DNA of 64,000 bases from the NCBI GenBank assembly GCA_947493255.1, contig CANLQK010000001.1, forward strand, positions 62,001 through 126,000, in the 5' to 3' direction. The notes under the pieces are model-generated. The model was not told the DNA's origin and ran no database searches. It worked only from the letters and a program-made list of their open reading frames with translations. The position numbers and the translations under genes were made by a program. The DNA comes from an uncultured Paracoccaceae bacterium. Its GTDB lineage: Bacteria > Pseudomonadota > Alphaproteobacteria > Rhodobacterales > Rhodobacteraceae. Below are positions 1 through 64,000 of this stretch, piece by piece; position 1 is the first letter of the stretch, and each line of letters opens with the position of its first letter.

Positions 1-117
1 CCCAATTCCCGAATTTCCGATTTTGGGACGGACGTTGGGATTTGGGTGGCCAAGGCAACGCGGTATCAGACCGGTGCATCAGAAGTAAAACCGTGGCCTT
101 GGACGGAGCTGGATTGA
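1..117 (+). CDS. C-terminal end of an unidentified protein, cut by the window edge
   Basis: The first reading frame is open from the first base to a TGA, giving 38 residues that end in KPWPWTELD. The composition is protein-like, with several Trp, Lys and Glu. A perfect 8-bp inverted repeat starts four bases after the stop, as expected for the 3' end of a transcript. I do not recognise the family from so short a tail, and a chance open frame of this length is possible. The gene would run toward pepF, which is transcribed in the opposite direction, so the two would be convergent. Confidence 0.4.
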   Translation, partial: PNSRISDFGTDVGIWVAKATRYQTGASEVKPWPWTELD

Positions 118-120
118 GAC

Positions 121-151
121 CCTAATCCGACCAACATAATGCGGGATTAGG
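121..151. terminator. Hairpin just after the partial gene at the left edge
   Basis: CCTAATCC at 121-128 is the exact reverse complement of GGATTAGG at 144-151, with a 15-nt loop. It directly follows the stop of the partial gene. No T-tract follows on either strand, so this is at best a Rho-assisted terminator or an mRNA 3' stabiliser. Confidence 0.3.
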
Positions 152-211
152 TGTGTGCAGGCGAATACCGCTGGGTGCCAACACCGTCAGAGTTAACTGT
201 TAATGGCGTTT

Positions 212-260
212 CATAACCCGCCGCCGTTGTCCGCATGAGATAGGGCGGAGGCGGGTTATG
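212..260. repeat. 11-bp inverted repeat downstream of pepF
   Basis: CATAACCCGCC at 212-222 is the exact reverse complement of GGCGGGTTATG at 250-260. Additional C-rich and G-rich blocks inside could lengthen the stem. It lies 16 nt past the pepF stop on the minus strand and may end that transcript, but no clear T-run follows in the pepF direction. Confidence 0.4.
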
Positions 261-276
261 CATTTTGGTTGAGACC

Positions 277-2091
277 TTAGTTTTCCATCGCTTCCAGTTC
301 GTCGATCATGCTTTCGATCATGCCAAGCCCTTTTGCCCAGAAGGCGGGGTCCGAGGCGTCTAACCCAAAGGGCGCCAGCAGTTCGGTGTGGTGCTTGGAC
401 CCACCAGCCTTAAGCATGTCGAAGTATTTGTCTTTGAAATCTTCGCCCATTTCTTCGTAAACGGCGTAAAGCGCGTTCACCAAGCCGTCGCCGAATGCGT
501 AGGCGTAGACGTAAAACGGCGAGTGCACGAAGTGTGGGATGTACCCCCAGAACGTTTCGTAACCGTCGATGAAATTGAACACAGGCCCAAGGCTTTCGCC
601 CTGCACCGACATCCACAAGGCGTTGATGTCATCTGGTGTAAGTTCGCCCTGCGCGCGGGCGGCGTGAAGCTTGCATTCGAAATCATAGAACGCGATTTGG
701 CGCACAACCGTGTTGATCATGTCTTCGACTTTGCCAGCCAGCAACACCTTGCGTTCTTCTTGAGTTGTTGCCTGCGCCAATAGCTTGCGGAACGTGAGCA
801 TTTCACCAAAGACAGATGCCGTTTCGGCCAATGTAAGCGGGGTGGAAGACAACAATTCGCCTTGTTCGGCGGCCAACACTTGGTGAACGCCGTGGCCAAG
901 CTCGTGTGCCAAGGTCATCACATCACGTGGTTTTCCAAGGTAGTTGAGCATGACGTAGGGGTGCACTGTCGTGACTGTTGGGTGGGCAAAAGCCCCGGGT
1001 GCCTTGCCGTCTTTCACGCCGGCGTCGATCCAGCCGTCGGTGAAGAACGGTTTTGCAAGTTCGGCCATGCGCGGGTCAAACGCGCCGTAGGCTTCCATCA
1101 CAGTTTTTTCGGCGTCATCCCAATCGACGATACGATCGTCTTCCATGGGCAAGGGCGCGTTGCGGTCCCAGACTTCCATGGTGTCCAATCCCAACCATTT
1201 TGCCTTGAGGGCGTAATACCGATGGCTGAGGCGTGGATAAGCGTCGACCACAGCGTTGCGCAATGCGTCTACGACTTCGGGTTCGACGTGGTTTGAAAGG
1301 TGGCGGCCGGTTTGTGGTGTGGGCATGCCACGCCAGCGGTCTTCGATTTCTTTTTCTTTGGCCAATGTATTGTGCACACGTGCAAACAGGCTTGCGTTTT
1401 CGCCCAATACGCGGGCCATTTCGCGGACGCTGGCCTCGCGTTTCGTGCGGTCTTGGGAAGATTGAAGGTCAGCAATGCCTTCTAGGTTCAATTCCTCTCC
1501 GTCGACAGTGAACTTCAGGCTGGCAATCGTTTCATCAAACAGTTTGTTCCATGCGGCTGACCCGACAACAGATTGATCGTGAAGGAACTTTTCCATCTCG
1601 TCGGACAGTTGGTAGGGCTTCATCGCGCGCATACGGTCGAACACAGGTTTGTAGCGCGCAAGGTCGGTGTTGGCAGCCAAAAGCCCCTGAATGTGGGTTT
1701 CTTCCAAACGGTTGAATTCAAGCCCGTAGAACACCAGTGGCGTCGTGTAGGTGGTGATTTTGTCCTGCATGTCGGACATGAACTTGCCGCGCTCTGCATC
1801 GGTGGTTTGCTGGTAATACCGCAAGCCTGCATAGGACATGATGCGGCCTGCGATAATGTCGATCTGTTCGTATCGATTGACGGCGTTCAGCAGGCCGCCT
1901 GCGTCTAACGTTTCGAGCTTGCCTTCATAGTCAGTGGCAAAGCTGCTGCACGCGGTTTCCAACCAGGCCAAATCGTCCGTGAGTTCCTTTGAGTCCTGGG
2001 CAGGGTACAGGTCTGTCAGGTCCCATTCTGGGAGGTCGCCAAAGGCGTTTCCGTGGGATGAGTTTGCGTCGTAAAGGGGCTGCTTGGTCAT
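277..2091 (-). CDS. pepF: M3 family oligoendopeptidase F
   Basis: A cytoplasmic zinc metallopeptidase that cleaves short peptides, probably in peptide turnover. The zinc motif HELGH is at residues 396-400 of a 604-residue protein, normal for PepF, with the flanking TLA and GVHQ typical of the family. I chose the start MTKQPLYD because GAGG lies just upstream. Starts farther upstream would add an arginine-rich stretch unlike the family. It has no signal peptide and no membrane segment. It stands alone, with a hairpin downstream. Identity is secure, physiological substrates are unknown. Confidence 0.93.
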   Translation of the reverse strand: MTKQPLYDANSSHGNAFGDLPEWDLTDLYPAQDSKELTDDLAWLETACSSFATDYEGKLETLDAGGLLNAVNRYEQIDIIAGRIMSYAGLRYYQQTTDAERGKFMSDMQDKITTYTTPLVFYGLEFNRLEETHIQGLLAANTDLARYKPVFDRMRAMKPYQLSDEMEKFLHDQSVVGSAAWNKLFDETIASLKFTVDGEELNLEGIADLQSSQDRTKREASVREMARVLGENASLFARVHNTLAKEKEIEDRWRGMPTPQTGRHLSNHVEPEVVDALRNAVVDAYPRLSHRYYALKAKWLGLDTMEVWDRNAPLPMEDDRIVDWDDAEKTVMEAYGAFDPRMAELAKPFFTDGWIDAGVKDGKAPGAFAHPTVTTVHPYVMLNYLGKPRDVMTLAHELGHGVHQVLAAEQGELLSSTPLTLAETASVFGEMLTFRKLLAQATTQEERKVLLAGKVEDMINTVVRQIAFYDFECKLHAARAQGELTPDDINALWMSVQGESLGPVFNFIDGYETFWGYIPHFVHSPFYVYAYAFGDGLVNALYAVYEEMGEDFKDKYFDMLKAGGSKHHTELLAPFGLDASDPAFWAKGLGMIESMIDELEAMEN

Positions 2092-2283
2092 GGGGGCCTC
2101 GAATGATTGTTTGGCTATATGTAGGCGCTTGATGGGCGCTTTGCCAGAGACAGGTACACGCCTCATCGGGTGTGCACTCTGAACAGGTCATTCAAGACAT
2201 GTGCCGTACTCAACACCGACGTCTTTAGATCGACGAACGGGTTTCTTTTGCGAATTGTTTAAGGCCTGATGTGGAAGTACCGG

Positions 2284-3231
2284 TTAGGCATATTCCGAGG
2301 TATTCGCGTTAAACAAGGTCGTTAGATCATCAAACACACTGTCGCGCAGTGCTGGGCGTTCCATCAATACCTCGTGGCGACCATTTTCGAGATTTACGAG
2401 CTTTCCGTTGGGCCAGCGGCCCATGCGATCCCGTATCCTGACGGGGTCGACGATTTCTTCGTCACTGCCAAGGAACGTTATAGATGGCAGATTCGGGGAA
2501 GGCCGTTGCGATAGGATGCGCATTTCACTTAGGGCTTCGTTAAGCCAGTGCAAAGAAGGCCCGCCCAACGCCAAGTCGGGATGAGCTGTGAGTTGTTGTT
2601 TCAGAATGTCAAAGCTGCTGATGTCTGAAGTTAGGGTGTTTTCCTCGGCAACGGCACGCAAGACATATGTTTCTGCCTGCTGGCCCGGTGCAAATACGCC
2701 GGAAAAACCAAGCGGTTTACTGACCGAGCTTAGGCCCCAAGCGATGGGGCGTAGGGCAGGGGACATTTTGATTCCCCACATTGGGGCCGAAAAGGCCGCC
2801 GCTTTGACCGGCAAATCATCATAAAGTGAACGCAAACCGATGCAGCCCCCCATCGAATGGGCAAGCAGGAAGTATGGTTCGGGAAGCCCCAACCGTTTGA
2901 CGTGGGTCAACATTGCCTTCACGTCCAGCTGGTAGTCTTCAAAAACATCGACATGGCCGATTGCACGGTTTTCCAAAAGCCGGTCCGCAATGCCTTGGCC
3001 GCGCCAATCAATCGCGACGCTGGCATAGCCGCGTAACTTTAGCTCGGCGGCCGTGCGCCCATATTTTTCGATGTATTCGGTGCGGCCTGGAAAAATCAGG
3101 ACCGTGCCTTTGGCATTGGCCAATGGCCAATGCCCCAGACGAATGCGGACCCCATCCACACAGGTTAACCAATGGCAAATCCCATCAGGGTTGCCAGCAA
3201 TATCAGCATGATAGGGGGCCGTTTCCATCAT
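2284..3231 (-). CDS. Alpha/beta hydrolase, lysophospholipase (PldB/monoacylglycerol lipase) type
   Basis: A 315-residue serine hydrolase. The nucleophile elbow is AHSMGG with Ser126. An oxyanion-side stretch LIFPGRTEYIEKYG precedes it, which resembles the LVFPGRTEYIEKYG form of PldB-like lipases. The C-terminal part carries an acid in FLGSDEEIVDP and a His in NGRHEVLME, completing a plausible Ser-Asp-His triad. There is no signal peptide, so it should act in the cytoplasm on lysophospholipids or acylglycerols. The gene for an SCP2-like protein ends one base upstream of its start, so the two are probably cotranscribed and may share lipid substrates. Substrate is inferred from family resemblance only. 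Confidence 0.85.
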   Translation of the reverse strand: MMETAPYHADIAGNPDGICHWLTCVDGVRIRLGHWPLANAKGTVLIFPGRTEYIEKYGRTAAELKLRGYASVAIDWRGQGIADRLLENRAIGHVDVFEDYQLDVKAMLTHVKRLGLPEPYFLLAHSMGGCIGLRSLYDDLPVKAAAFSAPMWGIKMSPALRPIAWGLSSVSKPLGFSGVFAPGQQAETYVLRAVAEENTLTSDISSFDILKQQLTAHPDLALGGPSLHWLNEALSEMRILSQRPSPNLPSITFLGSDEEIVDPVRIRDRMGRWPNGKLVNLENGRHEVLMERPALRDSVFDDLTTLFNANTSEYA

Positions 3232-3232
3232 T

Positions 3233-3520
3233 TTAGCCCAATGCCCCTGCGAGCTTCATGGCCAAACCCATGTCGCCGTCTACTGTCAACTTGCCAGTCA
3301 TAAAGGCTGCTGTTGGGTTTTCCTCGCCATCCAAAATCGCTTTGAATGTTTCGGCAGACGCGGACAGCGTTACGTCTGCATCGTCGTCAGATGCGCGTGC
3401 GCCGTCAGCGTCGATAACAATCGCGCCTTCGCCTTCGATGTCGAACTTTGCGGTGCCGTCAAAACCGCCGTCCATTTTGGCGTTAAGTGCGGACACGGCT
3501 TCGTTGATTACGTCGCTCAT
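3233..3520 (-). CDS. SCP2 sterol-binding domain protein
   Basis: A 95-residue protein that consists of a single SCP2-like lipid-binding fold: acidic, alternating strands in the middle (DGTAKFDIEGEGAIVID) and a C-terminal KLTVDGDMGLAMKLAGAL, which is the usual ending in bacterial SCP2 proteins. Such proteins bind acyl-CoA, fatty acids or other hydrophobic ligands in the cytoplasm. The start MSDVINEA fits the family. It is the first gene of a two-gene unit with the downstream lysophospholipase-like hydrolase, suggesting lipid handling. The ligand is unknown. Confidence 0.85.
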   Translation of the reverse strand: MSDVINEAVSALNAKMDGGFDGTAKFDIEGEGAIVIDADGARASDDDADVTLSASAETFKAILDGEENPTAAFMTGKLTVDGDMGLAMKLAGALG

Positions 3521-3607
3521 TGTGGGTCTCATCCTTTAGGTTGGGTTCCGCCGCTTTTGCGGCCAGGGCCTCTGGTATCGGGCGCGATATGCGCTACACT
3601 CTCCACT

Positions 3608-4180
3608 ATGGGCATTAAGAAACAACTCTACAATTCTATCGCTACGGCACTTTTCGTGGGAGTATGGTTTTCCTCACCTTTGGGTGCGCAAACCCAAGCG
3701 ACATCAGAGCGGTTGGAACTGCTTTTTGAACAGTTGTTGGAGGCCGAACCCGAGGAAGTGGAACGCATTGAAGGGCAGATCATTTCAGAATGGAGCAAGT
3801 CAGGTTCTGCTGCGATGGATTTGCTGCAAAGGCGGGGCGAGGATGCCATTTCTGACGGGGCATTTGATGTTGCTGTCGAACATTTCACGGCCCTTGTCGA
3901 TCATGCGCCGGACTTTGCCGAAGGGTACCATGGGCGGGCGACAGCCTATTATAACCTTGGGCGTTATGGCCCTGCGATTGATGATTTGCGCCAAACACTG
4001 GTGTTGGAACCGCGCCATTTTGGAGCGATGATTGGTGTTGCGATCATTTTGGAAGAGTTTGAAAAGCTGCGCGACGCGTTGGAGGTTTGGGAGTTGGTAG
4101 CAGAGTTAAGCCCTGCTGATACAGAGATCGAAGCCGTGATCGAGCGTTTGAACACCCAGTTGTCGGGCGAGGCCCTTTAA
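3608..4180 (+). CDS. Exported tetratricopeptide repeat protein
   Basis: 190 residues beginning with a signal peptide (hydrophobic ATALFVGVWF, likely cleavage after LGA before QTQA). The mature part contains about three TPR units between residues 75 and 180, recognisable by the pattern around AVEHFTALVDHAPDFAEGY, RATAYYNLGRYGPAIDDLRQ and LRDALEVWELVAELSP. It is probably a periplasmic scaffold protein. TPR proteins of this layout are common just upstream of the SUV3 helicase gene in related genomes as I recall, but the function is unknown. The chosen ATG leaves a standard signal peptide. Upstream in-frame starts would bury it. Confidence 0.8.
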   Translation: MGIKKQLYNSIATALFVGVWFSSPLGAQTQATSERLELLFEQLLEAEPEEVERIEGQIISEWSKSGSAAMDLLQRRGEDAISDGAFDVAVEHFTALVDHAPDFAEGYHGRATAYYNLGRYGPAIDDLRQTLVLEPRHFGAMIGVAIILEEFEKLRDALEVWELVAELSPADTEIEAVIERLNTQLSGEAL

Positions 4181-4201
4181 GTTTTATCAAGGAATTTTGT
4201 G

Positions 4202-6874
4202 ATGAGCCTCGGCAGGGGACGTGTGGTGGCTGTTTTAGGGCCAACGAACACGGGTAAAACCCATTACGCGATCGAGCGTATGTTGGGGTATCGAACTGGA
4301 GTGATTGGCCTTCCGCTGCGGCTTTTGGCGCGCGAGGTTTATGACCGGATTGTTGCCGTCCGGGGACCTGGTGTGGTGGCGTTGGTGACGGGTGAAGAGC
4401 GGATCGTTCCGCCCCGCGCGGCTTATTGGGTGTGCACCGTCGAAGCGATGCCCGAAGGCATGGGGGCAGATTTCGTTGCTGTTGATGAAATTCAACTGTG
4501 CGCGGATCCCGACCGTGGGCATGTGTTTACAGACCGATTGTTGCGGATGCGCGGCACCCAAGAGACGTTGTTTATGGGCGCTGAAACCATGTGGGGGGCG
4601 ATTGCGTCGAAAGTGCCAGAGGCTGAATTTGTTAAACGCGAACGGTTCAGTACGCTCTCGTATTCAGGTTCGAAAAAGATAAGCCGGATGCCGGCACGGT
4701 CGGCAATTGTCGGGTTCTCGGTTGAGAATGTCTATGCCATTGCAGAGCTGTTGCGCCGCCAAAAAGGGGGCGCGGCCGTTGTAATGGGTGCACTGAGCCC
4801 GCGCACCCGTAACGCGCAGGTTGAAATGTACCAAAACGGTGATGTGGACTATTTGGTTGCCACCGACGCCATCGGTATGGGGCTGAACCTTGATATCGAT
4901 CATGTGGCGTTTTCGAGCATCACCAAATTTGACGGCCGCAAAATGCGCTATTTGATGCCGAACGAGTTGGCGCAGATTGCAGGGCGGGCCGGCCGACATA
5001 TGAACAAGGGCACGTTTGGCGTGACCGGCGAGGCGCCAACGTTGGATGATGGTGTCGTGGACGCGATCACGTCCAATACCTTTGAACCGGTCAAAAAGCT
5101 GCAGTGGCGTAATGCGGTTTTGCAGTTCGGATCAGTCCAGCGATTGATTTCAACCTTAGAAGAACGCACTGACGACCCGTGGTTAACTCGCGTCCGAGAA
5201 AGCGATGATTTACAGGCGCTTAAGGCGGTATCGCAGGATGCCGAAGTCACGGCACGGGCAACAGATGGCCCGTCAGTCCGGCTATTGTGGGACGTGTGTC
5301 GGATTCCGGATTTTCGCGGAATCAGCAATGTCGAACATGCCACCTTGCTGACCGATATTTACAACTTTCTTCATGAACACGGGAAGGTGCCAGACGACTG
5401 GTTGGCGGCCCGTGTGAACCGGATTGATCGCACCGACGGGGACATCGATGCGCTGTCGAAACGGTTGGCATATATCCGCACATGGACTTACGTTGCGCAA
5501 CGCAAAGGGTGGGTTCGCGATGAAAGCCATTGGCGAGACGCGACGCGGGCTGTAGAAGATCGCCTATCAGATGCGCTTCATGCGCGTTTGACCCAAAGAT
5601 TTGTGGACCGGCGGACGAGCGTGCTCCTTCGGCGGCTCAACCAAAAGGAGGGCCTTGTGGCCGACGTAAACGACAAAGGTGAAGTGACTGTCGAAGGGCA
5701 GTTTGTTGGAAAAATCGAAGGTTTCCGGTTCCGTCAGGATTCCGCAGCCACACCCGACGAAGCGAAAACGTTGCGCGCGGCGAGCCTGCAGGGGCTTGCG
5801 CCGCAGTTCGTATTGCGGGCCGACCGATTCTATAATGCGCCGGACACAGAAATTGATTTCACCGAACAAGGTGGGTTGATGTGGGGCACGGAAGCCGTGG
5901 GTAAGCTGGTTGCCGGTGACGATGCGTTAAAGCCACGCGTTGAAGCCTTCGTTGACGATGAAGCCGGCGCGGACGTGGCGGAAAAAGTGCAGCGCCGTTT
6001 GCAGCATTTTATCGACCGCAAGATCGCAACCGCATTTGAGCCCATGCAAAAAATGCAGAACGATGAAACGTTGGCAGGTTTGGCCAAGGGGTTTGCATTC
6101 CGGTTGGTCGAAAGTTTTGGTGTCATTCCACGGGGCGAAGTCGCGTCTGACGTGAAAGCGTTGGACCAAGATGCCCGCGGTGCGTTGCGCAAACACGGCG
6201 TACGGTTTGGCCAGTTCACAATTTTCATGCCGCTTTTGTTGAAGCCAGCCCCAACACGTTTGCGTCTGGTTTTATGGAGCCTTGTTAAAGGCTTGCAGGA
6301 TTTCCCAGAATCACCGCCCCCCGGTTTGGTAACGGTGCCAACGGTTAGCGGACTGGAGCCTGGTACATACGCAATGTCGGGCTACCGTGCTGCGGGTGAC
6401 CGCGCGATCCGCATTGATATGTTGGAACGTCTTGCAGACATGCTGCGCGATCAAGACACACGCGGGGGCTTTGAAGCCACAGCAGACATGTTGTCGATCA
6501 CAGGGATGACGCTGGAACAATTCGCTAACCTTATGGAAGGTCTTGGATACAAGGCCGAAAAAGGTGAGCGCGAAAAGGTGAAAGCTGCACCCGTTGAAGA
6601 TGCTGCTGCGCAGCCCGTTCCAGAAGGCGAGGCACCTGCTGCGCCCGAAATGGAAGTCTTCTATACCTTTGCTTGGGCACCAAAGCCGCGTCAGAACACT
6701 CGCCCGCAGGGCGACCGGCCTCAGCGTAAGGGCCCACCGAAGGGCAAAAAGGGCGGCAAAGGCCCACGCGACAACAAGGCCAAGAATTTCTCGGCCCGTC
6801 CGCCGCGGAAAGAAAAAGCGATTGACCCGGACAACCCGTTTGCCGCTGCTTTGGCGGGGCTCAAGAAGGATTGA
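4202..6874 (+). CDS. SUV3-type DEAD/DEAH-family RNA helicase
   Basis: An 890-residue superfamily 2 helicase close to the mitochondrial SUV3 (SUPV3L1) group, which is shared by alphaproteobacteria and mitochondria. Walker A GPTNTGKT is at residues 13-20, the DExH-type box reads DEIQ at 95-98, and motif VI QIAGRAGRH is near residue 260. After the two RecA lobes comes a long helical region, then a basic Gly/Lys/Pro/Arg-rich tail (about residues 835-875), probably RNA-binding. AAGGA eight bases upstream favours this ATG over the GTG one codon earlier. The stop overlaps the start of the S4 protein gene, so RNA-related functions are translationally coupled. A role in RNA unwinding or decay is inferred from the mitochondrial relatives. 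Confidence 0.9.
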   Translation: MSLGRGRVVAVLGPTNTGKTHYAIERMLGYRTGVIGLPLRLLAREVYDRIVAVRGPGVVALVTGEERIVPPRAAYWVCTVEAMPEGMGADFVAVDEIQLCADPDRGHVFTDRLLRMRGTQETLFMGAETMWGAIASKVPEAEFVKRERFSTLSYSGSKKISRMPARSAIVGFSVENVYAIAELLRRQKGGAAVVMGALSPRTRNAQVEMYQNGDVDYLVATDAIGMGLNLDIDHVAFSSITKFDGRKMRYLMPNELAQIAGRAGRHMNKGTFGVTGEAPTLDDGVVDAITSNTFEPVKKLQWRNAVLQFGSVQRLISTLEERTDDPWLTRVRESDDLQALKAVSQDAEVTARATDGPSVRLLWDVCRIPDFRGISNVEHATLLTDIYNFLHEHGKVPDDWLAARVNRIDRTDGDIDALSKRLAYIRTWTYVAQRKGWVRDESHWRDATRAVEDRLSDALHARLTQRFVDRRTSVLLRRLNQKEGLVADVNDKGEVTVEGQFVGKIEGFRFRQDSAATPDEAKTLRAASLQGLAPQFVLRADRFYNAPDTEIDFTEQGGLMWGTEAVGKLVAGDDALKPRVEAFVDDEAGADVAEKVQRRLQHFIDRKIATAFEPMQKMQNDETLAGLAKGFAFRLVESFGVIPRGEVASDVKALDQDARGALRKHGVRFGQFTIFMPLLLKPAPTRLRLVLWSLVKGLQDFPESPPPGLVTVPTVSGLEPGTYAMSGYRAAGDRAIRIDMLERLADMLRDQDTRGGFEATADMLSITGMTLEQFANLMEGLGYKAEKGEREKVKAAPVEDAAAQPVPEGEAPAAPEMEVFYTFAWAPKPRQNTRPQGDRPQRKGPPKGKKGGKGPRDNKAKNFSARPPRKEKAIDPDNPFAAALAGLKKD

Positions 6875-7236
6875 GTGGACCGGACACAATTCGGCTAGAC
6901 AAATGGCTTTGGCACGCGCGGTTTTTTAAATCGCGCGGGCTAGCAGCCGGATTGGTGAAGTCGGGCAGGTGCCGTGTAGATGGCACGCCGGTGTCAAAAC
7001 CTAGCAGAACGATTGCAGCAGGCGTGGTCCTAACGTTTCCAAAAGAAGACGAAATTCGCATCATCAAGGTTTTGGGGTGCGGCGAACGCCGTGGCCCTGC
7101 TCCAGAGGCACAAGCGCTATACGAAGATTTGACCCCAGCGCGAGAACCTAGAATTGATCCTATAGAACAACGGGTTGGCGGCCGGCCAACCAAAAAAGAC
7201 CGCCGTGAATTGGACCAATTGCGCGGTCAGCGGTAA
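6871..7236 (+). CDS. S4-domain RNA-binding protein (Hsp15-like)
   Basis: A 121-residue protein with an N-terminal S4 RNA-binding fold (IRLDKWLWHARFFKSRGLA followed by VKSGRCRVDG), matching the heat-shock Hsp15/HslR group that binds stalled 50S subunits in E. coli. The C-terminal half is basic and ends KKDRRELDQLRGQR. Translation most likely begins at a TTG that overlaps the helicase stop (TTGA), and the AAGAAGGA immediately before it is unusually close. No ATG or GTG is available early in frame, so the start is uncertain by a few codons. Ribosome rescue is inferred from the family. Confidence 0.85.
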   Translation: MSGPDTIRLDKWLWHARFFKSRGLAAGLVKSGRCRVDGTPVSKPSRTIAAGVVLTFPKEDEIRIIKVLGCGERRGPAPEAQALYEDLTPAREPRIDPIEQRVGGRPTKKDRRELDQLRGQR

Positions 7237-7313
7237 CCGCAACGCCATGACCCCCCTTGAAGGTCGCGCAGGGGGCAGCTAATGAACGCGCAACAGCCTA
7301 TTTGGACGGACCC

Positions 7314-7649
7314 ATGACCTATATCGTCAACGACAATTGCATTGCTTGTAAATACACCGACTGCGTCGAAGTATGCCCCGTAGATTGCTTCTATGAGGGC
7401 GAGAACATGTTGGTGATCCACCCCGACGAATGTATCGATTGCGGTGTGTGTGAACCTGAATGCCCAGCGGATGCGATCCGACCGGACACTGAGCCTGACA
7501 TGGAAAAGTGGGTTGAATTCAACCGCAAGTACTCCGAGCTCTGGCCTGTTATCATTACCAAAAAGGACCCATTGCCCAACGCCGACGATATGGACGGCAA
7601 AGAAGGCAAGCTGGAATTGCTGTCCGAAGCCCCGGGCGAGGGCGGATAA
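7314..7649 (+). CDS. fdxA: 7Fe-8S type ferredoxin FdxA
   Basis: A 111-residue ferredoxin. The N-terminal half holds two cysteine clusters, [17 protein letters not shown] and [12 protein letters not shown], in the arrangement of [3Fe-4S][4Fe-4S] ferredoxins of the FdxA/FdII type. The C-terminal extension with [16 protein letters not shown] is typical of that type in alphaproteobacteria. It is a small cytoplasmic electron carrier. The chosen ATG starts MTYIVNDNC, the standard family N-terminus. A clear intrinsic terminator lies 88 bases after the stop, so the gene is monocistronic or ends its operon. Confidence 0.95.
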
Positions 7650-7736
7650 GCTATCCGTCGTACCAAGCTGGGAATCGGTCGAATTTTGTGATATGATGTG
7701 ATTAATGTCGCGTAATTGCTGAACCAAGTTTGACGC

Positions 7737-7780
7737 AAAGACCCGTCGGGGGCCAATTGGCTGCCGTGTGGGTCTTTTTG
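7737..7780 (+). terminator. Intrinsic terminator between fdxA and carD
   Basis: AAAGACCC at 7737-7744 pairs with GGGTCTTT at 7770-7777, an inner CGG/CCG pairing and a GCCAATTGGC palindrome fill the loop region, and TTTTT overlaps and follows the right arm. It ends only 37 nt before the carD start, so carD must have a promoter inside or right after the hairpin, or receive readthrough. Confidence 0.7.
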
Positions 7781-7816
7781 TCGTTTGGGAAAGCTGGTTT
7801 GAGGAAAGGACCTCTG

Positions 7817-8332
7817 ATGGCCAAGAAGAAAAGTGAATTTACCCCCAACGATTTCGTTGTGTACCCGGCTCATGGCGTCGGCAAGATCGTTTCGATCGAA
7901 ACGCAAGAAGTTGCAGGCTTCGAATTGGAAATGTTCGTCATTGCGTTCGAAAAAGACAAAATGACCCTGCGGGTTCCAACGAATAAAGCCGAAGAAGTTG
8001 GAATGCGGTCCTTGTCTGCGCCAGACGTTGTTGCGGACGCGATGAGAACGCTCAAGGGTAAGGCCAAGGTCAAAAAGGCAATGTGGTCCCGCCGCGCACA
8101 GGAATATGAACAGAAAATCAATTCCGGTGATTTGATTGCGATTGCCGAAGTGGTGCGCGATTTGCATCGTGCGGATGATCAGCGCGAGCAGAGCTATTCT
8201 GAGCGTCAGTTGTACGAAGCGGCGTTGGAACGTTTGACACGTGAAATCGCAGCGGTCGGCAATGGCAATGAAAGCGATGCCGCCGAAGAGATTACAAGTA
8301 CATTGGCAAGTCGCGCAGCCCCTGCCGCATAA
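7817..8332 (+). CDS. carD: CarD family transcriptional regulator
   Basis: A 171-residue cytoplasmic protein with the N-terminal CarD/TRCF RNA-polymerase-interaction domain (FTPNDFVVYPAHGVGKI, then FEKDKMTLRVPTNK) and a helical C-terminal domain that contacts promoter DNA (MWSRRAQEYEQKINSGD and RQLYEAALERLTREIAAV). CarD stabilises open promoter complexes, mainly for housekeeping sigma-70 promoters. A strong GAGGAAAGGA ends six bases before the start. A bidirectional hairpin follows. Length and motifs are normal for alphaproteobacterial CarD. Confidence 0.95.
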   Translation: MAKKKSEFTPNDFVVYPAHGVGKIVSIETQEVAGFELEMFVIAFEKDKMTLRVPTNKAEEVGMRSLSAPDVVADAMRTLKGKAKVKKAMWSRRAQEYEQKINSGDLIAIAEVVRDLHRADDQREQSYSERQLYEAALERLTREIAAVGNGNESDAAEEITSTLASRAAPAA

Positions 8333-8350
8333 GATATTGTTATTGAATTG

Positions 8351-8381
8351 AAAAAGCCGCGCCTTAGGGCGCGGCTTTTGT
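8351..8381. terminator. Bidirectional terminator between carD and purD
   Basis: GCCGCGCC and GGCGCGGC form a perfect 8-bp GC stem around a TTAG loop, extended by AAAA/TTTT. Runs of T follow on both strands (TTTTGTTGTTTTT on plus, TTTTTC on minus), so it can stop both convergent genes. Confidence 0.85.
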
Positions 8382-8432
8382 TGTTTTTATGGGTGCATTC
8401 TGTTTGTGTGAGCCCACCTATTTGACGACTGA

Positions 8433-9695
8433 TTAAAGGGCGCGATACCCAATGTCGGACCGGTAAAACCCTTCGGGCCAATCGATTTTCTTGATCATCG
8501 AATAGGCTTTTGCGTGAGCGTCTTTCAGGCTGTCACCGCGTGCTGTGACATTGAGAACCCGACCGCCTGTGGCTGTGACAACGCTATCAACCATTGTTGT
8601 GCCCGCGTGAAAGGTCATCTCTGAAGAGTTCTCAGGAAGGGCCTCTAGGCCATTGATTACGGTCCCTTTTTTGTAAGACCCCGGGTAGCCGTCAGCGGCC
8701 ATGACGATCGTCATGGCGTGATCATCGGCCCAATTGGGTGACACGTCAGCCAGGCGGCCTTCGGCACATGCAAGCAGAAGGTCGAGGATTTGACCGCCGA
8801 GCCGCATCATCAGGACCTGACATTCCGGATCACCAAAACGAACGTTGTATTCGACAAGCCTTGGCTGTCCGTCTTTGATCATGAGGCCAGCGTAAAGAAC
8901 ACCAGAGAACGGTGTGCCGCGTTTGGCCATTTCCGTAACGGTGGGTTTGACGATCTCGTTGAGGGCTTTGTCTGCGATTGCATCTGACAAGACAGGAGCA
9001 GGAGAATAGGCCCCCATACCGCCCGTATTCGGGCCTTCGTCACCATCAAAGGCGCGTTTGTGGTCTTGGGCTGTGCCGACGGGCAAAACTGTTTCGCCAT
9101 CGCATAGCAAGAAATAGGAAGCTTCTTCGCCTTCCATAAACTCTTCGATGACGACTTCGGCACCGGCATCGCCAAACTGCCCGCCCAACATGTCGTCAAT
9201 TGCGGCATGTGCGGTTTCAAGGTCCATTGCGACGACAACGCCTTTACCGGCAGCGAGGCCATCGGCCTTGATCACGATCGGTGCGCCTTGTTCTGTGACG
9301 TAGGATTTTGCCGGCTCGCTTTGCGTGAAATGCGCATATTTTGCCGTTGGAGCATCGCATGCGTCGCAAATTGCTTTTGTGAAAGCTTTGGACGATTCGA
9401 GCTGAGCTGCCGCCTGCGAACATCCGAAAACTGAAAGGCCAGCAGCGCGTAAAACGTCTGATACACCTGCTGCAAGAGGGGCCTCGGGGCCGATGATGAC
9501 GAAGTCGATGGCATTGTCGGCACAAAAGCTGGCAACCGCATCGCCGTCTTCGATATTAATTGTTGCGGTTTCGGCAAGCTGGGCAATACCGGCATTTCCT
9601 GGAGCGACAATCAGCCTGTCGCATTTCGGGTTTTGTTTCACGGCCCAAGCCAGTGAATGTTCGCGTCCGCCGCCGCCTAAAATAAGGATGTTCAT
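8433..9695 (-). CDS. purD: Phosphoribosylamine--glycine ligase
   Basis: A 420-residue GAR synthetase, the second step of de novo purine synthesis, joining glycine to phosphoribosylamine with ATP. The N-terminus MNILILGGGGREHSLAW is the family signature, followed by the ATP-grasp region (KADGLAAGKGV and GEEASYFLLCDG) and the signature RFGDPECQ near residue 300. The start is fixed by that N-terminal motif. It diverges from xseA, with only 64 bases between the two starts. Confidence 0.96.
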   Translation of the reverse strand: MNILILGGGGREHSLAWAVKQNPKCDRLIVAPGNAGIAQLAETATINIEDGDAVASFCADNAIDFVIIGPEAPLAAGVSDVLRAAGLSVFGCSQAAAQLESSKAFTKAICDACDAPTAKYAHFTQSEPAKSYVTEQGAPIVIKADGLAAGKGVVVAMDLETAHAAIDDMLGGQFGDAGAEVVIEEFMEGEEASYFLLCDGETVLPVGTAQDHKRAFDGDEGPNTGGMGAYSPAPVLSDAIADKALNEIVKPTVTEMAKRGTPFSGVLYAGLMIKDGQPRLVEYNVRFGDPECQVLMMRLGGQILDLLLACAEGRLADVSPNWADDHAMTIVMAADGYPGSYKKGTVINGLEALPENSSEMTFHAGTTMVDSVVTATGGRVLNVTARGDSLKDAHAKAYSMIKKIDWPEGFYRSDIGYRAL

Positions 9696-9759
9696 GTGCA
9701 ATTCCCTTCCGCTTGCCCGCGTTCTATTGTGGTGCCAAGTGCAGCACAAGGGGGCCGTA

Positions 9760-11253
9760 ATGGACCTAATCGACGAGCCAGAAAACGCCGGTAACACACC
9801 AGAATTCACTGTCAGTGAATTATCGGGTGCTGTGAAACGCGCAATCGAGGGTGAATTCGGTCATGTGCGTGTGAAAGCCGAGGTGGGGCGCGTTGTTAAA
9901 GCACGGTCGGGGCATTTGTATTTTGACCTCAAGGATGACCGGAACGTTTTGGCTTGCACCACGTGGAAGGGGCAAGTTTCGGCATTGTCCGTTATCCCCG
10001 AGGAAGGGATGGAGGTCGTCGTTCATGGCCGCATGACCACGTTTGGGAGCCAATCTAAATACCAGTTGAACGCGACAGAAGTTGCTGTCGCGGGTGTTGG
10101 TGCGTTGATGGCGATGTTGGATAAACGCAAAAAAGTCCTAGAAGCAGAAGGACTATTCAGCGCTGACCGAAAGCAAGCATTGCCGTATTTGCCTGATGTT
10201 ATCGGGGTTGTGACCTCGCCAACGGGGGCGGTCATCCGCGATATTTTACACCGATTGCGCGACCGGTTTCCGCGCAAAGTGTTGGTGTGGCCTGTCGCGG
10301 TTCAGGGCAAAGAATGCGCACCGCAAGTGGCCAGAGCCATTGAAGGGTTTAACGCAATGACGCCGGGGGGCGCATTGCCGCGCCCAGATTTGCTGATCGT
10401 TGCCCGTGGTGGAGGTTCAATCGAGGATTTGTGGGGGTTCAATGAGGAGGTGGTTGCACGCGCGGCTGCGGCCTCGGGGATCCCGCTGATTTCCGCCGTC
10501 GGGCACGAAACGGACACGACCTTGATTGACTATGTTTCGGACCAACGGGCGCCGACGCCGACGGCGGCCGCGGAGATGGCCGTTCCTGTGCGGTTGGATC
10601 TGATGGCGGCGGTCGACCAAATGGGTGCGCGCGCGAGCCGCGCAGTGATTGATGATGTCGCACGCAAAAAACAACGGGTTGCCGATTTGGCGCGGGTTTT
10701 GCCCAAGCCTAACCAACTGGCCGATGACGCACGGCAACGGTTTGATTACTGGTCAGAAAAGCTGGATGGAGCGTTGGCCAAACGCGTGACTGACGGCCGT
10801 TTACGGTTGGGTGATGCAGCTGGCTTGTTGCGGCCGTCCGTATTGAACAACCGGATTTCTCAGGCACAACGTGATCTGGTGCAGCGGTCTGAGCGACTGC
10901 GTGTAGAAGCGATTGCGGCTGCGCAAACACGTGCGGCTAAAGAGATGTCCAATGTGGTGCAGCGGCTGGCAAACGCGGCGCAAACTCAAACGGAACGATC
11001 ACGCGCGCGGTTAGACACGTTAGACCGAATGCGTGAAACATTGGGGTACCGCGCGACATTGCAACGCGGATATGCGGTGGTGCGTGGCGATGGCGAGGTT
11101 GTTACGACGGCTAAGTCCGCCAAGAAGGCCGAAGCCCTTGAAATTGAGTTCGCGGACGGCACGCTTTCGTCGACGCATGGTGCAACGGGCGACAAGCCAA
11201 AACCAAAATCCAAACCTAAACCGCCGCCTGAAAATCAAGGATCTTTGTTCTAG
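9760..11253 (+). CDS. xseA: Exodeoxyribonuclease VII large subunit
   Basis: A 497-residue catalytic subunit of exonuclease VII, which degrades single-stranded DNA from both ends. The N-terminal OB-fold region runs from TPEFTVSELSGAVKRAIEG to about residue 115, the catalytic domain holds GVVTSPTGAVIRDIL, PDLLIVARGGGSIEDLWGFN and SAVGHETDTTLIDYVSD, and a long coiled-coil region follows. The tail KPKPKSKPKPPP is proline/lysine-rich and ends in GSLF. The start MDLIDEPEN fits the family, and in-frame codons farther upstream lie over purD. The small subunit xseB is not in this window. Confidence 0.95.
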   Translation: MDLIDEPENAGNTPEFTVSELSGAVKRAIEGEFGHVRVKAEVGRVVKARSGHLYFDLKDDRNVLACTTWKGQVSALSVIPEEGMEVVVHGRMTTFGSQSKYQLNATEVAVAGVGALMAMLDKRKKVLEAEGLFSADRKQALPYLPDVIGVVTSPTGAVIRDILHRLRDRFPRKVLVWPVAVQGKECAPQVARAIEGFNAMTPGGALPRPDLLIVARGGGSIEDLWGFNEEVVARAAAASGIPLISAVGHETDTTLIDYVSDQRAPTPTAAAEMAVPVRLDLMAAVDQMGARASRAVIDDVARKKQRVADLARVLPKPNQLADDARQRFDYWSEKLDGALAKRVTDGRLRLGDAAGLLRPSVLNNRISQAQRDLVQRSERLRVEAIAAAQTRAAKEMSNVVQRLANAAQTQTERSRARLDTLDRMRETLGYRATLQRGYAVVRGDGEVVTTAKSAKKAEALEIEFADGTLSSTHGATGDKPKPKSKPKPPPENQGSLF

Positions 11254-11264
11254 GTGGCAAAGGG

Positions 11265-11657
11265 TCAGGCCCCGAGGCCTCCACAGATTAGTGGTTCGGC
11301 CTCGATCGCTTCGTAAAGTACTGTTGTGCCCGGAGTGTTCATGTAATCGGCGCGAATTTTGCCGTCTTGGTCGAAGACTTGCCAACATTGCGGGGTTTCG
11401 TTGTTTTCGTATGTAAAGCAAATGGTTGGGCCTGATGTCGAGGTGCCCTCGTACCACTTCCCGTTGACGCATTCTTGGCCGACAAACGACCAAATTACAC
11501 GGCGATTTGGGGCGTAATATTCGACACCGTAAGGTGTGTCGCCGGTTGAAAAGGTGAGTGTTTTCCCTTCGACGAGCGCTTCAAACGCGTCACCAGAAAG
11601 GGGCGTGTCTGCCAACGCAGGGACAGCAACAAAGATCGATAAGATAAGAAACCGCAT
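11265..11657 (-). CDS. Small secreted protein of unknown function
   Basis: A 130-residue protein with a clear signal peptide (MRFLILSIFVAVPALA, cleavage before DTPLSGDAFE). The mature domain has four cysteines (VGQECVN, TICFTY, PQCWQVF, PLICGG), suggesting two disulfides in the periplasm, and aromatic strand-like stretches (GVEYYAPNRRVIWSF). I know similar unnamed secreted proteins in rhodobacteria but no function. It is convergent with xseA, only 11 bases from its stop. Confidence 0.75.
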   Translation of the reverse strand: MRFLILSIFVAVPALADTPLSGDAFEALVEGKTLTFSTGDTPYGVEYYAPNRRVIWSFVGQECVNGKWYEGTSTSGPTICFTYENNETPQCWQVFDQDGKIRADYMNTPGTTVLYEAIEAEPLICGGLGA

Positions 11658-11703
11658 AGCATCACCTTACAGGATCTAGGGGGTTCGGCCACCGAGATTT
11701 GCG

Positions 11704-12738
11704 TTAGTCCATCGCCTGTTGCCATTGGGCGGCGCGAGGGTCCATCAGACGTCGCCACCTGTTTGGAAACAAAGATAAGGCAGCCATCATGGGCAAAGAG
11801 CGTGGCAACATGGGCATGTCGTGGGCTAACCGCAGGGTCGGAAAAGGTTTGATGGGGTTCGCGTGATGGTCCGAATGGCGGGGCGCGTTCAACATCAAGG
11901 CAGACGAGAAGAGGTGGGGCGCGTTCCATGAATGGCGGTCACTGACAGGTTCGGGTTTGCCGTTTGGCAAAATCTTGCGCGTTAGGCCGTAATGCTGGAC
12001 GTAGTCGGCCTGCATAAGTTGCATTTGCGCCAATCCGGCCATGCAAAGGGCCGCAAAAATTCCTTTGGGGCCCCCGATGAGTGCAGCGGCAGCTAAAAAG
12101 CCAGCCGCACCAAAGGTATAGGTGATATAAGGATGCCGCCACATGGGCCGGTTGAGGCGCGGGAAACGTTTATTTTCAGCGTGCAAACCTTGCATGAACC
12201 CACCTTTCCACGCGCGAAAGAAAAACCTGTAAAAGCTTTCGCCACGTTTTGCACTGGAGGGGTCGCGCGGCGTGCACACATGCACGTGGTGAACCAAAGT
12301 GTGCGACGATAGATGGTGGCCAAACAGCACAGAGATATAGACCCAACGGCCCGCGCGGCGCAGCCATCGACCGGGGCGATGGATAAGCTCGTGCGCGTTG
12401 GAATTGCTGACCTGCCCCATGAAAAGGCCCGCGCTAAGTACGACCAAACATTTTTCCCATGTGACCAAGTTTGTTGCCCCACCTACAGCGGCGACGACCA
12501 ATATCCATACACCGAGATGAACAACCGCCAAAGTCAGTGACAGCCAATCGGCAGATGGGAATTCTTCACCGTCTACAGTGGCGAGTGTTGCGCCGATCAG
12601 TTCGTCCAACACGGCGATCAATACGCTGATCCAGAGCCAGCCCGACAAGGCCCAGACGCCGCCCCAAATCGCGCCCGCTGCAATCAACGCCGGGGCCGTT
12701 AACGTGACGACAGCAAAAATTGGAAGCGGATTACGCAC
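11704..12738 (-). CDS. AlkB-type membrane-bound diiron hydroxylase (alkane 1-monooxygenase family)
   Basis: 344 residues, six or so hydrophobic segments and the histidine boxes of the AlkB/XylM family: HELIHRP, HHLSSHTLVHHVH and PRHSDHHA. These ligate a diiron centre that hydroxylates hydrocarbon or fatty substrates using electrons from rubredoxin. The Trp/Tyr-rich hydrophobic N-terminus sits in the inner membrane. No rubredoxin or rubredoxin reductase gene is adjacent, so electron supply must come from elsewhere. The substrate (alkane, fatty acid, carotenoid or other) cannot be told from sequence alone. Confidence 0.85.
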   Translation of the reverse strand: MRNPLPIFAVVTLTAPALIAAGAIWGGVWALSGWLWISVLIAVLDELIGATLATVDGEEFPSADWLSLTLAVVHLGVWILVVAAVGGATNLVTWEKCLVVLSAGLFMGQVSNSNAHELIHRPGRWLRRAGRWVYISVLFGHHLSSHTLVHHVHVCTPRDPSSAKRGESFYRFFFRAWKGGFMQGLHAENKRFPRLNRPMWRHPYITYTFGAAGFLAAAALIGGPKGIFAALCMAGLAQMQLMQADYVQHYGLTRKILPNGKPEPVSDRHSWNAPHLFSSALMLNAPRHSDHHANPIKPFPTLRLAHDMPMLPRSLPMMAALSLFPNRWRRLMDPRAAQWQQAMD

Positions 12739-12884
12739 CTGATGGTCCTTTGAAACAAGATTCGGGGCCTACATAGCACGACAGGGCGGCCGAACCACGC
12801 GAAGGGTGCGGAAAAATCGCGCTGGCGGGTTTCTTCCACCAGCCTACGCCATTAGGTGTTACGAAATACCTATCGGAGCACGTA

Positions 12885-14540
12885 ATGGCGTTTTTCAAGA
12901 AGCTCAAAGACCGCTTATTCAAATCCTCGTCCAAAATCGAAGACGGTTTAGATGCCATCGTCGAAGATGGTGGCGTTGAAGAAGATGTTGTTGTCGAAGA
13001 TTCAGATGGTGGCGATACCGCCGCATTGGCCGAGGCTGAAGCGGCTGAATTGGCGGTCGCACAAGAACAGGCAGAGGCCGCAGTCCGCGCCGCTGAAGCG
13101 CAAGAGGCGGAGCGCCGAGCCCAAGAAGCCGCTGAAGAAGCGAAGCTAAAGGAGGAAGCCGAAGCCGCAAGGTTGGAGGCCGAACAACAGGCCCAAATTG
13201 CAGCACAGGCCGAGGCCGCTCGACAAGCGGAGGCTGCCGCGCAAGCCCAGCGTATGAAAGAAGACGCCGAACGTGCAGAAGCGGCACGACAAGAGGCCGA
13301 ACGTGAAGCGCAAGAATTAGCCGCAGCGGCAGAGGCCGATGCGCAGGCGCAGGCAGCAGCAGAAGTTGCCCGAAAGGCGGCAGAACAGGCTGCAGAACAG
13401 GCCGCCCGTGCCGAAGAAGCGCGACTGGCCGATATTGCCGCACGCGAAGAGGAAGATCGCAAGCAGGCCCAGGCCGCGCGTGAAGCGGAACAGCAACGCG
13501 CGGCACAAGAGGCTGCGGAACGTGAAGCCGCGGCCAAAGAGGCCGAACGTTTGGCCGAAGAAGCAGAAACCGCGCGCGCCGCTAAGGAAGAAGCAGAGCG
13601 AGTAAGGGCCGAAGCGGAGAAGGCTGAGAAAGAAAAAGAAGCGGCTGCCGCCAAACCGGGCTTGCTTGGCCGATTGTTGGGACGGGGTGAAAAGAAAACC
13701 GTTGTCCGGCGTGAACTAGACGACGATATGCTTGAGCAGCTTGAAGAATTACTGATCAGCGCAGACATGGGCGTTGATACGGCGCTTCGTGTCACTGCGA
13801 ATATGGCTGAGGGCCGGTTCGGAAAGCGGTTGTCGACCGACGAGATTAAAACCCTGTTGGCAGCTGAAGTGACGCGGATCATGGAACCCGTGGCCCGCCC
13901 TATGCCGCTTTACCCGACCAAACCACAGGTCGTTCTGGTCGTTGGTGTTAACGGGTCTGGCAAAACGACGACAATTGGCAAGCTGGCGAGCCAGTTCCAA
14001 GCGGCCGGCAAGAAAGTTGTTATCGCGGCGGGGGATACATTCCGTGCGGCGGCCGTGGAACAATTGCAGGTTTGGGGAGACCGTGCCGGTGTGCCGGTCT
14101 TGACGGCACCCGAAGGGTCCGACCCAGCGTCGCTTGCGTTTGATGCGATGGAACAAGCAGGGCGCGATGGTGCGGATTTGTTGATGATCGATACGGCGGG
14201 GCGTTTGCAAAACCGTGCAGATTTGATGGAAGAGCTTTCTAAGATCGTGCGCGTTATCCGCAAGAAGGACCCCGATGCGCCCCATAATACGTTGTTGGTT
14301 TTGGATGCGACGACAGGTCAAAACGCGCTGAGCCAAGTAAAGACGTTTCAAGAATTGGCCGACGTGTCGGGCTTGGTAATGACGAAACTAGATGGAACAG
14401 CCAAGGGCGGTGTTTTGGTCGCGCTGGCCGACAAGTTTGGCCTACCGATCCATGCGATTGGGGTGGGTGAGCAGATTGATGACCTGGCACCGTTTGACCC
14501 CGAAGACTTTGCAGCTGCGCTGATGGGAACCGATCGATGA
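12885..14540 (+). CDS. ftsY: Signal recognition particle receptor FtsY
   Basis: A 551-residue SRP receptor. The N-terminal 20 residues are amphipathic and basic (MAFFKKLKDRLFKSSSK), then residues about 45-255 are an Ala/Glu/Gln/Arg-rich predicted coiled coil, the acidic A domain, longer than the core needs. The NG GTPase has P-loop GVNGSGKT at 354-361, DTFRAAAVEQL, DTAGRL, and TKLDGTAKGG. It receives SRP-ribosome complexes at the inner membrane. GGAG sits seven bases before the ATG. Its stop overlaps the next start by ATGA, so a secreted protein pair is translationally coupled to it. Confidence 0.96.
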   Translation: MAFFKKLKDRLFKSSSKIEDGLDAIVEDGGVEEDVVVEDSDGGDTAALAEAEAAELAVAQEQAEAAVRAAEAQEAERRAQEAAEEAKLKEEAEAARLEAEQQAQIAAQAEAARQAEAAAQAQRMKEDAERAEAARQEAEREAQELAAAAEADAQAQAAAEVARKAAEQAAEQAARAEEARLADIAAREEEDRKQAQAAREAEQQRAAQEAAEREAAAKEAERLAEEAETARAAKEEAERVRAEAEKAEKEKEAAAAKPGLLGRLLGRGEKKTVVRRELDDDMLEQLEELLISADMGVDTALRVTANMAEGRFGKRLSTDEIKTLLAAEVTRIMEPVARPMPLYPTKPQVVLVVGVNGSGKTTTIGKLASQFQAAGKKVVIAAGDTFRAAAVEQLQVWGDRAGVPVLTAPEGSDPASLAFDAMEQAGRDGADLLMIDTAGRLQNRADLMEELSKIVRVIRKKDPDAPHNTLLVLDATTGQNALSQVKTFQELADVSGLVMTKLDGTAKGGVLVALADKFGLPIHAIGVGEQIDDLAPFDPEDFAAALMGTDR

Positions 14541-15466
14541 AACACACCTTAGCAGCAATCGCGATCTGCGCCGCAGCACCTGCGTTGGCACAAGACAGGA
14601 TGTCGTTGGACCAATGCGTGCAAAGCTGGGACGCTGTGTTTGGTTTGACGGGGTTGCCAATCGCGCAGTTACAGGTGGACGTTGACAGTTCGGGGTGGTG
14701 CGTCATTCAAGAAGGCACGTTCGCCATTGAAGTTGCATCGCGCATTCGGGTTGATAGCTTGAAATGGCGAGCGTCCGAAATTGATCGTCTTATATCGGAC
14801 GGATTGCCGCCACGAAGCATAGAAATATACGGCGAGCGTTTGGGTGTTCTGCCGCAAACAGGCGACCCTGTTTACGACTACCTTCTTGGACTTCAGACGC
14901 GTGAAACAGAAGTCGATTTCGGGGTGTCCGCCCGCTGGGATGGTGTGCAGAATGCAGTTGTTGTTGATGAAGGTTATGTTGTTTTTGACGAAACGAACCG
15001 CATCGACGTGACCGGCCGAATGGAGGGGGTAGACCTGACCGATATGGCGTCAATCCAGACCAGTGTTGGGACAATGGGCCTGAAAAGCTTGGAGTTGAAG
15101 GCGACATTCGATGGTTGGTTTGAAGACTACCTTGCACTGGAGCTTGGGGTCGCAGTTTTAACCAAACCTGATGTTGCACCAGAAGTGCAGGTTGCGGGTT
15201 TGCAACAGCACGCCGTTGGGTTCATTGCCGAGTTTCCAGACGCCGTTTTACCGGACGTCGCGCGTGATGCCTTGTCGGCATTCATTATGGATCTGCCGAC
15301 GCCGCGCGGCACCTTGCAGGTTCAACTCAATGCAGATCCTGTGATTGGTGCACGTCGTTTGGCGCCGCTGAGGTTTGCAAACGCGGAACAAGACCAACGC
15401 GACCTTCTTGAAATTGTTTTGGACGGAGTTCGCTTGCTGGTCACTTGGTCACCCACACGGGAGTAG
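14537..15466 (+). CDS. Secreted protein of unknown function, paralogue of the next gene
   Basis: 309 residues with a signal peptide (MKHTLAAIAICAAAPALA, cleaved before QDRMSLDQC). The mature region starts with a DRM-x-L-x-x-C motif that is repeated in the neighbouring protein. Predicted beta-rich segments follow (VNFG-like repeats such as VDVTGRMEGVDL and GLKSLELKATFDGW), resembling lipid-binding beta-taco proteins of the periplasm, but I cannot assign a family. The start overlaps the ftsY stop (ATGA). The next gene begins four bases after its stop, so the block ftsY to the DMT transporter is one operon. Confidence 0.75.
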   Translation: MKHTLAAIAICAAAPALAQDRMSLDQCVQSWDAVFGLTGLPIAQLQVDVDSSGWCVIQEGTFAIEVASRIRVDSLKWRASEIDRLISDGLPPRSIEIYGERLGVLPQTGDPVYDYLLGLQTRETEVDFGVSARWDGVQNAVVVDEGYVVFDETNRIDVTGRMEGVDLTDMASIQTSVGTMGLKSLELKATFDGWFEDYLALELGVAVLTKPDVAPEVQVAGLQQHAVGFIAEFPDAVLPDVARDALSAFIMDLPTPRGTLQVQLNADPVIGARRLAPLRFANAEQDQRDLLEIVLDGVRLLVTWSPTRE

Positions 15467-15470
15467 ATTG

Positions 15471-16394
15471 ATGAGATACCTGTTTGTAGCCGCTATGATG
15501 TGTGCCGCCCAACCTGCGGCGGCATTTGACAGGATGTTATTGAGCGATTGTCAGGCATCTTTTGAACGGTTGGCCGAATTGGTCGACCCTGCTAGCGCCG
15601 AGACAAAAGTTCGTTTGCGATCAATCAGCGCGACGTTCGATGGTTGGTGCAAGATTGACGGCGGTGCACCCGGGTTTGATGACGTCGAATTTGATACATT
15701 TATCTGGCGTTCCGAAGAGACATCGAGGTGGGTAAATGACGAGATCCCACCGTTAGGTTTGCAATTGCGGATTACAGGCCTTGATCCAGATTCTATGGAA
15801 GACAGCCCACCGACAAACCGCCCACCAGTAACCGTAGACGCCACGCTACGGCAGGACCCCGCTGCTGGCCAAGTCATTCTTGAACAGGTCGTCATGGCCA
15901 ACGATGCCGGTGATCGTGTGACGCTGTCTGGGGTGTTTGACCGCGTCTTTCTGTCGTCCCCGTCTATGATGCAGGTGTCTGTAGGATCGGCCGTTTTCAA
16001 AGCAGGTTTGATGTCACTGACACTAGACGGAACCCATCGAAACCCTTTTGGGGCTGAGTTTTCTGGAAGCTTCAACGTTGACGGTAATCTACGGGAAGGG
16101 GACGTGTTTTCTACGATTTCGAGTCTGCCGGATGGTGTCATCGATGATGCGTCGCGTGCAGAACTAACAGCGTTTGCAGAGGACCTACCAAAACCCGTGG
16201 GGACATTGGATATTGTCGTCGGGTCTGAACGTGGTCTCGGTTTGATGCAGGTTGGTGCAGCGATGTACAATTTGGCAACCTATGCCGCGGGCGATTCAAC
16301 GAGCGGAAACTCTGGCGGCCGGGAACTTGGCATCTTATTTGATGGTATCACAGTGTCTGCGGACTGGGCCCCACGTGACGGACAAACTGATTGA
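15471..16394 (+). CDS. Secreted protein of unknown function, paralogue of the preceding gene
   Basis: 307 residues with a signal peptide (MRYLFVAAMMCAAQPAAA before FDRMLLSDC). It shares with the upstream protein the DRM-x-L-x-x-C start of the mature chain, a GWC motif at a similar distance, the central repeated pattern (VTLSGVFDRV, SLTLDGTHRNPFGAEFSG) and a C-terminal LPKPVGTLDIVV versus LPTPRGTLQVQL. That makes a tandem duplication likely. The start follows the previous stop by four bases. Function is unknown, and periplasmic or outer-membrane-associated location is inferred from the signal peptide. Confidence 0.75.
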   Translation: MRYLFVAAMMCAAQPAAAFDRMLLSDCQASFERLAELVDPASAETKVRLRSISATFDGWCKIDGGAPGFDDVEFDTFIWRSEETSRWVNDEIPPLGLQLRITGLDPDSMEDSPPTNRPPVTVDATLRQDPAAGQVILEQVVMANDAGDRVTLSGVFDRVFLSSPSMMQVSVGSAVFKAGLMSLTLDGTHRNPFGAEFSGSFNVDGNLREGDVFSTISSLPDGVIDDASRAELTAFAEDLPKPVGTLDIVVGSERGLGLMQVGAAMYNLATYAAGDSTSGNSGGRELGILFDGITVSADWAPRDGQTD

Positions 16395-17293
16395 CCGATT
16401 GGATCATCAGTATTGCTGGCACCCCTGAAGGGGCCAGATGGGCCACTGGCCTGGCGTTGATATCTGCGATCGCACATGCGGCGTTTGGGGCGTTGCAAAA
16501 GGGGCGGCACGATCCGTGGCTGGCCCGTGGTGCAATCGATGTGTGGTTGGTTGTGATATCGGCGCCCGTTGCGCTTTTTCTGGTACCCTGGCCAAATTCG
16601 ACAACGTTCTTGATGCTGTTGGGCGCTATGGTGATCCATTTTGCCTATAAGTTAACGGTCGCCTTGGCCTATGAACGGGCGGCTTACACCGTTGTTTATC
16701 CGGTTATTCGTGGGACGGGCCCCTTGGTCACGGTTGTGGGCGCCAGCCTATTTTTTGGCGAGTTCTTCACACCGATGCAATGGGCCGGTGTGGCCACGTT
16801 ATCGGCGGCCATGTTGCTGCTGGCGCTGCGAAATATGGCAGCAGAACAAGTTGATTTACGGGGTTTGAAAATTGGCTTGGTTTGGGCGGTTGCCGGTGGG
16901 CTGACAGTGGCGTGTTATACGGTTTGGGACGCCTACGGTATTCGCCAAAGCCCTGATCCGTTTACGTTTTTGGCTTGGTTTTTCTTCCTGACGGCTTTGG
17001 ATTTCCCCATTCTGGCTGCTTTACGGATACGGCGCACGGGCATCCCCGGTGGAGCCATGTCACTGGCATGGCGCGGTTTTGCGGGGGCGCTGATCGCATG
17101 GGTGAGTTTTGGCGGCGTCATGTTGGCCACACGATTGGACAAAGTCGGGGAAGCGGCCGTATTGCGCGAAACGTCAACCGTTTTTGCCGCGTTGATCGGG
17201 TGGTTCATTTTGGGTGAAACCGTAGGGCCCCGACGACTTATTTTGATGGCTTGTATCGCTTTGGGGGCTGTAATGGTCGAACTGGGAGGTTAA
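16391..17293 (+). CDS. DMT superfamily transporter (EamA type)
   Basis: A 300-residue inner-membrane protein with about ten hydrophobic segments and two EamA repeats, the second starting near GLKIGLVWAVAGGLTVACY. Such proteins export amino acids or other metabolites, but the substrate is not deducible. Translation seems to start at a TTG overlapping the previous stop (TTGA), giving MTDWIISIAGTP. The unusual start is supported by the overlap and by the absence of a better one upstream. It continues the ftsY operon into yciB. Confidence 0.85.
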   Translation: MTDWIISIAGTPEGARWATGLALISAIAHAAFGALQKGRHDPWLARGAIDVWLVVISAPVALFLVPWPNSTTFLMLLGAMVIHFAYKLTVALAYERAAYTVVYPVIRGTGPLVTVVGASLFFGEFFTPMQWAGVATLSAAMLLLALRNMAAEQVDLRGLKIGLVWAVAGGLTVACYTVWDAYGIRQSPDPFTFLAWFFFLTALDFPILAALRIRRTGIPGGAMSLAWRGFAGALIAWVSFGGVMLATRLDKVGEAAVLRETSTVFAALIGWFILGETVGPRRLILMACIALGAVMVELGG

Positions 17294-17302
17294 GTGGGGC
17301 AT

Positions 17303-17932
17303 ATGACAGAAAAATCAGTAAACCCTGTATTGAAGCAGGTCCTTGAATTGGGGCCGACCATTGCGTTCTTTGTGCTCTATTTACGCATCAAAGAAGACGT
17401 TTTTACGTTTGGCGGCACAGAGTATTCTGGTTTTATCGTCGCGACGATTGTTTTTGTTCCGATCCTTTTGGTCGCGATGGGGATCTTGTGGTTCCTGACC
17501 GGTAAACTAAGCCGAATTCAGGTGTTTACAGCGTTCATGGTTATCTTCTTTGGCGGCCTAACGGCATGGTTCAACGACGAGCGGTTTTTCAAAATGAAAA
17601 CCAGCATCGTCAATGGGTTGTTTGCCGTTATCCTTGGTGTCGGCCTTTTGCGCGGCAAAAGCCTTTTGCAGTGGGTGATGGGGGACATGATGCCGATGGA
17701 GCCAGAGGGTTGGATGATCTTGACGCGCAGATTGGCCTTGGCATTTGCAGCGTTGGCTATTGCGAATGAAATCGTTTGGCGCACAATGTCGACTGACGCA
17801 TGGGTGAAGATTGAAACTTTTGGCTTTCCTTTGGCCTTGTTCGTTTTCTTGTGGTCACAGATTGTGATGCTTCAGAAATACCTGATCGAACCAGAACAGG
17901 ACGATGACGCAGAAGCGGGGACGGATCTATGA
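17303..17932 (+). CDS. yciB: Inner membrane-spanning protein YciB (intracellular septation protein A family)
   Basis: About 209 residues, six predicted membrane segments. Family hallmarks are LELGPTIAFFVLY near the N-terminus, GGLTAWFNDERFFKMKTS in the middle and LALAFAALAIANEIVW in the last third. In E. coli YciB links cell-envelope synthesis and septation. An in-frame GTG nine bases upstream is an alternative start, better spaced from GGGAGG, so the N-terminus is uncertain by three residues. The 3' end overlaps the PilZ gene on the opposite strand by six bases. Confidence 0.9.
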   Translation: MTEKSVNPVLKQVLELGPTIAFFVLYLRIKEDVFTFGGTEYSGFIVATIVFVPILLVAMGILWFLTGKLSRIQVFTAFMVIFFGGLTAWFNDERFFKMKTSIVNGLFAVILGVGLLRGKSLLQWVMGDMMPMEPEGWMILTRRLALAFAALAIANEIVWRTMSTDAWVKIETFGFPLALFVFLWSQIVMLQKYLIEPEQDDDAEAGTDL

Positions 17933-18211
17933 CGCTTTTAGTTGGGTCGCACGTATAGATTGCACGCCTGCATCTGACAGTTTGTCATCGAATTTTACAC
18001 CAGCCATGTTCCCTGTTTTCCAAGTGACAGTGGCACGTGTTTGACCAAAGTCATAATCGACGATGAATGTATGGCCCCGTTCGGCCCAGTCGATGCCAAG
18101 CAAACATGCCCCTCCCGTCGAGATATTACAGATCATGGACGGGAACAGATCTGGGCCTTTTCGTAAGACAACTGCGAAATTTGCTGGAAATCGTGTTGCT
18201 CTTTCAGACAT
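17927..18211 (-). CDS. PilZ domain protein
   Basis: A 94-residue protein consisting of one PilZ domain. It keeps an N-terminal Arg-rich stretch (SERATRFPAN) and the NISTGG motif (D/N-x-S-x-x-G) needed for cyclic-di-GMP binding. The following strand pattern (GHTFIVDYDFGQTRATVTWKTGNMAGVKF) matches the fold. The arginine motif is imperfect versus canonical RxxxR, so ligand binding is likely but not certain. ATG at MSERAT preferred over one four codons earlier. It is convergent with yciB and has no neighbours on its own strand. Confidence 0.8.
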   Translation of the reverse strand: MSERATRFPANFAVVLRKGPDLFPSMICNISTGGACLLGIDWAERGHTFIVDYDFGQTRATVTWKTGNMAGVKFDDKLSDAGVQSIRATQLKAS

Positions 18212-18291
18212 GTTTTCCTCCACTCATCATTGTACACGACTCAACCATAGGGTGTTCTTCTGGAATTTGGTAGCTTCTGAACTGGTTCACC

Positions 18292-18306
18292 TAACGTCAT
18301 ACGTTA
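18292..18306. repeat. Short palindrome upstream of the PilZ gene
   Basis: TAACGT-CAT-ACGTTA is a perfect 6-bp inverted repeat with a 3-bp centre, about 80 bases upstream of the PilZ start. It could be an operator for an unknown regulator. Only its symmetry supports this. The remaining bases between the PilZ start and the riboswitch show nothing I recognise. Confidence 0.25.
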
Positions 18307-18499
18307 TGGTGTTAAAAGTTTGGTTAAGCGGTAAGACAGCGGTCAGGACTTTTTGATCAAACTCAGCCTAGGGGCAGCGGGCAGGTTTTCACCTAGTTTG
18401 TTCCATCTCCAGCAGGGTAAATCGATCGGGCTACGCATGCGTGAACATGGGGGCGCTTTGTCTGCTTGACGCTCTGTTAACTGGGGCGTATGCAACCAT

Positions 18500-18552
18500 C
18501 AGTGGCGATTTGTTACCGGATTGCGGGCCACTTTAAACATGCCGCTAAAGAG
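18500..18552 (+). ncRNA. SAM-II riboswitch
   Basis: The leader of metZ holds the SAM-II consensus: AGTGGC at 18501-18506 pairs with GCCACT at 18527-18532, the loop carries GATTTG then ACCGGATTGC, and the pseudoknot strand reads TTTAAACATGCCGCTAAAG. These blocks and their spacing match the alphaproteobacterial SAM-II class that senses S-adenosylmethionine. A terminator hairpin follows at once, which suggests transcriptional attenuation, SAM binding favouring termination. The next gene is metZ, a known SAM-II target. Confidence 0.92.
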
Positions 18553-18562
18553 GGACGGGCGT

Positions 18563-18600
18563 AGCCCCGATACCTTTACCGGTGTCGGGGTTTTGTTGTT
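18563..18600 (+). terminator. Attenuator terminator of the SAM-II leader
   Basis: CCCCGATACC at 18565-18574 pairs with GGTGTCGGGG at 18581-18590 (ten pairs, one T-G), loop TTTACC, then TTTTGTTGTT. It lies between the SAM-II aptamer and the metZ ribosome-binding site AAGGAG. Confidence 0.8.
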
Positions 18601-18615
18601 CTAAGGAGACAGCAC

Positions 18616-19821
18616 ATGGAAAAGACAGCCACAGGCACATCAAAAAATAATTGGGGCAAGCGCACCAGATCTGTTCATTCGGGGACACGTCGCAGCCAAT
18701 ATGGCGAAGTGAGCGAAGGCATTTTCCTGACGCAAGGGTTTGTATACCCGTCGGCTGAAGCCGCTGAAGCGCGTTTCGAGGCGCTGGGCGAAGACGAATT
18801 TATCTATGCACGATACGGAAACCCAACTGTCCGGATGTTTGAAGACCGGATGGCAGACCTTTTGGGGTATGAAGACGCATTCGCCTGCACATCGGGGATG
18901 GCGGCCGTTTCTGGCGCGCTGACGGCGTTGCTTAAGGCGGGTGATCACGTTGTGTCGAGCCGTGCGTTGTTTGGGTCGTGTCTATATATGCTTGAGGATG
19001 TTTTGGCGCGATTTGGCGTCGAGATTACATTGGTTGATGGCACTGATAACGCCGCATGGGATGCGGCGATCCGGCCGGATACGACGTTGGTGTTCCTTGA
19101 AAGTATTTCGAACCCGACATTGGAAGTCGTTGATTTGCGACATGTTTGCGACGTTGCACATAAGAATGGCGCACTGGTTGTGGTGGATGACGCAATGGCG
19201 ACGCCGGTGTACTCTTATGCATCGGCCTGTGGCGCTGACATTACCGTTGTATCCACGACCAAACACGTCGATGGGCAAGGGCGCATGTTGGGGGGCCTTA
19301 TTGCCGGTTCCAAAGAGCTGATCCGCGGTCCGATTGAAGCATATATGAAGCACAGCGGTGGCGCGATGAATCCGTTCACCGCTTGGACGCATCTTAAATC
19401 GTTGGAAACGATTGTTTTGCGGGTTGAGCAGCAGTCATCAACGGCACTGGCGATTGCCGAAGCGCTGGATGGCCATGCAAATTTGACCGCCGTGCGCTAC
19501 CCAACCCATCGGGCGCACCCGCAATGTGAATTGGCGCGTGCCCAAGCGGAAACGGGCGGTACGGTCTTGGCGCTCGAGGTGAAGGGCGGCAAAGAGGCTT
19601 GTTTCAAGTTCCTCAACGCATTGGAATTGTTCACAATATCTAATAATTTTGCGGATGCGAAATCTATTGTGACCCATCCCGCAACCACGACGCACCAGCG
19701 CCTGCCGCAAGACCAGAAAGACACGCTGGGAATTTCCGGTGGGTTGGTGCGGCTGTCTGCTGGCCTAGAGGACCCAGCAGACCTGATTGCGGATTTACAG
19801 GCCGCATTGGGCGCGATCTGA
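18616..19821 (+). CDS. metZ: O-succinylhomoserine sulfhydrylase
   Basis: A 401-residue PLP enzyme of the Cys/Met metabolism family, converting O-succinylhomoserine and sulfide to homocysteine in methionine synthesis. The PLP lysine lies in STTKHVDGQG (Lys216), and the N-terminal TRSVHSGTRRSQYGE and FARYGNPTVRMFEDRMA type motifs (here YARYGNPT) are typical of MetZ. AAGGAG precedes the ATG. Expression should be controlled by SAM through the upstream riboswitch and terminator. The stop overlaps the start of the acetyltransferase gene (TGATG). Confidence 0.93.
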   Translation: MEKTATGTSKNNWGKRTRSVHSGTRRSQYGEVSEGIFLTQGFVYPSAEAAEARFEALGEDEFIYARYGNPTVRMFEDRMADLLGYEDAFACTSGMAAVSGALTALLKAGDHVVSSRALFGSCLYMLEDVLARFGVEITLVDGTDNAAWDAAIRPDTTLVFLESISNPTLEVVDLRHVCDVAHKNGALVVVDDAMATPVYSYASACGADITVVSTTKHVDGQGRMLGGLIAGSKELIRGPIEAYMKHSGGAMNPFTAWTHLKSLETIVLRVEQQSSTALAIAEALDGHANLTAVRYPTHRAHPQCELARAQAETGGTVLALEVKGGKEACFKFLNALELFTISNNFADAKSIVTHPATTTHQRLPQDQKDTLGISGGLVRLSAGLEDPADLIADLQAALGAI

Positions 19822-20288
19822 TGCACGTGCGCGATGGCGAGCACGGTGATGCGGAGGCTTTGGCCGGCGTTTTCTTTCGTGCCGTTCGCGAAGGGGCGCT
19901 TGGCCCATACACGCAGACCGAATGTGCTGCTTGGTGTTCCGAGCGTCCTTCGACCGCTCAGTGGATCAACCGCACAGACGGTTTGGATACAGTCGTTGCA
20001 GAGAAAGACAGTCAGATCCTAGGTTTTATGACGGTGCGCGCGTCTGACGGGTATATTGATCACGCGTTCGTTTTGCCCGAAATGCGAGGGCAGGGCGTGG
20101 CAGACGCTATCTATGCGGTTGTTGAAAACAGGGCGCGTTGCCAAAAAACCAAACGCTTACATACCCATGCCAGTCATATGGCGAGGTCCTTCTTTATCCG
20201 CCATGGGTGGCGTGTTCTTTCTGAAAACCGAGTCGACCTTACCGGTGCCCAGTTGACCAACTGGATAATGGACAAACCCCTTTCGTAA
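19821..20288 (+). CDS. GNAT family N-acetyltransferase
   Basis: A 155-residue acyl-CoA-dependent acetyltransferase. The acetyl-CoA loop is seen as VLPEMRGQGVADAIY (R/Q-x-x-G-x-A type) after the beta strand IDHAFV, and the C-terminal strand region reads SFFIRHGWRVL. The substrate is unknown. It starts at an ATG that overlaps the metZ stop, so it is probably cotranscribed and falls under the same riboswitch, though a link to methionine metabolism is only inferred from position. Confidence 0.82.
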   Translation: MHVRDGEHGDAEALAGVFFRAVREGALGPYTQTECAAWCSERPSTAQWINRTDGLDTVVAEKDSQILGFMTVRASDGYIDHAFVLPEMRGQGVADAIYAVVENRARCQKTKRLHTHASHMARSFFIRHGWRVLSENRVDLTGAQLTNWIMDKPLS

Positions 20289-20393
20289 CCGGCGTACGAA
20301 CATTCAGGACCAAGATGTCTGGCCATTTCCACCAATTTCTGCCCATTCTAATGATCCGTAGCCGTCACATATTCGTATCAGGAGCACGTTAAA

Positions 20394-21560
20394 GTGGAAA
20401 AAGATCGCAAGCATCCCCATGTTGATGTCCTGCGAGCAATGTCTGAAGGGGCCGACATGAATATTCATTCCCAAGGTTTCGATCGTGAACTCACGTCTGA
20501 AGAGGCGGCCGAAGCGTTGGCGTTGCTGCGGCGCTGGGCTGGGCAGGTCACGGACGAAGAAATCGCGGCCCTCGATCCGCTAGTATCGCGCTTGGTTCCC
20601 GGAAAGGAAGTGTCGAATTATCCGGCGCTTGCGCGTGCGTACCCTGAAGAATTCGAAGTCGATGAAGACTACAAAGCTTCGATGCCCGATTTACAGAATG
20701 GTCCGAGCAGTTTGATCAAAGGTGCGAAGCGGGCAATTCAACACGTTGGCATTTCCAACTTTCGTTTGCCAATTCGGTTTCATGCCCGCGACAATGGCGA
20801 TTTGACGCTTGAGACATCAGTGACCGGAACTGTTTCGCTAGAGGCGGAAAAAAAAGGCATCAACATGTCTCGCATCATGCGGACGTTTTACAAACACGCG
20901 GAAGAAACGTTCAGTTTTGAGGTCATAGATACGGCGCTTGATGCGTATAAAACGGATCTCGAGAGTTTTGATGCGCGGATCATGATGCGGACATCTTTCC
21001 CGATGAAAGTAGACAGTTTGCGGTCCGGTTTGGCGGGGTACCAATATTACGATATTGCGCTGGAACTGATCGAAACAGACGGCGTTCGCAAAAAGATTGT
21101 GCATCTCGACTATGTTTATTCGTCGACGTGCCCGTGTTCGCTAGAACTGTCTGAACATGCCCGCCAATTCCGTGGGCAGCTGGCCACGCCGCATTCGCAA
21201 CGATCCGTCGCCCGGGTTTCGGTAGAATTGGACCCAAAGGCAGATGTTTTGTGGTTCGAAGACCTGATCGACATGTGCCGCGCTGCTGTCCCAACGGAAA
21301 CGCAAGTGATGGTGAAACGCGAAGACGAACAGGCATTTGCTGAACTGAATGCGGCAAATCCTATCTTCGTGGAAGATGCGGCGCGTTTGTTTGCCGAACA
21401 ATTGCAGGCTGACGTGCGGATCGCCGACTACCGTGTAATCGCCAGCCATCAAGAATCGCTTCATTCACATGATGCCGTTTCTGTCCTGACGGAAGGCACC
21501 ACTTTCGATACCGAAAGCCTAGATCCGCGGCTATTTCAGTCGTTGTTCCACGTCGGGTAG
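20394..21560 (+). CDS. folE2: GTP cyclohydrolase FolE2 (type IB)
   Basis: This enzyme converts GTP to dihydroneopterin triphosphate, the first step of folate synthesis. It carries the FolE2 features NMSRIMRTFYKH, the metal cysteine in YSSTCPCSLELSEHAR, and PHSQRSVARVSV. Type IB enzymes can use Mn2+ or other metals where type IA needs zinc. With the GTG start (AGGAG nine bases before) it has 388 residues. An ATG at 20457 (MNIHSQGF), preceded by GAAGGG, would give 367, closer to the family, so the start is uncertain. folB and folP lie 13 kb further on, not in the same operon. Confidence 0.92.
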   Translation: MEKDRKHPHVDVLRAMSEGADMNIHSQGFDRELTSEEAAEALALLRRWAGQVTDEEIAALDPLVSRLVPGKEVSNYPALARAYPEEFEVDEDYKASMPDLQNGPSSLIKGAKRAIQHVGISNFRLPIRFHARDNGDLTLETSVTGTVSLEAEKKGINMSRIMRTFYKHAEETFSFEVIDTALDAYKTDLESFDARIMMRTSFPMKVDSLRSGLAGYQYYDIALELIETDGVRKKIVHLDYVYSSTCPCSLELSEHARQFRGQLATPHSQRSVARVSVELDPKADVLWFEDLIDMCRAAVPTETQVMVKREDEQAFAELNAANPIFVEDAARLFAEQLQADVRIADYRVIASHQESLHSHDAVSVLTEGTTFDTESLDPRLFQSLFHVG

Positions 21561-21674
21561 CCGGGGTTTTCTAGGTGTTCAGAACTGTTTCATAGAGACA
21601 GAAACGTAACACGAGGTTTATGAAACCGTGGGGCTGCGCTTGACTATCTTTGTTGACCGCGCCAACCCTTCCAC

Positions 21675-23126
21675 ATGTTTGATACACGCCCTGTTGGATA
21701 TGTAATCGGCCTTTTGGTCGCGGCCCTAGGGGCCACCATGTTCGCGCCCATGTTGGCGGATCTTTCTGCCGGTAACGGGCATTGGCCTGTGTTCTTAGAA
21801 AGCGCTGTCATTACAATTCTTGTCGGTGGCTTGGTCGCGCTTGCGTGTCAGAACGGGGTTTCATCTGGCCTCAACATTCGACAGACTTTTTTGCTGACGA
21901 CACTGGTTTGGCTTGCCTTGCCATTATTTGGGTCGCTCCCGTTCTTGATTGGGCATTCTGAACTGTCTTTCACGGATGCCTTTTTCGAAGCAATGTCTGG
22001 CCTGACGACGACGGGCGCAACCGTCATGACTGGTATCGAGCATTTGCCTGAGGGCCTGAAGCTTTGGCGCGCAATTATGCAGTGGCTCGGCGGTATCGGT
22101 ATTATTGTTGTCGCGATGGTATTTTTGCCGGAACTCAAGGTCGGGGGTATGCAAATCTTCCGATCTGAAGGCTTTGATACTATGGGCAAAATCCTGCCCC
22201 GTGCCGCTGAAATTTCAAGCCGAATATCAGTAATCTATGTAGCCATTACCCTGTCTTGCGCTGTTTGTTTTTCGATTGTTGGCATGAATTCCTTTGATGC
22301 GATCACCCATGCGATGACGACAGTCGCGACGGGTGGCATGGCAAACTATGATAGCTCGTTTGGGCAATTCGGGGCAGGGCCGCACTATGTGGCCAGTGTG
22401 TTTATGATCCTCGCTGCGCTGCCATTTGTGCGCTACGTGCAATTGATCTCAGGCGGTGGGGCAAAACCGCTGTTCGTTGACAGTCAAATCCGCACTTTTT
22501 TCGTAGTCGCTTTTGCTTTGGTGTTGGTTATGACTCTTTGGGTGTGGCGGACGTTTCATGGCGTTAGCGAAGTCGGGTTTCGCGAAGCATTGTTCAATGT
22601 TGTGTCGATCATTACGGGGACCGGATTTTCAAACGCTGATTACATGCAGTGGGGCCCGTTTGCGGTGACAATGTTTTTCTTCATCGGTCTTATCGGCGGG
22701 TGTGCGGGGTCGACAGCCTGTTCGGTAAAGGTGTTCCGCTATCAACTGTTGTTTGCGTCAATCAAGGCGCAGATCAGACGCATCCACAGCCCGCACGGTG
22801 TATTTACTCCGCGCTATCAAGGGCGCGCTGTCGGTGAAGACGTTTTGAACTCGGTCATGGCGTTCTTTGTCGCCTTTATGGTTGCGATTGGCGTTGTTGG
22901 CGTAATGCTTGCGATGACTGGGCTGGACTTTATCACTTCGATTTCCGGCGCGGCGACCGCACTTGCCAATGTCGGGCCCGGGTTGGGAAATGAAATCGGT
23001 CCGGCAGGAAACTTTGCAGGCCTGAATGATACTGCGAAATGGATATTGTCGTTCGCTATGTTGGTTGGACGATTAGAAATTATGGCCGTATTCACGGTGC
23101 TAAGTTGGCATTTCTGGAGAGTGTAG
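21675..23126 (+). CDS. trkH: Trk-type potassium uptake protein TrkH
   Basis: A 483-residue inner-membrane channel-like transporter for K+. The four pore segments are visible: GLTTTGATVM, TVATGGMANYD, IITGTGFSNADY and ALANVGPGLGNEIG. It works with the cytoplasmic TrkA regulator, which is not encoded here. Hydrophobicity is continuous along the protein, and its length is normal. The next gene starts within two bases of its stop, so they may share a transcript, although the functions seem unrelated. Confidence 0.93.
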   Translation: MFDTRPVGYVIGLLVAALGATMFAPMLADLSAGNGHWPVFLESAVITILVGGLVALACQNGVSSGLNIRQTFLLTTLVWLALPLFGSLPFLIGHSELSFTDAFFEAMSGLTTTGATVMTGIEHLPEGLKLWRAIMQWLGGIGIIVVAMVFLPELKVGGMQIFRSEGFDTMGKILPRAAEISSRISVIYVAITLSCAVCFSIVGMNSFDAITHAMTTVATGGMANYDSSFGQFGAGPHYVASVFMILAALPFVRYVQLISGGGAKPLFVDSQIRTFFVVAFALVLVMTLWVWRTFHGVSEVGFREALFNVVSIITGTGFSNADYMQWGPFAVTMFFFIGLIGGCAGSTACSVKVFRYQLLFASIKAQIRRIHSPHGVFTPRYQGRAVGEDVLNSVMAFFVAFMVAIGVVGVMLAMTGLDFITSISGAATALANVGPGLGNEIGPAGNFAGLNDTAKWILSFAMLVGRLEIMAVFTVLSWHFWRV

Positions 23127-23127
23127 A

Positions 23128-24708
23128 ATGACAAAAAGACCCCTCGGTGCGCAGGTTTCGCATATGTTGAAGGCGCGTGGCGTAGATGTAATTTTTGGCA
23201 TTCCAGGCGTTCATAACCAAGAAATGTATCGCGGCATCGAAGAGGCAGGGATCACCCATGTTTTGGCCCGCCACGAACAAGGTGCCGGATTTATGGCCGA
23301 TGGTTATGCCCGTGCAACAGGCCGTCCGGGGGTTTGTTATGTCATCACTGGGCCTGGTGTGTTGAACGCCTTAACTCCAATCGGGCAGGCATATTCAGAT
23401 TCCGTACCGGTTCTATTGTTGGCATCCTGCCTTGACGAGGTTGCGTTTGAAAAAGGCCAGCTGCACCAAATGAACGACCAAGAAGGGGCCGCCGCGAGCG
23501 TCACCGATTGGTCAGAAACCGCCCGCACAGCGCAGGCGGCCTATGGTTTGATTGACCGTGCTTTAAGCGAATTCGAAACCAAGCGTCAGCGCCCGAAGGC
23601 AATTCATGTTCCGATTAAGCTATTGGAAGCTGTTGCAGACGCCCCACCAGTAATGCGTCCTTGTATGGATGCTGATACAGCAGTGCCTGATGTCACTGCG
23701 ATTGCCGCAGCTTTGTCGTCTGCGAAGCGGCCAATGATCATCGCTGGCGGGGGCTGTAAGCCTTATGGCGACTCATTGCGTCAATTGGCCCAAGCCTGTG
23801 GCGCAGCAAGTTTTACGACGTATGCAGGTCGCGGGCTTTTTTCTGCGGATGACCCTTTGCATTTTGGATCCAACCTTTCGCGCCCGTCTTCTACAGATGT
23901 TATTGCCAAGGCCGATGTCGTTTTAGCAATCGGCACGGAGCTGGCCGAAGTCGATATTTGGCGCCCAGAACTAGGGCATGACGGCACCTTCATTCGTGTG
24001 GATATAGACCCCGAAATGTTGACGACACGTCCGCGAACAGACATTGCATTGTGTGCAGACGCAGGGGCCACGCTGACGGCCCTGAATGCAGAAATGCCTG
24101 CGACGGCACTGTCTTCATGGACGGTCGATGAGGTGGCGAAAGCACGTGCTACTTGGCGCGCGGAAATCGAAGCCGAACGCAAAGGACTACCGCAAATCAT
24201 CGATGCTGTGCGTGATGCAGTTCCTGACGATGTGATGATTTACTCGGATATGACTGGTTTTGCCTACGCAGCCAAAGACATTTGGGCGATGGACCGGCCA
24301 GCACATTGGCACCACCCGTTCGGGTTTGGCACCTTGGGGTATGCGTTGCCTGCGGCTATTGGTGGTGCAATTGCAAGGCCTTCCGATCCGACGTTGTGCA
24401 TTATTGGAGATTACGGTGTCCAATACACAGTGGCCGAGCTGGCGACCGCTGTAGAATTGCAGCTGCCGTTGCCAATTATCTTATGGGACAACGGCAAGCT
24501 GGGTGAAATCGAAGACAGCATGGTTAACGCGCAAATCGCACCAAACGCGGTGATTCAGCAAAACCCAGATTTCATCGCCTTAGCAAAGGCCTATGGCGCG
24601 GACGCGGTTGAACCCAAGACCCTTGCCGATATTGCACCAGCGTTAAAGGCTGCGTTTGATGCAAAGGGGCCGACGATCATCCGCCTGACCCCTCAGTTGA
24701 CGGCTTAA
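23128..24708 (+). CDS. Thiamine diphosphate-dependent enzyme of the acetolactate synthase family, possibly 5-guanidino-2-oxopentanoate decarboxylase
   Basis: 526 residues in the three-domain layout of ThDP enzymes. The catalytic Glu lies in VLARHEQGAGFMADGYARATG-like sequence around residue 50, the central domain is FAD/none-like, and the ThDP/Mg motif is GDYGVQYTVAELATAVE with NGKLGEIE further on. It is a cytoplasmic decarboxylase or carboligase. As I recall, close roseobacter homologues are annotated as guanidino-oxopentanoate decarboxylases of arginine transamination (AruI), but substrate cannot be proved from sequence. The stop overlaps the convergent pseudo-protease gene by four bases. 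Confidence 0.8.
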   Translation: MTKRPLGAQVSHMLKARGVDVIFGIPGVHNQEMYRGIEEAGITHVLARHEQGAGFMADGYARATGRPGVCYVITGPGVLNALTPIGQAYSDSVPVLLLASCLDEVAFEKGQLHQMNDQEGAAASVTDWSETARTAQAAYGLIDRALSEFETKRQRPKAIHVPIKLLEAVADAPPVMRPCMDADTAVPDVTAIAAALSSAKRPMIIAGGGCKPYGDSLRQLAQACGAASFTTYAGRGLFSADDPLHFGSNLSRPSSTDVIAKADVVLAIGTELAEVDIWRPELGHDGTFIRVDIDPEMLTTRPRTDIALCADAGATLTALNAEMPATALSSWTVDEVAKARATWRAEIEAERKGLPQIIDAVRDAVPDDVMIYSDMTGFAYAAKDIWAMDRPAHWHHPFGFGTLGYALPAAIGGAIARPSDPTLCIIGDYGVQYTVAELATAVELQLPLPIILWDNGKLGEIEDSMVNAQIAPNAVIQQNPDFIALAKAYGADAVEPKTLADIAPALKAAFDAKGPTIIRLTPQLTA

Positions 24709-26477
24709 TCTGTCCAGCAGCTAACCAGAACTGTCATGTCTGCAGCCATAAGGGTTAGTAGCTCAGGAGTCATATAAGCCAGAGTATCTGTTGTTTCGAC
24801 GTCGAGGCCAGCGTTCGTCACAGAAGTGATGATTTCGCCGGCGTCGACGGAGAAGGATACTTCTGGCGGCAGGCTTTGACCATTGATCTGCGTTTTCGGC
24901 AAAAGCATCCCCAAGACCGCGCCGCCATTGTCATAGACGGGGCCACCGGCGTCACCGGGTTGGGCGAAAATTGACAATCGCTTGACGTCTTCCTCGCCGT
25001 TTAAACCCCGAATATCGGACAATTGGCCAAACGTCAGGGCAGGGGTCGTTAGCACGTTGCCATATGGGAACCCTGCAACGGCAATTTCGGCCTGAAGGCG
25101 CGGGACGCCGGTTTGGAAGGCTGCCACAGCTGGTGGAGCAAGACTGGATGTTGGGCGAAGAACGGCCAGACCTAAGGCATCATCGCGGTGCACAACGGTT
25201 GCGTCGTGCTCCAGCCCCAATGTGACTGTTGTGCATTGGTCGACGGCTTCTGTCGTTGTCAGAACGTCCCCAGAGGCGTTGATGTAAAACCCTGACCGGT
25301 CGCGGATTGGTTTGCGAACGGCCAGACCGGCAATCAAGTCGATGGCTTGATCTTCGTCAGGGCGGGCAATGGCGGGGTCGAGCACGCCGTCTACAGTGTT
25401 AAAACTGTCCTGCATGATCGCAAGAACACGGCGGCGACGTTCGTCATCACCTGCGGGCCAAACCAGCGTGTAGCCTTTGATTTGGCCATTTTCCAAGATG
25501 ACGTTTGTATAAGAATGCACCTCAGTTCCGATACCTTCGATTTCGAACCCACGGTCGCGGCGCTGACGAGGGCCGTCTTTCGGGATGATCGCCAAAGTTT
25601 GAAGGATTTCATACAGGCCAAACATGCGGGTCTGATCGCCGGGTTGAGAGATCAACAGGACCTGTGCCTGTACGTCCCCAGAGGCATCGAAACGTGCAAA
25701 TGGGGGCTCATATTTTGCGAAAGCCACAACACCTGTCGGAACCTGGATTTCGATACCTGTTGCATCGTCACGCACCAATTGAAGGCCCATGCCATCAAGA
25801 ATGGAATTGTATGCCGCCAAAAGTTCCGCGCGTTGTGCTGTTGTCAAAACGCCTGTCGGTTCGTGGTTGTTGGATTCTTGCCAAGCTGCCATCGACCGGC
25901 GCGTGCCGCGTCCATAAAGACCGTCGATCGCGGAATCGTAGACGCCCGCCCATTGCAACGCGACCTGAAGGGCGCGTTTTTCGTCACGTGTTAGGTTTTG
26001 CTCGCTGGCTTGTGCTTCGGCCAAAGTTTCATCGGGTGTTTGAATTGGGTCCGGCTCGGGCGCAACTTCAACAGATGTTTCCGGCTGGGAGGCCACATCT
26101 TGTGGCGCGATCGGGTCAGCAGGCGCCGGTTGTGCGGGCGTGGATGGTGTTGCGCCGCCGACAGGCCAAAATTGCGTACGGAACCTGCTGCCATCGACGA
26201 TGTAGCTGTCCGGTGGAATGGCGCCGGCACGTCGGAGATTAACCAACTCTGCGGCGGCTTCATTAGGCGTAAACGGCCCCAATGCAATCCCATACCAGCC
26301 ACCTGGAAGCGCGTAGCCCAAAACTTGGTCGACACCTGCGGCAGCATAACCGCGTGCGGCGTCTTGCGCGCCCGTCAACGTACGTTGAGCTTCAATTTGG
26401 ACCCATACACTTTGCTGGGCGGCTGCGGGTAGCGCCAAAAAGGCGCTCATGAAAAATGCTAAAAACAAACGTGCCAT
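24705..26477 (-). CDS. Exported SPOR / peptidoglycan-binding protein with a degenerate trypsin-like domain
   Basis: 590 residues. A signal peptide (ending PAAAQQ) leads to a SPOR-like domain (about 25-105: SVWVQIEAQ to YIVDGSRF), a Pro/Glu-rich linker, a peptidoglycan-binding domain around 165-215 (ALQWAGVYDSAIDGLYGRGTRRSMAAWQ), a middle domain, and a C-terminal trypsin/HtrA-like fold (about 385-570). In that fold the usual catalytic positions read Glu410 (TTTEAV where TNAHVV is normal), Gly436 (LGLAVL for NDLAVL) and Ala510 (GDAGGP for GDSGGP). It is probably a periplasmic, cell-wall-bound non-enzymatic protein. Single gene, divergent from glyQ. Confidence 0.8.
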   Translation of the reverse strand: MARLFLAFFMSAFLALPAAAQQSVWVQIEAQRTLTGAQDAARGYAAAGVDQVLGYALPGGWYGIALGPFTPNEAAAELVNLRRAGAIPPDSYIVDGSRFRTQFWPVGGATPSTPAQPAPADPIAPQDVASQPETSVEVAPEPDPIQTPDETLAEAQASEQNLTRDEKRALQVALQWAGVYDSAIDGLYGRGTRRSMAAWQESNNHEPTGVLTTAQRAELLAAYNSILDGMGLQLVRDDATGIEIQVPTGVVAFAKYEPPFARFDASGDVQAQVLLISQPGDQTRMFGLYEILQTLAIIPKDGPRQRRDRGFEIEGIGTEVHSYTNVILENGQIKGYTLVWPAGDDERRRRVLAIMQDSFNTVDGVLDPAIARPDEDQAIDLIAGLAVRKPIRDRSGFYINASGDVLTTTEAVDQCTTVTLGLEHDATVVHRDDALGLAVLRPTSSLAPPAVAAFQTGVPRLQAEIAVAGFPYGNVLTTPALTFGQLSDIRGLNGEEDVKRLSIFAQPGDAGGPVYDNGGAVLGMLLPKTQINGQSLPPEVSFSVDAGEIITSVTNAGLDVETTDTLAYMTPELLTLMAADMTVLVSCWTD

Positions 26478-26631
26478 TACGAATGGGGTATCCTTGGAAT
26501 CGGTGCTGCCCGTAAGAAAATGCTGGGCATTTGGCGTTAAATATCAAATGATCACTAAATCGCACGTCGAAAGTGACATGATAGACGCGGAAGTGATCAC
26601 ATTTTCCACCATTTGCGACGTTTAGCGCACA

Positions 26632-26660
26632 TTGACCCTGTCCGCATGGCCCCCTATTCA
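26632..26660 (+). promoter_or_regulatory. Putative sigma-70 promoter of glyQ
   Basis: TTGACC and TATTCA stand 17 bases apart, about 40 bases before the glyQ start. The boxes match the housekeeping consensus well. No other gene lies between, so this should drive the glyQ-glyS operon. Confidence 0.45.
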
Positions 26661-26697
26661 GGCCCAGATACGCCAATGATAGGCAAAGAGGGTCAAG

Positions 26698-27615
26698 ATG
26701 GCTGATACACCGCGCAGTTTTCAGGAAATTATCCTACGGCTTCAGGCCTATTGGGCCGAGAAGGGGTGCGCCATTATGCAGCCCTATGACATGGAGGTCG
26801 GGGCTGGTACGTTTCACCCGGCGACGACCCTTCGGTCTTTAGGGGATGTCCCGTGGGCTGCGGCCTACGTGCAGCCGTCGCGTCGCCCAACCGATGGGCG
26901 CTACGGTGAAAACCCAAACCGTTTGCAGCACTACTATCAGTATCAAGTATTGATCAAACCAAGCCCGCCCGATCTGCAAGACTTGTATCTTGGGTCGCTC
27001 AAGGCGATCGGCATCGACATGGAGATGCACGACATCCGTTTCGTCGAGGACGACTGGGAAAGCCCGACGTTGGGTGCTTGGGGCCTTGGCTGGGAAGTTT
27101 GGTGTGATGGCATGGAAGTGTCACAGTTCACCTATTTCCAGCAGGTCGGTGGCCATGATTGTCATCCGGTGTCTGGCGAGCTGACCTATGGTTTGGAACG
27201 TTTGGCGATGTATGTTTTGGGCGTCGATCACGTGATGGACATGCCCTACAACGACCCTGACGCGCCAATCGCGCTGACGTATGGCGATGTTTTCTTGCAG
27301 AACGAGCAGGAATATTCACGTTACAATTTTGACATTGCGGACACAGATATTCTGCTGAAGCACTTTGAGGATGCAGAACGTGAATGTGCCGCAATCCTTG
27401 CCAACGAACAGGTTGATCCCAAAACAGGGCATAAGATTGTTATGGCGCAACCTGCCTATGATCAGGCGATCAAAGCCAGCCATCTGTTTAACCTGCTTGA
27501 TGCGCGTGGGGTTATCTCTGTAACTGAACGCCAGGCCTATATTGGGCGCGTGCGGACCCTGTCCAAACTATGTGCTGATGCATTTGTGCAGACTGCGGCG
27601 GGTGGTGCAGCATGA
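26698..27615 (+). CDS. glyQ: Glycine--tRNA ligase alpha subunit
   Basis: A 305-residue class II aminoacyl-tRNA synthetase subunit of the bacterial alpha2beta2 type. It begins [19 protein letters not shown] and carries [19 protein letters not shown] and [19 protein letters not shown], the family's most conserved blocks. It charges tRNA-Gly with glycine together with GlyS. It heads the operon glyQ, small membrane protein, glyS, and overlaps the next start (ATGA). Confidence 0.97.
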
Positions 27616-28160
27616 ACGCCACACGTTTGGCCATAGTTGCGATCCTGGGGTCTGCGTTGTTCGGTGGCGTGTTGATGTATTATCAGCTCGTTTATGCGGG
27701 TTACGCCGAACTTACATTGGATCAAGTTGGAGAAATCCAACTGGTTTCTGTTGTAACAGGCGAACCAGAACCGATTTTGTTGGAAAACCTCAAGGCGATC
27801 GATACGGTTGAAGAGGGAGTGCGCCTGTCAGGGGCCATTTCGTTTAGGGCCTGTTTCGACGTTCCACAAAGCCAAGCAATGCTAACTGAAACTTACGAAA
27901 TCATGGATGAAGCGGTTCCTCTGAACGCGCCGTCATGGTTCGATTGTTTCGATGCTCGTGAAATCGGCCAAACGCTGGAAAATGACGCGGCAATCGCTTT
28001 TATGAGCCAACCTAATATTTCTTACGGTGTGGACCGCGTTGTTGCGGTACTGCCTGATGGTCGCGGTTTTGCGTGGCACCAATTAAACGCTTGTGGCGAA
28101 GCCGTATTCGAAGGCGACACTGCGCCTGACGGCTGCCCTGAACTTCCCGAGGATGCGTAA
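27612..28160 (+). CDS. Membrane-anchored protein of unknown function between glyQ and glyS (DUF6446-like)
   Basis: 182 residues with one N-terminal membrane segment ([21 protein letters not shown]) and a soluble domain beyond it, presumably periplasmic, with four cysteines ([29 protein letters not shown]). A similar protein is, as I recall, often found between glyQ and glyS in rhodobacteria, and I believe it is the DUF6446 family. Its start overlaps glyQ by four bases and its stop overlaps glyS by one. Why a membrane protein should sit in a tRNA-synthetase operon is unknown. Confidence 0.75.
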
Positions 28161-30193
28161 TGCCTGATCTTCTGATTGAACTCTTTTCCGAAGAAATCCC
28201 TGCACGGATGCAAGCGAAAGCTGCTGCCGATCTGCAACGTCTTGTCACTGATGGCCTTGTAGAAGCCGGTTTGACGTACGCGAGTGCAGGCGCGTTTTCG
28301 ACGCCCCGCCGTTTGGCGCTATCCGTGGAAGGTTTGACCCCAGAAAGCCCGAACACACGCGAAGAGCGCAAAGGCCCGAAAGTAGGCGCGCCTGACAAAG
28401 CCGTTGAAGGGTTTTGCCGTGGCGCAGGTGTGACCGTTGACCAACTGGAAAAACGCGACATCGGCAAAGGCGAAGCCTATTTTGCGGTCATCGAAAAGAT
28501 GGGCCGCCCTGCGGCAGACATCATCGCGGAAGTCCTGGAAAGCGCGATCCGGAACTTCCCTTGGCCCAAGTCCATGCGCTGGGGCACTGGCGCGTTGAAA
28601 TGGGTGCGCCCGTTGCATTCTATTGTTTGCATTCTGACCGATGAAGCGGGTGCGCAGGTTGTGCCCATGTCGGTAGACGGCATTGACGCAGGCGATGCAA
28701 CGCGAGGGCACCGGTTTATGGGGCCAGATGTGTTTTCTGTAACTTCTTTCGAGGATTACGAAGTAAAGCTAAAGCGCGCTAAGGTGATTTTACGCGCCGA
28801 TGAACGTGCTGATATGATTTGGTCAGAGGCGTCCAATCAGGCGTTTGCTGCGGGTCTGGAACTTGTCGAGGACAAGGGTTTGTTGGCAGAGGTTGCCGGC
28901 CTTGTTGAATGGCCGGTGGTGTTGATGGGCACAATCGCAGACGATTTCTTGTCATTGCCGCCGGAAGTTTTGACAGCCTCAATGAAAGAGCACCAGAAGT
29001 TCTTCTCGGTCCGTGATAAGTCTGGGCAAGTGGTGCGGTTTGTGACCGTGGCCAACCGTGAAACCGCGGACCAAGGTGCGACCATTTTGGCCGGTAACCA
29101 AAAGGTGCTGTTTGCGCGTCTGTCTGACGCGAAATTCTTCTGGGAAAATGATCTGCGGGTCGCAAAGGCCGGTGGCCAAGCATGGCTTGATGCGCTGTCC
29201 AACGTGACGTTCCACAACAAGCTGGGCACCGTTTCCGAGCTGGTTGACCGTATGGCGGCTTTGAGTGCCGAAATCGCGCCCATGGTTGGTGCCGACGCGG
29301 CAGAAGCAGAGGCCGCCGCGCGGTTTGCAAAAGCGGATCTAAGCTCGGAGATGATTTACGAATTTCCTGATCTGCAGGGGCTTATGGGCCGCTACTATGC
29401 GAAAGAGGCGGGGCTGTCAGATACCGTGGCTGCGGCCGCACAGGAACATTACTCGCCGCTTGGTCCATCAGATGATGTGCCAACAGCGCCTGTATCCGTG
29501 GCTGTGGCGCTGGCTGAAAAGGTCGACAAGCTGACAGGGTTCTGGGCGATTGATGAAAAGCCGACTGGGTCCAAAGACCCGTTTGCCCTGCGTCGTGCTG
29601 CGTTAGGTGTGATCCGCTTGGTGCGAGAGAATACCCTTACCATAAAATTGGGAACCCTGATCAAAGACGCGGACCTGTTGTCGTTCTTCCATGACCGCCT
29701 AAAGGTGTTCCTGAAGGATGAGGGCATCAGCCATGACGTGATTGATGCGTCGCTGGCCATGCCGGGAAATGACGACTTGTTGTTGCTCGTGAATCGCGCC
29801 AAGGCTTTGGCTGCGTTCCTGAAAACTGATGATGGTGAAAACCTGATCCAAGGGTTCAAACGCGCGAATAACATCCTGACCCAAGCTGAAGAAAAAGACG
29901 GTGTCGAGTACTCATTCGGTGCGGATTTGAAGTTTGCCGAAACGGATGAAGAGAAGGCGCTTTTCGCGGCTCTTGATGCGGCAGACGCCAAGATTGCACC
30001 TGCTATGGCAGCTGAAGATTTTGCTGGCGCGATGTCAGCAATGGCAGATTTGCGTATGCCGATTGACGCGTTCTTTGATGCTGTTCAAATCAATGCGGAC
30101 AGCGAAGTCTTACGCCGAAATCGTTTGAACCTGTTGCACCGCATCCGCACGATTTGCCTTAGTGTCGCAGACCTAAGGAAAATCGAGGGGTAA
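28160..30193 (+). CDS. glyS: Glycine--tRNA ligase beta subunit
   Basis: A 677-residue beta subunit with N-terminal [18 protein letters not shown], the GRRALAL-like FSTPRRLALSVEGL, the KSMRWG motif and the HD-like middle part (DKLTGFWAIDEKPTGSKDPFALRRAALG). It binds tRNA and completes the GlyQ catalytic subunit. Length is typical. A TAATG overlap with the preceding gene couples their translation. The PPDK-like gene follows by about 70 bases. Confidence 0.97.
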   Translation: MPDLLIELFSEEIPARMQAKAAADLQRLVTDGLVEAGLTYASAGAFSTPRRLALSVEGLTPESPNTREERKGPKVGAPDKAVEGFCRGAGVTVDQLEKRDIGKGEAYFAVIEKMGRPAADIIAEVLESAIRNFPWPKSMRWGTGALKWVRPLHSIVCILTDEAGAQVVPMSVDGIDAGDATRGHRFMGPDVFSVTSFEDYEVKLKRAKVILRADERADMIWSEASNQAFAAGLELVEDKGLLAEVAGLVEWPVVLMGTIADDFLSLPPEVLTASMKEHQKFFSVRDKSGQVVRFVTVANRETADQGATILAGNQKVLFARLSDAKFFWENDLRVAKAGGQAWLDALSNVTFHNKLGTVSELVDRMAALSAEIAPMVGADAAEAEAAARFAKADLSSEMIYEFPDLQGLMGRYYAKEAGLSDTVAAAAQEHYSPLGPSDDVPTAPVSVAVALAEKVDKLTGFWAIDEKPTGSKDPFALRRAALGVIRLVRENTLTIKLGTLIKDADLLSFFHDRLKVFLKDEGISHDVIDASLAMPGNDDLLLLVNRAKALAAFLKTDDGENLIQGFKRANNILTQAEEKDGVEYSFGADLKFAETDEEKALFAALDAADAKIAPAMAAEDFAGAMSAMADLRMPIDAFFDAVQINADSEVLRRNRLNLLHRIRTICLSVADLRKIEG

Positions 30194-30262
30194 CGTCATT
30201 TAGATGTTACACTTGTCCTGATAGCGCATCTGGGTATGTTGCGCTGCAGGAGGAATGCCGCG

Positions 30263-32827
30263 GTGCAGAAAGTGATTACCCTTAAGGATTTGTGCCTTGT
30301 CACAAAAACCGCGCCAATGGCCGCGGACGTCCATGGTGGGCGGGCAAAGTGTTTGCAGCGATTAATCCGTTTGGACATGCCTGTACCGATCACTGTCGCG
30401 CTTTCTTTTGACGCAGTTCGTGCGATAGCAAGCGGTCAGGCTGTAGATACCCGACAGATCTTGCGCCATTTTGATGATGCGCCACTGCTTTCGGTGCGCC
30501 CAAGCAGCATGGACCCTGATTGGGGTGGCCCGGGTGCGATGTTGAACATCGGCCTTAACGACGCCAAACATGCTGCCTTGAGTGCAACGATTGGCGAAGC
30601 TGCGGCGACGCGCATGTATATGCGTTATATTCAGGCGTTTGCTGTCGAAGTAGCCCGTCTTGATCCTGAAGAGTTTTATTTGCCTGACCAGCCGTCGCAG
30701 GATGCGCTGAAACGGATGTTGTCGACCTATGAACATGAAATGGACGCTGTATTTCCGCAGGATGTAGGCGAACAACTCGCCGAAGTTTTGCGGTCTATGG
30801 CGCGATCATGGGAAGGGACAACCGCGCGATTGTTGCGGCAGGCCAAAGGCGCGCCACCCAATGCAGGCCTAGGGTTGGTCGTGCAAAACATGGTTCTTCC
30901 CGTTGGTGATGGTGTGTCGGGTTCTGGCGTGATCCAGTTCGTCGACGGAACAACCGGCACTGAACAAATGAAAGGGCGGTTCGTTCCGCAGGCCTTGCAT
31001 TCTGAAACGCTACGCGATGCTGCGGATGCCTTGTACTTAACACGCGACCCTCGTGGGCCATCGTTGGAAGAAGAAGCACCAGAGGCGTTTGCCGACCTTA
31101 AAAAGTTTGGGGCTTTATCCCGCATCCGTCTGCGTGAAGAGATGGAAATCAAGTTTATTTTGAACGATGGGCAGCTTTCTATTTTAGATGCCGTGCGCGT
31201 GCAGCGATCTAGCCGCGCGTCTGTGCGGATTGCGGTCGACTTGGCCACGTCGGGTGTGATCCCGAAGGAAGAAGCATTGCTGCGGGTCCAACCTGCAGCG
31301 CTGTCTGAATTGCTGCACAAACAGGTCGATCGTTCGGCTGTTCGTGACATCATAGTGCTCGGTATCCCTGCGAGCCCAGGTGCGGCCCGTGGAGCGTTGG
31401 TGTTTTCCGCCAATGAAGCTCAGGCAAGCGCTGCCCGTGGTGAATCCTGTATTTTGGTCCGTCGAGAAACAACACCCGAAGACATTCGCGGCATGCATGC
31501 GGCGGCAGCCGTCGTGACCCTGCGGGGCGGAATTACCAGCCACGCTGCAGTAATTGGGCGTGGCATTGGTTTGCCTTGTATTGTTGGTGCATCCGATTTG
31601 GACGTAGACGAACGCAATCGTGTGGTTACTGCACCAGACGGTCGGTCGTTTTCGGCAGGTGACATTGTCACCGTGGATGGAAGTACAGGCCAAATGTTGG
31701 CTGGGACGCCCGCTTTGCTCGAGGCAGCTTTGGACGATGCATTTCAGACTTTGTTGTCTTGGGCTGATGACGTGCGCGATTTGGGCGTGCGTGCGAATGC
31801 TGACACGCCCGCGGATGCCCAAACGGCGCGTAATTTCGCGGCTGAAGGTATTGGGCTGTGCCGCACGGAACACATGTTTTTTGATGGTGATCGCGTAGAC
31901 CTGATGCGTGAAATGATTTTTGCTGAAACACCAGAAGGCCGCGCGGCGGTTTTGGAACGGCTGCTGCCGTTGCAACAGTCTGACTTTGCAGAGATTTTTC
32001 AAATCATGCAGGGAACGCCTGTTTGCATTCGCCTGTTTGACCCGCCGCTCCACGAATTTTTACCTGTTGGCAAAGCTGGGCTTCGCGATCTTGCGGAACT
32101 TTTGGATGTGCCAATTGCAGAGGTCACAGCGCGGGTTGAGGACCTGTCCGAATATAACCCAATGTTGGGGATGCGCGGTGTCCGATTGGGGATCACGGTC
32201 CCCGAAATTTACGACATGCAGGCGCGTGCGATTTTTCAGGCAACTGTTGAAAGTACGCAAAACGGCGCACCTGTTGTGCCCGAAATTATGATCCCGCTTG
32301 TTAGCGCAATGCGCGAGGTGGAACTTGTGCAGTCGCGCATCGATGCGGTTGCCGCTGCGGTGCGGTCAGAATCGGGTGTTGAATTCGAATTCAAGCTGGG
32401 TGTGATGGTGGAAACACCTCGGGCCGCATTGCGTGCTCAAGACATTGCGGAGCATGCGGCGTTCCTGTCCTTCGGGACGAACGATTTGACCCAGATGACA
32501 TACGGATTGTCGCGCGATGATGCAGGGCGTTTCATGTCGGACTACGTACAACTGCACGTTTATGAAGAAGATCCGTTTCACACGCTGGACCTTGATGGTG
32601 TCGGGGAATTGCTGAAACTGGGTGCAGAACGTGGACGTTTGGGGCGCCCGGATGTGACGCTTTCGATCTGTGGCGAGCATGGCGGTGATTCAAATGCTAT
32701 CGCATTTTGCCGTGCGCAGGGTTTCGATTACGTGTCGTGTTCGCCGTTTCGGGTGCCGGTTGCGCGGCTTTCCGCCGCACAATTGGCGATCCGTGATCGT
32801 ATAGGCGAGCTGAACATCAAGGTTTGA
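30263..32827 (+). CDS. ppdK: Pyruvate, phosphate dikinase-like protein with a divergent nucleotide-binding domain
   Basis: 854 residues. The swivelling histidine domain is intact (GGITSHAAVIGRG, His427), and so is the PEP/pyruvate TIM barrel with NDLTQMTYGLSRDD and catalytic Cys826 in YVSCSPFRVPVARL. The N-terminal ATP-grasp part is shortened and altered: the GGKGANLAEM-like stretch reads HGGRAKCLQRLIRL, and the usual NPSTGE/NAQGEDVV blocks are absent (FVDGTTGTEQMKG instead). AGGAGG nine bases upstream supports the GTG start. It could be a true PPDK with a relaxed first domain or a regulator-like PEP binder. Position after glyS is, as I recall, recurrent in roseobacters. Confidence 0.78.
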   Translation: MQKVITLKDLCLVTKTAPMAADVHGGRAKCLQRLIRLDMPVPITVALSFDAVRAIASGQAVDTRQILRHFDDAPLLSVRPSSMDPDWGGPGAMLNIGLNDAKHAALSATIGEAAATRMYMRYIQAFAVEVARLDPEEFYLPDQPSQDALKRMLSTYEHEMDAVFPQDVGEQLAEVLRSMARSWEGTTARLLRQAKGAPPNAGLGLVVQNMVLPVGDGVSGSGVIQFVDGTTGTEQMKGRFVPQALHSETLRDAADALYLTRDPRGPSLEEEAPEAFADLKKFGALSRIRLREEMEIKFILNDGQLSILDAVRVQRSSRASVRIAVDLATSGVIPKEEALLRVQPAALSELLHKQVDRSAVRDIIVLGIPASPGAARGALVFSANEAQASAARGESCILVRRETTPEDIRGMHAAAAVVTLRGGITSHAAVIGRGIGLPCIVGASDLDVDERNRVVTAPDGRSFSAGDIVTVDGSTGQMLAGTPALLEAALDDAFQTLLSWADDVRDLGVRANADTPADAQTARNFAAEGIGLCRTEHMFFDGDRVDLMREMIFAETPEGRAAVLERLLPLQQSDFAEIFQIMQGTPVCIRLFDPPLHEFLPVGKAGLRDLAELLDVPIAEVTARVEDLSEYNPMLGMRGVRLGITVPEIYDMQARAIFQATVESTQNGAPVVPEIMIPLVSAMREVELVQSRIDAVAAAVRSESGVEFEFKLGVMVETPRAALRAQDIAEHAAFLSFGTNDLTQMTYGLSRDDAGRFMSDYVQLHVYEEDPFHTLDLDGVGELLKLGAERGRLGRPDVTLSICGEHGGDSNAIAFCRAQGFDYVSCSPFRVPVARLSAAQLAIRDRIGELNIKV

Positions 32828-32996
32828 CGCCAAAAACTCGTTTAACCGCAACATCTTGAGCTTGACGCAGGAACTGTGCTTTGAGGGCATCGGTATAGAT
32901 GGCTGTGAAAATTCGATGAGCTAGACGTTTACGCGCCTTTATTCTAAAGGGGTCGCGCTTGTGCGGGGCAGACCGTGCGTTTTTTTGGAATACACG

Positions 32997-33659
32997 ATGC
33001 TCACGCGTTTTGGTCGGACAGTATCTAAGGCAATTCTCTTTGCGGTGACGTTATCCGCGACAGCGACGGCTCCTCATGCGGACGAACTATTGGCGACGCG
33101 CCTTGGTGAGCTGCTAGGCCAAGAACGCGTTGCAATCCAGCAGGTGCCAGATGCGCGGGTTACTGCGTTGACCGCAGTGCCACCTGCAGCAGCTCGCAAT
33201 ATTCCGACTGCACCGGACGTCATCACGTATGACAACGCGTTCCTCGCAGCCCAGCCTGCACCAACTGGCGGTGCCCAGTGGGAATGTCTGGCCGAAGCGT
33301 TGTATTTCGAAGCGCGCGGTGAAAGTGTCCGTGGCCTATTCGCAGTAGGTGAAGTGATCATGAACCGGGTCGACAGTAGCCGTTTTCCGAATACGTTGTG
33401 TGGTGTCATCAACCAAGGCACCGGGCGGAAATTTGCATGTCAATTCACGTACACCTGTGATGGTGCTGCCGAGGTCATCAATGAACCCGCAGCATGGAAC
33501 CGTGTTGGCAAGGTTGCGCGGCTGTTGATTGATGGCGCACCCCGTGAACTGACCAGTGGGGCCACTTACTATCATACACGTGCCGTAAGCCCGCGTTGGT
33601 CGCGTGTGTTTGACCGGACCGCGTCGATTGGTGCGCATTACTTTTATCGCCAAAGTTAA
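32997..33659 (+). CDS. Cell wall hydrolase, SleB type
   Basis: A 220-residue secreted protein. The N-terminus has a signal peptide (LFAVTLSATATAPHA). The C-terminal SleB/hydrolase-2 domain starts at CLAEALYFEARGES and includes AVGEVIMNRVDSSRFPNTLC and a catalytic Glu in EARGES, plus ATYYHTRAVSPRWSR. Such enzymes are peptidoglycan lytic transglycosylases or amidases that act in the periplasm. Cysteines in CGVIN, FACQFTYTC may form disulfides. Translation may begin at this ATG or a few codons upstream, since several in-frame starts exist. Confidence 0.85.
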   Translation: MLTRFGRTVSKAILFAVTLSATATAPHADELLATRLGELLGQERVAIQQVPDARVTALTAVPPAAARNIPTAPDVITYDNAFLAAQPAPTGGAQWECLAEALYFEARGESVRGLFAVGEVIMNRVDSSRFPNTLCGVINQGTGRKFACQFTYTCDGAAEVINEPAAWNRVGKVARLLIDGAPRELTSGATYYHTRAVSPRWSRVFDRTASIGAHYFYRQS

Positions 33660-33769
33660 CACCTGACTGTAGGTTGTGTCGTTTCCGATGCGGAACTTGG
33701 CGTGATCCTCCCCCTTGTTCAGAGGGCTTTTGCTTAGTATCGCTCGCATAACGACGCGAAGGATACGAC

Positions 33770-34681
33770 ATGAGCAGCGATACCAAATTGGCCTTTGCCC
33801 ATCCGTCTGAACGGGCAGAAGCGACTGCCCCGGATGGTAGTGGTGGTTTGCGCGACCGTATTTCATTGCGCGATTATGTGACCGAAGTAGAGATTGGGGC
33901 GTTCCAGCAGGAACGCGGCCACCTTCAAAGGATCAAGTTTAACGTTGTTGTAGAAGTCGCGCCGCTGACAGGCCCGATAGACGACGATGTCGACCGTATC
34001 TTGTCCTATGACCGCGTGACCGAGGCGATTGACGCAGAGCTTGGCGCAGAACGTTTGAACCTGCTTGAAACATTGGCCGCGCGTGTTGCAGAGCGTATTT
34101 TGCTAGAACCACAGGCTTTGCGCGTTTTTGTCCGGATCGAGAAAATCGACCGCGGACCCTATTCGCTAGGCGTTGAAATTGTTCGCGAGAAGGGCGGGGA
34201 TCAACACGCTGCCGTAGAGACCGTAGAGGATCCGCATCCGCGTGTGGTTTATCTTTCAAACGAAGCGATTTCATCTGACGATCTAGCTGCGCGCATTGAT
34301 GAGCTGTCTGCGGATGATGCGCCATTGATTTTCTGTGTTGGGGCAGGTGACCAGCCCGCGCCGCAATCAAAAGCCAAGATGGCGCAAAGGCGCATCGACC
34401 TGCTGGCGATTGAACAAAACGCATGGGTTTTGGCCAGCCGCGATAAACGATGCGTGGTTGTTGGCACCTTGACCGAATTGGATTGGGCGATGCGCAATGG
34501 CCAGATCTGCGTTTGGGCGCCGTCCAAAATTGTGCTCGACGCCGTAGATGGCCCAAGCGCAAGCCCGAGTGACGCCTTGGCGTTGGCAGCTTGGTTCGCA
34601 AGTTTTATGAAGGCCGACGAATTGGTCGTCACAGGGGATGATGATGCCCCGTCCTCAGCAGTGCCGGTGCGCGTGCTGTGA
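33770..34681 (+). CDS. folB: Dihydroneopterin aldolase with a C-terminal extension
   Basis: A 303-residue folate-synthesis enzyme. The aldolase domain is residues about 28-145 (RISLRDYVTEVEIGAF, LSYDRVTEAID, LLETLAARVAERIL, VRIEKIDRGPYSLGVEI), normally the whole protein at about 120 residues. Here a further 155 residues follow, an acidic domain with DAPLIFCVGAGDQPAP and a helix-rich C-terminus, of unknown role. AAGGA precedes the ATG. The stop overlaps folP by four bases (GTGA), making folB-folP-glmM an operon. Confidence 0.88.
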   Translation: MSSDTKLAFAHPSERAEATAPDGSGGLRDRISLRDYVTEVEIGAFQQERGHLQRIKFNVVVEVAPLTGPIDDDVDRILSYDRVTEAIDAELGAERLNLLETLAARVAERILLEPQALRVFVRIEKIDRGPYSLGVEIVREKGGDQHAAVETVEDPHPRVVYLSNEAISSDDLAARIDELSADDAPLIFCVGAGDQPAPQSKAKMAQRRIDLLAIEQNAWVLASRDKRCVVVGTLTELDWAMRNGQICVWAPSKIVLDAVDGPSASPSDALALAAWFASFMKADELVVTGDDDAPSSAVPVRVL

Positions 34682-35673
34682 TCTATTGGCGTCCAATCGC
34701 GATGACGGATCGCCGCCGTCCCGACAATGCAGAAACATTGGCAGGTGGTTGGTGCTGGTTTTCCCAAGTTGAACGTATTGAGCGTGGCGGCGGACGCAGT
34801 CTGGTCGCCCCAAATGACGTTCCAACGGACGTTTTAGACCGTCTGACGGCTCCGCGGGCGGCCGTTGCGGGGTTAACACTGGATGCCCCTCGGATCATGG
34901 GGATTTTGAACGTTACGCCTGACAGTTTTTCTGACGGTGGGTTGTTCAACGACCCAAAGGCCGCATTGGCGCAGGCCCGCGCAATGGTCGCAAATGGTGC
35001 GGATATCTTGGATATTGGCGGAGAAAGCACGCGTCCGGGGGCAAAGTTGGTGGACCCGAATGATGAGGTGGCCCGCACCGCGCCGGTCATCAGTGCCATT
35101 CGTGCGGCTGAGGCGATACCAATCTCGATCGACACCAGAAAGGCAGTCGTCGCAAGCGCGGCCTTGAATGCTGGTGCGAATTTGGTCAACGACGTCGCTG
35201 CGTTTACCTATGACCACGAAATGGCCAACGTAACAGCGCAGGCAAACGCACCTTGTTGTCTGATGCATGCGCAGGGGGATCCCGCGACAATGCAGAACGA
35301 TCCGTACTATGATGATGTGGTGCTAGACGTTTACGATTTCCTAGAGGCACGCGTACGTGCGGCCGAGGCGGCAGGTATCCGCCGCAACCAAATTGTCGTC
35401 GACCCCGGGATCGGGTTTGGAAAGACGTTGGACCATAACCTTGAGTTGTTGAAAAATTTGTCAATTTTTCATGGGCTTGGTTGCGCGGTCCTGTTAGGGG
35501 CTTCGCGGAAAAAGTTCATCGGAACCATTGGAAATGCGTCAAGCGCACCTGACAGAATGGCGGGGTCGGTTGCCGTGGCGTTGCACGGCGTACGCCAGGG
35601 TATGCAAATCCTACGGGTCCATGATACGTTGGAAACACGACAGGCGATAAGCCTGCACATGGCAGTAAATTAA
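34678..35673 (+). CDS. folP: Dihydropteroate synthase
   Basis: A 331-residue enzyme joining p-aminobenzoate to hydroxymethyl-dihydropterin pyrophosphate. The signature IMGILNVTPDSFSDGG and the later DILDIGGESTRPG, NDVAAFTYD and VVDPGIGFGKT blocks are present. The target of sulfonamides lies here. It starts at a GTG overlapping the folB stop, giving MIYWRPIA, which fits the roseobacter N-terminal extension of about 70 residues ahead of the TIM barrel. glmM follows by 15 bases. The folB-folP pairing supports the assignment. Confidence 0.95.
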   Translation: MIYWRPIAMTDRRRPDNAETLAGGWCWFSQVERIERGGGRSLVAPNDVPTDVLDRLTAPRAAVAGLTLDAPRIMGILNVTPDSFSDGGLFNDPKAALAQARAMVANGADILDIGGESTRPGAKLVDPNDEVARTAPVISAIRAAEAIPISIDTRKAVVASAALNAGANLVNDVAAFTYDHEMANVTAQANAPCCLMHAQGDPATMQNDPYYDDVVLDVYDFLEARVRAAEAAGIRRNQIVVDPGIGFGKTLDHNLELLKNLSIFHGLGCAVLLGASRKKFIGTIGNASSAPDRMAGSVAVALHGVRQGMQILRVHDTLETRQAISLHMAVN

Positions 35674-35688
35674 GGCGGGCGGAATACA

Positions 35689-37044
35689 ATGGCACGTAAA
35701 TTTTTCGGAACAGATGGCGTGCGTGGCACGGCAAACCAATACCCAATGACAGCCGACATGGCGTTGAAAATTGGTGCCGCTGCAGGGCGTTATTTCCGTA
35801 ATGACGGCAGCAATGGCCATCGTGTGGTTATTGGCAAAGACACTCGTTTGTCTGGCTATATGTTTGAAAATGCGTTGACGGCTGGTTTGACCAGCACCGG
35901 TATGAATGTACTGATGTTGGGGCCGATCCCAACACCGGGTGTCGGACTTTTGACCACATCGATGCGTGCGGATCTGGGGATCATGATTTCGGCCAGCCAC
36001 AACCCTGCCCAAGACAACGGGATCAAATTTTTTGGTCCGGACGGGTTCAAACTGTCCGATGATGCAGAGGCCGAAATCGAAGCTTTGCTTGAAACCGAAA
36101 TTCAACCCGCACAGGCCAACAACATTGGGCGCGCCAAACACGTGCACGACGGGCGTTTCCGGTACGCCGAACGCCTGAAAGGCACAATTCCAGCAGGCAA
36201 TCGTTTGGATGGTTTAAAGGTTGTGATCGATTGCGCCAATGGTGCAGCACACCGTGTTGCCCCCGAAGTTTTATGGGAATTGGGCGCTACGGTTATTCCG
36301 GTTGGAACATCCCCCGATGGTTTCAACATCAATGATAATTGCGGATCTACCAGCACGCGTACAGCGGCTGAAACCATTGTCACCCACGGTGCGGATGTCG
36401 GCATTTGTTTGGACGGTGATGCAGACCGTGTGATGATTTTGGATGAAAATGGCATGGTCGCAGATGGCGATCAGATTATGGGCCTTTTTGCCAATCGCTG
36501 GGCCGAAACTGACCGGCTGCACAAGGGGACTCTGGTCGCGACCGTTATGTCCAACCTTGGATTGGAACGGTTCATGACCGACCGTGGTTTGAACCTGAAA
36601 CGCACCAACGTCGGCGACCGCTATGTGGTCGAAGCGATGCGGGCGAATGGGTACAATCTGGGCGGCGAGCAATCCGGCCATATCGTCATGACAGATTACG
36701 CGACGACGGGTGATGGCCTGTTGGCGGGGCTACAGTTCCTAACTGCGATGATCGAGACGGGCAAACGTGCGTCCGAGCTGTGCCGCGTTTTTGAGACCGT
36801 TCCGCAAATGTTGAAAAACGTACGGTACGGCGCGGGGCAAGCACCACTTGAGGATGCTTCGGTCAAGGCCGCGATTGCAGCGGCGGAAGCCGATCTTCAA
36901 GGCAAAGGTCGCCTTTTGATCCGCAAGTCAGGGACAGAGCCCTTGATCCGCGTCATGGCCGAATGCGAAGACGACGGGCTATTGGCGAAAGTGGTCGATG
37001 GTATTGTCGCAGAGGTCGAAGCCGTCGCAAAGGTCACCGCTTAA
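35689..37044 (+). CDS. glmM: Phosphoglucosamine mutase
   Basis: A 451-residue phosphohexomutase converting glucosamine-6-phosphate to glucosamine-1-phosphate for peptidoglycan and lipopolysaccharide precursors. The catalytic serine is Ser103 in [11 protein letters not shown], the metal loop is DGDADRVM and the phosphate-binding loop [12 protein letters not shown]. It begins [13 protein letters not shown], the family signature. It belongs to the folB-folP-glmM operon, a common arrangement. The 3' end overlaps the convergent EamA gene by 11 bases. Confidence 0.97.
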
Positions 37045-37930
37045 GCAGTGTTTTCAGGCTGGGCCATTGGCTAACAGCCAAGCCGCTGAGGATAAGGGCG
37101 AGTGCGATGAAAAACCGCCACGGCAAGGCTTCGGACAGAACCAAAGCGCCGAAAATCATGGCCCATACCGGCACCTGATAATTGACCAATGTCATGAACA
37201 CCGACCCGGCGGTGCGGATCGTTTGCACGCGCAGTAGGGCGGCGAAGGCTGTTGGAACGAGCCCAAGGAACACAATCGCATAGCCCGCTCGGCTATCGAC
37301 CCAAGTTGGTGCACCTTCGAAAATGAACATCGCCGGTACAAGGCAAAGCGCACCAATTACCAACGTTATTGCCGCCATCGAAATACTGTCTACGGGTGGG
37401 CACCGGCGGGTCAAAACACTGGAAACCGCATAGGATAACGACGCACCGACACAGGCAAGCTGTGGCAGCGCGAGGCTGCCTTGCGAAAAATCAAACGCCC
37501 CGGGCCCCACCAAGACTGCGGCGCCAGCAAAACCGATGACAACGCCTAACGATTTGCGAAGGCTCATTTTTTCGTCGCTGAATGCATGTGCCAATGGAAA
37601 CACAAAAAGCGGCAAAGCGGCCATTGAAATGCCAGCAAAGGCCGATGGAACGAATTGCTGTCCCCATGACAGCAAAGCGAATGGCAATGCCGTGTTCAAT
37701 ACACCGATCACTGCCAAGTAACGCCAGACGGACAGGTCTTTTGGCATGGGGCGGCGCATGATCCGGACAAGAAGTAGCAAAGTCATTGCACCCAAGGTCG
37801 TGCGCGCACAGGCGACCGTAAGGGGGCCGTAACCTTCCAGTGCGATCGCGACAACCATGAACGTCCCACCCCAGATCAGGCCCAGAAGCCCGATCGAGAG
37901 CCAATTGAATGGAGTAGGGTGGTTTGTCAT
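37034..37930 (-). CDS. DMT superfamily transporter (EamA type)
   Basis: A 298-residue inner-membrane exporter with about ten hydrophobic segments and two EamA repeats (the first begins [19 protein letters not shown], the second near [15 protein letters not shown]). Substrate unknown. The signature GGTFMVVA and [11 protein letters not shown] agree with the drug/metabolite family. It lies downstream of the ABM-domain gene by nine bases and is likely cotranscribed with it and the NIPSNAP gene on the minus strand. Confidence 0.88.
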
Positions 37931-37939
37931 TCCACCCCC

Positions 37940-38284
37940 TTAGCTGTGCGCGGTGCGACTGTCACGAGGCGCTTCGTCTCGGTCGTGCAATCCGTAATCG
38001 CGCTGTATTTCAGCGACACGCAATCGATAGTCTTTGAAGAGCCCAGTTCGCCCCGCTTTTTGCGAGTTTCTGTGGGCGGATTGATCGCGCCAGTTGGCAA
38101 CCGCGGCCTCGTTTTCGAAGAACGACAGTGAGAGCAATTTGTCGGGGTCGCTTAGGCTGCGAAACCGTTCGACACTGATAAATCCAGGCTGGGTTTCCAA
38201 GATTGGTTTGAGCTTGGTTGCATGATCCAAATAGCTGTTCAGGTCACCTTCGGCGGGGATGACTTCAAAAATGACGGCAATCAT
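37940..38284 (-). CDS. Antibiotic biosynthesis monooxygenase (ABM) domain protein
   Basis: A 114-residue dimeric alpha+beta barrel protein. MIAVIFEVIPAEGDLNSYLDHA and the later PGFISVERFRSLSDPDKLLSLSFFENEAAVANWR match the ABM/YgiN fold. Members include small monooxygenases and quinone- or heme-related enzymes, but the substrate is unknown. The ATG overlaps the end of the upstream NIPSNAP gene by four bases, so the two are translationally coupled and may form a mixed barrel assembly. Confidence 0.82.
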   Translation of the reverse strand: MIAVIFEVIPAEGDLNSYLDHATKLKPILETQPGFISVERFRSLSDPDKLLSLSFFENEAAVANWRDQSAHRNSQKAGRTGLFKDYRLRVAEIQRDYGLHDRDEAPRDSRTAHS

Positions 38285-38604
38285 TGTGCTGTCCCATGGG
38301 GTTTCGAAACGCATTTCAACCAAGTTCGGTTTTCGCGCTGGATGAATTTTTCACGTTGAGCAAAATCATAGTTTTCGCGCCCCAATGGGTCGTTCGCCAA
38401 TTTTTCGCGATAGGCTTCGTAATGCGCGAGCGACTGAACGTTATAGATCCCGTAAGCAAGGGTGGAGGACCCTTCGTGTGGCGCATAGTACCCAATAAGG
38501 TCTGCGCCGCATCGCGGGATGGCTTGCCCCCAATTGCGTGCATATTGTGCGAAGTTTTCTTTCTGCGTGGGGTCGATGTCGTAGCGAATGATGCAGGTAA
38601 GCAT
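38281..38604 (-). CDS. NIPSNAP family protein
   Basis: A 107-residue ferredoxin-like dimeric barrel protein with ITRYDI-type start (MLTCIIRYDIDPTQKENFAQYA), then YYAPHEGSSTLAYGIYN and LANDPLGRENYDFAQREKF as expected for NIPSNAP. It is the first gene of a minus-strand group with ABM and EamA genes, and it diverges from an ArsR/MarR-like HTH regulator that may control it. Function in bacteria is poorly known. Confidence 0.83.
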   Translation of the reverse strand: MLTCIIRYDIDPTQKENFAQYARNWGQAIPRCGADLIGYYAPHEGSSTLAYGIYNVQSLAHYEAYREKLANDPLGRENYDFAQREKFIQRENRTWLKCVSKPHGTAQ

Positions 38605-38677
38605 GAGAGTCCTTTCAGTGTTTATGTGATCCTTCTAGCGGATTGACAGTCGTTGATGCTTCGTTGAAGGTCGAAGT

Positions 38678-39352
38678 ATGAAGGAAGGCCCTGATATATC
38701 TCACGTTGCCGCATTGATTGGAGATCCTGCGCGCGCAAATATTCTGACTGCTTTGATGGATGGGCGTGCCTTAACCGCAAGCGAATTGGCTGCGGAGGCA
38801 GGGGTTGGGTTATCCACCGCGTCTAGCCATTTGGCGAAGCTGACAGACGGCGGGCTTTTGGTGCCGCGCAAACAGGGGCGGCACAAATATTTCGCCTTGG
38901 CCAATAGGGATGTCGCGTCAGTGTTAGAGGCCCTGATGGGCTTGGCAGCAAGTCAGGGCGGCGCCCGAGTGAGGCCTGGTCCAAAGGATCAAACGTTGCG
39001 ACAGGCGCGCGTTTGCTACAATCATCTTGCAGGAAGCCGAGGTGTTCAGATGTACGAGGCGCTGCGGTCAGCAGGTGCAATTATAGAAACCGGCGATGAC
39101 GTTTCCTTGACCCCCAAAGGCGAAAGTTTTGCAACGGGATTTGGCGTGGATTTGGCGCGTCTGAAAACATCAAAAGCACCGTTATGTCGGACCTGCCTTG
39201 ATTGGAGCGAGCGCCGAAATCACCTCGCAGGTTCGTTGGGGCGCGCGCTATTGAGCGAAATGGAAACCCGCGGCTGGTTGCGTCGAGACGAGAACAGCCG
39301 TGCGATTTTGTTTACACCGTCTGGGAAGGTCGCATTTGACAAGACATTCTGA
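38678..39352 (+). CDS. Winged-helix transcriptional regulator (ArsR-like)
   Basis: A 224-residue regulator with an N-terminal ArsR-type winged helix (IGDPARANILTALMDGRALTASELAAEAGVG, then LAKLTDGGLLVPRKQGRHKYF) and a longer C-terminal part containing CRTCLDWSERR, whose cysteines could bind metal or be redox-sensitive. The protein is about twice the length of a classical ArsR. It is divergent from the NIPSNAP-ABM-EamA group, with 73 bases between starts, so it probably regulates that group. Inducer unknown. Confidence 0.82.
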   Translation: MKEGPDISHVAALIGDPARANILTALMDGRALTASELAAEAGVGLSTASSHLAKLTDGGLLVPRKQGRHKYFALANRDVASVLEALMGLAASQGGARVRPGPKDQTLRQARVCYNHLAGSRGVQMYEALRSAGAIIETGDDVSLTPKGESFATGFGVDLARLKTSKAPLCRTCLDWSERRNHLAGSLGRALLSEMETRGWLRRDENSRAILFTPSGKVAFDKTF

Positions 39353-39440
39353 TGCGGGCTTTCGAACTGCTGCAGGTGGCGACTCACGACATGGTAGATG
39401 TATTGCTTAGTAAGCGCGAAAATTAATGGAGTATTTCAAG

Positions 39441-39740
39441 ATGTTGTCTGGCGTATTTAAGGTTTCTGTTTTTGCAGGTTTATTGGCGACAGCGGGGTGC
39501 ATGACCGTACCTGCGGGTTTTGTTTGGGGCACAAACGAAAGCAAATGGGCCAATGATGGTGACTGTGACGATCCACGTTTTGATGGGGTTGGTGCGCATA
39601 CGTTGTTGTTGCCCGAGGACGCATACAAAGATGCAAATGATTGCCGTGCATTGTATGAGGCAGGGAAAGTGTTCTTGCGTCCCAACTATCAACACGGTGT
39701 CACTTACGAAAACCCAGGTTACGTTCGCCAAGAGCTGTAA
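39441..39740 (+). CDS. Small lipoprotein of unknown function
   Basis: 99 residues with a lipobox (LLATAGC after a hydrophobic VSVFAGL stretch), then an acidic short domain with two more cysteines (DGDCDDP, ANDCRAL). ATG chosen because TGGAG lies nine bases upstream. An upstream in-frame ATG would add five residues and place the start within the SD. Localisation to the cell envelope is inferred from the lipobox. No family recognised. Confidence 0.7.
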   Translation: MLSGVFKVSVFAGLLATAGCMTVPAGFVWGTNESKWANDGDCDDPRFDGVGAHTLLLPEDAYKDANDCRALYEAGKVFLRPNYQHGVTYENPGYVRQEL

Positions 39741-39782
39741 GCCGGTCTGAAAATGTACGGCCACTTAAAGTGTGACTTTCAC

Positions 39783-39814
39783 AAAAAAGGCCGCCCAGAA
39801 GGGCGGCCTTTTCG
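39783..39814. terminator. Intrinsic terminator after ilvC (may serve both strands)
   Basis: AAGGCCGCCC (39787-39796) and GGGCGGCCTT (39801-39810) form a perfect 10-bp stem around AGAA. On the minus strand six T follow, in the ilvC direction. TTTT follows on plus, for the small lipoprotein. Confidence 0.88.
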
Positions 39815-39831
39815 GTCTCTATAACCCGAGA

Positions 39832-40887
<1,056 letters not shown>

Positions 40888-40986
40888 TTATGACGGGCAA
40901 CCCAGCGGTTTACGAGAGGATTTCTTTTGTATTTATCTATCTGGGTGAAGTTGTTATTCGTGAAATAAGCAATTTTAGGATTTATC

Positions 40987-41442
40987 ATGCTAGATGACAT
41001 GGATCGACGTTTGCTGCGGCAACTTCAGGCCGCACCAGATTTATCCGTGGCCGAGCTGGGGGAGCGTGCGGGGATGTCGGCCCTAAAGGCCACCCGCAGG
41101 TTGGGCCGTTTGCAAGAACAGGGCATTCTTATGGGCCGGCATGCGGTGATCAATTGGACCGCGTTGGGCTATACTGTCGACGTGTCGCTGCGGGTTACGT
41201 TGGACAAGACCCAAGCGCGCGCGTTTGATGAATTTCAGGACGCGGCGCGCGATATTCCCGAAGTCACCGAGATCCAGACGTTTCTGGGCCGTGTCGACGT
41301 GCGCCTTTCTGTGATCGCGCGGGATATGCCGCATTATCAACAGATCTATCGCGACCAGATCCTAGCGTTGCCTCATATCGCCGACATTGAGGCGCTGATG
41401 ACCGTGGCGACGCTGCGCAATGACGAAAGCCTCCCCCTATGA
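40987..41442 (+). CDS. Lrp/AsnC family transcriptional regulator
   Basis: A 151-residue regulator with an N-terminal winged HTH (LDDMDRRLLRQLQAAPDLSVAELGERAGMS) and C-terminal RAM/AsnC effector domain with ALPHIADIEALMTV. It diverges from ilvC and overlaps the next Lrp-like gene by four bases (ATGA). Control of ilvC by amino acid level is the natural guess but not shown. Confidence 0.88.
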   Translation: MLDDMDRRLLRQLQAAPDLSVAELGERAGMSALKATRRLGRLQEQGILMGRHAVINWTALGYTVDVSLRVTLDKTQARAFDEFQDAARDIPEVTEIQTFLGRVDVRLSVIARDMPHYQQIYRDQILALPHIADIEALMTVATLRNDESLPL

Positions 41443-41891
41443 CACTGGACGACACTGACCGAGCAATTTTGGCGGCCCTTCAGCGGGATGCGACCCAAAC
41501 AGCGGCCGCGATTGGCGGGCGCATCGGGATGAGCCAACCCGCGACGTGGAGACGTATTAAACGACTTCGCGATGAAGGAGTTCTTACGGGACAGCGCGTT
41601 GCGCTGGACGCGCAAAAACTTGGGTTCGGAGTGACCGTGTTTTTGGGGGTGAAATTGGCCACCAAGGGGCGTGTTTCACTGGATGATTTCGAACGCGCTG
41701 TGACGGCTATTCCCGAGGTGCAATTGGTGGAACACGTGTTGGGCTTGTATGATTACCGCCTGCGTGTTGTCGCGCGCGATCTGGCAGATTTCGAACGGGT
41801 TTTGCGCCGCCGCGTCATGACATTGCCCGGTGTGGGGGATGTGGAAGCCAACGTACTTCTTAGCGAGGAACGCAGGCCCGGCCCGATTTGA
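41439..41891 (+). CDS. Lrp/AsnC family transcriptional regulator
   Basis: A 150-residue second member, with LDDTDRAILAALQRDATQTAAAIGGRIGMSQPATWRRI at the N-terminus and the RAM domain ending LPGVGDVEANVLL. The tandem arrangement with the preceding gene (overlapping start) suggests a two-regulator unit, perhaps heteromeric. The Pro-Ala-Thr-Trp recognition helix differs from its neighbour, so DNA targets should differ. Confidence 0.88.
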   Translation: MTLDDTDRAILAALQRDATQTAAAIGGRIGMSQPATWRRIKRLRDEGVLTGQRVALDAQKLGFGVTVFLGVKLATKGRVSLDDFERAVTAIPEVQLVEHVLGLYDYRLRVVARDLADFERVLRRRVMTLPGVGDVEANVLLSEERRPGPI

Positions 41892-41922
41892 GGGGGCAGT
41901 TTGTGTTGCCCTTTAGCAGGAT

Positions 41923-42756
41923 ATGAATTCTATTCGGCCCATTATGCTGAAGTTGCTAAAGATTATCGGGATCCTTCTGGGTGGTGCGTATTGTATCGCA
42001 TTGCTTGCGATGTACGTCTTTCAACGTGACCTCATGTACTTTCCAACGCACGCTAATCCGTCGCCGGTCGAAGTTGGCCTGTCTGGAGTATCTGTTGAAC
42101 AGCTGCCTACCTCGGATGGTGAGACGATTGTTGCATGGTTTTCGGCTGCCAAGCAGGGGCGGCCAACAGTACTGTTCCTGCATGGCAATGGTGGTGAGAT
42201 TGCCAGCCGGGCGGACAGGTTTTCGGCTTATCAGGCAGCAGGTTTTGGTGTCATGTTTGTGTCGTGGCGCGGGTACGGGGGCAGTAGCGGGACCCCAAGT
42301 GAGCTCGGGCTCGTTTTGGACGCAAACACTGCCTATGATTGGTTGGTTTCTAACGGCGTAGAGCCTACGTCCATTGCTGTTGTCGGCGAGTCCTTGGGGA
42401 CAGGTGTAGCTGTTCAGATTGCCGCAAAACGTTCCGTTGGCGCACTTATTCTTGGGGCCCCATACACCGCAACATCAGATGTCGCAGCGCAGCGGTATCC
42501 TTGGCTGCCTGTCCAGCTGCTGATGAAAGATCAGTTTCGCAGTATCGAATTTATCGATGCCGTGACTGCGCCGACGCTGATCATTCATGGCACTGCAGAT
42601 ACCGTTATCCCGTTTCATTTTGGTCGAAGATTGTTTGACGCTGCCGAAACCGCGAAGACCTTTATTGAGCTTGAAGGGCAAGGCCACGGCCTGCTTTTCC
42701 AACCAACGACATTTGCACGCGAGATTGCGTTTATTGAGGGTGTGTTTCCTAGGTGA
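41923..42756 (+). CDS. Membrane-anchored alpha/beta hydrolase
   Basis: 277 residues with an N-terminal membrane segment (KIIGILLGGAYCIALLAMYVF) and the alpha/beta hydrolase core of the ABHD12/13 group: LFLHGNGGEIASRADR oxyanion motif, GESLGTG nucleophile, HGTADTVIPF acid loop, and GHGLLF histidine. Probably a periplasm-facing or cytoplasmic-side esterase/thioesterase anchored in the inner membrane. Substrate unknown. Confidence 0.82.
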   Translation: MNSIRPIMLKLLKIIGILLGGAYCIALLAMYVFQRDLMYFPTHANPSPVEVGLSGVSVEQLPTSDGETIVAWFSAAKQGRPTVLFLHGNGGEIASRADRFSAYQAAGFGVMFVSWRGYGGSSGTPSELGLVLDANTAYDWLVSNGVEPTSIAVVGESLGTGVAVQIAAKRSVGALILGAPYTATSDVAAQRYPWLPVQLLMKDQFRSIEFIDAVTAPTLIIHGTADTVIPFHFGRRLFDAAETAKTFIELEGQGHGLLFQPTTFAREIAFIEGVFPR

Positions 42757-42868
42757 ACACGACGCGTGCCTTGGCCTTAGCCATAAGTTTGAAAGACTTG
42801 GTTTGAACTTAGTCTTTTCATTGCCGCATGGCTCTGCATAGTGGCGAAGTGATAGAAGGAATGTGCAC

Positions 42869-43996
42869 ATGGACGCGACAAGATCCCCTGTAGACCCAGA
42901 TGGCTTGATGGAGTTTTCCGTCGTTTTCACAGACCGGTCATTGAACCATATGTCCAAGGTATTTCAGGGGGTTATGAACGACCTGCACGGGATGTTATGC
43001 GATGTGTATTCAGCAGGTGGCGTCGCAATTGTGCCAGGTGGCGGGACCTTTGCCATGGAAGCGGTGGCGCGTCAGTTTGGCGGCAATGCCCATGCGATGA
43101 TTGTGCGCAACGGATGGTTTTCCTATCGCTGGAGCCAAATTTTCGACGCAGGGGAGTTTACTGCGGACACGACCGTTTTTAAGGCGCGTCAAACAGGTAA
43201 TGATAGCCGCGCGCCGTTTGCACCGGCCCCGATTGAAGAGGTCACAGCCGCCATTCGCGAGGCAAAACCCGACGTGGTTTTCGCCCCACATGTGGAAACC
43301 AGCGCGGGGATTATTCTACCCGATGATTATGTCAAAGCACTGGCTGAGGCGGCCCATGAGGTAGGCGCGTTAATGGTGTTGGATTGCATCGCATCGGGCT
43401 GTGCGTGGGTGGATATGAAGGCCACGGGCGTGGATGTTCTGATCTCGGCGCCGCAAAAGGGGTGGTCATCTTCGCCGTCTGCTGGGTTGGTGATGATGTC
43501 TGGGAAGGCGTTGGAACGGTTGGAGAAAACACAGGCGAATTCATTCGCGGTGGACCTGAAGAAATGGCGCCAGATCATGGAAGCCTATCTGAATGGCGGC
43601 CATGCATACCATGCGACTATGCCTACGGACGCGCTGCGCGATTTCCGCGATACAATGGTGGAAAGCAAGGCGATGGGGTTTGACAAGCTGCGGGATGCGC
43701 AGTGGGAATTGGGGCAGGGCGTGCGCGATTATATGGCCAGCAAGGGCCTGAAATCTGTGGCTGCTGACGGCTTTGGTGCGCCGGGTGTTGTGGTTTGTTA
43801 TACGGATGACCCAGATGTTCAGAATGGATCGAAGTTTGGCGCAGCAGGTATGCAGATTGCCGCCGGTGTACCGTTGGCCGTGGATGAACCTGCGGACTTT
43901 AGTACCTTCCGGATTGGGTTGTTTGGGATCGACAAACTGCGGGATGTTCCAGCAACGTTGAAACGATTTACGGACGTCGCGGACGGGGTGCTTTGA
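42869..43996 (+). CDS. Class V aminotransferase
   Basis: A 375-residue PLP enzyme. It contains VPGGGTFAMEAVAR near the N-terminus, LDCIASGCAWVDMKATGVDVLISAPQKGW around the PLP lysine (SAPQKGW), and FRIGLFGIDKLRDV at the C-terminus. It resembles alanine/serine-glyoxylate aminotransferases, but the donor and acceptor are undetermined. AGAAGGA eight bases upstream supports this ATG over an in-frame GTG two codons earlier. Confidence 0.85.
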   Translation: MDATRSPVDPDGLMEFSVVFTDRSLNHMSKVFQGVMNDLHGMLCDVYSAGGVAIVPGGGTFAMEAVARQFGGNAHAMIVRNGWFSYRWSQIFDAGEFTADTTVFKARQTGNDSRAPFAPAPIEEVTAAIREAKPDVVFAPHVETSAGIILPDDYVKALAEAAHEVGALMVLDCIASGCAWVDMKATGVDVLISAPQKGWSSSPSAGLVMMSGKALERLEKTQANSFAVDLKKWRQIMEAYLNGGHAYHATMPTDALRDFRDTMVESKAMGFDKLRDAQWELGQGVRDYMASKGLKSVAADGFGAPGVVVCYTDDPDVQNGSKFGAAGMQIAAGVPLAVDEPADFSTFRIGLFGIDKLRDVPATLKRFTDVADGVL

Positions 43997-44082
43997 CGCG
44001 AGAGGTTAACGCGCGAAGCAACTAGATCCACTGAGCTGCTCGAATCAAAGGTTAACGCCTTTTTTTCAAGGATATTGGCGAT

Positions 44083-44244
44083 ATGGATCGGGTATGGGTC
44101 CAGTATGGGTCTGGTATTGCTCTGAGCATGGGTTTTGCATGGTTAACGTACCGCACGCTGGGGTTTGTTAAGAAATTGCATCGTCCCAGCGAATGTCAGC
44201 TATGGGCCCTCTTTGATAAATGCGTCACAGGTCACGAGTGCTGA
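44083..44244 (+). CDS. Candidate small membrane protein (53 residues)
   Basis: Between the aminotransferase and the desaturase, an open frame starts with ATG after AAGGA (ten bases upstream). It encodes 53 residues with one hydrophobic segment (GSGIALSMGFAWLTYRT) followed by basic residues and two cysteines. It may be a genuine small membrane protein, or chance. The stretch 43997-44082 has a weak A/T hairpin (AAAGG-CCTTT plus T-run near 44047-44066) possibly ending the aminotransferase mRNA, and GTTAAC repeats. Confidence 0.35.
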   Translation: MDRVWVQYGSGIALSMGFAWLTYRTLGFVKKLHRPSECQLWALFDKCVTGHEC

Positions 44245-44311
44245 CTTTTGGAATAGACGTTGGATTTAGCAAGGCAAGTTTCACTCTGTCTTATCAAAGA
44301 TAGTCTCGCAC

Positions 44312-44887
44312 CTATTTCGCCGGAGATTTGGCCGTCTCCCACCAATACTTTCTGAGACCTAGGCGCAGAAAACCCGCTTCCAAACGACGCCAAAACCCGA
44401 TGGTTTCTAGCAATGGATTTACGTGATCCGTCAGCAGGCAGTAGTGACTGTCTGAGCCTGGATTGTGATGAAAGGTGTGATGGTGTGTTGATTGAAATAA
44501 TCCAATCCGTTGCAGGGCCTTTACTACCGCTACATTTTCTTCCGGACGCGTATGAGACCAACGATGGATTACGTTTGTTAAGAAACCAAAGATGCAAGCC
44601 GATGCGATTGTCAGTGTCATGAGTCCGATCGCCCAAAAAAACAGGCCAACGAATACGACTGCGGTCCAGATATAGAGATGGGTAACAATGTTCGAAAGCT
44701 CGAATGAAAACATGTCTTCATCATGATGAAGATGGCTTGGTTTGATATAGTGCGGACCTATGATTGGCCATTCCGGATGCCCATAGTTGTCAACAATCCA
44801 ATGAAAGCAGCCTGTCGCAAAATCGGCAAGCCAAAGCCCAACGAGGATTGATGAGCAGACCCAAATGACTTCTCCAAAAACTTCCAT
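44312..44887 (-). CDS. CarF/TMEM189-like lipid desaturase
   Basis: 191 residues, three or four hydrophobic segments and the histidine pattern of the CarF/TMEM189 (PEDS1) desaturase family: ADFATGCFHW (His29), SHLHHDED (His52, 54, 55), NVIHRWSH (108, 112) and HHHTFHH (135-141) followed by HYCLL. CarF/TMEM189 convert plasmanyl to plasmenyl ether lipids. Plant FAD4 is a relative with another substrate, so the exact reaction is inferred. No neighbour is obviously an ether-lipid gene, and the nearby aminotransferase gene is on the other strand. About 220 bases upstream hold no gene. Confidence 0.72.
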   Translation of the reverse strand: MEVFGEVIWVCSSILVGLWLADFATGCFHWIVDNYGHPEWPIIGPHYIKPSHLHHDEDMFSFELSNIVTHLYIWTAVVFVGLFFWAIGLMTLTIASACIFGFLTNVIHRWSHTRPEENVAVVKALQRIGLFQSTHHHTFHHNPGSDSHYCLLTDHVNPLLETIGFWRRLEAGFLRLGLRKYWWETAKSPAK

Positions 44888-45109
44888 CCAAATGCCCCAT
44901 TCTAAAATTCATGCGCCAAGCTGTGAGATTCTAGCTGTTGCGATACAGGATAGAAAGAATGCATAGCGTCGCATGAAGGACAGGTCTTGTACGAGCAGGC
45001 TCGATCAAAATCGACTATTGGTCAGAATGTTTCGGTGCCATTAGCTGTTATTGGCACGGTTACATGTAAAGTCTACTAAGTCCGCAGAGCTGACTTTTGT
45101 TAGCCTATC

Positions 45110-45760
45110 TTAGATCGTCGGTGTTTCGGCCACGCCGATGAGCATGTCGGCGACGGGCCAGAGGTCGGCGAAGGCGGATTTGATTTGGGCCGCTAAGTCA
45201 CCCGCTGGGTCTGGGTTTCCTGTGACGATCAAGCCTTTGTGGCGCAGCAGATCGCCGTGGGGGTGGTCTTTGCCATATTCGGATGGCACGCGTTTTAATT
45301 TGGGGGCGCGGCGGGCGTAGCCTTTGGCCTCTACCGCCTCGATCTTGCCGGTCAGATAGGCGCCGTCCATGTCCGCCATTTTGCGCCAGTCGGTGAGCAC
45401 GTCTTTGGAAAATTCCATCATGCCGGTGCCGACGGTGATTTTGTCGAGGTCGATGCCAAAGAAGAACACCACGTCTTGGCGGGTCCCCGTTTCTAGCCGC
45501 CAGAGCATGTGCAGGTGCGTTTTATAAGGTGTTTTGTCTTTCGAAAAACGGACGTCGCGTTGGGGGCGGAAAATTTTGGACACCACCGGCAGATCGCTGA
45601 GGGCCGTGAGGTGCGGGCTCATGTCATCTAACAGGGCAAGGGCGGGTTGTTTGAGTTTGCTGTCGTAGCGGGCTTTGTTGGCAAGGAACCAGTCGCGGGT
45701 ATTGTTCGCCGCCAATTCATTGACGAAAGACTGTGCATCAGGGATCAGGGTGTCGAACAT
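45110..45760 (-). CDS. DUF2461 family protein (TIGR02453 type)
   Basis: A 216-residue cytoplasmic protein with FVNELAANNTRDWFLANKARYDSKLKQPAL, FRPQRDVRFSKDKTPYKTHL and the Gly/Tyr-rich ending typical of the DUF2461 family. No function is known. The start is inferred from the family (MFDTLIPDAQSF). In-frame codons upstream would read into the MATE transporter region. It is divergent from the MATE gene. Confidence 0.85.
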   Translation of the reverse strand: MFDTLIPDAQSFVNELAANNTRDWFLANKARYDSKLKQPALALLDDMSPHLTALSDLPVVSKIFRPQRDVRFSKDKTPYKTHLHMLWRLETGTRQDVVFFFGIDLDKITVGTGMMEFSKDVLTDWRKMADMDGAYLTGKIEAVEAKGYARRAPKLKRVPSEYGKDHPHGDLLRHKGLIVTGNPDPAGDLAAQIKSAFADLWPVADMLIGVAETPTI

Positions 45761-45827
45761 CTGCGGGACCTGTGTTGGTGGAAGGGACAAAGCTGGACCT
45801 GTTCGTTGATTGCGCCTATCGAACCTT

Positions 45828-47189
45828 ATGTCTAGCCAAACTTCATATCGTACACATGTTCGCAAATTGCTGACGCTTGGCCTGCCTTTGGTGGGGGCCA
45901 ATGTTGCGGGGTTTTCTATCCACATGACCGATACGATCATGTTGGGGTGGTATTCGGTGACGTCCTTGGCGGCAGTGACGGTGGCGGCGGGGATTTGGTT
46001 TATCGCGTTTGTCATCGGTGCGGGATTTGCGCGCGCGGTGACGCCGATGGTTGCCGAAGCGGTCGAACAGGGCGACGACATTCGCGTGCGCCGTGTGACC
46101 CGCATGGCACTGTGGCTGTCGGCGATTTATGCCGCGCTGTTGGCGGTTCCGTTTATGTATGCCGACGCCATGTTGTTGGCGATGGGGCAGGAACCCGCCG
46201 TGGCCGAATTGGGCGGTACGTACCTGAGGATTGCGATTTTCGGGATTTTTCCTGCTTTGGCTGGACAGGTTATGCGGTCTTATTTGGGGGCGATCGAACT
46301 GACAGCCGTGCAGCTTTGGATCACGTTGATTGCGTTGCTTGCAAATGGGTTTGTGAATTACGCGTTGATTTTCGGAAATTTTGGCGCGCCTGAATTGGGT
46401 GTTAAAGGGGCGGCTATTGCATCTGTTGTTGTACAGCTTGTGCAGATGCTGGCGTTGATGGCGTATGTGCAGGCCAAACGGCCAGACGTTCAATTGTTTC
46501 GCCGCATTTGGAAAAGCGACAACGAGGCCATGGGGCAGGTGTTTCGGCTTGGCCTGCCAATCGGGCTGACGTCTTTCGCCGAGAGCGCGTTGTTTGTCGG
46601 CACGTCAGTGATGATGGGCTGGATTGGCGAGATCGAATTGGCGGCCCACGGCATCGCGATTCAGCTGACGGCGTTTATGTTCATGTTCCATGTGGGGATG
46701 ACTGAGGCCGCGACGATCCGCGCAAGCCGCCATTATGGGGCCCGCAACGAGCCTGAATTGCGTCGCGGTGCAATCGTTGCTTATGGCGTTTCGTTGAGTT
46801 TTGGCGCCTTAGTGGTTTTGATTTATCTCCTTATTCCGTCGGTTTTGGTGTCGTTGTTCATTGACCCGTCCGACCCCGCACGCGATGCGGTGTTGGCCTT
46901 GGGGATCGTGCTGTTGATGTTGTCTGCGTTGTTCCAGTTCGTAGATGCGGCGCAAATCGTTGCTTTGTCGGTTTTGCGCGGGGTTCAGGACACGCGCGTG
47001 CCTATGTGGCATGCCTGCGTGAGTTACTGGGTGATCGGTATCCCGTGCAGTTACATCATGGCGTTTGTTTTCGATTGGGGGCCTGTCGGGCTTTGGTTGG
47101 GACTGACTGTTGGGCTTGGGATGGCTGCGATTTTGTTGGGCTGGCGGTTTTGGGCGCAATCGGTTCGGATCACATCTCTGAAACATTAG
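45828..47189 (+). CDS. MATE family efflux transporter
   Basis: A 453-residue inner-membrane exporter with twelve predicted segments in two lobes, starting LLTLGLPLVGANVAGFSIHMTDTIMLGWY and GLPIGLTSFAESALFVGTSVMMG. These are typical of MATE (NorM/DinF) proteins that export drugs or metabolites using H+ or Na+. Substrate unknown. An in-frame TTG six codons earlier exists. I take the ATG at MSSQTSYR. Confidence 0.9.
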   Translation: MSSQTSYRTHVRKLLTLGLPLVGANVAGFSIHMTDTIMLGWYSVTSLAAVTVAAGIWFIAFVIGAGFARAVTPMVAEAVEQGDDIRVRRVTRMALWLSAIYAALLAVPFMYADAMLLAMGQEPAVAELGGTYLRIAIFGIFPALAGQVMRSYLGAIELTAVQLWITLIALLANGFVNYALIFGNFGAPELGVKGAAIASVVVQLVQMLALMAYVQAKRPDVQLFRRIWKSDNEAMGQVFRLGLPIGLTSFAESALFVGTSVMMGWIGEIELAAHGIAIQLTAFMFMFHVGMTEAATIRASRHYGARNEPELRRGAIVAYGVSLSFGALVVLIYLLIPSVLVSLFIDPSDPARDAVLALGIVLLMLSALFQFVDAAQIVALSVLRGVQDTRVPMWHACVSYWVIGIPCSYIMAFVFDWGPVGLWLGLTVGLGMAAILLGWRFWAQSVRITSLKH

Positions 47190-47252
47190 TCAGCATTATT
47201 GACCTAAATTCTCGACACGCCTAGGGTCTCCTAATTGGTTGGAGGACATCGC

Positions 47253-48464
47253 ATGAACTGGGATCAGGTATTGGCCACACGGTCGTCACGGATGAAGGCA
47301 TCGGAGATCCGTGAATTGCTAAAACTGCTGGATCAACCGGATATCATTTCTTTTGCCGGTGGCATTCCTGACCCTGCGCTTTTTCCGGTCGACGCGTTTT
47401 CTACCGCGATGGCCGATGCGATGGCATCAGACGGGGCCAGCGGGGCGCTTCAGTATTCGGTCAGCGAGGGATACTTGCCGCTTCGCGACTGGATCGCGGC
47501 AGATATGGCGCGGATTGGTATACCCTGTGACGCCGACAACATCTTGATCACAAGCGGGTCGCAGCAGGCGTTGGATTATCTTGGCAAGCTGATGATCAGT
47601 GCGGGGGACACCGTGTTATGCGGGTGGCCTACATATTTAGGTGCATTGAGTGCGTTTAATGCCTACGAGCCGAATTTTGAGCAGCTTTCCCCCAATGGCA
47701 ACGTTGGTGCCACGGAATATAGCGCCCGCGCAGAGGCCGCCGGAGGGCAAGTGAAGTTCGCTTACCTGTCGGTTGATTTTGCCAATCCGACTGGTGAAAC
47801 CGTTGGCAAACGTGCGCGTTCCCAAGTTCTTGATCTGGCTGAAGAGCTGGACATTGCCGTTATTGAAGACGCGGCTTACCAAGCATTGCGATATGATGGC
47901 GAGGCGATAGCGCCGATTTTGGCCATGGAAATTGAACGCTGCGGCAGCATTGAAAACGCCCGCACGATCTATTGCGGTAGCTTTTCCAAGACGCTTGCGC
48001 CCGGCCTTCGTGTGGGGTGGATCTGCGCCGCGAAACCGGTGATCGAGCGGCTGGTGTTGATGAAACAAGCCAGCGATCTGCATACATCGAGCCTGAACCA
48101 GATGGTGATTGCACAGGTCGCCAAGACGGTGATGGCTGACCATGTTGAAACACTGCGGACCACCTATAAGGGGCGTCGTGATCATATGCTGGCGGCGTTA
48201 GACCAAAATATGCCCGACGGTGTCGAGTGGACACGACCAGAGGGTGGGATGTTTGTCTGGGTGACCTTGCCGGTGCACATGGACGGCGCGGAGCTTTTGG
48301 CCAATTCGCTGAAGGCCGAAAGAGTTGCATTCGTACCAGGCCGTGCATTTTTTGCGGATGGGACAGGGGGGAACACGCTTCGGCTAAGTTATTCCTGTGC
48401 GACACCGGAGAAGATCGACGAGGGGATTGCGCGATTAGGTGCGTTGATCCGGCGGTCGGTGTAA
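47253..48464 (+). CDS. PLP-dependent aminotransferase (class I/II, 2-aminoadipate transaminase-like)
   Basis: A 403-residue aminotransferase. It has ISFAGGIPDPALFP, then LITSGSQQALDYLGKLMI, IEDAAYQALRYDG and the lysine in CGSFSKTLAPGLRVGW. This is the MocR-related or LysN-like branch, active on amino acids such as 2-aminoadipate or branched/aromatic ones. TTGGAGGA before the ATG supports the start. Substrate not certain. It sits between the MATE exporter and an unknown protein. Confidence 0.85.
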   Translation: MNWDQVLATRSSRMKASEIRELLKLLDQPDIISFAGGIPDPALFPVDAFSTAMADAMASDGASGALQYSVSEGYLPLRDWIAADMARIGIPCDADNILITSGSQQALDYLGKLMISAGDTVLCGWPTYLGALSAFNAYEPNFEQLSPNGNVGATEYSARAEAAGGQVKFAYLSVDFANPTGETVGKRARSQVLDLAEELDIAVIEDAAYQALRYDGEAIAPILAMEIERCGSIENARTIYCGSFSKTLAPGLRVGWICAAKPVIERLVLMKQASDLHTSSLNQMVIAQVAKTVMADHVETLRTTYKGRRDHMLAALDQNMPDGVEWTRPEGGMFVWVTLPVHMDGAELLANSLKAERVAFVPGRAFFADGTGGNTLRLSYSCATPEKIDEGIARLGALIRRSV

Positions 48465-48466
48465 AC

Positions 48467-48877
48467 CTATTCGGCGGCGTCTTTCAAAAGGCGGTCGGCC
48501 TTTTTGCGCACCAACAAAGACCGCAGGTCATGCATCGACAACAAGAGGGCATCTGTAACCTCTTCGAGCTGTTCGTCACTGGCTTTGGACTGAACCCATT
48601 GTGTCGTGATGTTTAGGTAGTCGACGGCGCGGTGAATGTCGTCGATGTCACGCCGGGCCAAGAGGGCGGTGCGTTCAGCCATCCACGTTTCAATCTCTGC
48701 AATGTCTTCAATGGTTAGCTTGCGGTCACCTTGTGGTTTCACTTTGCCGTTCGTGATGTTGATCACCGCGATCTGATCCATTTCGATCCGACGTTGACGG
48801 TTTTCCGTATCCACGCGAAACACAGCGGCCCCGTTTTCACGGACACGGAAATAGTAGTTTGGAAGTTCAGATCCCAT
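48467..48877 (-). CDS. Conserved protein of unknown function
   Basis: A 136-residue cytoplasmic protein with an N-terminal beta-rich segment (PNYYFRVRENGAAVFRVDTENRQRRIEMDQIAVIN) and a helical C-terminus rich in Leu and charged residues (LEEVTDALLLSMHDLRSLLVRKKADRLL). It has no signal peptide, and I do not recognise a domain. It is convergent with the aminotransferase gene, two bases away. Confidence 0.72.
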   Translation of the reverse strand: MGSELPNYYFRVRENGAAVFRVDTENRQRRIEMDQIAVINITNGKVKPQGDRKLTIEDIAEIETWMAERTALLARRDIDDIHRAVDYLNITTQWVQSKASDEQLEEVTDALLLSMHDLRSLLVRKKADRLLKDAAE

Positions 48878-48966
48878 TGAAAGGCTCGTCCAGTTGGTTT
48901 TGTTCAGCGTAACAGTGCAGGTGTCATCGGACTAGGGGAAAGGTTCTATCAAAAAGCCAATGAAAG

Positions 48967-50645
<1,679 letters not shown>

Positions 50646-50649
<4 letters not shown>

Positions 50650-50915
50650 GCGAACCAATCGAGACCAAACGCAAACGCCTCTATATGCGGTCGATCCGTC
50701 GTGGGATCAAAGAAATGGACCTGATCTTGATGGCTTTTTCGGATGCGCACCTTGAAAAAATGGATGAAACGGCGCTTGGGCTGTACGATAAATTGTTGTC
50801 CGAAAACGACCACGACCTTTATCAATGGGTCAGTGGCCAGGTGCAAGAGCCTGATATCTATCGTGAATTGATGGATCAGATCCGAGCGGGCGCTGTTGGG
50901 GTTACGAAACCTTAA
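50646..50915 (+). CDS. sdhE: Succinate dehydrogenase assembly factor 2 (SdhE / DUF339 family)
   Basis: An 89-residue cytoplasmic protein. It keeps the RRGIKEMDLIL motif with the conserved Arg-Gly pair needed for flavin attachment to SdhA. Mitochondrial homologue is SDHAF2. It is translationally coupled to an XRE regulator, not to the sdh operon, which is not in this window. Length and motifs match. Confidence 0.9.
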
Positions 50916-51016
50916 CCATAGCGTACGGTTCTTTCATCTAATTTTCGCATGATTTAACGGAATGTTTTCCCTTCGCGTGGCAAGCAGGCTCTGTAACCTT
51001 CGTGATGGAGAGAAAG

Positions 51017-51532
51017 ATGAGCCTACATTCGCTGCCAACCGCTCAAGGTGGTCCACCTGGGACCACTGACAATGAATTCATGACAGTCTATTTGGACGCG
51101 TTGACTTTGGTGGAGCGGCTCCACCGGTTGTTGCTTGATGTCATCAAAGACGAGTTCGAACGCGTCGACGTATTGGAAATAAACGCAGTTCAGGCGCTGT
51201 TGCTGTTCAATATTGGGGACAACGAGGTCACCGCTGGTGAGCTTAAATCGCGCGGTTATTATCAAGGCAGCAATGTCAGCTATAACCTGAAGAAGCTTGT
51301 CGAAATGGGGTATATGCACCATCAGCGGTGTGAAATTGACCGCCGGTCGGTGCGTGTTCGGTTGACCGAAAAAGGGCGATCTGTCCGCGATATCGTTGCT
51401 AAGCTATTCCAAGGCCATGCTTCCGGGCTGCAAGACAAAGGTGTTTTGGACATGAATGGCCTAGACAATATCGCGGCAGCGTTGCGCCGCGTTGAACGCT
51501 ATTGGGCTGATCAGATCCGATACATTTATTGA
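51017..51532 (+). CDS. MarR family winged-helix regulator (LdtR-like)
   Basis: A 171-residue regulator. The winged helix spans NAVQALLLFNIGDNEVTAGELKSRGYYQGSNVSYNLKKLVEMGYM and the wing IDRRSVRVRLTEKGR. It resembles the LdtR/MarR group of alphaproteobacteria, some of which control cell-wall L,D-transpeptidases. GGAG six bases before this ATG makes it likelier than two in-frame starts up to five codons earlier. It is convergent with gloA. Confidence 0.82.
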   Translation: MSLHSLPTAQGGPPGTTDNEFMTVYLDALTLVERLHRLLLDVIKDEFERVDVLEINAVQALLLFNIGDNEVTAGELKSRGYYQGSNVSYNLKKLVEMGYMHHQRCEIDRRSVRVRLTEKGRSVRDIVAKLFQGHASGLQDKGVLDMNGLDNIAAALRRVERYWADQIRYIY

Positions 51533-51603
51533 TCGAACCAATTGGGAATGTGCTGGCCACAGGCATCAGCCATGAGATGGCCAGCAACGTTGCAAATTGA
51601 GAC

Positions 51604-52038
51604 CTACCAGTGGCCGATGTTTTCCATGCTGGCCCATGGCTCTGCTGGGGGCAGGGCGTCGCCGGCTTGTAACAGCTCGATCGAGACGTTGTCTGGACTG
51701 CGCACAAACGCCATCCGGCCATCACGGGGCGGGCGGTTGATGGTGACACCATTGTCCATCAAGTGCTGGCACAGGTCGTAGATGTTGTCGCAAGTATAGG
51801 CGAGGTGGCCGAAATGGCGGGCATCGGATGGAAGGCCATCGTCGCCGTCCCAATTATACGTCAGTTCCACATCTGCATGGCCGTCTGCCTGATCGGGCGG
51901 GCACATAAAGACAAGCGTGAACCGCCCCGCCTCAACGTCCTTGCGTGTCCTTTCGACCATTCCCAGAAGTTTGTAGAATGCGATGGAGGCATCCAGGTCT
52001 TTCACGCGAACCATGGTGTGCAAATATTTCAATGGCAT
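51604..52038 (-). CDS. gloA: Lactoylglutathione lyase (glyoxalase I)
   Basis: A 144-residue VOC-fold enzyme that turns the hemithioacetal of methylglyoxal and glutathione into S-lactoylglutathione. The four metal ligands are in place: His7 (LHTMVRV), Glu58 (DVELTYNW), His78 (GHLAYTC) and Glu121 (SIELLQ). The domain length equals E. coli GloA with about ten more residues. It is flanked by a T11SS-type outer-membrane gene on the same strand 56 bases upstream and shares no clear operon. Confidence 0.93.
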   Translation of the reverse strand: MPLKYLHTMVRVKDLDASIAFYKLLGMVERTRKDVEAGRFTLVFMCPPDQADGHADVELTYNWDGDDGLPSDARHFGHLAYTCDNIYDLCQHLMDNGVTINRPPRDGRMAFVRSPDNVSIELLQAGDALPPAEPWASMENIGHW

Positions 52039-52094
52039 TTCGAGACTCCGATTTTTCTGACAAGCAGCTTAGCGTGGCGGGTGTTTTTGAACAA

Positions 52095-53501
52095 TTAGAA
52101 TGAAGAGCGGAAGTCAACGCCAAGCGTTAAGGTTTCGTTGTCAAACGAAGGCACGGAGCTTTCATTACGTTGCGCACGCAACGAGACAACAGGTTGGAAC
52201 CCGTAGATTTCCAATGTGCCAATTCCTGCAGAAACATTCAGTGAAGTCGTCAGATCATCACGCCCAGATGGGTCGAGTGAAACGCTATCAAACGTTCGCC
52301 ACTGTGCCTGAATGGTTGTGGAGAGATCAATCTGAGGTAAAATTTCACCAAAGGCGTAGGTGAGTGACACTGAGGCAGAGCTATAGTCACGGTTCTCGTC
52401 ATTAGATTGCGCGCGCGTAATTGTTGTCGCCGCTGAGATCGATCGCCCGTTGTCGAGATCATGGGTCCATTGTGCACGCAGCCGCGACGTTAGTGCCGTC
52501 ACATCATTCGTGATAAAGTGAGCATGTTGTAAATTTAGACCGAACGACAATCGGTTGGCCGGATCTAACCGCTGTTCAACGCTTAAGTCACCGATCCATT
52601 GATTGGCGATTGCCCCATCTTCATTGAACGTTCTTTTGTAATTTAGGCTGGCACCATACTGCCTGCTATTGGACGTAACCGGAACCCATTGATGCCCTAC
52701 GCCAATTGAAAGATCGCCATAAGCAAGGCTTGAACCAGTAACATCTGGTGCAACCTGACGGGCGCTTTGGCTCATTATGTATGTTTGGGCATAGATACCA
52801 AAGTTAAGTGTCGTTTGGGAATTATGAGACTGTGCAATGCGGTATCGCAGGCTTGTATCCGCGCTAACCTGCACGCCGGACAATGGACGTTCATTCGCTG
52901 GTACAACCCAAGCGATTTCGCTGAACGATCCGGGCAGATAAGCAAATGTCACCGTTGCGTTAGAGGTTCCCGCATTGACGTTATTACTCGGGCGTAGGCC
53001 GAAGCTAAGGTGAACAGAAAAGGGATTAAGCTGACGAACCGTCTGGTAAGCGTTGGCAACAACCCCGCGCTCAACATCTGTATTGGCATAATTTTGTGCC
53101 CGCCGCAGCCAAAGTTGCGACCTTGTAAACTGGTCCTCTTGGGCAAAAATCTCTGCGACAACAAGAGACACAATAAGATGTTCGCTATCGGTCTGCGCAA
53201 GTGAAAGTGCTTGAGTTGCGGTGCGTTGTGCGACTGCTAGACGCCCCAGAACCATTTCGGCACGAGCCAGAGCAACAAGGGCCCTTACATCATTGGGGTC
53301 TGCCTGAAGTAATCCTAAGGCAATCTCACGCCCCGCGCGAGGTTGGCCGATTTCGATCAGTCGATCAGCAAGAAGGCGTCCATCTTCCAAGCTTACTTCT
53401 TGGGACCCATTTTGCGACATAACTGCTGAAGGTATGCCTAAGGTTACCCCCAACACCGCGGCACACATTAGGCCGCGGATAAAGTAGCCTAACTGGACCA
53501 T
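52095..53501 (-). CDS. Outer-membrane T11SS translocator (Slam/DUF560-like)
   Basis: 468 residues. A signal peptide (GVTLGIPSAVMS) is followed by two or three TPR-like repeats in the periplasm (residues 40-150: GREIALGLLQADPNDVRALVALARAEMVLGRLAVAQ) and a C-terminal beta-barrel of about 300 residues starting near HLSFGLRPSNNVNAGT, a Slam/DUF560 signature, and ending in the outer-membrane Phe (DFRSSF). Slam/type XI translocators move lipoproteins or heme/iron carriers to the surface. The gene lies one base behind its candidate cargo. Confidence 0.82.
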   Translation of the reverse strand: MVQLGYFIRGLMCAAVLGVTLGIPSAVMSQNGSQEVSLEDGRLLADRLIEIGQPRAGREIALGLLQADPNDVRALVALARAEMVLGRLAVAQRTATQALSLAQTDSEHLIVSLVVAEIFAQEDQFTRSQLWLRRAQNYANTDVERGVVANAYQTVRQLNPFSVHLSFGLRPSNNVNAGTSNATVTFAYLPGSFSEIAWVVPANERPLSGVQVSADTSLRYRIAQSHNSQTTLNFGIYAQTYIMSQSARQVAPDVTGSSLAYGDLSIGVGHQWVPVTSNSRQYGASLNYKRTFNEDGAIANQWIGDLSVEQRLDPANRLSFGLNLQHAHFITNDVTALTSRLRAQWTHDLDNGRSISAATTITRAQSNDENRDYSSASVSLTYAFGEILPQIDLSTTIQAQWRTFDSVSLDPSGRDDLTTSLNVSAGIGTLEIYGFQPVVSLRAQRNESSVPSFDNETLTLGVDFRSSF

Positions 53502-53502
53502 C

Positions 53503-54630
53503 TTAGTTTAGGTCAGTGACAAACACACCGATTTCACGTGCGTTAAATTCTGCATCCAGATCAAAGGTATCGAAGGTGGATCCTGTCACGACCGCACCGG
53601 TCGGGAGATCACCGGCTCCGACTGTCAACGTTCCAACGGCGATGCCTGCATTTACGCTGGATTGGACAGCATCGAGATCAGCAACATTGTCGCCGCTTGT
53701 TGTGCCAATGGTCACGTTCCCGAACGCATCGGTCACTTCCCAAGTTACGATTTCAAACGTGATGGTTTGGATATCGGCCACGCCCTCGAAAATAACATAG
53801 CCCCCTAATTCTTCCGCATTGGGCCCTGCGATAAGGCCTTCATGGGTGCCCGTATCTCGGACTTCACCATCATAATAGGTGAAGGCATCACCATTTTCCC
53901 ACAGCCCAGTCTCGGTGTTGAAGGTGACCGATTCCAAAGAAACATCGGGTAACGCGCCCACCATCGTGTCACCAATTGCATCACGGGTTCGGTTCGTGAT
54001 GCTGCCTACGACCGTCCCTTGTACACCTTCAAGAGGATCGACGTCGTCAATATCCAAGTAAAGTGTGGCATCTCCGCGGATCAGTTCGATCCCGCCGCGC
54101 TCGTCATAAGTGCGTGTGGCCGCGTAAACTCCAATGTATTCATAGGTGCCTTGGGGGCTAGTTGGTGTGGCGTATTCAGATCTGTTGAGATTGGCACCCG
54201 CAAAGCCAAAGTTGGCCCAGTTGCGGCCCGCTGCCGATGTCGCATCAAGATAGTCACTTTGGACAAATACGGCATAATATTGCATTTCGCCGTTGATGAC
54301 GGCTTCGCGGTTCTGGAAAATATCGGTGACTTGACCCGCTGCGTTTACTGTCCGCGCGCCAGCAACATCGTCATAAACCCCGTCAGGCCCATCAAATGGC
54401 AAGTTATTGATTATCAGCCTGCCACCGGCTTCATCATATTCGACCGAGTTCAACGTTAAATTTCGATCTGGATCATAGGCAAACCGGCTATTCACATCGG
54501 TATTCGGGTCGTTCGCATCAATCAGCTCTGTTTCGCCATCCGGTGATATGACTTCTACCTGGAACGGGTTGGCTCCGTCGCATCCCAATAGGAGAGTGGT
54601 TGCGGCGATTGCTGCTAAAAATCTGCTCAT
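53503..54630 (-). CDS. Candidate T11SS cargo: acidic surface lipoprotein of TbpB-like type
   Basis: 375 residues. N-terminal lipobox LLLGC (Asp next to the Cys), then a long acidic, Gly/Asp-rich, beta-rich chain with GTYEYIGVYAATRTYDERGG and DATLYLDIDDVDPLEGVQGTVVGSITNR, features of a C-terminal 8-stranded barrel handle such as that of TbpB/HpuA-type Slam substrates. I take it to be exported to the cell surface by the following gene. The chosen start gives the lipoprotein signal. Earlier in-frame codons would produce an arginine-rich tail unlike a signal. Ligand unknown. Confidence 0.72.
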   Translation of the reverse strand: MSRFLAAIAATTLLLGCDGANPFQVEVISPDGETELIDANDPNTDVNSRFAYDPDRNLTLNSVEYDEAGGRLIINNLPFDGPDGVYDDVAGARTVNAAGQVTDIFQNREAVINGEMQYYAVFVQSDYLDATSAAGRNWANFGFAGANLNRSEYATPTSPQGTYEYIGVYAATRTYDERGGIELIRGDATLYLDIDDVDPLEGVQGTVVGSITNRTRDAIGDTMVGALPDVSLESVTFNTETGLWENGDAFTYYDGEVRDTGTHEGLIAGPNAEELGGYVIFEGVADIQTITFEIVTWEVTDAFGNVTIGTTSGDNVADLDAVQSSVNAGIAVGTLTVGAGDLPTGAVVTGSTFDTFDLDAEFNAREIGVFVTDLN

Positions 54631-54824
54631 TTTGTTCCGTCCCGAACCTAAAATCCGCGTCTTGGCGCGTTTGGCTACATAATTGAGAATTGCAGTCCAC
54701 AAGTCAACGCGCAGTTCCACATACTTAACACTGTATATCGTGGTTACGGCATCGATTTGCATAGGTATAGTATGTCGCAACGCGAATCTAAGAATCACCG
54801 CTGAGCGAACCAAAGGACACGAAT

Positions 54825-55739
54825 ATGCCCGTAACACCTGAACAACAGGCCGAAATCGACGAGTTGCGGAGCAAGGCGACACCGACGCTGCGGGCTGTGG
54901 CGCCTGGAATGGAAGAACATCTTTACAAGGCGCGTGAGGTGTTGGACCACGGGTTTGTGCGTGTGATCGATTATATGGGCGATGATGCGGCGATCTGTCA
55001 GGCGGCGCGGGTGAGCTACGGCAAGGGGACCAAGTCGGTTCAGAACGACGAAGGTTTGATCCGTTACCTGATGCGTCACTGGCATTCCACGCCGTTTGAG
55101 ATGTGCGAAGTAAAGCTGCACGTTAAGTTGCCGGTTTTTGTTGCGCGACAGTGGATCCGTCACCGGACGGCCAACGTGAATGAATATTCTGCCCGCTATT
55201 CGATCCTTGATCGTGAGTTTTATATTCCGCGCGCGGAAGATTTGGCGGCGCAGTCTGTGATCAACAACCAAGGACGCGGTGAGACCTTGACCGGTGAGGA
55301 GGCCGAACGGGTGCTGCGGTACCTTAAGGATGATGCGGGTCGTGCCTATGACCATTACGAAGAGATGATTTCGGATGAGGGCCAACAGGGTCTTGCACGT
55401 GAACTGGCGCGTATGAACCTGCCGGCAAACATTTATACGCAATGGTACTGGAAGGTCGATTTGCACAACTTGTTCCATTTCCTGCGTTTGCGGGCAGATA
55501 GCCACGCACAGTATGAGATCCGTGTTTATGCGGATGCGATTTGCGAAATGGTCAAGGATTGGGTGCCTGCGGCCTACGGTGCATTCGAAGACTACCGAAT
55601 GGGTGGCGCGAACCTATCCGGTAAAGCGCTGGGCTGCGTTCGCAAGATGTTGGCCGGCGAAGAGGTTACGCAAGAGACCAGTGGCATGAGCAAAGGCGAA
55701 TGGCGCGAGTTTATGGCGATCGTCGAGGGCACGTCATAA
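54825..55739 (+). CDS. thyX: FAD-dependent thymidylate synthase
   Basis: A 304-residue flavoenzyme making dTMP from dUMP with methylene-tetrahydrofolate. The ThyX motif [11 protein letters not shown] (R-H-R-x7-S) begins at residue 112, and [28 protein letters not shown] is typical. A long C-terminal part covers [24 protein letters not shown]. It replaces the classical ThyA, which is not present here. A strong terminator follows. Confidence 0.96.
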
Positions 55740-55765
55740 CGGTTCTGTTCATTTGATGGATCACT

Positions 55766-55800
55766 AACGCCTCCTACCAACGTAGGGGGCGTTATTTTTT
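55766..55800 (+). terminator. Intrinsic terminator after thyX
   Basis: AACGCCTCCTAC and GTAGGGGGCGTT form a 12-bp stem (one T-G pair) with CAAC loop, then ATTTTTT. Starts 27 bases after the thyX stop. Between here and 56138 I see only an AT-rich region and repeated TTCAC blocks near 55951-55973, with no gene I would support. Confidence 0.88.
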
Positions 55801-56138
55801 GGGCTATGTGGCAAGTAGGCGACGACCAGGGGCGCTGGTTTTCAACGCGAATCTAGGTCAGGGATGTGAATTTTTCTGCCGTCCGAACCGGATTTAGCGG
55901 CCGATTCGGGCATTTAGGACCAATGAAAATTTCCACCCTAGGTAGAAGGTTTCACGGGTTTCACAGCGTGGTGAACGGCTGTTATCGCGAAAAAGTCAAA
56001 ATTTATTAAATGAAATCAATGTGTCAAGATGGGTTACGTAGGGTATTTTGGGGAATGCAAAAACGAGCTTCCCACTGTGTTCGAGGGGCACAACGACTAA
56101 ATTTGGATCACTGCTTAGAAACACTTGGAGTAGAGATC

Positions 56139-56300
56139 ATGAGTATAGAGGATGCTGCCACAACCTCTGGTGTGACAAATTTCCCGGACCTGAAAGGTGA
56201 TCTTGTAGATCGTCTCGATGAAGCCGCGGAACGGTTGGCAACACGCAAGGCCGATAAGCCAGTGAAGAAGCGTTTCTTTGGCCTATTGAATGCCGCTTGA
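56139..56300 (+). CDS. Small cytoplasmic protein of unknown function
   Basis: A 53-residue protein with an acidic helical centre (FPDLKGDLVDRLDEAAERLATRK) and a basic end (KPVKKRFFGLLNAA). GGAG eight bases upstream supports the ATG at MSIEDAAT. An open frame extends further upstream (from 56010) but would add an unrelated Cys-rich stretch. Function unknown. It follows thyX by about 400 bases, with no other gene in between. Confidence 0.5.
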   Translation: MSIEDAATTSGVTNFPDLKGDLVDRLDEAAERLATRKADKPVKKRFFGLLNAA

Positions 56301-56301
56301 A

Positions 56302-56487
56302 ATGTCAGGCTTTCAAAACACTCAGGGGGACCGCACGTCGCGTTCTCCCCTTATGGAAACCCCTGTGGGTGACTACGTTGGCGTTATGAAAAACACCGTC
56401 AGCACACCAACGCACAACCTTTTGTACCCGCTCACACCGCAGCAGGTACGCGAGATGTTGTCGCAAGCGAAGTCGTTAAATAGCTGA
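56302..56487 (+). CDS. Possible small protein downstream of the preceding one
   Basis: A 61-residue open frame, MSGFQNTQGDRTSRSP onward, immediately after the previous stop. An alternative ATG at 56290 overlaps the previous gene. It ends with LTPQQVREMLSQAKSL, which looks helical and coding-like, but its 3' end overlaps the convergent cspA by 12 bases, and no Shine-Dalgarno is clear. It may be noise. Confidence 0.3.
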   Translation: MSGFQNTQGDRTSRSPLMETPVGDYVGVMKNTVSTPTHNLLYPLTPQQVREMLSQAKSLNS

Positions 56488-56682
56488 TAGATTACCAGCC
56501 ATTTTGCGCCCATCGCGCCCTTCGATCAGATCAAATTCGACAGGCTGATCGTCCGCCAATCCGGTCATGCCAGATTGTTCTACTGCCGAAACATGTACAA
56601 AAATGTCCGCACCGCCGTCTTCGGGTGCGATAAAGCCGTAGCCTTTTGTTGTGTTGAACCATTTCACGGTGCCCTTGGGCAT
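56476..56682 (-). CDS. Cold-shock protein (CspA family)
   Basis: A 68-residue single-stranded nucleic acid-binding OB-fold: KGTVKWFNTTKGYGFIAPED (RNP1-like) and DIFVHVSAVE (RNP2-like). It works as an RNA chaperone, at low temperature or generally. The leader on its own strand has a hairpin (56710-56739). It is divergent from the ArsC/Spx-like gene. Confidence 0.92.
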   Translation of the reverse strand: MPKGTVKWFNTTKGYGFIAPEDGGADIFVHVSAVEQSGMTGLADDQPVEFDLIEGRDGRKMAGNLSAI

Positions 56683-56709
56683 GACCCGTCTCCTTCACTT
56701 GATATTTAG

Positions 56710-56739
56710 CCGCACGGGTGCCAAATGACACGTGTGCGG
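56710..56739 (-). promoter_or_regulatory. Hairpin in the leader of the cold-shock gene
   Basis: CCGCAC and GTGCGG can pair with an imperfect inner helix around a CCAAATGA-like loop, 28 bases upstream of the cspA start on the minus strand. Structured leaders are known thermosensors in csp mRNAs, but only the sequence symmetry is seen here. Confidence 0.35.
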
Positions 56740-56827
56740 GCCTTCTTGTTTTAAGACTAGGTCGCCTGTGCGAAAGGCAAATGAGAAAATAACGAAATCA
56801 TGTATTCTCACAGCGAATTGTACATGA

Positions 56828-57172
56828 ATGCTTAAATTGGGGGCAAAATTGCGGTTTTTTGGCTTAAAATCATGCGATACCTGTCGAAAAGCGCTTAAAT
56901 CTTTGGCGGCGCTTGATGTGGAAATCATCGACGTCCGTGCGGATGGGGTGTCTGATATTGACCGAAAAGCGATCCTTGCAGCCTTCGGTGATGCGGCCAT
57001 GAATACACGGTCAACGACGTGGCGTGGGTTAAGCGATGAAGAGCGCGCCAAAGGGGCGGATGCGTTGATCGCGGCCCACCCGACATTGATGAAACGCCCT
57101 GTGATCGAAGCCGACGGTGTCTGGTATCAGGGATGGACACAAGCAACGAAACAGGCGCTAGGAGTAGAGTAA
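56828..57172 (+). CDS. ArsC/Spx-like thioredoxin-fold protein
   Basis: A 114-residue protein of the arsenate-reductase-like (YffB/Spx) family. The FFGLKSCDTCRKALKSL motif has the CxxC near the N-terminus, and RSTTWRGLSDEER and MKRPVIEADGVWYQGW follow the family pattern. It is a small cytoplasmic oxidoreductase or adaptor, not necessarily arsenate-specific. Its stop overlaps the next start (TAATG). Confidence 0.85.
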   Translation: MLKLGAKLRFFGLKSCDTCRKALKSLAALDVEIIDVRADGVSDIDRKAILAAFGDAAMNTRSTTWRGLSDEERAKGADALIAAHPTLMKRPVIEADGVWYQGWTQATKQALGVE

Positions 57173-57534
57173 TGCGGAATGCAGCTGGAGTATTGGGGTT
57201 GATCGCGGGTTTGATCGGGATCGTCGTTGGGTTGTTCGGCTACGGGATGGTGGAGCTGTCCAATCGTGTGCCGGAAGCAGATTGGAACTTATTCGAAAAC
57301 CCGGCCTTTGTTCAGTTCGCGAGCTTTATCGCCCCATTGCTGTGCATTGCCGGTGGTGCAATGGCGCGGTCGCGGGCCTTGTGGGCCGGTATTGCAATGT
57401 TGCTGGGCGCGGGCGCGTTTTATGCGGCGTTCGGGTTCAACGTTGCGACGATGTTCCCGATTGGATTCGCCGGTTTGGGCGGCCTACTGGCGATTGCAGC
57501 AGGCCGACCAGACGAAGAGAAATCACATTTCTGA
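57172..57534 (+). CDS. Small integral membrane protein of unknown function
   Basis: A 120-residue inner-membrane protein with four hydrophobic segments (AAGVLGLIAGLIGIVVGLFG; FASFIAPLLCIAGGAMA; LWAGIAMLLGAGAFYAAFGF; FPIGFAGLGGLLAIAAG). The start overlaps the preceding gene (TAATG), so it is cotranscribed. It ends 12 bases inside the convergent DoxX gene. I recognise no family. Confidence 0.65.
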   Translation: MRNAAGVLGLIAGLIGIVVGLFGYGMVELSNRVPEADWNLFENPAFVQFASFIAPLLCIAGGAMARSRALWAGIAMLLGAGAFYAAFGFNVATMFPIGFAGLGGLLAIAAGRPDEEKSHF

Positions 57535-58065
57535 ACGACGTTTTGACAGGATCCGGTCCACAGACAGTGGGCCGGCGCCTTTGATCACCAGTGTGATCAA
57601 GACCACCATCCAGAATGCGCGTTGATCAAGGATCGCGCCGTCAGGAAGTCCATCGAACCATTTGCCGAGCGTTTCCACATGCGCGATTCCGCCGTGACCA
57701 AACAGGTCCGTTAAGGATTGCACAACGACGAAGCCGATCATGCCGAGGGCGGCAAAACGGGTTAGTAGACCAATCACGATCAAGAGCGGCAGGATGTATT
57801 CGGCCAACGTGCCCGATACGACAACAGCCCAGTGGAATAGGCCAAGTTGGCTGGCGTCATAGCCAGCAGCTTCCATAGCTTTCGGGAAAATCTGTGCATA
57901 GCCGCCGAGGCTGGGGGAGAAGGGCGTTCCATCCCATTTTGTACCTGCTGAGTTCCAGAAGTAGATCAACAGGGTTGCTGCGAACACGAAACGGGCAAGT
58001 GTTGGCAAAATGGCATCAGAGGATGCGTTTAGAGTGCGGGTCAGACGGTCATAGAGTGTGATCAT
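57523..58065 (-). CDS. DoxX family membrane protein (bufferin operon member)
   Basis: A 180-residue membrane protein with four hydrophobic segments (RFVFAATLLIYFWNSA; HWAVVVSGTLAEYILPLLIVIGLLTRFAAL; MIGFVVVQSLTDLFG; FWMVVLITLVIKGAGPLSVDRIL). The DoxX fold may be a quinone-linked electron donor. It is the last gene of the minus-strand group bufA, bufB, bufC, DoxX, 12 bases after bufC, and DoxX is a usual companion in bufferin operons, so it may supply electrons for the peptide modification. Confidence 0.85.
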   Translation of the reverse strand: MITLYDRLTRTLNASSDAILPTLARFVFAATLLIYFWNSAGTKWDGTPFSPSLGGYAQIFPKAMEAAGYDASQLGLFHWAVVVSGTLAEYILPLLIVIGLLTRFAALGMIGFVVVQSLTDLFGHGGIAHVETLGKWFDGLPDGAILDQRAFWMVVLITLVIKGAGPLSVDRILSKRRSEM

Positions 58066-58077
58066 GGTTTTGGTCTT

Positions 58078-58812
58078 TCAGGTCTTGAGGGTAGAAATTG
58101 CGTTTCGGCTAAGAAGAAGGCCCAAGAGGGTGCCAAAATCAAAGCCTGCACCGCCTGCTTGGATTGCTGTTCCAAGGGGCGTTGCATTCTTAAGGGCGGT
58201 CAAAACGGCGCCCTGTTCGGGGGTGAGCGGGTCAACCTGCGGGTCGAATTCGGGACGTGTCACCAAGGTGGGCTGCGGTGAATTTGCGATTTCGCCGCCA
58301 GTCGTGTTTGCGGCCCAAATGCTGTGCAGCGGGAATGTCGATTGGACAAGCCGCACAGAGGGGGCGAATTCGAACGTCACGTGGGGCAGGCTGTCTGGTG
58401 GCAATTGCCCCAAGGCGTCTGGGGCCAAAGTCGGGGCATCTGCCGCGTGATAACTTTCGCGCAAGGCCAATTCCAGACGTGCGACATCGGGGAGGTAGGG
58501 CACGGATTGGGCAGGCGGGAAGCCTTCCAAAAAGGCAGGCATCGTGTCGCCGTAAAACATCATGAGCGGGGATTTCGGCGGATGCGCACGTAGATAAACG
58601 CCTGCCATCGCATGGAAAAATTCATCCCCGACGAGTTTTTTCACAACCGGAAAGGCGGTTTCGAGCGCATCGGTTAGGCTAACGGCGACATTGTTGCGGT
58701 AGACATCGAAACGTTTACTTGCGGCTTCGCCACCGGGGTTACAGACGCCGTTTGGTGTTGGGGCCTGCGGGTCGAGAAGGGCTGCCCGAAAATCTGCCTG
58801 CGTGCTCAACAT
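58078..58812 (-). CDS. bufC: DUF2063-type partner protein of the bufferin enzyme
   Basis: A 244-residue cytoplasmic protein. The N-terminal DUF2063 region reads ADFRAALLDPQAPTPNGVCNPGG, RFDVYRNNVAVSLTDALETAFP, VKKLVGDEFFHAMAGVYLRAHPP, and VPYLPDVARLELALRESYHA. It binds the precursor or assists DUF692 enzymes in other systems. It overlaps bufB by seven bases, so the two are coupled. Start chosen at MLSTQADF, family-like. Confidence 0.88.
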   Translation of the reverse strand: MLSTQADFRAALLDPQAPTPNGVCNPGGEAASKRFDVYRNNVAVSLTDALETAFPVVKKLVGDEFFHAMAGVYLRAHPPKSPLMMFYGDTMPAFLEGFPPAQSVPYLPDVARLELALRESYHAADAPTLAPDALGQLPPDSLPHVTFEFAPSVRLVQSTFPLHSIWAANTTGGEIANSPQPTLVTRPEFDPQVDPLTPEQGAVLTALKNATPLGTAIQAGGAGFDFGTLLGLLLSRNAISTLKT

Positions 58813-59660
58813 GCGGCAACCGTAGTAAGGGCACGGTCGGCGCGTTTGGCTTCCTCCGCGAGAATGGGCCATTCAGGAACATCGGTGTCCCATTCGATCA
58901 ACAGCGGTTTGGGGCCTGTCTTGGCTAAAGTGTAGTCGAGCAAGGTCCAAACAGGGTCCACGACTTCGCGGCCATGACTGTCGATCAGCAACGGCGCGCC
59001 GTGTTCATCTTCATCTTCGTCGTGACCGCCTAGGTGAATTTCACCAACGTGATCAAGGGGGTAGGCGTCAATGTAGCCTTGCGGAGAATAACCAAGGTTC
59101 GTGGCGCTGACGAAGACATTGTTCACATCTAACAACAGGCCACAGCCCGTGCGCGCCACGATTTCGGCGAGGAAATCTGTTTCGGACATGTCGGATTCAG
59201 CGAAGGCCAAGTAGCTCGATGGGTTTTCCAATAGCATTTGGCGACCCAAGGTCGATTGAACCTGATCGATATGGTCGGCCACACGTTTTACCGTTGCGGC
59301 TGTGTAGGGCAGCGGCAGCAGATCGTTCAGAAATGCGCTGTCATGGGATGACCATGCGAGGTGTTCGGAAAAACTGGCGGGCTGGAGCCAGTCACAGAGC
59401 GTTTTCAACCGCGCAAGGTGGTCTGCATCAAGGGGGCCTTCGCCACCGATGCTGAGGCCGACGCCGTGCACGGAGAAAGGAAATTTTTCGGACAGGTGGC
59501 GCAGCTGCGCTAAGGGGCGGCCGCCGAGCCCCATATAGTTTTCGGCATGAATTTCGAGCCAGCCGACAGGATCTGCATTTGCCATGATGTCGTTGAAATG
59601 CTGCGCCTTATACCCGACACCCGGTTGATTGGGCAGTTGGCGTGGCGTTGCATCAAACAT
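58806..59660 (-). CDS. bufB: DUF692 multinuclear non-heme iron oxidase (peptide-modifying enzyme)
   Basis: 284 residues, a TIM-barrel MNIO. The metal-binding blocks are HAENYMGLGG, FSVHGVGLSIGG, SEHLAWS, LENPSSYL, DVNNVFVSATN, GEIHLGGH and DSHGREVVDPVW. Such enzymes oxidise cysteines of a precursor peptide to sulfur-containing heterocycles that bind copper. It lies between bufA and bufC. The start MFDATPRQ gives the usual short N-terminus before GVGYKAQHF. Confidence 0.92.
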   Translation of the reverse strand: MFDATPRQLPNQPGVGYKAQHFNDIMANADPVGWLEIHAENYMGLGGRPLAQLRHLSEKFPFSVHGVGLSIGGEGPLDADHLARLKTLCDWLQPASFSEHLAWSSHDSAFLNDLLPLPYTAATVKRVADHIDQVQSTLGRQMLLENPSSYLAFAESDMSETDFLAEIVARTGCGLLLDVNNVFVSATNLGYSPQGYIDAYPLDHVGEIHLGGHDEDEDEHGAPLLIDSHGREVVDPVWTLLDYTLAKTGPKPLLIEWDTDVPEWPILAEEAKRADRALTTVAAC

Positions 59661-59730
59661 CAAAGGCTCTCCTGAAATTGCGTGCGCCCACCCTAACACG
59701 GATGGGCGCAAAAGTCATTTAAGCGTTTGC

Positions 59731-60033
59731 TTATGCAGGGATGTCGCGGTCCAGCTCTTCGAGGGAACCCATACGCTCAACACCGTCAGCTGCGTCTGTG
59801 ATGGATGTTGTTTCGCATGTGCCCGCTGGGACCAATGTCCATGCGTTGCCCTGGTAATCTACTGTAGATGTACCGGCGCAAGTTGTGCCTGGGCCTGCGG
59901 CGCAGTCGTTTTCGCCAGCCAATGACACACCGAAACATTTCTCGTTTGCTTGAGCGTGAGCAGTAGTGGACAGGCCAGCAATTGCTGTTGCTACGGAAGC
60001 TGCGAGAGCGAGAGTTGTTGTTGTCTTAGACAT
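59731..60033 (-). CDS. bufA: Bufferin precursor peptide (DUF2282 family)
   Basis: A 100-residue precursor. A Sec signal peptide (to AHA before QANEKC) leads to a mature chain with four cysteines at 33, 44, 52 and 73, in [24 protein letters not shown] and [12 protein letters not shown]2282 bufferins carry these, two of which become oxidised heterocycles used in copper binding in the periplasm. Followed by bufB, bufC and DoxX, exactly the known operon order. No sigma factor gene lies near, so regulation of the operon is unknown. Confidence 0.93.
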
Positions 60034-60179
60034 AACAGGTAATCCTATAATTAGTTGCGTGACCGCCTATGAGGGGCGATTGAGAGTACATTAAAGCATC
60101 GCCGAGGTGGATTTCCATTCACGGGAGCGTGTCTCTCATTGGCGTTATCTTCCGTTAGTATGGCAAAAGTATGAACGCC

Positions 60180-60217
60180 AATAAAATAAGGCCCGCCCAT
60201 TAACCATGAGCGGGCCT
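60180..60217 (-). terminator. Intrinsic terminator after thrS
   Basis: AGGCCCGC (60210-60217 on minus sense) and its complement (60189-60196) form a stem around CATGGTTAATG with TTATTTTATT following on the minus strand. It starts 25 bases past the thrS stop and separates thrS from the bufA promoter, which must lie in the next 145 bases. Confidence 0.75.
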
Positions 60218-60241
60218 GTAACACTGCTGCAGCGCAGAATG

Positions 60242-62188
60242 TTACAAAAGATCGGGTGCTGTGGCCGATTTTGAGAGCTCCGCGACGATCTCATCGAGAG
60301 ATGTTACAGACGTTTTCTTCTCTCCGAGGCGGCGAACGGAGACTGTTTTCTCTTCAACTTCACGGGCACCACAGGCCAGAATCACAGGGACTTTGCCCAA
60401 TGAATGTTCGCGGACCTTATAGTTGATCTTTTCGTTGCGAGTATCGGCCTCGGCGCGAACGCCTTTGGCACGCAGGGCGGCAACGACTTCGTTCACGTAA
60501 TCATCGGCGTCCGAAATGATGGAGGCGACGACAACCTGACGCGGTGCGATCCAGAACGGCAGTTTGCCGGCGTTTTCTTCGATCAAGATACCGATAAACC
60601 GTTCAAACGATCCCAGTGTCGCGCGGTGCAACATGACGGGGCGGTGTTTTTCACCATCCGCGCCGATGTATGTCGCATCCAGCCGTTCAGGTAGGTTGCT
60701 GTCTACCTGCAAGGTGCCACACTGCCAGTCACGGCCGATGGCATCGGTCAAAGTGAATTCCAGTTTCGGACCGTAGAAGGCACCTTCGCCCTCTAAGATT
60801 TCAAAATCGTGACCTGCAGCTTTACAAGCATCGCCCAAGGCCTGTTCCATCTTGTCCCACACTTCATCAGACCCGATCCGTTTTTCAGGACGGGTGGAGA
60901 GTTTGATGGTCCAGTTGTGGAAGCCCAAATCGGCATAGACTGTCGAGAGGAAGTCGATGAAGATTTTGGTCTCTTCTGTGATCTGATCGTCGGTGCAGAA
61001 GATGTGACCATCATCCTGGGTAAAGCCGCGCACGCGCATGATGCCGTGCAGCGCGCCAGATGGTTCATAGCGGTTGCACGAGCCGAATTCGGCCATGCGC
61101 AAAGGCAGGTCGCGGTAGGATTTCAGGCCTTGGTTGAACACCTGCACGTGGCATGGGCAGTTCATCGGCTTGAGCGCGTTAACTGCTTTCTCGCGTGCGT
61201 GTTCTTCGTCGACTTCGACGATGAACATGTTTTCTTGGTATTTATCCCAGTGACCAGAAGCTTCCCACAATTTGCGGTCAACCACCTGCGGTGTGTTCAC
61301 TTCGACGTAGCCACCCGCGTCCTGTTTGCGGCGCATGTAGTCCTGCAAAGTGGTGTAAACGCGCCAGCCGTTGGGGTGCCAGAACACCTGACCGGGGGCT
61401 TCTTCCTGCATGTGGAAGAGGTCCATTTCCTTGCCGAGTTTGCGGTGGTCGCGCTTTTCGGCTTCCTCAAGGAAGTTCATGTATTCGCGCAGTTTTTCCT
61501 TGTTCTGGAAGGCCACGCCGTAAATGCGTTGCAACATCTGACGGTCACTGTCGCCGCGCCAGTAGGCACCGGCGATAGACATCAGTTTCCAGCTGTCGCC
61601 CGGCACTTGGCCGGTGTTTTGTAGGTGCGGGCCACGGCAGAGGTCCTGCCAGTCGCCATGCCAATACATGCGCAGGTCTTCGTTGCCCGGAATGCTTTCG
61701 ATCAGTTCAACCTTATAGGGTTCACCACGGTCCTTGTAATACTGGATCGCAGTGTCGCGTTCCCAAACCTCGGTGCGGACGTCATCGCGTTTGTTGATGA
61801 TTTCTTTCATCTTCTTTTCGATGGTCGCGAGGTCTTCTGGAGTGAAAGGTTCTTTGCGATCAAAGTCATAGTACCAGCCGTTGTTGATCACGGGGCCGAT
61901 GGTGACTTGGGTATCAGGCCAGATTTCTTGCACGGCGCGGGCCATGATGTGCGCCAGATCGTGGCGGATCAATTCCAGCGCAGGCTCTTCGTCCTTCATG
62001 GTGTTGATGGCGATGGAGGCATCGGAATTGATGGGCCACTGCATGTCCCAATGTTCACCGTTCACGGTGGCTGAGATTGCTTTTTTGGCGAGGGAGGATG
62101 CAATTGATGCGGCGACTTCGGACGGGGTTACGCCTGCGTCGTAGTCACGGGAATTGCCATCGGGAAAGGTAAGGGAGATTTGGGCCAT
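60242..62188 (-). CDS. thrS: Threonine--tRNA ligase
   Basis: A 648-residue class II synthetase. The N-terminal TGS domain starts [19 protein letters not shown], the editing domain has [17 protein letters not shown], the catalytic core has [21 protein letters not shown] with the zinc cysteine, and the anticodon domain ends near [21 protein letters not shown]. It charges tRNA-Thr. Single gene with its own terminator. Confidence 0.97.
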
Positions 62189-62340
62189 GTGTTCGGCTCC
62201 TCGTCAGTTTGGCGCCTACAAAGCGCCCGGTTGCGGGTATGTGTGTTGGATTGAAATGGCGGTTTTGTCAGCATCGGTCAAGAGGTGATTTGTGCGCTGC
62301 TGTCGCGCGTGGCACAGTCCGCGAAAAAGGAGGTTTCCCG

Positions 62341-63000
62341 ATGCGCCATTTTGATGAAATTCTTGCCATTTCCGCTGGACGACGTGGCAGCGAGGCGGCG
62401 GTCTGGGAGGGCATGGATCTGCCAAAATCGCGTGATGAGATTGCAGCCATTCCCGGTGAGCAGTTTTTGGCGGCCTTTGCGGAAGGCATTTTTCAGACCG
62501 GTTTGGCGTGGACCGTCGTGCAAAACAAATGGCCCGGCATCATGGAGGCCTTTGATGGGTTCGACGTGGGGCGTGTCGCGTTTATGTCGCCCGATTGGTT
62601 TGACGAGCTGGTGAGCGACACGCGGGTGATCCGCAGCGGCGCGAAAATTCGTGCTAATCAGGAAAACGCTGCGATGATCCAAGAGGCGGGCGATTTTGGC
62701 GCGTTCATCGCCGATTGGCCTAAAGATGATTTTGCAGGGCTGATGCTGTGGATGAAGAAAAACGGGTCGCGACTGGGCGGATCCGTTGGCGCCTACGCGC
62801 TGCGCCGTTTGGGCGTGGATAGCTTCATCCTGTCCCGCGACGTGGTGGCACGGCTGATCGCGGAAGGCGTAATAGAAAAAGCGCCCACATCGCAAAAGGC
62901 GATGGCGCAGGTGCAGGCGGCGTTCAATACATGGGTGGAACAATCAGGGCGGAGCCTAACCGAAGTGAGCCGCGTGTTGGCGTTTAGTATTGATGGGTGA
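62341..63000 (+). CDS. tag: DNA-3-methyladenine glycosylase I family protein
   Basis: A 219-residue base-excision repair glycosylase-like protein. FQTGLAWTVVQNKWPGIMEAF and FADWPKDDFAGLMLWMKKNGSRLGG match the Tag family. The N-terminal zinc Cys/His ligands of E. coli Tag are not visible (MRHFDEILAISAGRRG instead), as in other rhodobacterial forms, so it is a divergent member and may have other specificity. AGGAGG seven bases before the ATG. Confidence 0.8.
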   Translation: MRHFDEILAISAGRRGSEAAVWEGMDLPKSRDEIAAIPGEQFLAAFAEGIFQTGLAWTVVQNKWPGIMEAFDGFDVGRVAFMSPDWFDELVSDTRVIRSGAKIRANQENAAMIQEAGDFGAFIADWPKDDFAGLMLWMKKNGSRLGGSVGAYALRRLGVDSFILSRDVVARLIAEGVIEKAPTSQKAMAQVQAAFNTWVEQSGRSLTEVSRVLAFSIDG

Positions 63001-63039
63001 GGCGTGCCGAGGATCTAACCACGTACACATTGCGCGCAA

Positions 63040-63909
63040 TCAAAGAGCTTCTATCACGTCAATTCTCTTTAGAACTTCGGAATATAGGTGATCCACGAAT
63101 GCGCGTACCTTTGGTGATTTACGCGTGTCGGGCTGCAGAAAGACCCATACTTCGCGTTTGCTTACAATTTCACCAGGGGTGACGCGGGAGAGCGATGGAT
63201 CGATCTCTCCGATAAAACACGGCAGGATTGTTGCTCCAATCCCAAGGCGCGCGGCGTCGAGTATGGAATCGACATTGGTACACCTTAGTCTGCAGTTCTC
63301 GTCGGGAATGTGCGGGGATAGCGCGGGCCATGTAGGGCTGCCTGACCCGTCATTCCAGTTAAGCCATGACATGTCTTCGGGGCGATGCTGAAATGCCTTG
63401 AGGTAGTCAGGGGAGGCGTAGGAGGCAAAGGTTGCGACGGCCAATTTTCGCCCGAAAAGCTCTGAGCTTGGGGCGTTGGTCGCAAATATTCCGATGTCAG
63501 TTTCTAAACCTCGATCCATTTTATCCTGTCGGGAAATCTGGAGATTTATCTTTGGAAATTTTTCGAGGAAGTTTGAGCAGGTGGATAGCAAGAGCCGATC
63601 TGAAAGAACGTCGCCTGTGCGAATGGTGATTGCGCCTTCAAAGCCCTGGTCATTGATCCGCAATTCATTGTTTAGACGCGACATTTCCGTTTCGAGGCGG
63701 TGTGCTGCCTTTGCACAAATTTCACCGAAAGGTGTCAGCTGATTTCGCTTTTTCGTGTCATGAAAGAGCGTTCGACCTAGCCGCTTTTCAAACGCCTGTA
63801 GGCGGCGGGAAATCGTGCTTTGATCTACACCAAGCAATTCTGCGCCGGATGTGATTGATCCGCCGCGCACTACCGCGTGCAAAATTCTGAGGTCGTCCCA
63901 GTTTTCCAT
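63040..63909 (-). CDS. LysR family transcriptional regulator
   Basis: A 289-residue regulator. The HTH is DDLRILHAVVRGGSITSGAELLGVDQSTISRRLQAFEKRLG, and the C-terminal effector domain begins about residue 90. The inverted repeat in its upstream region (63918-63959) probably holds its operator, and it should regulate a divergent gene beyond the right edge. Ligand unknown. Confidence 0.88.
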   Translation of the reverse strand: MENWDDLRILHAVVRGGSITSGAELLGVDQSTISRRLQAFEKRLGRTLFHDTKKRNQLTPFGEICAKAAHRLETEMSRLNNELRINDQGFEGAITIRTGDVLSDRLLLSTCSNFLEKFPKINLQISRQDKMDRGLETDIGIFATNAPSSELFGRKLAVATFASYASPDYLKAFQHRPEDMSWLNWNDGSGSPTWPALSPHIPDENCRLRCTNVDSILDAARLGIGATILPCFIGEIDPSLSRVTPGEIVSKREVWVFLQPDTRKSPKVRAFVDHLYSEVLKRIDVIEAL

Positions 63910-63917
63910 CCATGCAA

Positions 63918-63959
63918 ATCCGCATCGTTTTAATGAGTTTATATCTATATCATGCGGAT
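63918..63959. promoter_or_regulatory. Inverted repeat, probable LysR operator
   Basis: ATCCGCAT at 63918-63925 and ATGCGGAT at 63952-63959 are perfect complements with 26 bases of AT-rich sequence between. The site starts nine bases upstream of the LysR start, so it could serve autoregulation and control of the gene starting beyond 64000. Confidence 0.5.
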
Positions 63960-64000
63960 ATGGGGTGTTCTAGGTCATTGACGTGTTCACAAATGGAGAC

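Follow-up and report, generated by a model that had tools for sequence, protein, structure and literature searches.

A roseobacter Buf1 bufferin operon with a conserved upstream palindrome and an intercistronic hairpin

What is made by a cluster of four minus-strand genes next to thrS in an uncultured Paracoccaceae bacterium, and what controls it? The cluster lies in a stretch of 64,000 nucleotides (contig CANLQK010000001.1, positions 62,001 to 126,000; hereafter the window), for which a preliminary description had proposed a complete bufferin operon in the order precursor, oxidase, DUF2063 partner and DoxX. All four genes are present at that place and in that order, and the interpretation is supported by the profile searches suggested there, in which bufA matched DUF2282 (E 1e-23) and bufB the MNIO (DUF692) profile (E 1.7e-105), together with a BufB score above the MNIO_BufB equivalog cut-off. 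We assign a probability of roughly 0.8 to the joint reading of a Buf1 operon for a copper-chelating peptide, under a lineage-specific regulator other than sigma-F and with a hairpin favouring the precursor. Judged by sequence, this is a roseobacter Buf1 bufferin operon near Octadecabacter/Pseudooctadecabacter that adds one case to known families, bufferin-related families having been gathered in thousands (PMC12452194); the novelty that can be tested lies in the control element, in its exclusion with sigma-F, and in the bufA-bufB hairpin.

The operon, its products and its distribution

The complete Buf1 bufferin operon at 57523-60033 (minus strand) consists of bufA (DUF2282), bufB (MNIO/DUF692), bufC (DUF2063) and doxX, and the bufferin core is described as precursor, MNIO, DUF2063 protein and DoxX (PMC12452194). 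Pfam matches of all four proteins are above the curated cut-offs.

60242..62188, minus strand: thrS (TIGR00418, 671.6 bits), the conserved upstream neighbour, matched in 76/80 relatives
60189..60217, minus strand: terminator-like hairpin after thrS, between thrS and bufA, with a 12-pair stem and then a T-rich tail (the scan for such sites returned 2 overall vs 3.6 in shuffles)
59731..60033, minus strand: bufA, 100 aa, DUF2282 precursor (PF10048, E 1e-23) with a C-terminal [12 protein letters not shown] tail
58806..59660, minus strand: bufB, 284 aa from ATG, MNIO (DUF692) bufferin maturase (PF05114, MbnB_TglH_ChrH, E 1.7e-105)
58078..58812, minus strand: bufC, 244 aa from ATG, DUF2063 plus RRE-like domain (PF09836, E 1.8e-27)
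57523..58065, minus strand: doxX, 180 aa, DoxX-family membrane protein and last operon gene (PF07681, E 2e-7)

BufA scored 83.5 bits against DUF2282 (Pfam cut-off 22.4) and matched no NCBIfam model. The cysteines previously listed at positions 33, 44, 52 and 73 are all there and are invariant in 33 aligned precursors. Read by eye, the N-terminus has the n- and h-regions of a Sec-type signal peptide and an AHA cleavage site, the cut likely falling after A27, a residue conserved in at least 90% of the same alignment. The BufA structure model has low confidence (pLDDT 57.8) and is too uncertain for placing the tail.

BufB reached 375.2 bits against the MNIO_BufB equivalog (NF050167, cut-off 310), its PDB relatives include 3bww (E 2.3e-47), TglH and MbnB, and 35 His/Asp/Glu/Asn/Cys positions are more than 95% conserved across 81 sequences (the window and 80 relatives); a longer bufB ORF of 301 aa begins at an upstream TTG (59711). 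The seven-base bufB/bufC overlap given in the preliminary description holds if bufC starts at ATG, and the next codon, TTG, would reduce it to four, the overlap found in 68/77 relatives for which both ORFs could be drawn. For BufC, an AlphaFold2 model (pLDDT 91.8) was compared by Foldseek and matched TglI (8hci, E 2.5e-6; 8hi7, E 8.6e-6) and NGO1945 (3dee, E 5.5e-3) over alignments of 261, 268 and 223 columns, respectively, with query TM of 0.50-0.62. These fold matches support the DUF2063-plus-RRE partner type (PME-type 1 in PMC12452194); the likeness came from fold comparison, as the sequence search of BufC against PDB returned no match, and BufC falls below the cut-off of the NCBI HvfC model (42.6 vs 142). 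DoxX scored 32 bits against PF07681 (cut-off 23.6) and falls below the NCBI HvfX equivalog cut-off (28.9 vs 80).

The source genome (24 contigs, 99.78% complete) yielded one MNIO gene and one DUF2282 gene. Its ten best named relatives have BufB 87-94% identical and place the window near Pseudooctadecabacter and Octadecabacter, as does the BufB tree. Among the best 80 of the 197 named loci found, a set leaning to near kin, tblastn recovered bufC in 80, bufA in 79, doxX in 78 and thrS in 76, and 74/80 keep thrS-bufA-bufB-bufC-doxX in the same order and strand, five of the remaining six being cut by contig ends near the operon. DUF2282 was found in 140/198 genomes sampled from the family and in 65/190 sampled from the class. 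From this frequency and the shared gene order it follows that the operon is common and kept in place in the lineage, and is not a special acquisition. Tandem bufA genes occur in 8/76 loci.

The locus shares with the Buf1 operon of Caulobacter vibrioides (PMC12452194) the four-Cys DUF2282 precursor, the MNIO and the DUF2063-RRE partner. It differs in that it sits after thrS, in a longer BufA C-terminal tail ending RD(I/L)PA, and in a palindromic control element instead of NrsF, which was not found in the genome of the window. With the captophorins fontiphorin, oxazolin and gonophorin (PMC13097082) it has in common an MNIO with a PME-type 1 partner and, often nearby, DoxX; captophorin precursors carry EGKCG repeats (PMC13097082), whereas the window precursor belongs to the DUF2282 group. 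TglH/TglI (8hci, 8hi7) pair a related MNIO with a partner of similar fold, but the precursor on which TglHI acts has no signal peptide and is modified at a C-terminal Cys (PMC12452194), unlike what is predicted for the window system.

A palindromic element upstream of bufA

The gap between thrS and bufA contains a conserved element, followed by columns resembling a promoter.

60114..60147, minus strand: conserved control element, made up of a palindrome of four half-sites (29 bp, 60119-60147) and 5 bp more; its far end lies 114 bp before the bufA ATG
60112..60117, minus strand: putative -35-like hexamer TGGAAA, mapped by eye from the column profile of 76 sites
60088..60093, minus strand: putative -10-like hexamer TAATGT, mapped by eye from the same profile

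The consensus, TNACG-N4-CGTGA-NN-CACG-N4-CGTGA, starts about 115 bp before bufA, with halves at 0, 9, 15 and 24 that make one 29-bp palindrome. A motif fitted to the window and 76/80 relatives (four had no usable region) scores the 34-bp site above 15 in 76/77 upstream regions, with L086 the only miss, and the site mostly begins 105-128 bp before the bufA ATG. Since this fit was seeded by eye and scored on its own training regions, genome scans are the better evidence. Within the 64-kb window the element is a single site, and matching the plain pattern while allowing 3 mismatches gives one occurrence (0.06 expected). In the source genome the bufA site (E 1e-4) is the sole significant one, the next (E 0.56) lying inside an ORF. 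Across the family, hits with E of at most 0.05 were obtained in 86/198 genomes, a lower bound given the strict filters; some of those scanned may be closely related to the training set. In 76/140 DUF2282 genomes the element is no more than 700 bp away from the DUF2282 match, and 13/93 hits in the 198 family genomes lie away from DUF2282. A limited literature search returned no published description of the element or of the hairpin described below, which does not establish their absence from print; the words promoter, operator and thrS are absent from PMC12452194.

In the gapless profile of the 76 sites, the columns past the element conserve T and G (+30/+32) and, at +54 to +59, a TA...T box. 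These would correspond to -35 and -10 hexamers at fixed spacing; a consensus promoter scan reported no promoter on the bufA strand.

Among the hits away from buf genes, a strong one (L145, E 1.7e-4) stands about 100 bp before a gene for an exported protein that we take to be YHS-like; the protein had no Pfam match at E 0.001. The gene was considered as a second member of the regulon and set aside, and stays a lead only, with the element at 0/30 of the best YHS-like loci. In one genome (G083) a YHS-like gene adjoins bufA by coordinates. The second of the two sites inspected among the 13 off-buf hits (L146) sits inside an ORF.

The element and sigma-F as possible alternative modes of control

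In line with the earlier remark that no sigma or anti-sigma gene adjoins the operon, no NrsF gene was found in the 24 contigs (99.78% complete); a conserved element of another kind occupies the place where such control would be looked for. Among the 140 DUF2282 genomes of the family, 16 have NrsF within 5 kb of DUF2282, and the element is present in 0/16 of these NrsF-linked operons vs 76/124 others (Fisher p 1e-6, kinship ignored). The two modes are not exhaustive, because 48/140 genomes have neither element nor nearby NrsF. Of the 16 NrsF-linked loci, 12 were examined for the sigma-F motif GTAACC-N16-CGAA (PMC3511200) upstream of bufA: 8 have it at no more than one mismatch and 4 do not. Among named relatives it occurs in 1/77.

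A BufB tree was built from 119 loci (40 of the 80 named), of which 113 were usable; its bootstrap had not fully settled. One supported clade of 72 rows (99/95) contains every one of the 60 that have the element, together with 9 rows with neither feature and 3 with the sigma-F motif; no row of the 113 combines element and sigma-F motif. The restriction to one clade accounts for part of the exclusion between element and NrsF. In two of the three rows of that clade with a sigma-F motif, L155 and L179, thrS is separated from bufA by nrsF and a gene encoding Sigma70 regions 2 and 4, and neither locus yielded the palindrome. The element label requires 8 changes on the tree, 4 of them forced by well-supported branches, so that many losses, or missed sites, have to be assumed. 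The simplest reading of these sequences would be that the element was gained once and lost several times, sigF-nrsF having displaced it at least twice. We put at even odds the fuller proposal of a dedicated metal-responsive regulator of roseobacter bufferin operons, binding the four-half-site palindrome, which would have arisen once in one bufferin clade, be exclusive with sigma-F/NrsF and have been displaced at least twice on entry of a sigF-nrsF pair between thrS and bufA, with the structurally conserved hairpin splitting precursor from enzyme expression.

Other readings of the element can be weighed against these data. Control in trans by an ECF sigma factor encoded elsewhere would have parallels in the sigma/NrsF genes known from Buf1 clusters (PMC12452194) and in L184, where a one-mismatch sigma-F motif lies upstream of bufA and NrsF is far away; with no NrsF found in the source genome, three mismatches in the best motif upstream of the window bufA and an element unlike GTAACC-N16-CGAA, we regard sigma-F in trans as very improbable. 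Equally improbable is that the element belongs to the thrS end or to a structured RNA and is not a bufA operator: its place between thrS and bufA and its inverted-repeat halves would fit this, but it remains at bufA despite an ORF or extra DNA after thrS (L162, L175, L088), it stands upstream of the putative promoter, it has no Rfam match at E 0.1, and pairing covariation did not rise above shuffles, one control (partners slid by +2) even outscoring the structure itself. If the element is an operator, a repressor instead of an activator is a possibility of some weight, yet clearly the less probable one; four-half-site palindromes suit both alike and the element abuts the -35 region, while, with a start guessed 7 bases past the -10, the site centres fall near -44 and -59, which together with a poor -35 hexamer would suit an activator.

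The sigma-F-dependent genes of Caulobacter presumably include bufferin genes. These sigma-F-dependent genes respond to chromium and cadmium (PMC3511200), and this response, the gold-induced bufferin operons and MerC fusions (PMC12452194) and the off-buf element before the YHS-like exported protein could all suggest that the peptide handles a metal or stress other than copper. We consider this unlikely, as the Caulobacter Buf1 product binds both Cu(I) and Cu(II) and aids growth in excess copper (PMC12452194), and the mutants described in PMC3511200 showed no increased sensitivity to chromium or cadmium.

Intercistronic hairpin, precursor tail and proposed mode of action

A second structure lies between the first two genes of the operon.

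59683..59710, minus strand: bufA-bufB intercistronic hairpin, 11-bp stem (one G-T pair), 6-nt loop, no T tract; fold z -4.85

In 69 usable bufA-bufB regions (68 relatives and the window, 12 relatives being dropped for gap length or a missing ORF), 57 give folds that surpass shuffles (z < -2), and 60, the window included, have an uninterrupted stem of at least 9 bp (G-T allowed), vs 2.5% of simple shuffles. The stem starts 6-52 bases (median 10) past the bufA stop. The conserved stems comprise 59 distinct sequences, and only 7 are followed by a T-rich tail; what is conserved is the structure and its approximate place, not the sequence. The hairpin may act as a message stabiliser or as a weak terminator, either of which would favour the precursor.

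The preliminary description had also called the C-terminal part of BufA, counted as 25 residues after the last Cys, unusually acidic. There are 27 such residues, and the tail is not unusual in its group, because its net charge of -6 is equalled or exceeded in 16/86 precursors of named relatives. The Pfam match covers residues 30-76 and leaves out the tail, whose R96 and D97 are invariant in the 33 aligned precursors. By a stricter precursor pattern, a looser one having also picked up chance ORFs, RD-x-P occurs in the tails of 85/86 precursors from named relatives, of 25/31 and 39/47 in two overlapping unnamed family sets, and of 3/30 in the class set, one of these three (L250) belonging to the family after all; L071, L095 and L167 had no precursor match and the YHS locus L216 was left out of these counts. 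Precursors from beyond the family usually have a shorter, GSL-type ending. The acidic tail is thus a conserved lineage trait and not an oddity.

Two partners for the tail were considered and rejected. DoxX fits poorly, with short tails co-occurring with DoxX in L150-L152 and RD-x-P tails at L153, L156, L157, L159 and L169 where tblastn gave no match to the window DoxX, a result that does not prove the doxX gene absent. As to NrsF, RD-x-P tails are present also with NrsF nearby (L153, L155). The Discussion of PMC12452194 leaves open how a signal-peptide-bearing precursor is recognised by BufB and BufC, and the paper gives preliminary evidence that the signal peptide forms part of this recognition; that the tail is a second contact for BufB-BufC would be a guess.

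In the proposed mode of action, BufA would be synthesised with a Sec signal peptide and held in the cytoplasm by BufC, while BufB would oxidise C44 and C52, the central pair of cysteines, to thiooxazoles. For Buf1, modification of the central Cys and a disulphide between the outer two are reported (PMC12452194), and 5-thiooxazoles have been assigned to the enzyme group of BufB (PMC13097082). The peptide would then be exported, form the C33-C73 disulphide and chelate copper in the periplasm, export and copper role being predicted for this strain, with DoxX as a putative membrane accessory. The operon probably has a promoter of its own after thrS, with a dimeric or tetrameric regulator, most likely an activator, predicted to bind the 29-bp palindrome just upstream of the -35/-10 region; control in this lineage would thus not be by the ECF factor sigma-F/NrsF. 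The bufA-bufB hairpin probably protects the bufA message, and the precursor would then outnumber the enzymes.

For the biology of the group, the RD-x-P tail offers a defined handle on how BufB/BufC recognise a precursor bearing a signal peptide. The element provides a short, specific DNA bait for finding what regulates a copper-chelating peptide in a major group of marine bacteria, and palindrome or sigma-F form a pair of alternatives whose switch is testable in sister species.

Hairpin and downstream end of the operon

The gap between bufA and bufB holds a strong hairpin (59683-59710) whose structure, and not its sequence, is conserved across relatives. At the other end of the operon lies one further feature:

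57133-57534, convergent to doxX: small ORF whose end shares 12 bases with the doxX end

Past this ORF lie an ArsC-like gene and a cold-shock gene, which were matched in 71 and 65, respectively, of 80 relatives (the best 80 of the 197 loci found).

Copy number and tails of bufA

Tandem bufA genes ahead of a single bufB are found in eight loci of other genomes (L086, L088, L089, L090, L093, L096, L107 and L108), and in all of these except L086 and L088 the second copy carries a variant tail in which PSL replaces GSL. The bufA tails of L162, L164, L174 and L175 present a segment inserted before RDLP along with additional residues after it.

The upstream palindrome and operons with neither control type

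The 34-bp element of four half-sites upstream of bufA (60114-60147) is the sole significant copy found genome-wide. Elsewhere, at L145:2775-3354 (contig G197:C4 of another genome), a copy of the element is located about 100 bp upstream of a gene for an exported protein, which we take to be YHS-like; a TetR-type gene follows on the opposite strand.

Among the 140 sampled genomes of the family that carry DUF2282, 48 have bufA with neither the palindrome within 700 bp, at the threshold used, nor the sigma-F regulator NrsF within 5 kb; bufA may be regulated there in some third way, or the sites may have decayed.
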